This document shows, one piece after another, positions 1-64,000 of a stretch of DNA of 64,000 nt (the first letter of the stretch is position 1; each line of letters opens with the position of its first letter). The notes beneath the pieces are model-generated. The model was not told the origin of the DNA. It saw only the letters and a program-made list of their open reading frames with translations, and ran no database searches. Location of the stretch: assembly GCF_021917145.1 (NCBI RefSeq), contig NC_061067.1, positions 7,343,690 to 7,407,689 of the forward strand. Direction: 5' to 3'. This DNA is from Hypomesus transpacificus. Its lineage: Eukaryota > Chordata > Actinopteri > Osmeriformes > Osmeridae. A program made the translations under genes and the position numbers.

Positions 1-1457
1 TATGAATGTTTCCTTACACTCCACACCACAGTCTACGTTCCACACGCTGATGTCGTATTTAATTCAACTGAAAAGTACTTCCTCCGTTGCTTGTTCCTCG
101 TATTTGGAAGTAATTTACAAAAAAAATAAAAAATACACGTAAAGTATCTATTTTATACGGTTAAAAATGACTCTTCGAATTAATATTGAGTCAAAATTTT
201 GCATTTTGATAAGTGGATCTAAAATCCAGAATTATATATCTGTTTTTGTTTTTTGGGGCAGAATGTCAAGCTTACCTACAGATTCAATTATCCGCAACAC
301 TATGACCAGTATCCTAGAGTTTAAACCTGTGAATTTACCATAAGAAACATAACTCACAATCTTATGTGTGAGAACCTTACATAACTCACAGAGGGGATTA
401 TAATGATCCTTTTGCTAATAAGCCTACTTCTGCCTAGACCCCACGTGGTCGACGTGTTTTCAGTTTTAATAAATGCATTCTGTGCAAAGCTTAAAAAGGA
501 TGTACCCATTGCCCATAGATAGACATTAACATTTTAAGGTGGACGATTTCATCACATGATTATGTTAACCGTGGAGAGTAGAACATATGCTGGCAGAGAC
601 TATTTTTATCCAAGTCCTTAACCCTTCTCACAGGAATTTCAAAGGGCTCCTCAGTGGTGGCCCAGCAGTACAGTGTGTGCAATGCACATACTTCCCCAAA
701 CACACCCCTCCTGTAAGGGGTATAACATTACCCTTCCAGGCAATCTTACACAAGGGGTCATGGCTCAATTCTCTCTTTCACTCACTTTCTCTTTCAAACT
801 GTCTCACACACACACACACACAGTTAGGGCCTACTCCCGAGCTTCAAAACAGGCATTGGAAATAGACTGATTAGTTTACCATTGAGCGCTGAAAACAGCA
901 TTCTGTCAGGATGAACCTAAATGTCAGTTCCAAAAGGCATTTTCTTTATTTTTAAGAATCGATTACAAAAACACACCTTGACTCGCATAACAACAACCCC
1001 ATCTGGACAGGATGCAACCGGTAGAGACTTTCACAACAGAAACTCTCAGTTCTCACCCAGTAACAGAACTCTATGTTGTATGTGTATGCACTTAGTCACA
1101 CAAAGTATCTTCTTATCTGCTTAAGCCAGACAGCCAAGACACAGAATGAGATAGTTAGCCACAACTCTTTCTGTCACAACTGGTTGGTCAATTAGGAAGC
1201 AAAGGAAGGATCACTTCTGCTTTGACTTGTTGGTGTAGTTAGCTGTCATTCAAGGAGTCTGTCAACAGTTCAAAAGCGACAAACCACAGGTTTCAATCGA
1301 ACAGTGATTGGTGTTCAACAGAGCCCACACAGGAATTCCTTCTTTCAGATCTACGTCTGACAGATCTAGAATCAGATTGAACTGATCGAGGACAGAGTCA
1401 AGTCAGAGGATCTGTGCTTGTGTGTGAGTGGACCTGCTAACGGATACCTCCTCAAAT

Positions 1458-1482
1458 GGGGGGGGGGGGTGGGGGGGGGGGG
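1458..1482 (+). repeat. G homopolymer run interrupted once
   Basis: Twelve G, one T, then twelve G. It sits in noncoding DNA in the probable ppp1r16a 3' flank. On the minus strand it is a C-run. It could form a G-quadruplex and is a likely site of length error in sequencing. Confidence 0.9.
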
Positions 1483-1743
1483 AGATGTGTCACGCTCAAG
1501 TCACACAGTGTGAATGCGCGTATCTACGCAAGTCACCCATAAGGTCACAACAGTCACACTGGTAGCCCTGTGATGTACAAGAAGCAAAGGACAACACTCA
1601 ACACAAACGCATTCACTTGACCTCATGTATCGGCTCTCCTCACATTTGTGCACCCTGCTGACCAGCTCTCAGCCGACGCCTAATCCATTTGAGCCACAAT
1701 CCAAACTCCCATTTGAAAAACAAATCCCAGTTTGACATCATAT

Positions 1744-1749
1744 ATTTAT
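1744..1749 (-). terminator. candidate poly(A) signal for ppp1r16a
   Basis: AATAAA on the minus strand about 2.1 kb past the ppp1r16a stop codon. A second AATAAA lies at 946-951. Which one is used cannot be decided from sequence. Confidence 0.4.
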
Positions 1750-3418
1750 TCAAAAAATATTTACAAAGGCTTTACATTTCCAAGGTCATCAATGACACGA
1801 GACGACAAGGAGGTGTGGGGGGGAAGTGCACAGGTTTTCATTTGACTTCTTATACAATTAATTACCTTTTGGAACCAGGAAGGTACATGTAGGGCAGACG
1901 TGCGGGTGACTGTATGGGAAGTCAAGAGGTCGTAGAGTTTACTTTCTCCCATGTAATCAAGGTGGTTCTAAAATTGAAGGTCAGAACTGAAAAGCCACTG
2001 AATGCCATCCTCCATGGATACAACATGGTGAATTACCTCAGTGCAACGACATCATTTCATGAGGAATTCATGAAATTGAACGACTGTTGAGCAGCATGAT
2101 TCCTTTCCACTGTGGGTCAGGACACCATCTTCACATGATGGACCAAACCCTGACCTAAGTTCCCTGTTTGTATGTGTTTGTGGGGATCTCAAGTTAGGAT
2201 TTGGCCATGTGTTAACCTCCCTCTGTTGAAAATACTTAAATGGACGGAATAAATACAAATAGGTGGCAACGTCCATAGAAGTACTGTAAGCCCATGTTGT
2301 ACAAAAATCTATTAAAAAAAATAATCTGTGCAAACATGACAAACTTTTTAAAACAAATCACAGACTGTAGCAAACAATAAATGGAAAATGTGTTATGAAT
2401 TGACATCTATTGGGGGATGAAGTACAACCCTCTACGGAGCATGAGGAAGGACGTGTGGATAAATGAATTGATCTCACTTCACATCCATCTATGTGAAGTC
2501 CATGTGGGACCTTGAATATGTGCCAGATGATGATGCAGCACTGTATGGGCCAGCTCTTTTATGATGACTCAAGGCAACTGTTTTCAAGCTACAATGCAAG
2601 CTATTAGGTATGGTTTTTGATAGATGTAAATATATACATCCAGCACTATTTAGAGGTGTGGAAAGCTTAAAAAGCAAATACGAATAAGGATTTATCCTTA
2701 CAATCTTCAAATGCATTTCAATATAATTTCAAATAATTCTTTAATATAATCTCTTTAAATCGTTTAGAAAACAAAATTACATTTACAAATTGCACCACGT
2801 AGAAAGGAGTATCAAAATGTAGGCTTTTCAAAGTGCACTGGAACTTTAGATTATGAACAAAATAAAAATCAATTCAGGACATTATTGGTCAAGAAAAAAG
2901 GCAGATTTAGACCAAGTTTAGACCAACAAACAAGAATCAGTTGTCATCTCATATAAACACTCCCAATTCTTGCACCCTGGCTCACAGACTGGCAAGTCTG
3001 AAACACAATAAATAAGATAAATAAAGATGTTATATTAAAGTACCCTTAATCAATCATTAAAGAATCTCTTGAGACTAATTTATGCTCAATCCTTCACTTA
3101 AATATACTATCTCTGTCACATTACATTTCACTGATCACTGTCAATAAATCTGAAAATAGAAAAGATCATCCATTCATTAAGTTAGATTTGACCAAAAGAA
3201 AGGCCTTACAATCAGCTTTGGTCCGTCAGCTCTCACTCGCTTGATCCTCCAATATGAAAGGCAAACTTCTAAAGACAAAAGGCCTTTCCATCCAACACAC
3301 GTGCCATCACGAGAAAACTGTGACCACCTCTGATTGAAATGCAGAATGGAGAGATCAGTGGTAATAGGCTAAAGGATGGTGTATTGAGTAATACTGGAGT
3401 ATGTAAGGCTATACACAG

Positions 3419-3430
3419 CCACTAGGGGGC
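3419..3430 (+). promoter_or_regulatory. CTCF-type core motif, forward
   Basis: CCACTAGGGGGC matches the CTCF core CCASYAGRKGGC at all positions, on the plus strand. It lies about 450 bp beyond the ppp1r16a stop codon. Binding is not shown by sequence alone. Confidence 0.45.
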
Positions 3431-3876
3431 AATCTCCATGAGGACAGTTTGCCTTCTCATAACACAACTTCCATATACGGTCCCATAGTTGGAGTTTAAC
3501 GCTAGCCATGGTGATGAACAATGTCAAACATCTGCACCACAATGGAGGTGCCATGCACTGTTTCAAGTTTGAGTACACATGACTACAAATTGGAAGTGGA
3601 TGGGCGGTCATGGGAGAGGCTGTGGGGAATGTGAGTTGCATCACCACTAAGAGCTTTGTAGGGAGGAGTGCACAGTGCCGAAATGTGGAGACAACATTCA
3701 ATGGCATGTCTTGAATACAAAATAAAATAAAAAGTATGAGTGAATCAATTCCTAAGCAAACGAAGCGTTTTGCAAAGAATCTGTCGAAAGATGCTTTGCC
3801 ACTTTGGAGCGTGCGCCTCCGCCCTGGATGTTCCTAATGAGACAGGCAGTGAGCAAGTGAGAGTGTGTGAGTGTGT

Positions 3877-8160
<4,284 letters not shown>

Positions 8161-8904
8161 TTAATCGCTCGAATCTCAGGGGGTCAGTATTCCATGGTTT
8201 GAAGAAGCTTGTTTTTTTTATGGGTAAAGTAGTATCAATGTATGTGTCCCATTTTCCACAGTTCTGTGCTTTTTGTGGCCTGGAAATTTACACAAACAAC
8301 CAAACTAGCACTTACCAAACAATTATTCTACAGCTGTATTGTACATATGCGTACATGTCCAAAACAGACCTATGTGAATCGTGATTTTGAACTGTTCTTC
8401 AGTCCTTCCATCCATTGCAGCTCTGTGTGCCTGTATTCCTCAAAGTCTGACAGAGTCTGACCCAGCGAGAGAAGCTAGTTCTCCCCTGTCCAGATCTGTG
8501 CCAGCTTGTCTCCCAGTCCATGTTGGACACCCTTGCCTGGAAACAGATCCCTGAGAAAACTCTTTTGATAAGGACCCATATTCAGAGCTTGTTTAGCAGT
8601 GTGGGTGGATGGTGCTCCCCATGGGAAGTCATAAGCCGGGAGGAAGCAGATCACCAGAACAAACCAAAAAGAAAGATCAGGTTTAAAACATTCAATAGGA
8701 CCTTAATATTGCACAAAGCTTGTTGTAAAGTGCCATGGAGAGGCAGGATTGTGGTAGGACCAGTCCTGGGTGGGGATCTGTAGAGGTGGCTCCTTGTTGT
8801 TTACTGGTATAGAGGCACGTCTTTGGGGAACTCAGGCTATACTGACGCACCTGTGGATGCAGAAAGGGAGAGAGAGGGAAAGACAAAGCGAGACAGAGAG
8901 ACAG

Positions 8905-8906
<2 letters not shown>

Positions 8907-8949
<43 letters not shown>
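8907..8949 (+). repeat. GA microsatellite
   Basis: About 20 GA units following a degenerate GA-rich lead from about 8862. It lies in the large ppp1r16a intron. Confidence 0.9.
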
Positions 8950-8953
<4 letters not shown>

Positions 8954-10732
8954 GTGCAATGTTACAGTAATGTACACAACCTGCTCTCCTAATCCTGTTA
9001 TCTTTAACCCCTGAGCTCCAAAACGCCACATTCTCCACTCCCATTCCTAGTCCTCCTCCTCTCCTTTCTACTACTGGAGGAAACCGGAGCCAGGAGGCCT
9101 TTCATTAATGATTGACACACCTGACTAGCCGCCCCAGTACTGCACACTGAGCAGAGAGACAGGTGGGGGGGGGGGCGTGGGGGGGCAGAGGAGGAGGCCA
9201 TGGCGTATGGAGGTGGGTGGTTAGATCGTAGCGCCACAAGTTTATTCACAAGGCCGAATATGAAATGGTTTCTCTCTCCGTCAAGCCCGCTCCCCCCCGG
9301 CTCCACCGAGCCAGGCTCCACAGCGCATGCCCCAGGGCTTTCCAGGGAGCTCATTCATTATTTAGGGTCAAGGCCTGTGAGCGCTGAGAGGACGGTCAAC
9401 GAGACACGGCACTCAGAGAGATAGCTCGTTTAGGGGGAGCGAGGGCTGCAGCTCAGGGAGAGGAGGGAGAGACATGGAGAGAAGACGACCTGGCTCAAAG
9501 ACAGACATAACTCTGTGACTGGATTATAATTCCGTCCTCAGAGTTGGTCATCAAGTGTTATGGACATCCACACTGTCCGTGTTTCAGCCCAGTCCCAACA
9601 GCCAGGGCTGTTGTAACTAAGGTTTCAATACCGTAGGGACACAACAACCACAGCCAAAGACTATTTATAGGACTGCCTTTATCTCTGTCTCTGCGCTTAC
9701 AATGTGAGGATTTCCTTGGACTCACACATACTTGTGTTAATGTATCACACTCATAGTGGAAGTCACACAGAGACAAGTAAGCCTGTACACCACAAGGCAT
9801 AGCCTAGCCCACTAGAAATATGACAATGTCATGTCAAAATATGTCAACCACTAGCCCCATCAGAGTGAAAAATAGATCAACTGAACAACACTTTGAGCAT
9901 CCAACAAACTGACCTCAACCCAGCTGCACTTATAAGAGAGATGACAAGAGCAGTTCAGATACAAAAATACCAAGTTCAGCTAACTGAAAGACTTGCTAAT
10001 GCAAATGAACTCGCTGCTCCACAGAATACGGTTTTAGGCTAATCTGTCAGCAATAGGCCTAAGCATCACATGCACAGCTGTGGCAGCCTTCCTCTCTCTG
10101 GCACACTGAACAAGAGAGAGGGCGGGAACAAGTTTAGGAAATGCTGACTCCTAAGGAGATTTACAAGGGAATGGGGCTAGGGCCCACAATCCCTTTAGGG
10201 ACTCTACTGCAAGATCCTCGATCATAATCAATATCAGGGATCAAACAAGCCGTGTCAGAGAGCAGAGAGATTCTTTGTTTTATCTGTGGTGCTTTCCGTC
10301 AGCCAGTACTAAGTGAACTAGCCTATTTGATGGTTTTAACATCAGCAGCAATAACCTAACTATTACAAATGACTACGAGCATAGCTCACTAACTGTGTGT
10401 TCCTGGCTGAGCTCTCCCCTCACCCGTTAGGTCTCAAATACTGGCAGCCAAGAATGCAGGATAAGGTGCTTTTTTCGTGTCCTCATTCCAACTGGAAACT
10501 TGTGTGTGTGTGTGCGAGCAATATGCGAACACTTGCAGCTACAAATCACAGGCTATGTAACCATACCTGTTCAAGGTTCAATAACCATCAGCTTCATAAA
10601 GTAGCTCCAAGTGAGGCCTTATGTAGCCTGCAGAATATTGTTAGATCCAGGCCAGATGGTGTAAGATAACGTTTCCACTTAGTCCTTTTATGTTAACAAT
10701 GCACTTCTGATCCTTGATCTTCTGCGTTTTTT

Positions 10733-10779
10733 GTACATCACTTTGGATAGTGCATGCTAAATGAATAAGATGTAAATGC
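10733..10779 (+). mobile_element. SINE 3'-tail fragment
   Basis: The stretch with CACTTTGGATA, then TGCTAAATGAATAA and TGTAAATG, resembles the 3' tail of fish tRNA-derived SINEs (CGCTTTGGATAAAAGCGTCTGCTAAATGA type). The tRNA-like head is missing. Similar tails occur at 38494-38570 and 52291-52320. Confidence 0.6.
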
Positions 10780-13700
10780 AACTTAGCTCACTATACAGTA
10801 CGGTGAAACCCTTTGCAGTCTTGTGAATCATGAAGAGAAAGTTAATAGTCGTATACACTGGGCCAACAAAGATAAGTGATGATAAGGCAACAGGCTTCTA
10901 CCTGCCAAGAAGCAAGAGGCGCCTAATACTGAACTTGTGTACACACACACACAATGATGTGCACACACACACACACACATGTATGTGTGCAATCACACAC
11001 ATAGAATAACATGCCCACACACACACTGAACATGCAGGTGTACACTGTAGCCTATATGCACACGTACAGTAATCATGTTCACACAAAGTTTGAGGACTCA
11101 TGAGATACGTTAGAGCTAGAGGCTGTAACAGGTTTGCTGTCTGGATGATGAATAAACACACAAAAACACACACACACTAGGCAATATTGAACTCCACCCA
11201 GCACCTGAATACCACCCACCCTTTAAACTGACACTTCAGCAAGGAGTCTTGACCAAGACTCCTCATGAGGAGATCTCGATCCAAGGCCAGCCCTCATGCA
11301 TAGCCTAGCCTACATAGCAGGACAACTTGAAAGGGTCTAATGCCTGGGTATCTCTTGTAGCTGTAGATCCACTGGATTGAAAACCCTGTCAGGGACTATG
11401 GAGAATGTGGATTATTCCGGCCTAGTTAAACTAACAGACTCCGTGAGCCTCTACTCAGGCTCTTAATCTTAATTGCGTTGTAGAGCACATTCAAACCAGT
11501 TTCACTTTTATAATGCCTACCTCAGTGTGCTAGAACTGGACTATTTTCTTTTCACATATCTCCCTATTCCCCCCGGCCCTGACAAATAAGCAGAAAGCTG
11601 GATAAAACTGTGCTTCCAGCTTAATCACCTTAATGAAAGCACCACTTGCAGCATGGCACGGTGCGCCAGGGTTAGTCAACTGGTTAAGGAGGAAAACACA
11701 ACCACTTTGTATCCTGCTCTGGGGCCTCCCTCTTCAATGGTGCACTTTGAGTTGGGTTTCAGCACGCCCCTGGTGTTAACAGGGGTAGTCGACCTGGGTC
11801 AATGACTCATTGATTTAGACTGGGCAGGGAGGCTTGGCTGCGGAACACATCACTCAGCCGCCGGCTCACTCTATGAATAGTACACAACGGCAATATATGC
11901 TTAGCACAGGTCCTAGGACCAATACATGTGTTTCGAAGTGTTTAAACAAGGACTTTTCAACGCCATTGTCTAATTATAGTCTCAAGGTTTTAGCTACAAA
12001 TGTCACACACATTGGTAGTTACACTAAGTCTTGGGCAAGAGGCGGATCCTATCCATCTGACCATGTCAGGAGTTCCATGTTTGGCCTATTTGACTCAGGC
12101 ATTCCTTTCCAATAAGACCACAGTCAGGAGAATGAATCCCTCAATTTGGTTCGTTCATGAATGGTGAATCACTGAGTGTAGTCTGGGAAGCTGCAAGCAG
12201 TCTGCCACTTGAACCTCTTCCAGGGGTCTAATCTATTGTTCAACATTCTTAAAGGCCTTTTTGTCTTCCCCAGATTTAAAATGGTTTAGCAGCAATTAAA
12301 ACATGAAGCTGAAAGGGAGGGGGAGAGAGAGAGAGAGGAAGAGAGAGATAGAAAAAGAGAGAATTAAACAGAGAGACCCAAGGAAGGGGGGTGGGCTTCC
12401 TAAGTCCTGTCATGTGTGGGTTGAGCCGTGGCCTTTTAACAACTCTGCAATCGCTGTAGCAACAGAGACAGGCCAAAAGGAAACCAAGAGGAAATGAGAA
12501 AGTAGGAGGATGTGGGTGAAGAGATGGATGGAGGTAGAAAACCGGAAGGATAAGGAGGAGACACATCTCGTCCCAGAAAGAAAAAAAATATAAAAATAAA
12601 TAAATAAAAGATACTAAAAACATGTCCACAAAAGTGTTCAGTAAAAATGCATTCATACTGAAATCGTTTTATCTATGTACTCCACCTGGCTCAATGCAAA
12701 CATTTAAGGTGTCAGGGCCTTAAGTGACCCACATATTACTACCCACAATCAGGTGGCAGCAGGTATGAGTATGCCTACCTTACCACTTAAGACCCTCTAG
12801 CATAGTATTGATTATCCCAAGGTTATAGCATCATGTTGACTTAAGTAGGGCTTCGATTCTAGGCATCTGTTCAAAATCACTTGTGTAACATAGATAACAA
12901 ACTACCTTTGAGAAGGAGCCGAGCTTAAGAGTCAGTTAACACCAGTCCCTCTAAATAGATTAAATGGTTCTATGGTTCACTACTTGTGGCCTGATGCAAT
13001 GTAGCCTCAGCCATTGTGCTTATATTCAGTCTTAGATAGCATGCACGTGCATGCTGAAATGTGTGTTCATTCATTGAAACCTGTCTTCTTCAGACCACAT
13101 CTTTCAAAAGGCCGACACCCAGCAGGCTAATATAAAAGGTTCTGTTCTTTTGAAGAACCGATAGTTTCACTTTTGAACTGAATAAGCTATCAATTACATG
13201 CAATCCATCCAGGCAACTCCTTTCATGTAATGCATAGTTGGCCTTTGTGTAGTATGCAATTAAAAACCATTGAACTGCATGGATTGTAGCCTGTAGTTTT
13301 CTGTTTACATTAGGCCTAATGAGACAGCCTAATGTCCATTATTACAACATTAATAATCACCGGGTCAAATGTATCTGGTGGCACGCTTACCAGAGTCACT
13401 TGCCGCTCTAACACCGCATGGAACAATAACTGTTCGCTTTACAGTGGCCTGTTGCTTTTTGAGACTTCCATGTTATTATTGCGCACAGATTATGGACATG
13501 GGAAGGTAGCCGAATGGGAAGGTAGCCGAATGCAGAGCTAAAATGTAAGCTTAACCAAATCAATTGGTACAGTGTAGAATCAGTTCAGTTTAGACAGTAG
13601 ATCAGTTTGACATAATGTGGCTAATATTGAGTTAGACTACTTTAAAACTAACGTGGCCTAAGTAGACAACACACCTGGCGCTAGAAAGGACCAACCTGAC

Positions 13701-13911
13701 ATTGACAGGGATATTCTGTAACGCGTGCCATGCCAATTAATGAGCTAGCATGGCTGCTAAATAGGTAGCCAGTCTTTCGTTCATTCAGCTACCTGTTGCA
13801 CATAACCCGGTAAAAGTTTTTCTGTGCGTGGCTAAAAGATCGACGTTCAAATAGCTGGGCAATATGAGATCATATGTATGGCATTGGTATTATAAGTAAG
13901 TTTCGTCTCAC

Positions 13912-14066
13912 CTGTAGACTTCCTTTAGGCTCTGTCCGCGTTCCTCTAAAACTGATCAGCTGCTTGTTGAGTCCCTGTCACCGTCACCAAAGCCAACCCT
14001 TGGGGGAAATGCTTCACCATAACAACCACTGCGCCATCGAAACAAAAGAGTCGTCCACTAGAGGGC
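13912..14066 (-). promoter_or_regulatory. ppp1r16a: probable ppp1r16a untranslated first exon and promoter
   Basis: The minus strand shows a donor CTACAG/GTGAGA with the exon edge at 13912. Its phase is irrelevant because no ATG-initiated frame runs through. The upstream stretch at 13912-14070 has CpGs and ends at a CTCF-type core (14055-14066). This is an inference from splice consensus and gene layout; the transcription start is unknown. Confidence 0.4.
14055..14066 (+). promoter_or_regulatory. CTCF-type core motif, forward
   Basis: CCACTAGAGGGC, followed by GAC, matches CCASYAGRKGGC on the plus strand. It lies between the presumed ppp1r16a promoter and foxh1. Confidence 0.5.
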
Positions 14067-14140
14067 GACATTGTTTAGGCCTATGAAAAACAACTGGAGA
14101 TAATTTGTGACCTAAGAAGCTCACGCCAGGGTTCTCACTC

Positions 14141-14332
<192 letters not shown>

Positions 14333-14484
14333 TTTGTGTGCACTATGAGAGGATGGGACATTGACATTACATGGCTATTGCATGTGAATCTGATATTCAT
14401 ACAATGTAACATAACCTCATACAGCAGACACATGATCAATCAACAAGCAGCAGTGTACGGCTTTTCAGAATATTTTAAACAGCA

Positions 14485-14937
14485 CATACAACTGGATGGA
14501 GGACCTGAGGACTCTAGGTACCTGAGGCGAGCGAGGAAGATTGTGGCCGAATCCTCGCATCCCACACACTCTGTTCCAGCCACTACCCTTCGGCAGAAGG
14601 CTGCAGTCCATCAGGACCAAAACCTCACGCCATAACAACAGTTTCTTTCCATCCACTGCTGGCCTCTTTAACAAGGCCAAGGACTCACACTGACTCTTAA
14701 GACTTTACGTGCACAAGCCACCTTGTCTTATTGCACTATGTTGCCCTATTTTTATATTATATCTATCTTATATTTAATTTTAATTGTACATATTGTTTAC
14801 CCTTTAGTATTAGTCAGGACTTTGTACACTACTTTTATTTAAGATTGTATATATTTATTGTATGCACCTTCCTGCGACAGTAAATTCCTTGTTTGTGTTT
14901 ACATGGCAAATAAAAAAAATTCTGATTCTGATGTACT
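14485..14937 (+). mobile_element. 5'-truncated, frameshifted LINE 3' end
   Basis: From about 14503 the plus strand encodes a decayed end of a non-LTR reverse-transcriptase protein: a block with RRARKIVAESSHPTHS, then after a frame change FGRRLQSIRTKT and NNSFFPSTAGLFNKAKDSH before a stop at 14691-14693. An AT-rich 3' UTR follows, with AATAAA and a terminal TGATTCTGATT-like tail near 14937. Gene-end and tail style point to the LINE-2/Rex-like group; the exact family is not settled. It is plainly inactive. Confidence 0.7.
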
Positions 14938-17715
14938 GCCTTTTCTCAGCAGCTCAGTCTGGTTTGAAGTTATATGATTGCTCATCAAACAACATTAGAC
15001 AGAGGTAAAGTTGGAATCGGAAATGGACAGGGTTGATAATCCTGGGAAAACACCCAGGACAATCATCTGCTAATACCCAGAGCCAGGGATGACTCTGTAA
15101 TCTGTTGACCTCCTTGGTGACCTCCATCAGTCGACAACACAGTGACACTGCAGAGAATAAGACACAGGAAATTGGACGGTCTTTATATTTTACTTTTCAT
15201 TGAAGCACACTGCAGAAGAATGTATCCTGGTTAAGGCTAGAACATCATTCTTTTGGCACATACTGTATATCTGACACATTGTTTATTTAATGCTGATCGA
15301 GAGAACCTATCAAAATATGCATGGTTTAAAGAAACAAGGGCAAACTGAGATCAATGTATTCAACACTTGCAATAATGAGATTGTGCCCTCGTCTTATCCA
15401 TACGGATCACCCACGCTGTTTGGTGTTATTCCTTTCATTTGGGTATCCTAAAAAGTCTTTGTTAGGACTTAGGAGGAGAATTGTGCACGCTGGTGGATGA
15501 TGTCTTTGATGACCCAGACATGGAATTTGTTCCTTACTCCAAAGCTTTCGCAGGGACAAAGAAAGTGTCTCCGTGGTCTCAGCAGGGCTAAACTTACTCT
15601 CTTTGGTCTCACTTGGTATCAGGGTGTAGATCAGGGATGCTTAGACGGATTTAAGAGAAACACATGAAATCCCTATCCCACCAAAATCAATGACCTAGTC
15701 CACAACCTGTAAGAAGTGGCAGAGAGTATTTAAATTCGTTTTTGTTTATTTCTACAATCCTTTCCTAAAATCTTTGAATAGTAAATGTTATACAATCAAC
15801 CTAAGTAAGAGATTCAATTTATCCAGGAATATTCCATAGATTTAATGTCCAAATTAACCAAATCTATGTATAGTACTTCTCAGTTGACCAAATTCATAAA
15901 TCAGTTTGCTTACATTGTCATAAGATTCATGTGCATCTATTTCCATTTGTCTTGACTTGACAAAATTCATATAATTCATTCAAATGCATGTGCAAACGAT
16001 CGGTGACATTTAGCCAATCACAGTAGAGAATGTTCAGGCAATTATCGCACAGGTGAGGGTGTGAATGCTCGGGTCACATTTTCTGGTCCTCATGGTTTCC
16101 ACACTCCAATCTTTGAAACTACTACTTGGTAAATATATAACAACAGCTCCCATCACACAATCTCAACAATATTTTCAGAACCAATTTAATGGAACTGATG
16201 CAGGCATTATTTGTGTGTTGAATGTAACTAGACAATTTGTGTTGCCTTCACCGTTTATAATGTATCCTATTGGTTCTGGTCATTGATCAAAATGTGTCTC
16301 GTGTAAGGTGCGAATGCCACCACTATTTATCAGCCAATAACTTAGAAAGGAACAAGTTTGAGAGGTATAGTCTTTCCTCACATGTTAAATAGCAAGCCCT
16401 AATGCAGGAATGAAAGGTCCTAGGTTCGCCAATGAAAGTTATTCTAATCCAACTTGTTTTCACAAGGGTTGGGGCATTAACACGACATTAACGTGAACAA
16501 AAGCAACATGCAGTCCTGAAACCTATTCTCTCACGTTGAATGGAAGAGTGCTTATACTGTCGCGGGCACCCCTGTGCGCAATATGCCCCCGACTGTTGTG
16601 CACCCTTAGTGGCATTTTTGGAACTATTTAATGTGCTTCCCGATTACTTGTTTTAAATACGAATAAATGGCCTAATTATAATGGCACCTCATAGACTGCT
16701 GACGACCGTTATATTGCCAATCCTGGTCAATTTCAGCAATTAAAGACCGAAAATGTTGGCTAGCTAAATGATTAGGGACAGACAACACAACAGACAACAA
16801 TATTTATTTCGCATGTATACCCCCTAAAACTAATGTATTCGTCCACATAAAATGTAAAGCCAAATTACCCATCATAAAATCCAGATCTGAATGTTTGTGT
16901 TCTTGGATTATTAATATTATCAATTGGCTACCTATAGGGCCTAGTCTGTCTTTTGAAATTAACGTATCCAGTTGGCCGGTGATAATCTTGTATTGTTTGT
17001 TTATTAGCAAACATATGTATATTGAAAGCAATAAGTTGTTGATTGGATGAAAGCCTTGCCCAAAATTCTTTTGTATTTATTTTTCTTTGAATACCCCTCC
17101 CCCTCAAATTTACTTTCAATGATATGGATGACATCTCATGCCTCCTTGGTCGCTTTGGGGCACAGTGCAGGTGATTTGAAGATTTTACAAAATAACAACA
17201 AAAGTTGTGATTACTGTCAGCAAGCTTCAAGGTAGAGAATGTAGTTGGGTGTTGTTACCACATGATTTCCAAAATATGTTTTCAAGTCATCCTTACAACA
17301 TAGGGTATAATTTACTTGCAAGGTTTAAGAAACAACATTTGGAAAGAATATGTGCAGATTCCCAAATAATATGCATAAACTGTGCGTAAAGTTTTTGGGG
17401 AGTTATTGGGCGGTAAGTGTTCTGCGTTTTAAGTCGTCTGTTGATATTGTCAGGGTTATTTACAGGTTTACTGTCCTTCTGACGCTCGGGCCCTTCCCAA
17501 CCCCCCTGGGTGATCAGTCATTCTGCCTGCAGATAGCGTTCCATTCTCTCTTCGATTACGCTGCGGGATTTACATGAAACTGTTAATTGTTTGCTCTTCA
17601 AATAGAGTCAGCCTGGAGCCAGCAGTCTGCCAGAAGTTAAGGACCGGCTCCCTCCCTCCCCCTCACCGTCCTCCTGTCCAACCGTGCTTCGCGATCTCCC
17701 CCCTGGCTGATCAAC
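14938..17715. other. foxh1 upstream intergenic DNA
   Basis: No coding exon, RNA gene or clear repeat family was recognised. The sequence is AT-rich, with only short unconvincing open frames. The stretch nearest foxh1 (about 17.45-17.7 kb) becomes richer in C and CpG and is the likely promoter. Confidence 0.5.
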
Positions 17716-20206
17716 ATGACAAAGCACTGGGGGGGACAGAGGCTGTTGGCACTAAACGCCCTCTCCTACCTGCGCTTTCCAAGCCTGGCTAATCACCACG
17801 ACCATCAACTTGACTCGACCGACAATGTGTACCAGTGGTCTTCTCAAAGTAACATAGCGAGGAGATCTCCAACCCAGCACTGGGAATACAGTCAAGGCCA
17901 GGAGCCAGTTCAAAAGTCTCTTTGGCACGAGAATCCTCTCCGACAGGAGAAGCCTGTCAAAGTCCGCTTCACAAAGGTCAGGGCGCCTATGGATAAAGTA
18001 ATGCCGCCCGATGACCACCGCCGGCCTGCGCGGCCCTATTTACCGACACAGCCTCAGCTCAAAGATGGACAGTTCAAGGAATCCGAAGCTACAGCCAGAG
18101 AGTCGTGGGACCGGGCGAAGAACGGAACTGTTGGCAGAAAAAAGAATTATCAACGCTACCCTAAACCACCGTACTCATATCTTGCAATGATTGCAATGGT
18201 CATCCAAAACTCCCCAGAAAAGAAATTGACGCTATCTGAGGTAACTTGGTTTTTATTTGGATGTATGTGTCAAAGTTAATTATATATTCGTTTTAGTTTT
18301 TTCTAACTCACTCGGTCATAAAATTAAGTTTAAAACTACAACGGCCAGTAGGCTATAGCAAAACTGGTAGTTAATTAAGACAAACTTGCAAATCAGCTAA
18401 AAACACAATTGATTGGATACTTTCTGAAATTAGTGCTAGAAAAAGTAAACGTTACTTAAACAAAAACATGTTTTAAACCAAATTTACAGGCATTATGGTT
18501 TATTAGCTATCCTATATGGTAGATTGCATCCTATTTGACACTGAACAGGACACTTTAGTGACTTCCATTGCTGCTTGGTTTGTTGTGATAAGGATAGCAT
18601 ACAGTGAAGCCAGATACTGATAACTATCAGCTGGAGCTTGATTTAAATAGATAGCTTGAAGATGGCTGCAGAGGTGTGCTGCTTTATATCAGTTCACAGC
18701 CCTGCTATTTCCAGTAAACCGATAAACAGTATTATTTTTGTAGTTTAGTTGTAAACGTGGACCTTCATTGTGTGTGAATCCCTTTGAATGACAGTGACAT
18801 GGACCATTGCTTGCATATTTTTGTGTTACAGTTTGTAACTAAATGATATGTTGCAGAAATATGGTTGTCATTTGTTTGTTAGTTGTCATTTTATTGTTGA
18901 CATGAATCTTAATGTGAATGATCTTCCTCCTCTCAGATCCTGAAGGAGATTGGAACTCTTTTTCCATTTTTCAAAGGGAATTACAAGGGCTGGCGGGACT
19001 CAGTTCGACACAACCTCTCCTCCTACGACTGCTTTGTGAAGGTATGTGTGTCTACCAGTGTGGACCTTTATTCTGTCAAATAAAGACAGCTCATAACAAG
19101 AACTCCTAGCTCTGATAGACAAGTAAGCAAAATTAAACCTACAATTCTGTCCCCCCTTTGACATTGAGTGAAATTATTTGGGTGAGTTCTACGAAACTTG
19201 GTTTATCCAGTTTGACTGGTCTGAGTAGAGTATTGGTCTAACCAGTGTCCCTGTTCTGTCTCCCCAGGTGCTGAAGGACCCAGGGAAGCCCCAGGGCAAG
19301 GGCAACTTCTGGGCCGTGGAGGTGAGCCGCGTGCCCGTGGAGCTGCTCAAGAGGCAGAACACGGCCGTGTCCCGCCAGGACGAGACAGTCTTCGCCCAGG
19401 ACCTGGCCCCTTACATCCTGCAGGGCCACCCCTACAAGCCTGACGAGGAACCCCACCCAGCAGTGGTCACCACCCTGCCCCCCCTCCCCACCAGGCACCC
19501 TTCCCTCCCCCTGGAGGACCCATACAGACCCAAGCTGGACTCTTCCTTCGCCATCGACTCACTGCTCCACAGCCTGAGGCCCACCAGTGCAAGCGGGGAG
19601 CCCAGTCGGCCAAGAGACCCGTGGGGGATGGAACCCCCTCGGCCCTCCCCTCCCTTGCATCCCAGCTACTTTTCATCCACCCGCAGCGCCTCCGCCAGCT
19701 CCGCCAGCCCGGCGTCCTCATCCTCTGACGAGGACTGGCGCGGGGCATTGCAGGGCGGGAAGCGCCCCCCCGAGGGAGAGACGGGCTCGGACGGCTACGA
19801 GGACTGCCGCGGCCCCCCGCACAAGGCCACCCGGCGAGGCTCCGCCGCTCCTTGGGAGCTCCCCACCTCGTACGCCAAGTACGCCCCGCCCAACGCCGTG
19901 GCTCCTCCCAGCATGCGTTTCCACGCGGGGCCGCTGATGCCGCTGGGGAGCCTGCCTCTCTACGGCTACGGAGGGGCACCTGTCGCACAAGGCCACTTTG
20001 TAGGCCACGCCTACTGGCCCATCCTGCCCAGTGGGCATGTCTCCCTCCAGGCCCCGCCTCTCATTATGGACCTGGACAGCATGTTGCAGTCGGTTCCGCC
20101 CAATAAGAGTGTGTTTGACTTGATGGGTCCTCAGGGCCCCCACCAGCCCCCGGATCAGTACGGTCTGCAGGGGGGCGGGCCACTAAGCCGCTACCCCCAG
20201 TACTGA
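17716..20206 (+). CDS. foxh1: forkhead box H1, Nodal/activin-Smad transcription factor
   Basis: DNA-binding partner of Smad2/3-Smad4 in Nodal signalling; acts in the nucleus (zebrafish schmalspur). Three coding exons: 17716-18240, 18937-19041 and 19268-20206, in phase, 522 aa. The start MTKHWGG matches other fish Foxh1 proteins as I recall them. The forkhead domain covers about residues 148-235, opening with [15 protein letters not shown] and including [18 protein letters not shown] in exon 2. An eh1-like motif FAIDSLL (about residue 303) fits the Groucho/TLE contact known for Foxh1. Near the C-terminus, [19 protein letters not shown] holds the Smad-interaction PPNK at residues 487-490. The forkhead domain is split by both introns. 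The gene is head to head with ppp1r16a, as in human. Confidence 0.97.
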
Positions 20207-21848
20207 CTATCATCCCTCTAATGTAAGGATACTACATGAACTCTATCTGAACATTACTGATGCCCACGGGCCAACAGAGTTTCAATCACAGCATACAGGA
20301 AGAAGGGCAAAAGACAACATGGTGTTTGTGGCTTTGTTAGTTGACCACTGTTCATGATTACATGGAAATCCTGACCATTTTACCTCAAATTAATTTGGAG
20401 CCATTACTTCCATAACCATTTAACAAAATCTACCACAATCTAAACCTTGTGGAACCGCTTGTGCTAACACTGGGACTTTGCACTACTGTTGTTTGCACTA
20501 TTTTAATGTCAATAGAAGAAGAACAAATTCTCTGAGAAATGTATTTGAAATGTTTCCTACCTCGACAACTGAATGTTGGATTTGTTTTTTAAGGGGAAGG
20601 GGGGGGGGGGTATTCGTTTTTTACTGTCTCGTTTTTTATGCATGTCTTTTGAAAAGCTTGTGTAGTATTCATGAAATAGTTTGTAAAACCGCACATGTGA
20701 AGTGGGAAAGTGTAGAAAGGCAACTGTGGTCTTTGCAGTAAATGTTTTTTAAGTCTCTCCTTTTTTGGAGCAGTCGAATATTGCAGATGCGCTTGAACTG
20801 TGCATTGGCACCCTGCAGCAGTAAATGAATGGTTCTCCAAAGAGACAGAAGTTGTTTATTTTCTTTTAAAAGTGTGTCTCTCTCTGTGTGTGTGTGTACC
20901 CAGTGTATCCTCCACCTTCAGTGAGGTTTTTAGTGTGTTTGTTCAGATGGCATTACTAAATTAAAACTGTAGAAGGCTGGTGTATCCTCATACAGTTCAG
21001 AGTGGATTACCCTCTTTACACTGTCCCACAATGTCACAAAGAAAGATGTCTACCGTCTAAATAGAGAAGACCCAACTCCACTGCATCAGCTAATGCAGGA
21101 GGAGAGCCGAATCAAAGACGGTCTCTTAAAGAGCACACCAGACTTAACGCAGGACTTGTGGTCCGTAAATGCAGACATTCTACCTTTTGATCCCCAGCCC
21201 AAACTAGCTGTGTGCAGACCAGAGGCCCCAGTCCCAGGAGCTCATTAACATCCATGAGTACGTCAGTCGTCTGCCTCCTGCCGGCAGCGCTGCAATGTTC
21301 ACTATCTCCCCATCAGCTGCTCCCAGATTCCTGCCCTCCGCCCACCCCACTCTTTCTTACCCCGATCACCCTCCCCCTCCTAAACTACAGCCCCCCATGC
21401 TGTGGCTTATCTCTCCCAGAATGCCCCTGTGACTCCAAGGAATTCATATTGGGGTTGGAGGGGGGGTGCTTGGATCATTGTGGATGTTGTAAAAAGCTGC
21501 AATTCCCTACGAATGATTGTGTAAAATCCGAGTTTGCCTGCAAGCATTTCTTGGCTTTTTCATGTAACCAAATGATGAGGGGATGGGTATGTTCACTTTG
21601 GCAGTGGAGAGCTTTTTTTAGTGACTTGGCAGATTTGTGTGCAGTCATAGGATGTTGTGTGGTGCCTTGGCCACTGGGTGGCACTGCAAAATATTCCAAA
21701 ACTTATGGATAGGCAATGTTGTCATGTTTATGAATGTAGTAATGATAGGAACACTTCCTTCTGTGTGTCTGACTTCATGGGTCCATGTTCTACTTTCAAA
21801 GTGAGCTTTGCAATGTGAACAATCACAAACGCTCCTATGGATGAAAAC

Positions 21849-21854
21849 AATAAA
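21849..21854 (+). terminator. foxh1: poly(A) signal, foxh1
   Basis: AATAAA in an AT-rich context 1.64 kb beyond the foxh1 stop. No earlier plus-strand AATAAA was seen after the stop. Confidence 0.6.
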
Positions 21855-21859
21855 AATGC

Positions 21860-21882
21860 TTTATTTTAGAAATATTTTTATT
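21860..21882 (-). terminator. oplah: two poly(A) signals, oplah
   Basis: Minus-strand AATAAA at 21860-21865 and again at 21877-21882, about 0.65 kb past the oplah stop. They begin only six bases from the opposing foxh1 signal. Confidence 0.55.
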
Positions 21883-22515
21883 TTCCTCTGGTATAACAAA
21901 CTACAGATTTGCGGAAAAGTAATATCGAACTATAATTGTAAAGATATGAGTTTCATTTCACTGGAAAAATGATTCAAATCTTCAGATTCAGCACCATTTC
22001 TAATGAGACTAAAATGTGTGTTCACATTCAATGTTGTCCAAAAGTACTTCTCAGAGTACTTGGATCAATTTTTTCACTGGAATAAAAACCGTTTAGAAAA
22101 GTTGTGAGGACCAGACGAGAGAGTCTAGGTGAGAAGAGGGTGTCACTTTGCTTGAAGGTCTGATAGATCTGTGCTAGATGGAATGACCAGGGTTTCTAAA
22201 TGTTTGCACCCAGCTGTAGCATTGAATGCAGCTAGGGATCCTCACAAAAGAGGACTTGAGCAGCTTCAGTTATAAACCATAGACAAAAATATTTTACAAA
22301 CTAGTAAAACACTAAAGACTTTATAACTTGTTAGAACAACGGAGTACTAATGGACTGGTACGACTGAACTGGAGCTGGTGCAGGAACCCTTTTCAATCTT
22401 TCACTCAATCTTTGTCCCATCCCTTTCTCTACTCACAGTAATGTCTTCTGTTTTCTCTGACCCCTGGTTCCTCCCCTCTCCTGGCTTTCCCTCTCTCTCT
22501 CTCTCCATCCCTCTC

Positions 22516-25500
22516 TCACACACTCTCCTGAGATCTGCGGTACTCAAACACGCTGCCTCTCTCTGGGAAGGTCTCGCTTGTGCGCTGGCGCTTGGCCTGG
22601 GGCGTCCCGTAGCCGGCCTCCTCCTCACTGCCGTAGCCCCCTCCCCCGGGCGTGTACAGGCAGAACATATCCTGAGAGAGAGAGAGGGGTTGGTGAGCTG
22701 TGTATTTCAATGAAAGACGCCCCAATATTTTGGTGTTTGGTGCCTCGTGTAGCAACGGCTCATGGTTAGTGAGAGGACCGATTCTTACATGAAGCTCATA
22801 CAAACCACACGCATCCAAGACGCATGGTGAACCCACACAAACAAAGCCGATACGTACATAGACTATACACACGACACGCTTGCTCACCCCTGGCTCCAGA
22901 GTCACGGTGGTCTTGGCCCCCAGGTTGAGAATCCTCCCATCGGCTCTGTGGAGCTGGTTCAGCCCTGATGCTCCACACCCCCCCCCTGAAGAGGAGAGAG
23001 ACAGGGCGGTGAGGACATGCTATATCAAGTGAGAGCATCTGAGACAGTTTCTCTCAGCCTGGTGTACCAAGGTTTTATAGAAAAGGTCAAAGGTCATAAA
23101 GGAGAAGTTACCTTTGAGGCCGTAGGGTCGTGTGGAGCGTCTCTCCGTCAGCACAGACAGAACCACCTTGTCTCTGAACAGGAGTTTGCGGACAACCCCG
23201 TCTCCACCGCAGTACTCCCCGGCGCCCCCAGAACATGGCCGTAGGGAGAACTGCTCCAGAATCACAGGGTACCTGAGCCGTAGGGGAACACAGGGCAGAA
23301 CCAGCGGGAGGCAGATCTGCTTTTTAGTTACGTTTTACATTTGATTAAAGGGGAATACATAATCTGAGGAGAAATGTGCAAGGGTATTGGAATGTGGTAT
23401 TGGGATGTAAATGATCACACGCGTCACACAAGGAAATATGTTTTTTTTCTATCAGTGTGAAAAGCACAGATATCAATGAGAGAACAGGTGTTGATTTTCG
23501 TTGGCCCACCTCTTCTCCAGAATCTCCGGGTCAGTGATGCGTGTGTTGGTCATGTGACTGTGGACACCACTCCGCCCGTTCCACCCCGGACCCGCGCCGG
23601 CTCCCCCGGCAACGGTCTCATAGTAACCGCTCTTCTCGCTGCCGAACGACACGTTGTTCATACAGCCCTGATAGAGGGAGGAAGAACAAAGAGAAAACAC
23701 AAGGGGATCGACACGCGTTCCAATGTTAAAAGAAAACAGCAGAGGATGAACTGGCTTTCTGTTCTCTCCGACCTGTGAGGCCGCACAGACTTCAAACGCG
23801 CGGAAGATGACGTCCACCACCCTCTGGGACGTCAGCACATTCCCGCCCACCACAGCTGCATTCTGGGAAGGCTGCAGGATGGAGCCTGGGGGGATGATGA
23901 CCTTGATAGGCGTGAGACAACCCTGAAAAACAAAACGCGTGTTTAAACATTTCACCAGTGTCTTTGTGTGTGGGATAGCTCTCAGAGCACTGTACTGCAG
24001 AGAACAGCATTGTATGGCACCATAAAATACATTGCTGTGGACTAATATTTCTTATATAAAAAAACATGAACCCTGTATGGAAAATGTCACATTGTAATAG
24101 CCAACAATGACAACCAGAGGTCAGTAAATCCCACATATCTTCTGAACCATGGTCTATTCTGTATCCAGCGTGTCTGCCGTCTCACCTGGTTGAGGGGGAT
24201 ATCCTGGCCCACCATGCAGCGCAAGCAGTAGATGAGGGCTGAGAAGGTGATGGCCCGGGGAGCGTTACAGTTGCCCCACACCTCTGTGCCAGTCCCAGTG
24301 AAGTCAAACACAGCACTGCCCTGAAACCCAGCATGGATGGAGAGAGAGACACTCGATCATTTGCATTTCATTCGTTGTCATATACATTTACTGATGATGC
24401 TTGAAACCAAAAATGTAAGGTTATGACAGTCAACCATGTGAGGGTACACCGTCTCCACCTACCTCGTCCTTGTTGATCTGGACCCGCAGTCTGATTGGTG
24501 TTCCGTCGTCCATGAAATCCTCCGCTTCCACATCTAGGGAGCCGGTCTGCTGCAGCCGGCGACGAGCAAAATCTTTCAGCATGTCCCTGACTGCCAGTTC
24601 TGCGTTGCTCTGAAAGCCGCACATTCCCCCACACGCACACACACGCATTTAATTCAAGTGCACTGTCCAACTCTTGATGAAATGTGACATGGTCAAAGAA
24701 AACACAACCGCCTCTCACTGAGTTACATAAGCTACAATACCCCTCACGACTAACCCCCCCCAACCCCACCCTCCACACACACACACACACACACCGGAGT
24801 CGAGTCTCTCTCCTCACCTGGATGTAGCCCATGTAAGCCTGCACCACGGTCAGTCCGTAGTTGTCAATCAACTCCCCCACCAGCTGACTGCCCCTCTGAT
24901 TGGCCGCCACCTGAGCCCGCAGGTCCGACAAGTTGTCATGGAGATTGCGTGTCCCCGAGCAGTCTGGGTACTGAGCCGGAGCCATGAGGGCCTCAGTTAC
25001 AGCTGTCGGGGGGAGGGAGGGAGAGACAGGCCATTCTGTATGAGTGAGCTTCTATGGACATTTCTCCCTTCAATTCCAGAACTGTGTATTGCAGGGTATT
25101 TTAAACCAGTCTCCAAAGCTTGGTTACACCTCTTAGGTCCAACCATGTTATTCACTGTGAAAGTAAACCCCCCAAATCAACCCATAGAATCCCAATCCCT
25201 GTTCACAGGATACGACACAACGAAGTGGCCAAATGCACCCACTTCCCTTCCTCTCTTCCCTCCTTCATGATCGTGTCCTCACCCTCCTCTTGGAAGACTC
25301 CCCCGGTGACCAGTTTGAAGGAGGTGAAGACGGCCCCCTCCTGCTGCAGGGTGGTGGAGTGTGGGGGCATGGAGCCTGGAGTGATGCCCCCGATGTCAGC
25401 ATGGTGCCCCCTGCTGGCCACGAAGAACACCGGCCCACTCACACCTCTCCTAAACACCTGGCGTGATGCAGGTATGGAGGGGTGGAGCGATGGAGGGGCG

Positions 25501-28431
25501 GAAAAGAAAGGGGTGAGACAAATGAGGAAGCAAAGAGACCGGCAGAAAGTTATATAAAAAAGATATATATATCTATAGAGAGAGAGAGGACGGAATCAAA
25601 AGTAGATCAAAGAAAGAAAGTGAAAGAGGTAAAAAAAGAAAAGAAAAGACATGACAGAAATATGGAGGACACGAACAGGCAAAAGGAGGCAAAGCCCTGA
25701 TGGGGCGCAGCGCGGACGGGCGCGAGGCGAGGGTTGCACGGCGTGAGGGCTGACTCACGGGGGTGATGACGGTCAGATCCGGCAGGTGGCTCCCCCCGGC
25801 ACACGGGTGGTTGCTGAGGATCACGTCCCCCTCCCGCAGAGTCCCCCCCAGAGACTTGATCTGGAGGACAGACGGAGACAAGCAAAGGAATGTGAAGAGA
25901 AAGTGTGATCATGAAGGGAGCGATCGGAACTTCCAGACTAACACGCGCACGGTACTCACGGTGCACCCACCTGGTACTGCACGGTCTCCTGCATGGCCCC
26001 TAAATGGACGGGGATGTGGGGTGCGTTGGATACGAGTCCCCCGTCTGGGCCAAAGACGGCGCAGGAGAAATCGAGGCGCTCCTTGATGTTGGTGGAGATG
26101 GAGGTGCGCTGAAGCACTCGACCCATCTGCTCTGTGGGAGGGAGAGGGAACCGAGCGTCTCAGTACAGATAGGAACTCCCAGCATGAGACATTGTCCCCT
26201 GTCTCTGTTCTGTCCGCAGGTTTCAGTTATGAATCCTGAGGCTTTTTCTGCCCTTCCCTGCCTTCCCTCCCCGCCTCGTTCTATTCCTTTGCTCTCCTCC
26301 TTTTCACATCGCAGCATCTAGCTTAGGGCTTAATACGAACCTAACTTAGGGCTACCGTACTTTCCCTCCCAGACTCTTCTCATCCCTTCATCCTGATCTT
26401 CCTCTCCACCCCATTCCCTCCCCTTCTCTTTCCTACTTCCTATCCAACTCTCCACTTCCCTCTCTTCCCCTCGTCTTCTCCCTCCAGCTGACCTGCGATG
26501 CTCATGAAGCGGTGGGAGAAGATGGAGAGCTGCACGGTGTTGAGCTCTGTGCCCAGGGCGCAGTGGGGGTCGGAGCCCACCGTGATGCGCACGTCCCCCC
26601 CTGCCGTCAGCTGAGCCACGCAGCTGGGCTCCACCAGGATGGTGCTGCAAGGGGAGGCAAAACCAACGGACTCCTTCAATATAACCTCAAGTTTGAAAGT
26701 CAATAAAAAACATTTGTGCTCCTGGATTTTTGTTTTATGTTCAACTTATGTATAAGGAACCCCTTATACTTACTAGAAAAGTAACAGAAGAGATCATTGG
26801 TGGTGACAAAATGTATGCAATGTAATGAAATATCTTGATAGCAAAACATTAACTTTGTTTTGTCTTGATTTGTTTTGAGTAGTGTGAATTATTCAGCCAC
26901 TTAAATACACACAAGTCATAGGTCAATGTTTGCAATGTAAATATTTCCCAATGAACTCAAGTGTAGCCTTTTACTAATGATAGAGGTTACCATGGAGACA
27001 CCTACCTGTTCTTGTCGATGATGATGGCTGGTCCCTGGATGCTGCAGTCGCATGGCAACTCCTCCCACAGGTAGACGCTGGTGTCCAGGTAACCGTCCTC
27101 AAAGTAACACTTGGTCACCTTGGCAGCGGAGTAAAAAACACACTTGAGGGATAGTTTTCTACCCGCTGGCCGCCGGACCAGACATGACGTTAATATGTCA
27201 GAAAAGTGACACAATATCGGGGATGAATAGTCTATATTTACTGTGCTTGGCACCCTTGAGTGTGTAACTGACCCAAGTTATGGTAGGCCATTTATCAACT
27301 CACAAACCAATTCATTTGTCTGTATTTTCTGTGAAACATTCGAAAACTACAAATGTTCTCTCAGTCCTAAAAAATAGGGAAAGAAACTGGCAAAGGGGGT
27401 GAAGTGGGTTTTATCTGTGTGCCGTGTCGTACCGTGGTGGGCTTGGTGTGGCCGTGTGCAGACTTGGCCGTGGTCATGGATCTAATGCCTGACTTCCCAG
27501 AACCCCTCACTCTGATGTCATCCACCATTATGGGCCGCTCTGGGATGGTGAAGCCAAACTCCTTCAAGTAGCTGAAGAGGAGGGAGGCAGAGAGAGAGAG
27601 ACAGAGAGAGAGAGGCACAGGAGTTCTTTTACACACTTTTACAGTCATTAGACCTTATTTGGATGCAGAGAAATGTATAAATAGAGTAAAAAATTGTTTT
27701 ACTTCGGAGCACCACAGAGACAGTCAGCTCTGTCATAACGTACAGACCGATCAACAGCTACCTGGTCCTGCCTATACTCACCGTTTAGTGAAAGCACTGC
27801 GGAAGTCACCAGAGCGACAGGACTTGGAGTTGCTAGGGTAACCGGTGGCCGTCACCATGAGAGCGCAGTCAGTTCCTTCGTAGCGCAGGTGGAGGAACAC
27901 CTCAGTGCTGATCTGCGATCTGAAAGAGACGTAAAGATGAGAGATGAGAGTGTGAGAGAGACATATATGTATATGTGTAAGAGTGTACTGCAGAGTGAGT
28001 GTGCGTCTATAAGAGTGTACTGCAGTGTGTGTGTGTATAGGAGTGTACTGCAGAGTGTGTGTGTATAGGAGTGTACTGCAGTGTGTGTGTATAGGAGTGT
28101 ACTGCAGTGTGTGTGTATAGGAGTGTACTGCAGAGTGTGTGTGTATAGGAGTGTACTGCAGAGTGTGTGTGTATAGGAGTGTACTGCAGAGTGTGTGTGT
28201 ATAGGAGTGTAGTGTACTGCAGAGTGTGTGTGTGTGTCTGACCCGCTGAAGCCCCGGTCCTGCAGGGTGTGCCGGCAGCGTTGGGAGAGCTGCTCCACCC
28301 GGCGGTCCAGGTCGGAGAAGGAGCGCTGCTCGTACTGGAGGGAGCACGGCTCCTGCACCTCCTCCACCATGTCAGCCAGGGCCAAGCCGTAGGCCGACAA
28401 CACACCGCTGTACCTGCATGTGCACACACAA

Positions 28432-28464
<33 letters not shown>

Positions 28465-29238
28465 TAAACACACATTCTGGTGGTTATATGGAGAATAGAA
28501 CACACTGACACAGCGTCAACAGTACAGTACAGTCCTAACTGTCAGGTGACAGTTTGTCTGACTGTCCTTCTCTGCGGTCCTTTCATTTGTCTTTGACAAT
28601 GTCACTTTGTAACATTGTTGACTGCGGAAGCAGTGCACTCACTGAGGGGAAATTAGATCCGTTTGAATCCAGACCACCATAACAAAATAACCTCAGTGTT
28701 TGGCTTTAAAAAGACTCAGAATTGCAGATCATGAAAAAATGGTCTCCCCTGCTCTCTTTCCCAGACTTCTTAACAGTCATGTACTGAACAGACACATGAC
28801 ACAAAGACAGCAGTTCATAGACATACACAGCATTAAAAAAAAACATAATAAATTACCAAATGTCGTTAAGGCAACGGAACATTCTGGACACCTGCCTCGG
28901 ATGCCATAAGTCACTAAACAAGAACAGAACAGCCCACTGCCAAGCGCCCTGAGAGTCACATATCACAGGAGGCTCTGTGGTAACAACTGTGCCCGACACG
29001 CATGCCACCCTCTCAAGCATGTCAACGTCTTTCTGCAGGAACACCTGTGGTTCACATGTACAGTATGCACGGCAAACACACGTGTCCTCTCACGCACGCC
29101 CACGTGGGTTACAGAGCTCACTTGTGTATGAAGACGCTCTTCATCCCTAAGGCCCGCGCGATGGCGCAGGCATGCTGGCCGCCCGCTCCACCGAAACAAG
29201 CCAACACATGTTGGGACGTATCGTGCCCCTTGGCCTGC

Positions 29239-29280
<42 letters not shown>

Positions 29281-32200
29281 GGAGAGAATGGGAGAGAATG
29301 AAAAAGAGAATGGGGGGGAGAGATGGAGGGTAATAATAACAATTAGATGCTTAAACTACTCAAATGAATGGTGTAGTATGGTGAGTCTATTTATTTTTGC
29401 TACAAGGAATCCTAGAAGGAAGCCAGAATCTCATTACCTGGGTCAGGGCCCTGATTGGACGACACATGGCCTCGTTTGCCACACGGACAAAACCCATGGC
29501 AACCTCCTCCACGCTCATCTCAGATTTGCTGCCCTGGGTTTTGCCGTAGTTGGAATTGGCAGCCCCATTGGTGCTGGCCTGCGACTGGCTGGTGGACAGG
29601 AAGTGATTGATCTCGCGGGTGAGCTGGCGGAAGTGCCTCATGGTGTCTTCGGTGGAGAGCGGCTCGTCTTCTCCAGGGCCAAAGATCCGGGGGAAGTAGG
29701 AGGGCAGCAGGCGGCCCAGAGCCAGGTTAGCATCTGTGACCGTCAGAGGGCCACCTGAGGAAAAAACAGCCAAAATAATGGTGTCTTAGACTTCTACATT
29801 CACTAACTTAACACCTAAATACCTATAGGTGTATTGATGTATTAACGTCTTAATGAAGATTTGAAAAGGCTTCTCAGTTTTCGTAGTTGTTGTACTGTGC
29901 AATGGTGTCATAGTGTGGTTCACAGTTGATTTCCATCATAGGTGGAATCACATCAGGAGTAGTTACAGAGTCTAGTAGGAAGAGTTTAAGCTACAGTTCA
30001 AGCTACTCAACTGGAGCCCTGTGTGTGCGTGTGTGTGTGTGTGCAGAGCTGAACTAAAATCACAACTGAGACTTGGAGTTGTGCCACATAACTCACACAA
30101 GGAGAGCAAAAAGGGGAAGAGAACAGCTCAGGGCTTGGGGTATTATGTCAATTTGATTGAGTGGAATGGATTAAAGACATGTTTAAATATCCGGGGGGGG
30201 GGGGGGGGGGGGGGGGAGTAAAGAGGGAGCCCCGGTAAAAAAATGGTGGGCCACAAATGTGTTCAGAGGATAAAAGGTCAAGCTTTCAGAAAAGGGCAAG
30301 ACAGGCCTGTGGGAAACTCTGTGGGAATGTGTTATCTAACAGGCCTGTATGAACGGAGGGAGGGAGGAGGGAGGGAGAGGGGGGGGGGGAGGAGGAAAGA
30401 GAGGAGGAGGGAGGGAGAGGGAGGGAGAGGGGGGGCAGGAGGAAAGAGAGGAGGAGGGAGGGCTTCTATCCTAACTAAGAGAGAGCGAGGAGGTGAGGGT
30501 GGGAAGGAGGGAGAAAGAAGGCAGAGGGCTGTCTTACCCTTCCTGTAGCAGGCTGGACCTGGATGGGCACCAGCAGACTCCGGCCCCACCACAAACATAC
30601 CTGACCTGGAGGGAGAGGAGGGGGCGTTCTACTATGTCAGTTATTTATTGTTTTTGAAAGTTTCTGAAACTGCGCTAGGTAAGGCAGTGCTGATGATTAA
30701 TGATTGAACAAGGAATACAAAGGTGCAGAAACTACTATGTAAAACCCCATTTGAGTAACAGATACATAAATATACAGCAAAAGGCAACCCTACGTCAGTC
30801 GATTTGAAGAGAACTAAAGCCAGCTCCAAAAATAAAACACAAAAACTTGGCTTGGCTCTTTGGTTATATATATCGTCCCCAGGCCTCCTGACCTGAAGAA
30901 GAGGCGGGACCCTCCTCCAGCCGCCACCGTGTTGATGTCCAGCTGAGGGGCCTGCAGGGTGACGCCGGCCGTGGTGGCCTCGAACACGTGCTCGTACTGT
31001 CCGGCGTAGCGGCTCACGTCCGTGGACGTCCCTGCAAGGGGGGGGGGGGACGACCACACGGCAATGTTATTTTTTTCCCACCGTAATGATCGTTTGAATA
31101 TTGAGGCAAGGTCCAGACTTGTCGATTGTTTATGCATGTGGGTTGATTCTGGTGTTATTTTTGTAGATACAAAATACGTCCGTTTACCCAAATGCTCATT
31201 GTTCTTCTCAGCTCTCACTTTTACCTGGCTGGTATCTATGCCCTGGCCTGGTCTCTTCACATGAGCTCGCATCTCTCTCTCCCAACCTCACCTTCACACC
31301 TCCAGTCTGACCTCCAGCCAATACAGCCTACTTCCTCTACAACCCCTGCACCCCCTCCCCCCACCCTCGCATCCTAATTGTCTTCCTATTCTCTTCCTTC
31401 CTCTTCTATTGTGACCCCCCTCTCAGTCTCCACCCCCCCCCCCCCCCCATCTGTCCCCTTCCTGTCCTCCTCCTCACCCCCCATGTCGAAGCCAATCACG
31501 GGCTTCTCCTCCGTCTGGCTGTAGGAGGTGACGGCGTAGCCGACCACGCCCCCCGCCGGCCCCGACAGCACCGCCCGCGAGCCGCAGAACTGCTCCATGG
31601 GAGTCAGCCCTCCGTCCGACTGCATGAAGAGCACGTTCACGCCCTGGGAGGGGTTGAGGGGGTGGATGTGTGTTATGGTTTTGTGTGTGTGTGTGTCTCT
31701 AAGGATACACACTATGAGCTTGGCATATTTGAATTCAATATACATAACATTAAAAAAAATCCAAAAGACACAATTCTTTTGTCCTTCTCTGCCATCCCTT
31801 ATCGTTTTACAACACACACACTGACTAAGAGACAGACAAGAGAGACAGAAAATGATTGACGCTGACCTTCAGTGCGTCCCTGAAGCCCGAGGTGAAGCCC
31901 TTCAGGTACTGGTGGATCTTGGGCGTGAGGTAGGCGTCGGCGCACACGGTGTACCCGCGTGGCACGGCCCTCACCATGGGCATGACCTCGCTGGACAGGG
32001 ACACCTGGGAGAAGCCCAGCTTGCGTGCCAGCGAGCCCACCGCCTTCTCGTGGGCTGACCACCTGGGGGTGTACATACAGGATGTGTCATCCATGGCCTT
32101 GGTTTTATGTGAGACATGGAGAAAAAAAATACAAAAGACTTCTCTTCCTTTTCCTCTGGGAGGTGATTTATCTGATGGCTGCATGGGTGAAAGCTGCTGC

Positions 32201-35200
32201 AGCTGCCACCAATCCAGACACATGAGACTATTGATGTATCAGAGGAAAGGAAGGAAGGAAGGTACGAAAGAAGGAAGATAACAGTAAACTGAGCCATACT
32301 AGTTGGGAGGGTATTGTGTCTGGGTTATTTAGAGGGCTTTTCTGTGCACTCCCTGCCTTAGAAAGGCATGTGTGTTCTTGCTATCAGACTACTTTGATAA
32401 AAGCTTCACATTGAGAGAAACAAACTGAAGCCAGGTCAACAGATAATAGGTTAAAGACCAGACATGACTTGCAGAAACGAATGGCAATGAAATTCAAGTA
32501 AAGACAGCAGGAGAGAAAACAGCAGGCTGTATCCTAGTTGTTCGTGAACATTAGGCCACATAGAGTACAGCTCACACTGATCCAACAACACACACACACT
32601 AAAAGACATACAAACACACAAAACACACACAGTAAAACACGCACACTGACACCAAATAACTGACACCACAGGGACCCAGGCAGACAGACACACACACACA
32701 CACACACAAGCACAATAAGAACCCTGGCCCCCGTGTGTGTGTGTGTGTGCTTCTCTGCCTGTGGGATTGATGCATGTGTTCGAATGGTTCTCTGGTGTCA
32801 GATTGCATGTGTTTTCATGAAATAGTGCTGGGCTACAGTGTGTTAGTGTGTGTTAGTGCTAGGCTACAGTATACTAGTGTGTGTTAGTGCTGGGCAACAG
32901 TGTGGTAGTGCTGGGCTACAGTGTGTTAGTGCTGGGCTACAGTGTGTTAGTGCTGGGCTACAGTGTGGTAGTGTTGGGCTACAGTGTGGTAGTGTTGGGC
33001 TACAGTGTGTTAGTGCTGGGCTACAGTGTGGTAGTGTTGGGCTACAGTGTGGTAGTGTTGGGCTACAGTGTGTTAGTGCTGGGCTACAGTGTGGTAGTGC
33101 TGGGCTACAGTGTGGTAGTGTTGGGCTACAGTGTGGTAGTGTTGGGCTACAATGTGGTAGTGCTGGGCTACAGTGTGTTAGTCCAGCCCTGTACTAACGG
33201 GCTGTACTAACGTGTAGGAGTGCAGGAGCAGCACTGCCAGGCTGGTGATGCCACGTGACAGGACGCCTCTCAGGTCCCTCTCCACACGCTGCAGGTCCAG
33301 CTCCTGCAGCACCTCCAGGGAGTCCCCTGTGCTGCCTGACACACACACACACACAAGCAAACAGGGTGAGGTCAACGCTTAGGTGTGTCAAGGCGTATGC
33401 AGGGTTTCTGTGTATTTGAATGACGCAAATGATTAACCTGATCTGTTACTCCTCAAACCCATAAACTTTGCTTGCAAAACTTATTTTAGGGATTTGGAAA
33501 AATTAATCAGTGGTGGACAATCTTTGTTCTGTCAGAATCCTTGCCTAGCCACAGATGGCAGAAGATGTCATTTATAGTCACTAGTGTGTTACGGCATGTG
33601 TGGAATATATTTGTATACTTTCATATTCATCCATAGTTAGTTAGGTCAATAATCCGTTATTGACTAGGGCCTCTGACCACTTCATGGTCATGTTTATCAT
33701 GTGTTACCTGTGACAATGCGCTTGGGTTCTTTTCTTGGTAGATGACAACCCTCTTGCTTAAGGATGACTCTTTCATCCACCTCTATCACCTCTTCATACA
33801 GCACCTCAGGCACAGACACTTCCTGTTTACACAAACACCCACACACACACACACCCACACACACACACACACATACACACGTAGGGTTAGGATAGGTTGC
33901 ATGATGCATAAACGTCTGACACCCATTATATTATAGCAGTATAACGTATTATTTTATAAAAAAATAAACAAATCAGCACTTCATGGATCTGTGTGTGTAC
34001 AGCAATAATGTACTGATATCAAGTTATTCTAGTTCGCATTTACTGTGCACAAGAATACCAACGTTTATTTCTTGTGTTCCGTTTGCCTAAAGTCAGCATA
34101 TTGATGAAAGGCCACGGCATCATAGCAGGGACAGGAGAAGACTGTTGTGCAAAAATCACAAATGTCACAACAGTGATATGGATAAGCTCTTGTGGATAAC
34201 GCACATCTCTATCAGCGGTGACATTCTCAACAGTGGACCACAAGAGCTGGCATCTTATCAGACCTCTGACCCCAAGTTGCAATGGACACTTTACAGGTGG
34301 ACCTATCTGAACACAACATCCTATTTGGGCCAATCTGGTAAGATAGTAGTGTCTTGCAAACGGTTACAAGACCTTGGTTGCCAACATGTGTCAGTATGCG
34401 CACTAGTATGTGCGTGTGCTTGCATACATGTGTGAGACACAGAGACAATTTGTTTAGGATATGTGTCTTATAAGGGAACACACTGTGCTATATGGATCCA
34501 GTACTTGTAAACTCCTGTAGCAATGCCTGACAGGCACACCTGTCCACAGTAAAGGAATGTAAAGCTGAATGTCAGTGTGTGTGTGTGTGTATGAATGTAA
34601 GCCAAACATGATTTAAGGAAAGTGCAGCTGTGTTAACCAAGACAGACGTACCAATGGGCTCAAACCTAGTCCAGATGTGTCCCAGACTCTAGTTACAACC
34701 CAAACACAGACGCATGAGGGTGGACAGGCCCATGTTGTTTGAAGTAACACAGACAAATGTGAAACTATGGATGCTGTTACATACATATACTGTATATACT
34801 GTACATATTATTTTATATATATATATGTATATTTGCATTAAATCGGCTTACTTAGCATTTAAGAACTATTTTACAGAAACCACCTAACCCCTAGGGCAGT
34901 TTTGGGGGGGTTTATTAAATCATATTTGATATGTTAAGTAAAACAGCCCAGCATTTAAGGTAAGATTATTTGAGAGTAGTTATCTCAAATATTAAAATGT
35001 TGTATTTTTTTCATGCAACACAGGTGGCTGGGTCTATCCATTCACCTCAGAGGCAACCAAAACACTTGCAGGGATAAGTGGCTAGTGGGCACACAAAATT
35101 ATTGCATGACATCAGCCCACTGCCCACTGTCTGCCCTGGGGCTTTGAAACTGCGAGGCCTTTTTAGTTTAGAGACCTCACTTAGCTGTATCAATACCCGA

Positions 35201-36233
35201 TCTGTTGTGTCTGTACTCAGCATCAGTGTCATGCAGACAGGGGTGGGGGCGATGAGGCCACCTCGTCTCAACCAGCCCAAACAAAAGGTCTTCACAGCAA
35301 GGGGCCTCCATTGTGCTTTGGTTCCTCCCCTGTAGCATCATAACCCCCCTCCCCTTCCCTCCCCCCTCCCCTCTACACACACACACACTTGCCAGAAACA
35401 ATCAAAGCGTCAGCACTGACCAAATCAAAAAGCTTTGGCCGGGCCTGGGTGCCGATGTGCAGCAGATCCCGGAAGCCCTTGGTGACCAGGAGAGCGGTCC
35501 TCTCCCCTTGCCTCTCCAACAGCGCATTGGTTGCCACCGTGGTACCCATCCGTATCCAACCAATCAGAGAGGTGTCCACAGGCTGCTCCCGGAGAAAGGT
35601 CCGGCCGGTTTCCTGTGGACAGGAGAGTTCACTCCATTGGTTTTGATCAACAAAATGTTATTTAATGGTCGCATCCTGCGCTATCCTCACATTTGAAAAC
35701 AAACCGACGCCCCTACTCAGAGAAGCCCCAGTCTCACCTGCCTCCCTCTCAGAGAAGCCCCAGTCTCACCTGCCTCCCTCTCAGAGAAGCCCCAGTCTCA
35801 CCTGCCTCCACTCTCAGAGAAGCCCCAGTCTCACCTGCCTCCCTCTCAGAGAAGCCCCAGACTCACCTGCCTCCCCTCTCAGAGAAGCCCCAGTCTCACC
35901 TGCCTCCCTCTCAGAAAAGCCCCAGACTCACCTGCCTCCCCTCTCAGAGAAGCCCCAGTCTCACCTGCCTCCCTCTCAGAGAAGCCCCAGACTCACCTGC
36001 CTCCCCTCTCAGAGAAGCCCCAGTCTCACCAGCCTCCCTTCTCAGATAAGCCCCAGTCTCACCTCCTCCAGGACTCTGCGGATCCCTTCGGTAGGAGCGT
36101 CCTCGTAGTTCTGGGGGTCGTGGGACAGCAGCTTGAGCACTCTCTCCCGACCGTCCGGGAGCCTGGCGAACACGTCCGTGAACGTGCCGCCGCGGTCTAT
36201 GGAAAAGTCGAATTTCCCCTTTGTTTCTGCCAT
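22516..36233 (-). CDS. oplah: 5-oxoprolinase, ATP-hydrolysing
   Basis: Cytosolic enzyme of the gamma-glutamyl (glutathione) cycle that converts 5-oxo-L-proline plus ATP to L-glutamate. Twenty-six coding exons, high to low: 36063-36233, 35421-35612, 33708-33822, 33212-33335, 31867-32062, 31478-31643, 30893-31031, 30538-30605, 29438-29754, 29122-29234, 28243-28413, 27782-27919, 27433-27571, 27006-27118, 26493-26644, 25971-26131, 25759-25860, 25283-25457, 24818-25002, 24463-24609, 24186-24320, 23773-23922, 23510-23667, 23112-23272, 22888-22985, 22516-22671. Phases close at 1313 aa (human about 1288). The N-terminal hydantoinase/oxoprolinase half starts with the nucleotide-binding [27 protein letters not shown] and [20 protein letters not shown] follow. 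The C-terminal HyuB-like half holds [25 protein letters not shown] and [18 protein letters not shown], and ends in RRSQESV. Exon 29438-29754 has an extra low-complexity segment (about 15-20 residues longer than the human protein as I recall it). Three minisatellites sit in its introns. Confidence 0.97.
25406..25417 (-). promoter_or_regulatory. CTCF-type core motif, reverse, inside coding exon
   Basis: The minus strand reads CCAGCAGGGGGC, a perfect CTCF core. It lies in oplah exon 25283-25457 over the conserved [10 protein letters not shown] segment, so protein constraint may explain part of it. Confidence 0.45.
27985..28238 (+). repeat. minisatellite, 26-33 bp unit, about nine copies
   Basis: Units centre on GTACTGCAGAGTGTGTG followed by TATAGGAGT. 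GTACTG starts at 27985, 28017, 28045, 28073, 28099, 28125, 28153, 28181 and 28214. The array fills most of the 323-bp oplah intron between exons 27782-27919 and 28243-28413, and ends a few bases from the donor of the latter. Confidence 0.95.
28434..28465 (+). repeat. CA microsatellite near an oplah acceptor
   Basis: An imperfect CA run starts about 10 bp from the acceptor at 28414 and reads as TG on the gene's strand. Confidence 0.85.
29240..29278 (+). repeat. GA microsatellite in oplah intron
   Basis: About 19 GA units, reading as a TC polypyrimidine tract on the minus strand, directly upstream of the acceptor of exon 29122-29234. It probably serves as part of that splice signal. Confidence 0.9.
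30193..30216 (+). repeat. 24-base G homopolymer
   Basis: Uninterrupted run of 24 G in the oplah intron between exons 29438-29754 and 30538-30605. It is C-rich in the transcript. Its length is likely uncertain in the assembly. Confidence 0.9.
30355..30515 (+). repeat. GGA/GGGA purine-rich low-complexity tract
   Basis: Almost pure purine, built from GGGAGGGA and GGAGGAAAGA units that partly duplicate each other. On the minus strand it is a pyrimidine tract just downstream of the donor of oplah exon 30538-30605. Confidence 0.85.
32826..33183 (+). repeat. 21-bp minisatellite, about 16 copies
   Basis: The unit reads GTGCTGGGCTACAGTGTGGTA with T/C and G/T variants. Fourteen copies are spaced exactly 21 bp between 32890 and 33183, preceded by two irregular ones. 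It lies in the oplah intron and ends about 28 bp from the donor of exon 33212-33335. A partial duplicate of the donor region (TGTACTAACG-like) lies between them. Open frames through it encode only a seven-residue repeat and are not genes. Confidence 0.97.
35716..36062 (+). repeat. 32/33-bp minisatellite carrying copies of an oplah 5' splice site
   Basis: Units read CAGAGAAGCCCCAGTCTCAC followed by CTGCCTCCCTCT. The CAG(T/A)CTCACC core starts at 35728, 35761, 35793, 35826, 35858, 35891, 35923, 35956, 35988, 36021 and 36053. Spacing alternates 33 and 32, so there is a 65-bp higher-order unit. On the minus strand each unit contains GGTGAGACTGGG, the real donor context of oplah exon 36063-36233. 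Confidence 0.97.
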
Positions 36234-37260
36234 CCTGAAGAGATGAATATGACTGAAGCTGGTGGAGAGAGAGAGAGAGGTTAAAGAGATTTAGGACTAT
36301 AGTTGGTGAAATACATAAGCTGCATGCTTTTCCCTAGACTTGTAAAGAGGATCTGACATACAAGGTCCACATGAACAAATGAATGTAATAATGTATGCTG
36401 CAATTGGAATTTTGAAGCAAGACTTGAAGCTTAACATTATAGCATTAGACAAGTTAAGCAATGTTTAAAGCAGAGGTAAAATAACGCGTAGAGGTAAGCT
36501 ACGTCAAAAAGATCTATCAGATATTATCTCAGATCAAGCAGATACAAAAACTGGTTGACATGAGACATTGTCTTGCACCCATTCAAAAAACGATACAACC
36601 AAGGATAAGGCTGTGCGTGCATGTGCATTTAGCGTGGTGTTTTCCGTGAAATCAAGACGTCAATTTACTGTCCGGAGGAAGAGCCTACAAACTACTGACT
36701 GGTCAGGACATGGCCGTCGCGATTCAGCACCTGGTCATCGGTGATGCGCTCATACATCTACTATATCCCGCCATGCCAAACCCTTCAAATGTGTGATTGT
36801 CTGGAGTGTATCGACACCTTTATCGTAGGAAGTCAGATGGTGAACTAGCAGTTTGGTTAATTCATGAGAACATATTGTACAAAACGAGGCTATTACTAAC
36901 TGGGTTTATTGTGAACAGAAAGCGGTTAACGGGTCCAATTGACGGATGATCTCTTACCGGTATCGTCGGTGCACTTGCTGCTCTGCTGATCTAGTCTCTG
37001 ATAATCTGGTGGTCTACCGTGTGGTAAATCCTCTTCTGTCAATTCGGGAGTCTCTCTGCAGTCTCCTCCCTCTCTCAACTCGACTACTTCGTCGCCAAAG
37101 TCGAAGCGTTTTGTCAAATACTTTACTCCACCCCTCACTACAAATACCACAGAAGCAGTAACAACAGGCAGATGGTCTCTGGCCAGCGGTACTTACAGTG
37201 ACGTGTCCACCCTAAATTACACGAGGGTGAACAAAACACAAATTTAACTTCCATCCAGCA
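36234..37260 (-). promoter_or_regulatory. oplah: probable oplah untranslated first exon and promoter
   Basis: Upstream of the ATG the minus strand has a donor-like GATACCG/GTAAGAG with the exon edge at 36958. It suggests a noncoding first exon from 36958 to somewhere near 37.1-37.2 kb. CpG content rises here compared with the flanks. Inferred from splice consensus only; the transcription start is unknown. Confidence 0.4.
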
Positions 37261-38337
37261 AGTAAAGGGTGACGCTCGGTTGATATACGGACAGTAGACC
37301 AGATATGCGCAGAGGAATAATACATTTAATTGTATAGCCTACAGCAAATGCATTGTTACATTCTGTGCAAGTGACTTTAACAATTCATATGCCACTCTGA
37401 TCAGACTACGACTTGTTATCCATTGTGTCTATATTAAGTTTTCTCCCAGTTCATAGACAACTGGTATAAATGCTACTTTTCAACGGGATTAGAGCCGTTT
37501 GATTCTGCAGCACAGTATACAGGGCCATCTAGTGGCTCTTTTACCTCACGACTAATCTCCCAATGATACATTGTGAGAATATCAAAAGTGTTTTCAGTCG
37601 AATGCATCCAATGCACCATGTGTTGTTTTTAGTGGGTTTATTGAAACATTATAAAGGCACAAAGGCAAATAGCTCCTGAGTGTACAGTTTCCTCCACGCA
37701 CACACACACACACAACACAGTTTTCTAGGCTTGGGGACTTGTCTGAGGCATATGGTACCTAAGTCATAAATAGAACAGTCAATAAAGCTCCTTATTTAGG
37801 CTGAGAGATATCAGTCTTAATTCATCCTGAGCCATTATGTACAGAGACAGAAACAGGACCAAAACACAGAGTAGCTTGTTCATTTCACAACTAATAACCC
37901 TCTACCACAACCTGGTCAACTGACACACATTGAACACCCTGATTTATTTCAATAGAGCCTTGTTTGTTGTTTTTCTACACAGAAAATGGCATAGATAATT
38001 ATTTTGGGCTCGGTAGTGGTGTTTCATGTCTGTGTCGTTAGCAGACTTGTTACTTTGAGCATTGACGGTTATGTTATGTTAAGGACACTTATCAATGCTT
38101 CCCTAATCAGCATTGAATGATTCTAAGGAATAAAATAAAATAAAAAATAATAAACAAAGCATAATACAAAGAAATAAACACGCTTAGGTAAAATATGCAG
38201 TGCAAACATAAATACGAATTTGTCCTGACAAGACAACTTCTTTGGCGTATACATCCCACCTTTCAAATCTCCCTTTTATTCCAGTTAGAAGTATTGCTTT
38301 GACTAATTTTCCCTCTCTCACAACAGTAACATCTTTC
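37261..38337. other. intergenic DNA, includes sharpin 3' UTR
   Basis: No coding exon. Minus-strand AATAAA signals for sharpin lie at 38275-38280 (about 58 bp past its stop) and 37943-37948. A reverse CTCF-type core is at 37524-37535. Confidence 0.5.
37524..37535 (-). promoter_or_regulatory. CTCF-type core motif, reverse
   Basis: The minus strand reads CCACTAGATGGC, matching CCASYAGRKGGC. It lies between the oplah promoter and the sharpin 3' end, in noncoding DNA. Confidence 0.45.
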
Positions 38338-41300
38338 TCAGTGACAGTTTTGGCACTTCGGGTGGCATCTTTGCTTGTTCACATTGCAGCGACAGCCTCC
38401 ACTTGTGTCTCCAGGTCCCTAGGAGTAGACATACGAAAGAGAAATTAAAAAATCTATAGGGGCTAAAGCAAATGTTTATTTATAAGCTAGGAAGGGTATC
38501 GCTCAGTAGTAGAGTATTTGACTGTACATCGCTTTGGATAAAAGCACTTGCTAAACGACTACATGACATTTGACTGTGCTTGTGAGGGAGGGAGGGAGAG
38601 GGCGGGTCTTACCCCTGGACCCCAACGAGGCCCTCTGGTGACCCAGCAGATCTCTGTGTGACAGACGGTGCAGCGCAGCCAATCGCAGCCCTCCTTTTTC
38701 TGCACAATGATGCCGCACTGGGGGCAGTGCATGGCCTCTCCAGACCGCACCAGAGTCTGATATGTAGGGAGGAAGAGAGAGAGAGGAGGAGGAAGACAGA
38801 GAGAGAGAGATGGAGGAAGAGAGAGGGAGGAAGAGGGACAGATATGTACAGTGAGAATGAGGAACAGAAAGAGAGATGTGTTGAAGAAAATATATCACAG
38901 AGTGGTGTTAATGCTTGTCAATATATGAACAGTAAAATCGCTACATTTATTGCAAGTACTGAACAAAAGATGAATGCACGCCAGCCCCCCTACAACCAAC
39001 CTCTTATAATTGTCAGTCCTGGCAGTCAGTGTAGTTTGGGTACAAGTGATTGTAGCTACCTTGAGCAGATCTCTGGTCCTCCTGGCTGCCGAGTCGTTGA
39101 CAGCGCGGGCCGTCAGGTCATCCTGATACTGCCTACAGTTCATCCCCTCGTGGATCGCCTGACAGAGAGAACGAAAGAGACTGACAGCTGAACGCACCTT
39201 ATCACTGTGTGGGTATAAACACTGAAGTGTGAGTCATTTGTGTGTGTGTGTGTGTACCTTGCAGAGCAGGCAGTTGTGCTTGTTGCAAACAGGACAGTGG
39301 AAGATGTTGACCGTGTCCTCGTACACACACCAGCCAGGGCAGTCTGGGCTGGCGCAGTGGTAGCTGCCCTCACAGCGAGACTCAGCCACAGACAGGCCCC
39401 GCTGCAGCCAGCGCTCGTACTCTTCCTCCGACACCAGCTGGAAGGGGGGGGAAGAGAGAGAGAGAGAAGCGGATAGAAAAGAGGGGTGAGTGAGGAACTG
39501 GCAGAGAATATCTGATTACAGGTACTATTAATACTCGTTCATGTTTGCTCCACAAGTCATAATGCAAGTCACAATGGTGACGTGTGGCAAAGCGTGATCT
39601 AGCTTGTTTATTTCAACCCCGCAGCGTATCAGTCTATTTCAAGGGGCTAGCGGCGAGTTCACTCACGGCCCTGATCTCCCTCTCCTGCAGAGTGTAGTCA
39701 CAGGCGTACGTGTCGTCTCTGTATGGACAGGCCACCTCCGGCTCCTCGCACAGGAGAATCACCGAGCGCAGGCAAACCCTGTGGACGCCACATACTTGGT
39801 TAGTCCGTCTCTGTGGACGACAACTGAGCACACTCTACCTGAGCCTTGCTTTAGCTTGCCCAGTCTGAATCAGTCCAAATCACAGTCGATCGAATTGGAC
39901 CAATCTCTCGGCTTGGCTTGTATTTAGATCAAATGCAATTCCCCAGGGATAACAGCTGGTGTTGATATTGAATATGTATTTAGGACATTTCTACTCTCAG
40001 GTTGTAGTTTTCCCAAATACATCCATTCTTCCTCCTTTCCTTCCTTGAGTTCCCCTCTGATCAAGCATGCAAGCACAGTTGAATCAAGCTATGTGACATA
40101 GGAGACTCATCAAAGGAAGAAAGAAGGCTGTATTATTGACATGAACCTTTTTACTGGCAGGAAGGTTGTATTTCCACACAAGCTTCTTCACAATAAAAGC
40201 GCTCTGACTATCTCTCCTGTGCTCGTCCATCCTGATGCTGTGGGTCTGGTGTGTCACCTGCAGAAGCAGTGGAGGCACTCCCTGAGCAGAACCCCCTCCC
40301 CAGGCTGCAGGTCCAGGTAGCAGATCCTGCAGTCCACGCAGTCCGGGTTGGGGATCAGATCCTGGCCGTCCAGCATCACCAGCCGGGCAAAGTTCTCCCT
40401 GCGCTCGGCCTCCCTCGCCTGAGAGGGGGAGAACAGTCAACATCAGCACGTCTCAAAGTAAGACGGATGCAAATGTTTTATAGTAAGTCACTGGATTAAA
40501 TGGTTGGACATCAAAACTATGACCACTCCGACAGTCAATTAGGGGTACACACACACATATGAACATACATGTTTCGATACACAAACATTATGAGATTGAA
40601 AAGTAAGATAAGAGTTTTATTTATGTTCATGTGGCCAGTTAAATACAGTGGCAATACACAGAATACATTATTTTGCCCATGTTAAAAAAGGTCAATTATG
40701 CCTTTGGAGAGTATACATAAAAAATGGCTTTGTGACATGTCAGCTGATGCCATAGTGGTTTCGATCTAGCCACAATTTCACATTGGGAACTCAGAGATCA
40801 CATACAGAGCAGGTTCTTGATGTCATCTGAGAACACAGGGTTCAAGTGGCTGTCACACACTTAATCAGCACAGCCAGGCATGGACTTTGCACAAACTTGT
40901 AGTAGTGTATACCCATGCAACAACATTTGCTATAGTTCTCATACACATTTAATTCAACAAGGATAGCAATGATACGCATATGTGCTTCAAATAATTCATG
41001 AAAGTTAAATATCACTGTCATTAAAAAGGCAGGCTATTGGCTTGCTTATGGTGCACAGCTACAGCGCATTCTATGTCACAATGGCATTTGAGTGTGTTTG
41101 ACTGCTACTAACGAACAGGACAATCCAGTAGGCTGTGTGTGTGTGTGTGTTAGTAGTCCTGGTCCAGGTTTAGCAGTAGTGAGCTGTTTGGATCAGCGGC
41201 CCCCCTCAGCTCCTCTCTTCTCCCTTTCTCCTTCAAAAAACAAAGAGACAAAAGAGAAGAGAGTCAGCCTCAGAGAGCCGATGCTACATCTCCTTCAACC

Positions 41301-44300
41301 CCCTCAGGCCTCCATTAGTTCCTACGGGAGGCTGCAGTGATGCTAATCCTACTAGCCTATTGGCATGGGCCTGCAGGAATGCACTGTTTTACAGACTGTG
41401 ATCATTAAAAATCTGAATGAAAACCCTGGTGAAAAGAAAGTTATTCTATGCTACTAACCGTTTTTACAAAGGTGTGTGTGTGTTCACCTGTGGGTGCTTC
41501 ACTCCTGCTGGAATGTCTGATGGCTGAGTGAATCTGTTCTGTGTATGAGTGTGTGCATTAATGTGTGTATGTGTGTGTGTCTGTGTGTGTACGTGTGTGT
41601 GTGTGTGTGTGTGTACATGTGCATGAGAGGGTCCTACCAGCTGGTACTGACGGACAGCCTCCTTCTCCTGCTGGATGCGGCGTAGCTCCAGGGGGTCTGG
41701 CCTGTAGCTTCCAGGGACTGTGTAACTCTCCGGACGGTCAGTGCTGCAGATCTCACAGCCTGGCCTGGTGGGCTTGTTGATGTATGTGCAGGATGGACAG
41801 GCCCAACCCTGACACACACACACACACACAAGATCCATGAATGGCCATATGACTAGGTCTGAAGTAACTCCAGTCTCTGATTAAGGCAAATTGTTAAAAC
41901 CATCATATCCAAGAACTTCAGAAATCGCAACTCTACTGTCTGAAGTCCCTTCAGACAGTAATTACACAGGACTGGAGGGATGAGGTCTGTGGTGAGTGCA
42001 CAGTACAGATTGGAAAGGAAGTCAGTAGAGAAAGTGTACCGAGTGAAAATGTGAGCATTTGAGTCGTAGGCCCATCCATACCTGAGAGCTGGATTTGTTT
42101 TGGGTCAGTGCTTGGTTAAGTTGAGGCATCTCCAGGTGGATGAGATCTCTAAGCTCACCAACGTTCTGTTTCTCTGCCCCACCTGCTGCCCTAGTGCCTA
42201 AGGGGAAGGTTACAAATTGAGTTCCAACATAAATGTCTTAGTTCTCTGAAAATATCTAATCTAAAGTCTGAAAAAGTGGATGTGTACTTAAGATGGGGAA
42301 ATTAATTTCAAAAGCTTAGTATGTATTCAAATAACATTCCGTAGGCCAGTAGTTCCCAACCCTGGTCCTCAGAGCACCTCTGTCCTGCACGTTTTAGATG
42401 TTTCCCTGCTGTAGGCTGTGTGTGTGTTGGTGTCGCACCTGTGCCGTTATTACACAGCTGGGGGGGCATGGTGCTGTACGTCCTCCAGTCCTGCAGGGGG
42501 CCACCACCACTGTTGCTGCTCCCGAGGGACAAAGGGTGAGGGTGTGAGCAGGAGGGGGGAGGGTTGGAGGGCGGGGCGAGGAGCAGGGCGCTCTCCTGGT
42601 CCTGCTGGAGCAGATGGCGAGTCAGCCGGGAGTGGCGGGCCGTCAGCAGGTACAGGAAGGCCGTGTCGCTGTCGCGACGCACGCCGTAGGAGGCCAGAGA
42701 GCGCTGGTCCGTGCACAGACACTGACTGATCACCCAGCGCTGCACCCGTGGGTGGAAACCGTACTCCAGGAACACCTGGGACCGGGGCAACACAAAGGGA
42801 ACCAAACTTGATAGGCAGACTCGAGAGTAAACAAAACCTCACAGCACGGAGACCAAAGTTGACTGGGTGAAAGAGGCTGAAAGAAAGGGAGGAAACTTTG
42901 CCGAGAATTGTGGCACGGTCAGACTGACCTGCTGCTTAAGTGCTGCGATGGTCGCGTGGGGGAAGACTTTCACCGTGACGCAACAGGACGACGAAGAATC
43001 TTCGACCACGACAGCCAAGCTATCGGAAAGACAGGATCCAACGTTAAAGCCCACCTTACTTTGATACTTGGAGAAGTTTATTTTTTCCATTGATTGTGTT
43101 TGCCGTTCCTCCTACCTAATCTCTGTCTCCTCGCAGCTCCTCACAGAGGGCTGGATCCTGAGAGCTGCCTGCTGTCTGGCCAGGGAGGCAGCCAATGAGG
43201 AGGCCGCCTGCATGTCACCATCCTCAATGGCCTTGGTGAGCTCTGCACACATCTCCTCTATGGACCGAGAGGATAGAGAGAGGGGGAAGAGAGAGAGATC
43301 AGAGAGACAGAGAGAGAGAGATAAAAGAGAGGCCAGTGATTCACTCAAGGGAACTAATACAAAGTAACCCTCTTTGTGAACAATGTGACAAGCACCAGGG
43401 CTGTGTCTGCCTATAGAGGTCACTGACTGGGTTGCACTTCCTAACCCATGAGCATGTTAACTCCAAATAGTAAGCTACTGACAACAACAATCCTTAAGGA
43501 ACACTACTCATGCCAGATACAACTCTAAAAAGCTAGCTCTTCCAACGGCACCAATGCTACCCAGGAGTGAGTTCCGTAAAAAAAAAAGAAGCCCCATACC
43601 TGTGTGAGGTAAAGGGGCAGAGTTCTGGGGTTCCGATGCTTCCAGGGGCAGCTGGCTGTCCCCCGGGGAGTGGGTCTCAGCCACTGTGAGCGGTTGGACA
43701 GAGGGAGGGATTCACATGTGAACACTGACTAGCAGCCGGACAAACACACACATGGGTTCAGATCTACAGAGGAGGAAGAAGCAAAGCTGGGGTAAGATAG
43801 ACTGACCCCTGTGCGCCTCTCGCAGCGACGACATCATCACCGTGGCCCACTCCTGGGCTTCCTGTTCACAGCGGAAGTTGAAGCTGATGCGGTCGTGAGG
43901 TGGTGTGGCTAAACTCAGTTCATGGCACTTAGAAGACTTCACCTCATAGTGCACCAACCTCAAGTCAAAGTCTGCAATGGTCTGATAGAGGGGAAGGGAA
44001 ATTACTTGATATAAGAATTATTCATTTTTTCAAATGTTTTCATCCCGAATTTGTTAGCAAATATCAGCTGACATCAGTGTTTGCCACTCTAAAACATGTC
44101 TGAAGAGTGTGTTGAAGCAAATCAAACTTTGCATTGATAAAAATGACAGCTTGCTCACACCAATGACGACACAAACACCACTAATTAAACTAACTTATTT
44201 TATTTCTGTGGTTTTACTATGTGTACAGTTTGGCTCCTGGCCACTCTCTTCCCCTGTTATTGACTCCACCTTACCACACTGCGAGCTGTTCCGCTGGCGT

Positions 44301-44535
44301 CCCGTAGCGAGAGGCGGAATTCCCCCAACTTCCCAGGGTCCATACTGAGCTGGAGACGGAGTGACGCATCTCCTGCTCCTGGAAGACAGAGCGGCCGAAT
44401 ACCAGAGTGGCAAACTGATACCCTAACCGACATTAAGACGGTGTGACAGCTCGCCTGCGAGGCCCCATAGCCTGAGATAGATGAGGACGGGTCCGTCGGA
44501 AGGGTGTGAGTCCACCCGCCAGAACTCAGCGACAT
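38338..44535 (-). CDS. sharpin: SHARPIN with PH-like, UBL, NZF and HOIL-1-type RING-IBR-RING
   Basis: Expected role: subunit of the linear ubiquitin assembly complex (LUBAC) with HOIP, acting in NF-kB signalling and cell-death control. Fourteen coding exons, high to low: 44275-44535, 43807-43981, 43600-43683, 43116-43257, 42929-43019, 42439-42775, 42082-42197, 41638-41808, 40258-40418, 39667-39778, 39258-39437, 39060-39158, 38613-38756, 38338-38418. All phases close at 717 aa. Residues 1-145 match the SHARPIN PH-like dimerisation domain. The UBL spans exons 42929-43019 and 42439-42775 ([18 protein letters not shown]). The NZF is [24 protein letters not shown]1 includes [13 protein letters not shown], the IBR includes [16 protein letters not shown], and RING2 includes [18 protein letters not shown] with the HOIL-1 catalytic Cys kept. 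The tail GGCRCNVNK and CHPKCQNCH matches HOIL-1. Mammalian SHARPIN lacks the RBR and HOIL-1 lacks the PH domain. The PH domain and the maf1 neighbour make it sharpin, not rbck1. Confidence 0.92.
38494..38570 (+). mobile_element. short tRNA-Cys-like SINE copy
   Basis: The head GGGTATCGCTCAGTAGTAGA with TTTGACTG resembles the 5' half of tRNA-Cys. It joins directly to the tail CGCTTTGGATAAAAGCACTTG with CTAAACGACTACATGA, so the middle of the element is deleted. It lies in the last sharpin intron, opposite to the gene. Confidence 0.7.
40616..40621 (-). terminator. sharpin: candidate internal poly(A) signal in sharpin
   Basis: Minus-strand AATAAA about 530 bp past the stop of the alternative exon at 41150-41230 and before the RING1 exon at 40258-40418. 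It would fit an early-terminated transcript. Confidence 0.35.
41150..41230 (-). CDS. sharpin: possible alternative terminal exon of sharpin (RBR-less isoform)
   Basis: On the minus strand a very strong acceptor (pyrimidine tract then TTGAAG/G) at 41231 opens a frame in phase 0 with the preceding NZF exon, which ends at 41638. It adds 26 residues starting [16 protein letters not shown] and stops at 41150-41152. No GT donor occurs before the stop, so the exon cannot be internal. The NZF exon also joins in phase to the RING1 exon at 40418, so this piece would be an alternative end. The product would be about 485 aa with PH, UBL and NZF only, like mammalian SHARPIN. Not proven to be transcribed. 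Confidence 0.45.
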   Translation of the reverse strand, partial: EKGRREELRGAADPNSSLLLNLDQDY

Positions 44536-44559
44536 TACGCTAACATACTCATCATCCGG

Positions 44560-45200
44560 CTAAGTCTAAGATACATTGAATCACCGTTCCTGGTTTGTTA
44601 GCCCCCTCCAAAGTTATGCCAGCAGCCCCTGTTGTAAGTGTAATCACGGAAGTGTAGGTTTCATCGTAGCCTTCTCTGTCGACAAGGTGTTCAGACTACA
44701 CTCGGTGAACAACAAACACGACTGACGAACAGGAAGCTAGTAGTGCGCACACTTAGCTGTCAACTCGCTCCCTCTATAGAGCCTACTCTGTGGAATGATG
44801 GCGCCCTCGCATGTTGTAAAGTTGTCCTACATTTATCCAGTATTTTGATTCATTGGGCAAAAGTGACATGTTCAAAGGCATTATGACATCTTAAAAAACC
44901 CCATCTTAACACAAAAGTCAGATAAATATTGCAGTACAATGTAACAATTTCTTTAACATATTATCATTTTCAGACTTATTAACATAACACGGTTGGAAGA
45001 AATATGAATACATTCGAATGCACAAATTATTGACCAATTATAGCTTTAGATTTTTTACGGACATGTCTGACAGCCACTAGATGCGCGACACTCATTTGTA
45101 GGTGTGGCTTGTGGCAATGGAAATTATTGTGAGGGGGTTGGGTGCATTAACAGCAGAGCGACTGGATTCCGTTGTTGTTGTCAGCCTTCCCGGAAAGAAA
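44560..45200. promoter_or_regulatory. shared sharpin/maf1 bidirectional promoter region
   Basis: sharpin reads left from 44535, and maf1 reads right with its first, untranslated exon ending at a donor near 45675 (TATTG/GTAAGA). The gap has scattered CpGs and an ETS-type core CACGGAAGTG at 44645-44654. The head-to-head order is the same as in mammals. Start sites are not determined. Confidence 0.5.
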
Positions 45201-46231
45201 AGCTAAATGATTTAGTCTTAGTACGTGAAGAAATTTAAGATTACATTGATTTGACCTTGGATCGTTATAGCATTCGGTCAAGTCGCTTTACTATAGGCGA
45301 CTTGGTCAGACATTTGTATCTCAGTTTGTCAGATACTGAATTAGGTCAAAAGGGATGCCGCTGCAGTCGATATCAGACGGATTCAGAGTCAGACCATCTT
45401 TGGATTTGATGTCGTCGCATTTAATTGGAACGAGTAGTTTTTCCATAAAAGTACACAATCCCATAAGAAGTCAATCTCGACCGAGTGTATTTGAAAAGTG
45501 TTTAATTTCAAAGTGATTTCAGTTTGTCAAACCCGCAAGCTAGCAGCAAGCTAACGGTAACCAGGAAGCCGATTATATACAAACAAAGACGTAAAAACTT
45601 GTCTTTGACAAACCAAAGTTTTAAAGCTACACCGACTGCCTAAAGATTTTTGCAACCAAGTCGACGTGAATATTGGTAAGAAACGACTTTCAAAATATTA
45701 TTGAAAACGCTAGAACCCGGAAGCCAGTTCGGTTTGCAAGTTTTGTTGGTGTGGGGGATGGGATGACAGATAAAGGGGATGAAAAATTGGGCAGCTGTCC
45801 GCTGTCGTGCATCAGACGGTGAATGCACGTAACTGTCCAGTATGGTGTTGATGATTATGATGATTATCAAGTCCCAAGGAATAATCCGAGTGTGTCGGCA
45901 TTGTCGAAATATGTGTGTTCATAGTTAAGTGAAGAAGCCTATGTAAAGTTTTAGTTCATCATCAGTCACCCTTTTGTGTCTTAGATTACAACTTTATGAA
46001 TATGGAGCAATTGGGGGGGCAATATTGCTAACCTATTTTGCTGTCTACCTCATAAATACCCTATCAAATACTGATTTGATGGCACTGGGTTACCTAGCTT
46101 AGTTATATCATTAATTGCAGGTAATTTAACTCTCCAGTGAAAAACTCTCAAGCACCTGATACCGACTGTCCTGAAATGACTGGCAAGTGTTTGCTGACTT
46201 AATAGTACTGCTTCTTTCTCAACAGGCAGCT

Positions 46232-49200
46232 ATGAAACTTTTGGAAAACTCGAGTTTTGAAGCCATGAGCTCCCATCTCTGTGTTGAAACAGGAGAATCT
46301 CACATCATTGGCAGGTAAATGACCAACTACACACCCAAATAGTATCTTCAGTGCTCACATATACACACAATTTGACTATGTTAGGGAACTATGCATGAGG
46401 TAGTTTACTGTATATCCATAAAGTTGCATAATGTAGTGTTATTAGTTATTTTAAACAATTAGTTGAACCTTACTTGCAGGTGAAGTGAAATTATATTTTA
46501 TCGTAATTTTATCATTCTAAACACAAGGTTGTCAGTGTTTTGTCCTTTTCATTGTAATACCAGATATTCAGCTGCATACACACACACACACACACACACA
46601 AATCACAACATCATCACTCCCAACCCCTGGCCCCTTATTCTGGTCTCTGCATGCACTGCATGCCTTGTCTCTGAGGGGTGTGTGTTTGTGATTGGGTAAG
46701 AGGCTCTATTTTAAAAGGCGGGATTTACACTATGAGGCCCAGAATATGTGTGAAAGACAGAGAGCAAGCACCAATATGTGGAGTAAGCACACTAGAACAC
46801 AGTGAACCACATTTACAGACAAAGTAATTCACAATCCATATGTCAGGTGGATTCCAGCTTCTGTACGTTAAGACCTTAAAAGCTATTTTTTGGCTCTGTC
46901 TTTGATGTACAGAAGACTTTGTTCTCTTGTTCCCAGACGTTAGTTTGACTGCTTCAAATGAGCAGACAACCCTCCTCAGAGGTCAAGTCATCGCACGCAT
47001 ATCTCTGTGGAGTGTGACTGGACTAAAGATCACCAATGCAGCTGATAAGCAAGCATGTTATGTCATGTCCTTGACCAAGTGACGTGCGGACAGGTGTTAC
47101 TCGATAGGACACAGCAACCGAAAACAGTAAAGTAACAGGAAAGTGCCCATAAGACCCATATTACTGAGCAGTCAGAAACTGGTTTGTTTTCACCCAAGTC
47201 TTGATCTCTGTAAATCTGTTTGCTGTTATGCAACAAGCGAGGGTTGTATTAAGCCTAGTTCCAGCGAGTCCTTGGGTTTCAGAAGGGGTGTTGCTTAAAG
47301 GTCTGCAGGCTGGGGTACAGGGGGTGGGGGCAGCTGGCCTGTGACCCTATCCTGACTGTGACCTGGGACCCAGACTGTGACAGGACATGGAGTCCTCTAA
47401 AAGGTGGCTTTGTGGCTATTTGGAGACTGTAATGGAGAGTTGTTATTGGATGCTCACACACACTCACACAGACACACATACACACGTCCCAGCTGAGTGC
47501 TGTTTGAGCTGCCAAGTTGGCTGGTTTTTAGCTGCTTACAGGATTAGTGCAGATCATGATAGCAGCTGTATGCAACCTAGCTTCAACACAATGTGACCCC
47601 CAACCAAAACTGCAACCCTCCATTTAAAATGGTTGCCCTAAGCAAAAGAGATTCAATATTGTAATGTAGCCTAATGCCAAACCAAACCCTTACAGCATAC
47701 ATTGCCCACATTCATATTTTGTAAACACACACACGCGCATGAATGTAGCCTAGTAGTGTGTATCCACACCAACTTTCCAGTGTACAGCCAGTGTACTAGC
47801 CGTCTGCTGTATCTGTTGCATTCGTTTGAATGAGTTTCCAGTCCATGTTTATTCACTGTGTAAACTGGGCTAAGTCATGTCCTCTCCCCAACCAACCTTT
47901 GCTCCTCCCTATAATTGGACAGCCCATGAAGTGAGTCTAGATGTGGATCGGTGGGGGCTTACACAACCCACTGATCTTGCATAACCTTCCAAACGGTTGG
48001 GTGGGAACACACTCAGAAACATAAACACAACAAACTCTGGCTGTGTCTTCCTCTCACCCCCTCCCTCTCTCCTTCCCTCTCTCCCTTCCTCCGTTACGCC
48101 CTCCCTCTCACTGTGGTATTTCACCCACCCTTCCTAAGAGAACACAGTGAAACCACAACACAGACATGGGGCAAACCAAACGTCACAGAGCACCAGAGTT
48201 CAAATGTCGATCGACGGTGGTGGTTGAGCACAAAACGCATGTTGTTCTCTTCACCTATCGGCCAGCTAATAAGCATTTCAAAGTATACATAGATTAGCAT
48301 TACCAAGGTTAAATCATGAAAATGGGTGTTTTATCTGCAGGATTGAGAGCTACTCTTGCAAGATGGCCGGAGACGACAAGCATATGTTCAAGCAGTTCTG
48401 CCAGGAGGGGGAGCCACATGTCCTGGAGGCTCTTTCCCCCCCGCAGACCAGCGCCACCAGCCCCCCTCAGTAAGTACACACCTCCCACAGGACACACTGG
48501 GCAATAGACCGGACATTCAGAACATTCCACATCACAGAGTGGTCATTTCATTTAGATATACATATATGTTTTTCCTGCATTATTAATCTAGATGGCCACT
48601 TTTAAAGAAAGAATTGTTCCCACGTTTTCAGCAGTGTATGCACACACACACACACAGCTGACAACAAACATTAGGCATTGTCATTGTGGTGGAACAGAAC
48701 GTAAAGAAACAAGGGAATGTTCTTGCTGTGTGTTCCTTAGGCTGGGGAAGAGCAGTGAGGACGGGGAGAACCCGCTGAGCGACAAGTGCTGCAGGAAGAC
48801 CCTGTTCTACCTCATCACCACGCTCAACGAGTCCTTCAGGCCCGACTACGACTTCAGCGCCGCCAAGGCCCACGAGTTCAGCCGGGAGCCCAGCCTCAAC
48901 TGGGTCCGTTTGACCTTTTACAGACGCGCACACACACTTCTATATGCACACATACACATGCACTGACACACTGTATATATACACACTGTATATACATGGA
49001 CACACACAAACTAAGATATATACACACACACACACACACAGAAAGATGCCCCCAGGAACTAAAAGAAAACCAAAGAACACCCAAGCTTTAAAAAAAATAA
49101 TATATTTTGCCGGCCAGTTTATTACTGTTTGAACTGAGAGAAGGGATCTGTCCCATCACTCCTTATATCATCTCAACATTTGGATGTTCCGTCTCCCCCA

Positions 49201-49968
49201 GGTGGCGAACGCGGTGAACAGCAGCCTGTTCTCAGCTGTGGGGGAGGAGTTCAACGCCCTGGGGCCTGAGCTGTGGAATGACATCGACCAAGAAATCCAC
49301 CTGCAGAGCTGTGACATTTACAGGTAGGTTAGTGCGTGTGTGTGTGTGTGTGTGTGTATGAAAGCTTCCTACATCTTCAGCCAGTATCCGTGGCCGTCCC
49401 TAAGAACGTTTTCCTCCCTGTGCGTAGCTACAACCCAGACTTGGACTGTGACCCCTTCGGCGAGGAGGGCAGCCTCTGGTCCTTCAACTACTTCTTCTAC
49501 AACAAGAAGCTCAAGAGGATTGTGTTCTTCACCTGTCGCTCTGTCAGGTCAGCATTCTCAGTGGTAACCTCTTTTCCCTCCCCTGACTGACCTCCTGTGT
49601 AAAAGAGCCTGATCGTGCTATGCACTAATGGGTTTTTTTGCATTGGAAAAAATGTCTGATCTTCTTGTTTGTTTATTTGGCCTTTTTTGGTTGGTGACCT
49701 CAGTGTCCTGAGTGGATGGGGTCGCGGTTGCACGGACAACGAGCTGGACATGGAGTTGGATGATGAGGAGGAGATGGATGGATTCACTGAGGACAGGTGG
49801 GGTCACACCACTTTCAACCGCCCTTGCTTTTCCTACATTCTTAACTTCTTTTGCAGCATTTTAGAATTTTGGTGTTGAAGCCAAACTGAAGTCATTTTAC
49901 TCTTGTTACTTATTGTAATCTTTCTCTCTGTCTCTGCGTTTAGGTTCCCCAGAGCCCTGTGTGTCTAG
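46232..49968 (+). CDS. maf1: MAF1, repressor of RNA polymerase III
   Basis: Nutrient- and TOR-responsive repressor that binds RNA polymerase III and blocks its engagement with TFIIIB; shuttles between cytoplasm and nucleus. Seven coding exons: 46232-46314, 48341-48469, 48741-48903, 49202-49323, 49428-49547, 49704-49796, 49944-49968, in phase, 244 aa (human 256). The start [20 protein letters not shown] is nearly identical to the mammalian one. The conserved signature blocks include [22 protein letters not shown], split here over residues within exon 48741-48903, then [14 protein letters not shown], and [20 protein letters not shown]. The acidic tail ([13 protein letters not shown]) is kept. 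An untranslated exon ends near 45675. Intron 46315-48340 holds only a CA repeat near 46577 and nothing else recognised. The 3' UTR runs to 51.1 kb. Confidence 0.97.
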
Positions 49969-51120
49969 AAGACACTCCCTGGACCACCCCTCGCTATCTC
50001 TCTCAAATCCGTTCCAGGACTCCTCTTTGCTCTGTTTTTGTGTTCATTTCGTGTTCTTTTCTACTGTGCTAGTCTGGAAGCCACCAGACTACATGAGTCC
50101 CACCTCTCACCTGGGCTGGATAACAGTGTACCATGAAAAACATTCTGGAATGCCCACAGTACTTCTTAATGAGATCCCGTCAGCTTAAACCCCTCTCTTC
50201 CATGCTGTAATAACTGACCACGCCCCCTATTGTTTGAGACCCCTCTCACACACGCACTTGTTCCCACTGTGATTTAGCACCGCCCACCCCCCTGGTCGCT
50301 CCACATATAGATCTGTGGAAGGTGGAGCGTCCAGGATCAGAGAACATTAAAACAAGCACCAATCTCTTCCCAGGAAATGATGTCATGACCTTGTGGAGGC
50401 AAACTACACAACACCAGCATCGGTTAAATAAAATGGAAGAAAAGGCGGCTATTGTCTCTACTTTTCAACCCCATATCACTTACTATACAGAGCCTTAGAA
50501 TTGGTGGGATTGACAGACTGCACAGCTGAATAAGAGTTCTTGATTTTCGCTTCCGATTTTTCGGTGGGCTTTTATTTTTCACTGGCAACGTTACTGTGAG
50601 GACTTTATTTTATAGCACTGAGGTGAACAGTGGAAATACAATTCTGCATTTGTGACCTGTATGGTTTGAATCTCATCACCTGACAGCGTCTCCTCAAGGT
50701 GTGATTTGGTGTAACACTGCCAATGTGGGCAATATGAGGCATCGGTTTTACAACTTATTAGATGACATATCCCTTCAAGAGCCAAGGTTGTTGTGTGCCA
50801 AGTTATCATACTCAACTTTAAATTTCGGTAGCCCTATTTTAGTTCATAAGTTCGTCTTTCTAAATAATTGACCCCTCTCGCTGCTTTATAAAAGTTGTGT
50901 TTTTGTTCGTATGTACATTCACCTTTTTTCCCTACTTTGATTTAGTGAATGTACATTCACAGTGACGGTTGTCAACCTGTTTTACAGTATTTGTAGAAAG
51001 AAAGAGCTGTTTTATATTTTCCCTGCATACATGTTAGTCTCCTGTAATTTGACCCTTTCCTGTTTTTATTAACAAGTGTATGATTCAGTATATTATGTAA
51101 ATAAAGTTGTGTTTGAACCA
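49969..51120 (+). other. maf1: maf1 3' UTR
   Basis: Noncoding. The last AATAAA is at 51100-51105, giving a 3' UTR of about 1.15 kb. An earlier AAATAAAATGG-type signal lies near 50426. No coding frame is supported. Confidence 0.7.
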
Positions 51121-51779
51121 AATGGTGGCTTTAGTTTTAAAGATGGGACATTTAAACACACACTTCCAGTTCTGAGGATTTAAAAGATCCTGTATCAAAG
51201 TAAATATATCATCCCTGCATGCTTCAAAACTCAAGATGAACATTAGATATTTGTATTTGACATTTTGGGAAATGTTTGTCATTTGCACTCAGTGGTTAGG
51301 TATGTTAAATGCTTATTTATCTTACAGTTATGACACATGGATGCGGGAGGGTTGGACAGAAATGTTTTCTCTGATATTTCCGGTCCATGCAGTACTTCCT
51401 CCAAGGGCAGCCAGGGCAGTGGTTAGTGGGTTCATTCAAATGATTGATTTGATCTTTTTGTCTCTACATAGTATAGACAAGCAAATTCATTAAAACTTTA
51501 AAACATAGACTTTTATTACTTCAACCAGGAAAACTATTAGACTTCAACAAAGGTCAAAGATGACTACTTCCTGAAACTTCAACTTTTAAGACTAGAAAGT
51601 CCTTGCTACAATATAAAATGTTTAAAGTTAAACACTGATAACAACATCAAAACATCCATAAAGATCAGAGATTACTACCACACTTCTCAGTAGTGTTACA
51701 CATGAAAATAAAAGCACATACCCAAAACATAATGCAATTGTAACAGAATATAATAAAAGTCATAACGTCCTGAAACGTT

Positions 51780-52042
51780 GCCTCAGGAAAGCTGGCAGGA
51801 TTCTAAGAGACTGTTACCACCCATCCTTCAATCTCTACCCAGTTGCCTTCTGTATTCTGTATTTTTATATTTATCTGTATATTTAGGAGGTTTACTTATT
51901 TAAGTCTAACATAGATGTCATTTATGTTCCGTGTACTTCTATGTTATGTTATGCCAGGTGCTTGCGTGGTCTTGTCTTAAGAATTTTAGTGCCCAGTCTG
52001 ACCTTGTGTTGTTCTGTGCATCTGACAATAAAAGACTTGAAC
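51780..52042 (+). mobile_element. LINE-type 3' UTR remnant
   Basis: An AT-rich stretch, ending GACAATAAAAGACTTGAACTTG and running into short CTTGAA-like repeats, is the usual end of fish non-LTR elements of the L2/Rex type. No coding remnant of the reverse transcriptase remains. Family assignment is by tail style only. Confidence 0.5.
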
Positions 52043-52290
52043 TTGAAACTTCAACTTCTAAGACTAGCAACTACTCTGGCTTGGGCCAAAGTATACCCAG
52101 GTTTAATCTGGGTGGGGGTTCATTTGGCCTGTTACATCGGGTGGAAATACAATTTTTTAAATAGTAATTTAGCAGTTATTTTGTTGGGAACTGAATACAT
52201 ATGCAAGGCACTTCAACTTCATTCACGTTGTAGTATATATATATAAAAAAATATCTGAAATTGTTGGGATTAATGAAAAATGAAAGTAGC

Positions 52291-52320
52291 TGTAAATCGC
52301 TCTGGATAATGACTAAATAT
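52291..52320 (+). mobile_element. SINE-tail-like fragment
   Basis: TGTAAATCGCTCTGGATAAT followed by GACTAAATAT resembles the same SINE 3' tail as at 38494-38570, with the middle motif deleted. Confidence 0.45.
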
Positions 52321-52621
52321 AAAAGAAAAACACCTGTAAATATCAAAAATCACACATAACTAAAAACCCTCCACTAGATGACAGCATATGGTAGCATTTA
52401 GTTGTCATACTAGGCATGTTGACAGCTGGAGTTTGGTTGAATCCAAGGTGGACAGTTCTTATTTGTTATCATGGATGAAGATGAGAAAAAAAATATAAAA
52501 AATTATAAACAGTGATAAGTTGATTCTGAACATTGCATTGTTGAAATGACTATTGGTGTTAGACAGACAGGTAATTTAAACAAAGACATAAAAATGTACA
52601 ATGAGAGAACAATTGTGACTC

Positions 52622-54459
52622 TTAACATTCACATTTTACACTGACCTGGTGATGTGACCTTGATCTTGGTACTGGATCTTGGATCTTGGACTTTCGTCCT
52701 CTCTCTGGGCCTGTAGAATGGTCCGGCTCTGAAAGACAATATGACCGTGAATTCTTGAAGCAGGGTCTTAGTAACTCCAAAAATGTATTATTTACTTCCT
52801 GAAAACTAAATTCAATATTCACTCACTACCAAACGTGACCATTCTTTCACAGCTTTCCGAACGCTTCAGTCCTTCTCGTTTCCATTTTTTCCCACCATCT
52901 TCCAGGTCCTTGACAAAATGATAGTCTCTCTGCAAGCTGCGCGATCGTTGTCGTTTATGAGGCCTCCTCTCCTCACATTTTTGTTTTCGTTTTTTATTTC
53001 CTTTCTTTATCTCAGGCAGCGAATCACAACTTTTCACACTGGCAAGTGGAGTTTCTTTCTTTAGACCATCTACCATATAGTCCCAGGGTGGCTCTGCTGC
53101 CCCTGGCAAGATTGCATTTCTCTGGATACCTGATATTTCTTTGTATCTGTTCACCACAACCATCTGCCACCAGGCAAATGTCCATATCATTTCCCACTGT
53201 AACTTGGATCCATGATGACGTTTCACGAAGGTGAGGAACCAAATAGAGAACCTTACATTCTGAATCTCCATGTCCACGTTTATAAACAGAGTTTTCTCCA
53301 TACTCTCTTTGGGGGGCTCAGGTCTGGTCACAAGAAACCCAGATCCTTTGACTTTCTGCACTTCTGGGGTCACAGGATAACATTTAGATGGAATTACAAC
53401 GTTGACAATTTTTGAGGCATACATGGTTTATGTGGTATAATACAATAGACCACACGTTCACAATTTTGATATGAAAAAGTGACGTGTAATTGAATTTCAA
53501 GAACTTCTGTGACTAAAATAGAGTTGCTTACCAGTTGCGCTGTTCCACTCGGTGGAGACCAAACTCAGTGCAGGCTGTTGGGGTACCTTGTCTCCCACAT
53601 ATTCTGACAGCTCAGGCAGACACATGATGTCCTCCTTCTGATACATCTGCTCTTCCACTACTTTACCTCCTTCATGCTCAACAAAGGCAGATTCCTCTTT
53701 GGACATTTCCATGTTTGTAAAGTCTTCATTGTTTCTGAGACCAATGTGTGGCCCACAATGGAGTTTCAGTTCCTCTTGTTCCCTAAGAAGCTGCTCCAAC
53801 TGGGCTTTGGATTGGTTGCAGGACATTGCCAGTCGTTCCATCCTCACGTCATATTGCTCTCTCATTTCCAAGACTACGTTCTTGGTGTTGAGGCATTCTC
53901 CGCAATTCTCTTCCACCATCTTCTCTATCTTCTCCAGGAGCAAGGTGACCTCTTTATGGTCTTCAGTACAAGTGTGGTACCTGTTCCCACATCTCTCCAG
54001 GAGGGCCTGGAAAGCCCTTCCAGCGTTCTCAAGGTGGTATTCAATGCTTCTCCCATTGAGACAACTGGGTCTGGTGAACAGCAGTATGGTCTGTCTCCAA
54101 ATTCTTGGACTGAAAAGACGCTCGAGTCGTCGAGCAATACGTTGGTTCCACTCTGGGTCCATAGACACAGGGATGGTCAGGAGGAGGGCATGGGGTTCTG
54201 CGTTCGGGCCATACTGACCCAGACTGTGACAGGCGTCTGCCAGGACCCTGAGGGGGGTCGCCTCCGAGCAGGATGGGTCCCAGCCTGGGCTGTCCACCAC
54301 CACAACACTTTTGGTATGCACCTCACCCGTGCCAAGGCTGTTCCACTGTGTGCCAGCATTCACATCAAATGTCTTCTTGCCCAGGATGATGTTGCCCACA
54401 GAACTTTTGCCGGTCCATTCCTCACCAAACACAATGATTCTTAATGTGGACAAGGCCAT
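52622..54459 (-). CDS. GIMAP/AIG1-like GTPase with a basic C-terminal extension
   Basis: Member of the AIG1/GIMAP GTP-binding family, associated with immune and membrane functions; the precise role here is unknown. Exons 53532-54459, 52827-53363 and 52622-52728 join in phase to 523 aa. Start MALSTLRIIVFGEEWTGKSS: the P-loop GEEWTGKS is residues 12-19 and the G3 motif DSPG is 56-59. At the G4 position the sequence reads FTRPSCL (128-134), without the Asp usual in GIMAPs. A coiled coil follows at about 195-235. Exon 2 has an aromatic-rich block (FSIWFLTFVKRHH, WEMIWTFAWWQMVVV) and then strongly basic KKRKQK and KRQRSRS stretches that may be nuclear signals. Exon 3 is RS-rich, with two possible frames depending on the acceptor. 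Human GIMAPs are on chromosome 7, so this is a lineage-specific insertion in the block. No membrane anchor is clear. Confidence 0.8.
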
Positions 54460-56959
54460 GTTGCAAATTCAGAATGGTATTCCTGACCTGCATGGTAAGC
54501 AGAATGTTAAACATTGCCCTGATATTTTATAGCACAACACAGCTGTTTGAATTTCCTTGCATGGGGATTAACAAAGTGAAGTGATCGACTTTGGGCTATT
54601 CAGCAACCCGATAATTGTGTCACCAAACAGGACTTTTGTATAGTCTACCACTGTGACCATTTTAATTTCCTTCTTAAGTAGCCTACAAAGTAGCCTACAA
54701 AATGGCTTACAAATCACTGTGTTGCATTATCCGGCCTGTTCCTATCAACAAAGTTGGATTGCCAGGCCTACAACATTCCATCACGGATCCCACTCGTATG
54801 ACATAAACACGACCAAGCGATTACTCTGAGCTTGCACAAAAAGTACATACGATCAGTTACGTTTTTTCTATAGCTGTCCCTTTGTGCCAATAACCTCTAT
54901 TTATATCAGGACAGTCAATTGCCATCAAATCACGGTCCACATCATAGACTAGGCTTGTCTAAAACTCCGCATATCATTTGAGAGAAAGAAGATCCACCAC
55001 ACAAAGTGCTAACTCCTATTAAAGCTATATATCTTAAACCATTGTAAGGCAACAATGTTTTCCAAACCTGTTTCAGCCTGGTTTTGTTGTTCACTCCTGG
55101 ACAACTTTTCACCCGTCTATTTTATAACGTTTAGGCACTTTCAGTTTCGTTTGCAATGGTAAATTGGCGTTGTTAGAGATAATTCCAGTATGGGCCACCG
55201 GGGCACGGGCCACTTGGGCACAGGCCCCTACTCAAATCACTTTTTGTTTCTTCCTTGCTGCATACAAAATGTGTGTAACACAATGCACTGTAAAAACTCC
55301 ACTTCCTTAACCCACCATACAACAGTTGAGGGACTTAAGTTTGATATCAACTTTGCCAGGACATCAATAGTTAATGTGAGCGCATTTTTGGGGGGCATTA
55401 ATTTGAGCAAATATACATTGAGTTCATGTAATAATGTTGTTATTATGTTTGAGTCTAAATAAAATGCTCGTTAGGCCTCTTTAGTTTCTGAATGTGTTCT
55501 TAACCTACCTCAATTCTGACTTGCCGACACCTGGACTTCTGTGTGAGCGCTGCAGTGGCAAGCACAGAAGAACGCATATAGGGAATTCTGCGGGCATGCA
55601 TCAGTTTGTGTTTTCGGTTCAACTGCTTTGATTTTACAAGCATTGATTGGGATATTGCATTTCTTTTTTCCGGGATTATCAATTTAAATGAATGCACTGA
55701 CTAATAAAGTAAATTGTTAAAACTTAAATTTGAGATTTTACTGGGGCACAGTAGATTTATAAAAAGGGTCTAGCGATGACGCCCCTGGTCAAAAGACTTA
55801 GTCAAATAATTAAGTTAATCAAATATAACTTCACATTTTCAATATTATTTTATACAATTTCTGTACATTTTGTTAAGAATAATTCTAACATGTTAGTATT
55901 TTATATGGCAAACATCTCTAGTCTGTCTACTCTTGCGGGTAAAGTAGCTGGAGTGGTATCACAGTTGTTTACACCAGGGGATAGAAACTAAACTGGGCCC
56001 GTGTCGACAGTGCTTGATGAATGAACTTCTAAGGCATGCTTTCCATCTGCTCTTTCGCAAAAGAAAAGAGACACGTTAGTACAGTAAGCTACTGCTATTA
56101 AATGGTGGTGGTGTGGAGAAGATATGCACAATGACTATGACTTCAAAAAGTAATAAATGATGATAATACTATTAAAAAGCCATTAACTCATATCATAATT
56201 AATCAATCATATATCATAAATGAACACCAAAACCACAAAATATTTTAAACCTACATAGGGCCCGGCAAGATCAGACGATACATTTGTCTGAATGTTTTTT
56301 TTTTTTTAATAAAAAACGTAATTTTGCTATAAGTAGCCTAAAAAAGTGTAATATTCAATTTTCCTAAAAAGTTACTTTATTTATACATTTTAACTGATCT
56401 TATCAGAGGTCTAATGCAGAGAAATCTTCATAAAACAAATTTTCCCAGTCTCCCCTAGATTGGATCAGAAATCTTCCACTGTGTAACCATTGAGTTAAGT
56501 GTGTAATTCTATGGCACTGTGTCAGGTCATTTGTCGCATATATAATACGTCATCTGCACGCACCATCATCATAAACTTTGGAGTTGGGGCTGTACCTATG
56601 GCTGTTCCTTCCTGATTAGAAACTCGTAGACGGGCTGTCTAGTTAGCTAGCTTACGTGATGAGAAGCAACATTATCTATTTGACCTGGTAGATATTTGCA
56701 GTCATCGTGAAATTGTTTCTGGACGTTTATTGTACATATCGGCTATGCCTATAATATCTTTTTTTAGTTTATTAGAAGCCATTTCAAATTGGTGTCAGTA
56801 TCAAGAACTATCAAACGTTTGCGACCTTCGCATCTGTGGCAGAAATGTGTGTTAGTGAAAAGTACAACAGGAAACTCGTCTACTTAGTCTTTGTGAAATG
56901 TATTTTGGTTAATTAATGGGTGCAACATCTCGGGTAGTTTTGATCTTCGTCGTGTCGCT
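54460..56959. other. intergenic DNA between the GIMAP-like gene and lrrc14
   Basis: No gene recognised. A short GTAGCCTACAAA duplication lies near 54678. Two stretches at about 55190-55240 and 55735-55790 share GGGGCACAG/GGGCCAC-type words and may be flanks of a decayed unclassified element. The segment 56560-56950 is probably the lrrc14 promoter and 5' UTR. Confidence 0.4.
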
Positions 56960-59155
56960 ATGGTGCCCTCATTGGTGAATCTTTGTGCCAAGGAGGTAGT
57001 GAGTGATCACAGTTCTTCTGCGTCTTGGCTCAACTGTGTGCCCAGGGAATTGTACGGATCGTTACTGGATGCTGCATTCACTAACTGCCGCCCGCTCGCA
57101 GTCGGTGAACTGGTACAGCGATGGCCCGAACGAACTCTACGAGTCGGTGGCCGGAGGAGGGCAGGACAGAGTCCCCCAAATCGGCTTTGCGTCCAAGCTC
57201 TATTGCTCGCGGTTGTTCGGGGACTTTCAGACAAGAGGTAGGTTGCTCAACCTAAAGCCATCGTTTATTTTGGTCTGCTCACAACTCCAGTTGAATTTTG
57301 CTTTATCATGGCTACCTGTCGTAGCCTATCTACCTAATCCAGCATTGCCTATTTCCACTGTTAAACCTAAAGCTAATCCTGTTTTTACCTATATAATTAA
57401 TCTAATCTGTTAAACCTATTTCATATTCTAAAACGATCAACGTTAAAGTTTGTCCCTTTTGAGATATAGTCACCCCATTGGGTTGCATGCATATTTTTGT
57501 AATCCTCAATCATACATTTACTAGCTAAATACATGCCCACGTGATCCCAGGTCTCATGTTTCATATGTATTCGTTGTAGTACGAGTATACAACAACCTCG
57601 GTATGTTTTGTTGTCGTGTAGGTGTGCTCTGCAGGCCCTGGACCTCTGTGGGCTGCAGTGTGAGGAAGGGGGAGTGGGAGACCCCATGGGTGGTTGGTCC
57701 CTCACGGTGGCTCTCTGCACCATGGCAGTGCAAGCCAGGGCTGGGGCTCAGAGAGCTCACCGGAAAGAGGGGGAACGGGAGCGAAAAAGAGTCCTGGCTA
57801 TGGAGAGGGAGAAGGATGTGGTGAAACGAGAGAGGGGCTGGGGAAAGCGGGTTGGAGAGGAGAAGGAGGAACCAGGTGAGGAAGGTGGGCCAGGGGAATG
57901 GGTGAGAAACGTGCAGGAGGGGTCGGACACAGGAACGGGTCCAAGGGAGGAGGAGCGGACGACAGGGGTGAGGAGGAGGATGGAGATGGAGAGGAAACGG
58001 ATGACGGGCGGCAAAGCTGTGGAGACTGAAGACCCGGAGCCAGACTGTGAGGTGTTGGTGAGGGTCCGTGCGGACCTCTTCATCAACGCCCGTTCCTGGG
58101 AGCGTGTGCGCATGGCGCTGGGCACGGCCGGACCCCTCAAGCTGCAGTGCCGCTACCTCCGCGTGGAGGAGCTCTCCGTGTCCAGCATCGGCACCCTGCT
58201 AGACCTGCTGCCCAGCCAGGGGGTCCTGGGTGTGGACATCCGCTACAGCTGCCTGGGCGTGGCCGGCCTGGCCCTGCTGCTGCCTCAGCTCTCCACCTTC
58301 TCCTCGCTCACCTCCCTCCGCCTGCATTACTGCAACCTGGATGTACGTCGGGACTTAGCCGGCCAGGAGGGTGCGCTGAGAGACATGTCTGACGGTCTGG
58401 GGCAGCTGGGGCAACTTCGCCGCCTCAGCCTCACCGCCCTACGGCTGCCTGGACACCTACGCATGCTTCTAAGGTAGGGCCATAGATAGAGAGCTTAGGC
58501 CAACTGTCAAAGAGCCGAGATGTTAAACGCTGACTATGATACTAACCGACTGTGTGTTTGATTCCACTGCCCTGTCTGGTGCAGCTCTCTGTCTCACCCT
58601 CTGGAAGTGTTGGAGCTGCCCTACCTGAGCCTGACCCCGGCCGACCTCTCCTATCTGTCCTGCAGCCCTCACGCTGCCACGCTGCAGCAGCTGGACCTCA
58701 GCGAGAACCGCCTGGACGAGAGCACCCTGCCCTCGCTGCGCCGCCTCCTGTCCCAGGCCTCCGGGGGCCTGCTGCACCTCTGCCTGAGCGGCTGCGGCCT
58801 CAACGACGGCCTGCTGGGGGCGCTGCTGCCCTCCCTGGGCTGCTGCCGGGCTCTGCGGAGCCTGGGACTGGCCTTGAACCCGCTCTCCCTGACGGGGCTG
58901 CTGGAGCTGGTGAGGACGGCCATCCGGTTGCCCTCCCTTAAGCAGCTCCTCTACCCCAACCCCCTGGAGGACTACCAGCCAGGGCTTCCTGCCCTGCCCT
59001 CCAGTGCCCAGCTGCTGGACTGGCCCCTGGAGGAGATGATGGAGGTGCACGAGGCCACCAGCCTGCGGCTTGAGAACATGCTGACGGAGAGTGGGCGCTC
59101 AGACCTCTTGCTCACCTGCGACTTGCTGAACTATGACAAAGACATGGTGGATTAG
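56960..59155 (+). CDS. lrrc14: leucine-rich repeat protein 14
   Basis: Member of the PRAME/LRRC14 family. Human LRRC14 is reported to dampen NF-kB signalling and to act as a cullin-RING substrate receptor; the role in fish is inferred. Three exons: 56960-57237, 57622-58473 and 58585-59155, in phase, 566 aa (human about 493). The N-terminus has CVPRELYGSLLDAAF, matching LPRELFPLLFKVAF, and LVQRWPE, matching the conserved LVHTWPF block. Family LRRs include VDIRYSCLGVAGL, SLRLHYCNLD, LQQLDLSENRLDESTLP and LGLALNPLSLTGLLEL. Oddity: exon 2 carries an insertion of about 90 highly charged residues (about 145-235, rich in KRE, EREKDVVKRERGW, RRRMEMERKRM) that human LRRC14 lacks. lrrc14b is the alternative; the 8q24.3 gene company favours lrrc14. 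Confidence 0.85.
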
Positions 59156-60225
59156 GGAGACGTTGTGGGAGGATCTCCTAGCTAGGTCACTAGTTGGTGG
59201 GTTAGAACCGCCTTCCCTCCTGTTGCAGTGCAATGGCCTCAAATATATTATTCAACCCAAATACTCTTTCAGTATGTCTGTTTCCTCTATTTAGCCATTT
59301 GAGCAAGCATGGTTTAGCTCACATTGGAGTGAATCTCATTTGGTTAGTATTCAATCCTTGTGATTTAAGCCTACTGTTGAAAAGATCATTTAACTGGACC
59401 AGAACATTCAGCAATAACAGAAAAAAAACAAGTCTCAAGCAGTGCATAGTACCAACCAACAAACCAGTTTACTTTACTTTGAGAATTGCAGAAATTGCGT
59501 ATAAGGAACCGGTTGGTTCCAGATCCAAGGATCACGTTATTGGATATTCTCTATGAATACACAGAGGGGAAACATAGTTGGGATGGAGACAGCATCAGGC
59601 CTCCGATGGGTTAGGGTTACACTTTCTACACCCCTATGTGCTTTTGCGCCCATCACCAGCACTCCTCTACCCTTGGCACCAGTCCAAATAAATGTCAGGA
59701 GGAACGCCTCGCAAACCTGGTTACTCTGCATGTGTCAAACTGTTCAAACATGTGACCTGCCATTAGTGACGAGTGCTAACTCTGTTAGTGACAGCAGCTG
59801 GCTTTGCTAGTGCCCTTGAGGGATGTTTCATAGGTAAAATGATCTTTCAGATGGAAAAATCTGGAACACATGTTACATAGAGCACTTAACCAGTTGTTGG
59901 AAGGGGCAAGAGTAGATTTGTTGCAGTGAATGTACTGATATGATTTATGTTTGAGGTAAGCCTATTTTATGACTTTGTGCTTCAAAGGTTTCCTTAGTTA
60001 TTCCAACTGCATTTTTGTTAAATTGTCTTTAAAACATTTTTTATTATTAGTAACATATTTTTCCAGGCTGCAATATATGTGGCTGAAATATATGTGGCTG
60101 CAATATATGTGGCTGCTATATGTTCAAATTGTACAAAGCGTCAGTCCACAATTTTTTTTAATTAAGTGTCATTAATGTTTAACTAATTAACTAATGTTTT
60201 GGGTTTTTCCATTCAATAAAAAGGT
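59156..60225 (+). other. lrrc14: lrrc14 3' UTR
   Basis: Noncoding, ending at AATAAA 60215-60220. It includes a tandem ATATATGTGGCTGCA-type repeat of three copies at about 60070-60121. The last 115 bp before the next gene's stop (opposite strand) show nothing else. Confidence 0.65.
60215..60220 (+). terminator. lrrc14: poly(A) signal, lrrc14
   Basis: AATAAA about 1.06 kb after the lrrc14 stop, 115 bp from the stop of the convergent gene at 60335. Confidence 0.65.
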
Positions 60226-60334
60226 CTGTACAAGATCTGTTTTAATTTGCACCGGCGTCTCTCCTCAGTCTCTCTTTTTGTTGGGGCAGGTTTTTGTTGG
60301 CTTTGGAGGTCATGGACCTACCTTGGGTGCTGTA

Positions 60335-63300
60335 TTATCTATAGTAATGCACCAAAGAGTGCTCTGGGACGAAGTAGCGTCGGGGCGAGGCCTTCAGGCA
60401 GTGCTCGTCCACGGGGAAGGGGAACAGGCTGATCCTTGGTAAGGGCAGCGTGAGGAAGGGAGGGAAGCCTAGCAGGAGGGGCCGCTGGGAGAGGGGCGGC
60501 AGGACGATGTCTGGAGGGAGAGGACACCAGGGGGAGACCGTTACAGTGATCGACTTCTGTTTAGCGTGTGGTGGTCAGTGGTACTTCATGACCTACCTGT
60601 TGTCCTGCGAGACCTGGTCATGCTGCGGGTCTCCCCGAGGCGAAGGATTGGCTGAGAGCTTTAAAGAACAAACACCCACAATAACACTGAGGCTGAACAG
60701 CGGTGGGATTAGATCATTCTCGAAGGGAGGAGGGTATGTTGTTGTTTACCTGCGGTATGGTGGAATGAGCACGGTGTCCTTGTTCCCCAGCGGAGGCGGA
60801 GGGACCTTGCGTTTCTCCTTCTCGACCCAGCCGAAGAAGTTGAGCACGTCAACGTGTCTGACGGGGAGCGCCGTTTCCGGAGCCTTGTTCTCCTGAAGAC
60901 ATGAGAGAAAGGGGGGGAAGGAGGAAAGAGGAGAGAAGGGTAGGAGAAGGAGACTTGCTTAGTGTCTTGACGGGCCAGAACATGTTGAGTTGGGGGATCT
61001 GTTGGCCTTGGCAGTCATCAACACCCCAACAGGCTCTCATATGCTCCTATTTTGAGGCGTTAGGGTCGGAGTGAAAGGACACTAGGCGCAGTAGACACCG
61101 GTACACCGCTGGGCGTAAGAGGGCAGGCATCTCATTTTCCCCTACACCTGCTCTCCTCTTTTATGGAATTTTTTTAAATGTGTGTAGGCTGCCGTGTGGA
61201 CAACTTGATATACAAACCCCCATTTTTTTTTCCAAATCATTACATTTGATGAACAAATGACAACAGACAAGATGCTGTGAGAGAGTTTGTAGAAGGGCAA
61301 GGAATAACCAACATAATTCCATCTCATTTTTACCTTCCATTTAGCGGTCCAGGTCTCCAGCCAATCGGTGACCATCTTACGCAGGGCTTTACCTGGGTGG
61401 GGTTTGACCTGGAGCATGGCGTTCAAACCCTCCATCTCAGGCTTCAGCCAGCGGTCGGCCTCCTCCACCCCCATGACCTTCAGCAGACACTGCACCGTGT
61501 TCCTGTTCACAGACCACAAGAAGCGGGACTCCGCTTCCTTCACTTCTATTTCTACGGGATGTGTGCACACACCCCCCCACCCACACACACACAGAAAGAC
61601 TCACTGGACACCCGGTTCCTTATTGGCTAACAGAACGAGTATTTCCTTAATGACGTCACAGCTCTCAGGACCCAGAAAAACCAACACATTCAGGATTTTA
61701 CTGATCACTTGCTGCTCGTCACCTGACTGAAACACAGACACAGATCCAGGTTTAGAGAAAAACTGAAACAAGACATTTAAATAAAATAATAGTTATTAAG
61801 AGAACCATGTACCATTTTGGCTAAAGTGATTTTATGCAGATAGTCCACCAGGCCCTTTATGAGTCTGTCCAAGTCTTTTACTGCACACTGTCTATGCAGA
61901 ATGACCAGTGCCTTCAAAACTCTCCTCTTGGTCTCTCCCTTGCAATTCTGCATGTGGTCCAACATCTGCATGGCGAAGACATCTGGACACAGAGATGGCG
62001 GAACACACTGCGCACAGACGCATGTTTTTAACTAAACTAAGCCTCATAAGAGAACTGTTTTAATCAGATTGAAATGCTTTTAAAGATCTACCTTGTGGTC
62101 TGGGTAAATGCCATTGAACCAGTCCTCCTCTAAAAATGGGTGGAGGAACTCAGGAATTGGCTGTGATGGAGTTGTGGGGGGAAGAGGTGGAGGGGGTGTT
62201 GGAACTTTGCGTGGAGCCGGCCGTGGGGCAGGGCTGGGTTTAGGGGGGAGCTGGGGCGGACAATGCCCCACCAGGTTGTTTTCCTGTCCCCCCTAAAACA
62301 AAGAAATAGGAAAACTGTATAGTATTCTAAACTGTATACATTTCTAAACCAGTCTTGATAATCTCTTAAGCGCCACTTTACCATCGGTGTGGAGGACACC
62401 TTTTTGACGGGAGGGGGAGGGAGGATTTCATCTTCGGGAGGAGTCTCTACGAGCCGCACGGGGGAGTCCAAGTCCAGGTCATAGTCATCCACAAGAAACT
62501 CCTCCTCTTCATCACTCTGTCAGAAAATGAAACCGAGTCCCACATTCAATCTAGCAACATCCCAAGGTGGCCGACATATTGAGGCCACATCCTCTCACCT
62601 GGTGGACCAGATCTTGCCTCATTTTGTAGGCTGTCCAGGGAATGACATCCTCCACCACCACGTGTGGCCACAGCTTCCCCGCCAGCACCGAGTTAGGGAT
62701 GAACCCTGTGGCGTTGGTCTGGGCAGGGGCCGGCTCTGCCCCCAGCTCCTGGAAAGGGACAGAGACGGAGAGACAGAGTGACAGAGAGGTGTGGAAGAGA
62801 GCAAGAGAGAGAGAGAGAGAAGAAGTGAGAGAGGGGGCAGAAAGAGAGGGAGTGAGTGGAAGAGGAATAGCTTCACAAGGTATAAAAGCATAATGTCCTT
62901 AAGAACATGTAAGATCTATGTGTGCACAGAGACATGCCGGCTGTGCTGGTGACATGGCACCTTGGGGACGTCCTTATCCAGGGGTGTGGCCAGGCGGGGG
63001 CCGGGGAAGAAGCCCTCTTTGACGCTGGGAGATGTGAAAGGCGGGCATACAGGCGGCTTAGGAGGAAACAGGATGGCTTGCAGGTCGAACATGTCCTCAT
63101 TACCGATCTGAAACCAGAACAAAGACCTCTTAGTATGGCAACTGACATTGCTGGACTGACTACTGAACACAGAAGGATTACAGATGCCTTTTGAAGGTGG
63201 GAATACCACAGAGTTGTATTCTGATTAAGGACTGTGAACATACTAGCAAGAAGTATGTGTGGTATGTGTCTGCTGAGAGTGGACACCTTGATATTGACAG

Positions 63301-64000
63301 GCTGGCTGTAGATGATGCTCATGTAGCGGTCAAAGGCTTCTTTCCTGGTGCGGTTTGTGGGACGATATTTCTTCTTCCTGCTCTGTACAGCCCCCTGCTG
63401 GAGGGAGGCCAGGTCGTTCTTCCTAGCCAGAAGGGCCTCATACTCCTATGAGAACAGGGGAGAAGAAAGACAAAGTGGAATGCACTATTTTCACTCTTAT
63501 ACTTTCTATGTTTCCCCCCTGTTCCCCCACCCCCACCCCCAAATCTACTTACTGGATCTCCGGTCTGGTCTTTCTTGCGCTTCTCTGGAATGTCAAGCTG
63601 CTCAGTCCTGATGGTGCAGATATTGATTTTTTAAGAGCAGTGTTTAGTGCAGTGTTTCTAGTGGTGTGTGCTTACCTCTTAAGGGTTAGGGACGACAACA
63701 GGGACTTACTTGCTTTTATTGGCCTTACTCAGGGTACGAGAGATGGGTACATCAGGAATAGGATCTGTGCACTTAGTGCAAAGGAGCTAAGGACAAGAAA
63801 AGATCAAATAACAAACAAATTCAAATGTCAAAGGCAGTTCTACTATCGTAGTTACGATGTCTTATCTATTTCTGGGAACCAATATCTCTCTCCTTCTCCC
63901 TAACCATCTTCCCACCTCTCACAGGGGGTGCACTAAACTCAGAATTCACTGTGAATTCACACTAAATTAACTGTACCCGAAGCTGGGAGTCGTTAGGCAG
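60335..64000 (-). CDS. 3' part of a long gene, probably wdr97 (WD repeat 97)
   Basis: Only the C-terminal exons are in the window. Best exons, high to low: 63977-64000 (cut by the edge), 63710-63786, 63553-63607, 63287-63445, 62961-63107, 62599-62748, 62382-62516, 62092-62292, 61813-61965, about 61612-61726, 61334-61551, 60750-60892, 60597-60622, 60335-60510. Readable blocks: KSKTEQLDIPEKRKK, ARKNDLASLQQGAVQSRKKK, ATGFIPNSVLAGKLWP, a proline-rich linker, then helical repeats (NCKGETKRRVLKALVILHRQ; QQVISKILNVLVFLGPES) typical of armadillo/HEAT folds, VLNFFGWVEKEKRK, and an end in HSLVHYYR. No WD repeat lies in this part. The name rests mainly on position: in human WDR97 lies beside MAF1 and SHARPIN. 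WDR97 is thought to be axonemal. The junction 61612/61551 needs a weak donor to stay in phase. Confidence 0.55.
63390..63401 (-). promoter_or_regulatory. CTCF-type core motif, reverse, inside coding exon
   Basis: The minus strand reads CCAGCAGGGGGC, a perfect CTCF core, inside exon 63287-63445 of the wdr97-like gene (LQQGAV). Confidence 0.4.

Follow-up and report, generated by a model that had tools for sequence, protein, structure and literature searches.

Mammalian SHARPIN is described, in the accessible part of the source, as a regulatory LUBAC subunit with PH, UBL and NZF domains only (PMC9084887), whereas the locus analysed here goes on from such domains into a HOIL-1-type helix-RBR. The question that it raises is whether one vertebrate gene encodes both, and if so, how such a protein is related to the two LUBAC subunits that it resembles and what it might do.

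Structure and neighbourhood of the sharpin gene

The window, that is, the whole stretch of 64,000 nucleotides of Hypomesus transpacificus DNA to which all positions refer, carries the coding region of sharpin on its minus strand, from 44535 to 38338 (Table 1). As the original prediction had proposed, 14 exons join in phase to 717 aa: the joined exons amount to 2154 nt (717 codons and a stop codon), the splice sites all carry the expected dinucleotides (AG at 13/13 acceptors and GT at 13/13 donors), internal stops are absent, and the window contains no N. Just upstream, a six-codon ORF, MMSMLA (44555-44535, minus strand), was noticed by eye, whose stop codon shares bases with that of the sharpin start (TAATG); it is a possible element of translational control, or the true sharpin start may lie further on.

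The position beside MAF1, used here as a mark of SHARPIN, was found as well, with Maf1 encoded upstream on the opposite strand, and Pfam detected pieces of an oxoprolinase gene downstream of sharpin and pieces of a forkhead gene further along, the neighbour scan having yielded a Pfam match in 4 of 10 and 3 of 8 pieces. Human SHARPIN presumably adjoins MAF1 too, and we take MAF1, OPLAH and FOXH1 all to lie near SHARPIN on human 8q24.3.

Several other features of the surroundings were recorded. A 47-codon ORF (MGLCTFMEKLLVPIK...; 45464-45321, minus strand) is located in the sharpin-maf1 interval, close to where CpG o/e is highest; with 0 matches in Pfam or PDB sequences, it may be a product of chance or a small protein. 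A GIMAP-like gene of the AIG1 family (5e-23) occupies 53500-54468 on the minus strand, near the 3′ side of maf1, and a repetitive stretch at 35650-36280 (plus strand), open in all three plus-strand frames, is perhaps a minisatellite within an oxoprolinase intron. A search of the whole window against Rfam gave nothing at gathering score.

Table 1. Positions of sharpin, its exon groups and associated features in the window
Feature	Position	Strand	Basis
sharpin, 717 aa, PH-LTM-UBL-NZF-helix-RING1-IBR-RING2	38338..44535	-	exons, phases, splice sites, domains
Exons 1-3: SHARPIN PH domain (aa 28-146) and linker	43600..44535	-	Pfam Sharpin_PH; 4emo
Exons 4-6: LTM (aa 175-214), UBL (about 222-300), linker	42439..43257	-	Pfam LTM; 5y3t chains
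Exon 7: linker preceding NZF	42082..42197	-	exon joining
Exon 8: NZF core (aa 403-431), tail and first half of HOIL-1-type helix; ends at codon 459	41638..41808	-	HOIL-1 alignment
Candidate alternative terminal exon within intron 8, 26 aa and stop	41150..41230	-	by eye; AATAAA at 40621
Exons 9-10: second half of helix, RING1 with 8-residue Zn-loop II	39667..40418	-	HOIL-1 alignment, gapless over the 8/9 junction
Exons 11-12: RING1-IBR helix, IBR, IBR-RING2 helix	39060..39437	-	IBR 34/51 identical to HOIL-1
Exons 13-14: RING2 with C667, W669, E678, Zn2/Cys6 cluster and C-terminal H717	38338..38756	-	RING2 53/65 identical to HOIL-1
maf1, head-to-head neighbour, ends approximate	46232..49968	+	Pfam Maf1 3.5e-17 on one piece; start and stop by eye

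SHARPIN and HOIL-1 domains in one predicted protein

The N-terminal half carries the features of SHARPIN. The Pfam model Sharpin_PH (PF16764) matches aa 28-146 at 7.8e-54, with 181 bits against a cut-off of 27 bits in a search with this one protein, and the PH domain is identical to the SHARPIN PH domain 4emo at 34 of 104 residues (2.6e-10). An LTM, which had been left unnamed originally, follows at aa 175-214 (Pfam, 5.1e-15), and the RanBP-type zinc finger model PF00641 identifies the NZF at aa 404-428 (7.8e-7; 28.7 bits against a cut-off of 27). The LTM-UBL region was compared with the 5y3t chains, taken as mouse from the available part of PMC6044281, and scored 110.2 bits with SHARPIN (5y3t_C) versus 95.6 bits with HOIL-1 (5y3t_A), with identities of 65/120 and 53/124, respectively; at the 68 sites that differ between the two chains, sharpin has the SHARPIN-type residue at 26, the HOIL-1-type residue at 13 and neither at 29. 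The SHARPIN and HOIL-1 chains are themselves identical at 53/121 positions in LTM-UBL, which is the same distance as that between the window protein and HOIL-1. An RBCK1 orthologue would have an RBCK1-type LTM-UBL and no PH domain, whereas here the PH domain is present and the LTM-UBL is SHARPIN-like. The protein also departs from the mammalian form of SHARPIN, which ends after the NZF and has no RBR, in that an RBR continues in frame; we take ending after the NZF to be a trait of the mammalian form and not a defining one of SHARPIN orthologues, and if SHARPIN were defined by ending at the NZF, the window protein should be called a SHARPIN-like RBR protein.

The C-terminal half matches the HOIL-1 RBR (8eaz) over aa 439-717 without a gap, at 3.6e-116 and 392 bits in a search of PDB sequences, and the next RBR protein among the matches listed, the best 60 of 226, is ARIH2 with 24 bits; as a sequence match, that to the HOIL-1 RBR is far beyond chance. 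Together with the alignment of C667, the Cys of EGCDW, with HOIL-1 C460, this upholds the earlier claim of a complete HOIL-1-type RBR with the EGCDW Cys at the HOIL-1 active site. Identity to HOIL-1 amounts to 165 of 279 residues in the RBR, rising from the helix and linker (17/47) through RING1 (28/52) and the IBR (34/51) to RING2 (53/65), and the NZF aligns without gaps in its core (21/29 identical) and tail (15/28). The NZF moreover keeps NKPTRP and YXP; in HOIL-1, it is KPTR and YXP that orient the NZF core and tail (available part of PMC10511788). The generic Pfam models for IBR, RING and ubiquitin gave matches below their curated cut-offs only. A query built on the RBR produced 4 pattern matches in viral contigs and 31 in genome contigs, with 0 confirmed in either, as expected for an animal gene.

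HOIL-1 differs from other RBRs in three respects, an 8-residue RING1 loop, a Zn2/Cys6 cluster, and a Trp that replaces the usual catalytic His together with the C-terminal His510 that substitutes for it, according to the accessible parts of PMC9834252 and PMC9853177, and all three have counterparts in the window protein. Its RING1 Zn-loop II has 8 residues, as C-x8-C at the positions of HOIL-1 C323/C332, and the length given for this loop in the part of PMC9834252 that is available is 8 residues in HOIL-1 versus 2-4 in all other RBRs. The Zn2/Cys6 pattern C-x19-C-x-C-x6-C-x3-C-x2-C occurs once, at 680-717 with the terminal His included, in the HOIL-1 spacing. W669 and E678 correspond to HOIL-1 W462 and E471, and the C-terminal H717, not named in the original prediction, to the catalytic H510, by which HOIL-1 is made specific for hydroxyls and not lysine (PMC11962058, accessible part); the HOIL-1 active site, namely the catalytic Cys, a Trp two residues on, a Glu and a His as last residue, is thus present in full. 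All 25 of the HOIL-1 cysteines compared are conserved, and the window protein also has the catalytic Cys, a position occupied by Ala in the crystallised HOIL-1 chain. For Cys and His together, 31 of 33 are conserved, the two lost, H265 and H396, both being His.

At six sites at which mutations alter HOIL-1 activity or activation, as taken from the available part of PMC9834252, the residue is the same at C460, L435 and H510 and conservatively changed at the others (V284I, I358L, M438L). Thr takes the place of HOIL-1 D385, with which H510 is in contact while the enzyme is at rest, and other changes are S365 to Cys, D458 to Glu and I326 to Arg, I326A being silent in HOIL-1 according to the same part of that source (PMC9834252). 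A structure model of the NZF-RBR part, predicted from the single sequence, reached a mean pLDDT of 40.4 and a pTM of 0.22, too poor for active-site geometry.

Intron 8, duplication and competing explanations

The junction between exons 8 and 9 (41638/40418) sits within the helix preceding RING1, and because the HOIL-1-like NZF tail coded by exon 8 runs gapless into exon 9, the two exons make most sense if spliced together, so that a transcript joining 41638 to 40418 would be expected. This continuity also speaks against a reading that we regard as unlikely, namely that the locus has two products, most transcripts ending in intron 8 to give a short, mammal-like SHARPIN while the RBR exons are rare or come from a second promoter. 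What recommends such a reading is the in-frame candidate last exon with the AATAAA downstream of it (Table 1), an unproven candidate that would give an RBR-less short form and could leave much of the mRNA without the RBR, and the precedent of HOIL-1, which exists in a second splice form, RBCK2, named in paper titles as a splicing variant that inhibits the ligase activity of RBCK1. However, the candidate acceptor is middling, with a score of 3.0 where the real acceptors range from -3.7 to 12.7, and at least 6 of the 69 AGs in intron 8 score above it (the best, 7.5, at 41268). Similarity of the candidate exon to exon 9 was not above that of shuffles, 199 of 2000 reaching its score as DNA and 429 of 2000 as protein, nor was similarity to HOIL-1 (480 of 2000 as protein), and the two A[AT]TAAA words found in intron 8 compare with one or two expected by chance as an estimate. 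With neither the acceptor ranking nor the shuffles beyond chance, the exon stands as a candidate only. A second promoter in intron 8 likewise lacks support, because CpG o/e is low there (0.09-0.32 at 41.5-40.6 kb versus 0.72-1.31 at 45.7-44.2 kb), and the scan revealed no CpG-rich stretch in this intron, in a contrast that is weak, with some coding stretches at 0.70-0.75.

If the gene is one transcription unit, its origin can be considered from the mammalian proteins. The original prediction saw in this gene the pre-split or undivided form of two LUBAC subunits. However, mammalian SHARPIN and HOIL-1 both carry LTM and UBL (accessible part of PMC6044281), which are homologous, and both have an NZF, so that they are duplicates rather than halves, and for the same reason a duplication followed by unequal loss accounts for them better than fission does. 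What stands of the earlier interpretation is the single gene, its SHARPIN identity and the HOIL-1-type RBR with catalytic residues kept; the wording "pre-split" or "undivided" does not. The duplication would predate the divergence between this lineage and mammals, since the window protein is about as distant from HOIL-1 in LTM-UBL as mouse SHARPIN is and lies nearer to mouse SHARPIN. Exon structure was compared by way of RBCK1 patient mutations, and ten of their codons agree with the sharpin exon boundaries at HOIL-1 codons 195, 252, 306, 343 and 403: codons 165, 185 and 190 belong to RBCK1 exon 5, 222, 241 and 243 to exon 6, 298 and 299 to exon 7, and 352 and 387 to exon 9 (PMC5808061). These ten are the distinct placeable entries with an exon number in the visible part of the table of that source, and they fix intervals rather than exact boundaries, codons 165-190, which align poorly, testing boundary 195 only; left out were c.456+1 (E5/6), which conflicts with the exon-5 entries, and two exon-2 entries and the exon deletions, which lie beyond the alignable part. 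The agreement fits duplication of a whole gene and is also compatible with a later exchange of exons.

Such an exchange is the core of a second alternative, a secondary fusion in which recombination in this lineage gave an RBR-less SHARPIN its NZF-RBR exons back, with rbck1 as the donor. The SHARPIN-like N-terminal and HOIL-1-like C-terminal halves are what it would produce, and boundaries compatible with RBCK1 exons 5-9 are expected of copied exons, yet the RBR has diverged so far from HOIL-1, above all in the helix (17/47), that a recent event is unlikely, and retention can do without any event, given that the rest of the architecture is common to the two mammalian paralogues; we hold fusion to be quite unlikely. 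Alternatively, an expressed RBR might have no catalytic activity and act as a scaffold, on an early step to loss, as the RBR-less mammalian SHARPIN (PMC9084887, in its available part) suggests that the activity is dispensable. In a pseudo-enzyme one would expect some of the key residues to be missing, but the catalytic Cys, the Trp, the Glu, the C-terminal His and every compared Cys are intact, and among the stretches aligned with PDB chains the catalytic RING2 shows the highest conservation, which makes a dead RBR highly improbable.

Predicted activity and comparison with known systems

Based on these findings, we consider it probable that one SHARPIN-orthologous gene encodes PH-LTM-UBL-NZF together with a complete HOIL-1-type RBR, that an LTM-UBL-NZF-RBR gene was duplicated to give rise to SHARPIN and HOIL-1, that the RBR was kept in this lineage and lost in mammals, and that the protein works through a HOIL-1-like mechanism; the retention here and the mammalian loss are steps that we infer. 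Because the HOIL-1-type catalytic residues are kept, ligase activity is the natural prediction, and catalytic activity, ester specificity and a role in LUBAC would be expected from the sequence likeness to HOIL-1. By homology, LTM and UBL would hold the protein in LUBAC beside HOIP and HOIL-1, where the NZF with its tail, the helix of exons 8-9 and the RING1-IBR site could bind nearby linear or K63 ubiquitin and the RBR would thereby be switched on. RING1 would then take UBE2L3~Ub and the ubiquitin would be passed to Cys667, upon which His717, as base, might activate a hydroxyl to give ester-linked mono-ubiquitin, as in HOIL-1, the putative targets being components of LUBAC, further proteins or glucosaccharides.

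More tentatively, and with rather more doubt than confidence for the proposal as a whole, LUBAC in this lineage might contain a pair of ester-forming ligases of the HOIL-1 type, of which one is linked to the SHARPIN PH domain; SHARPIN might have been an enzyme in the vertebrate ancestor, mammalian SHARPIN, known as a non-enzymatic helper, being the remnant after loss of the catalytic half, and the candidate terminal exon of intron 8 may already yield a short, mammal-like form, as RBCK2 is for RBCK1. An RBR-bearing SHARPIN would explain why LTM, UBL and NZF are common to SHARPIN and HOIL-1. A SHARPIN with an intact active site of the HOIL-1 type would mean that knocking down sharpin in such animals may take away not just a scaffold but a further ester-forming ligase, and its RBR, as a second natural example of the HOIL-1 type, would lend itself to tests of which residues determine hydroxyl specificity. 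Among the titles and abstract openings of a partial literature collection, no report of an RBR in SHARPIN was found, and sharpin models with an RBR may already stand in gene databases.

Among known systems, mammalian SHARPIN shares with the window protein the PH domain, the LTM, the SHARPIN-type UBL, the NZF and the maf1 neighbour, and differs in the helix-RBR that follows here. HOIP (RNF31) and fly LUBEL, the linear-chain ligases, are likewise RBR ligases of the same pathway as far as the accessible literature describes them; HOIP, however, has an LDD, for which the window protein leaves no room because it stops at the last residue of the Zn2/Cys6 cluster. The closest counterpart in the catalytic half is HOIL-1/RBCK1, with the same order of LTM-UBL-NZF-helix-RBR, the same 8-residue RING1 loop and Zn2/Cys6 RING2, equivalents of C460, W462, E471 and H510, and compatible exon boundaries, while the window protein differs from it in having an additional N-terminal PH domain and an LTM-UBL nearer to that of SHARPIN.
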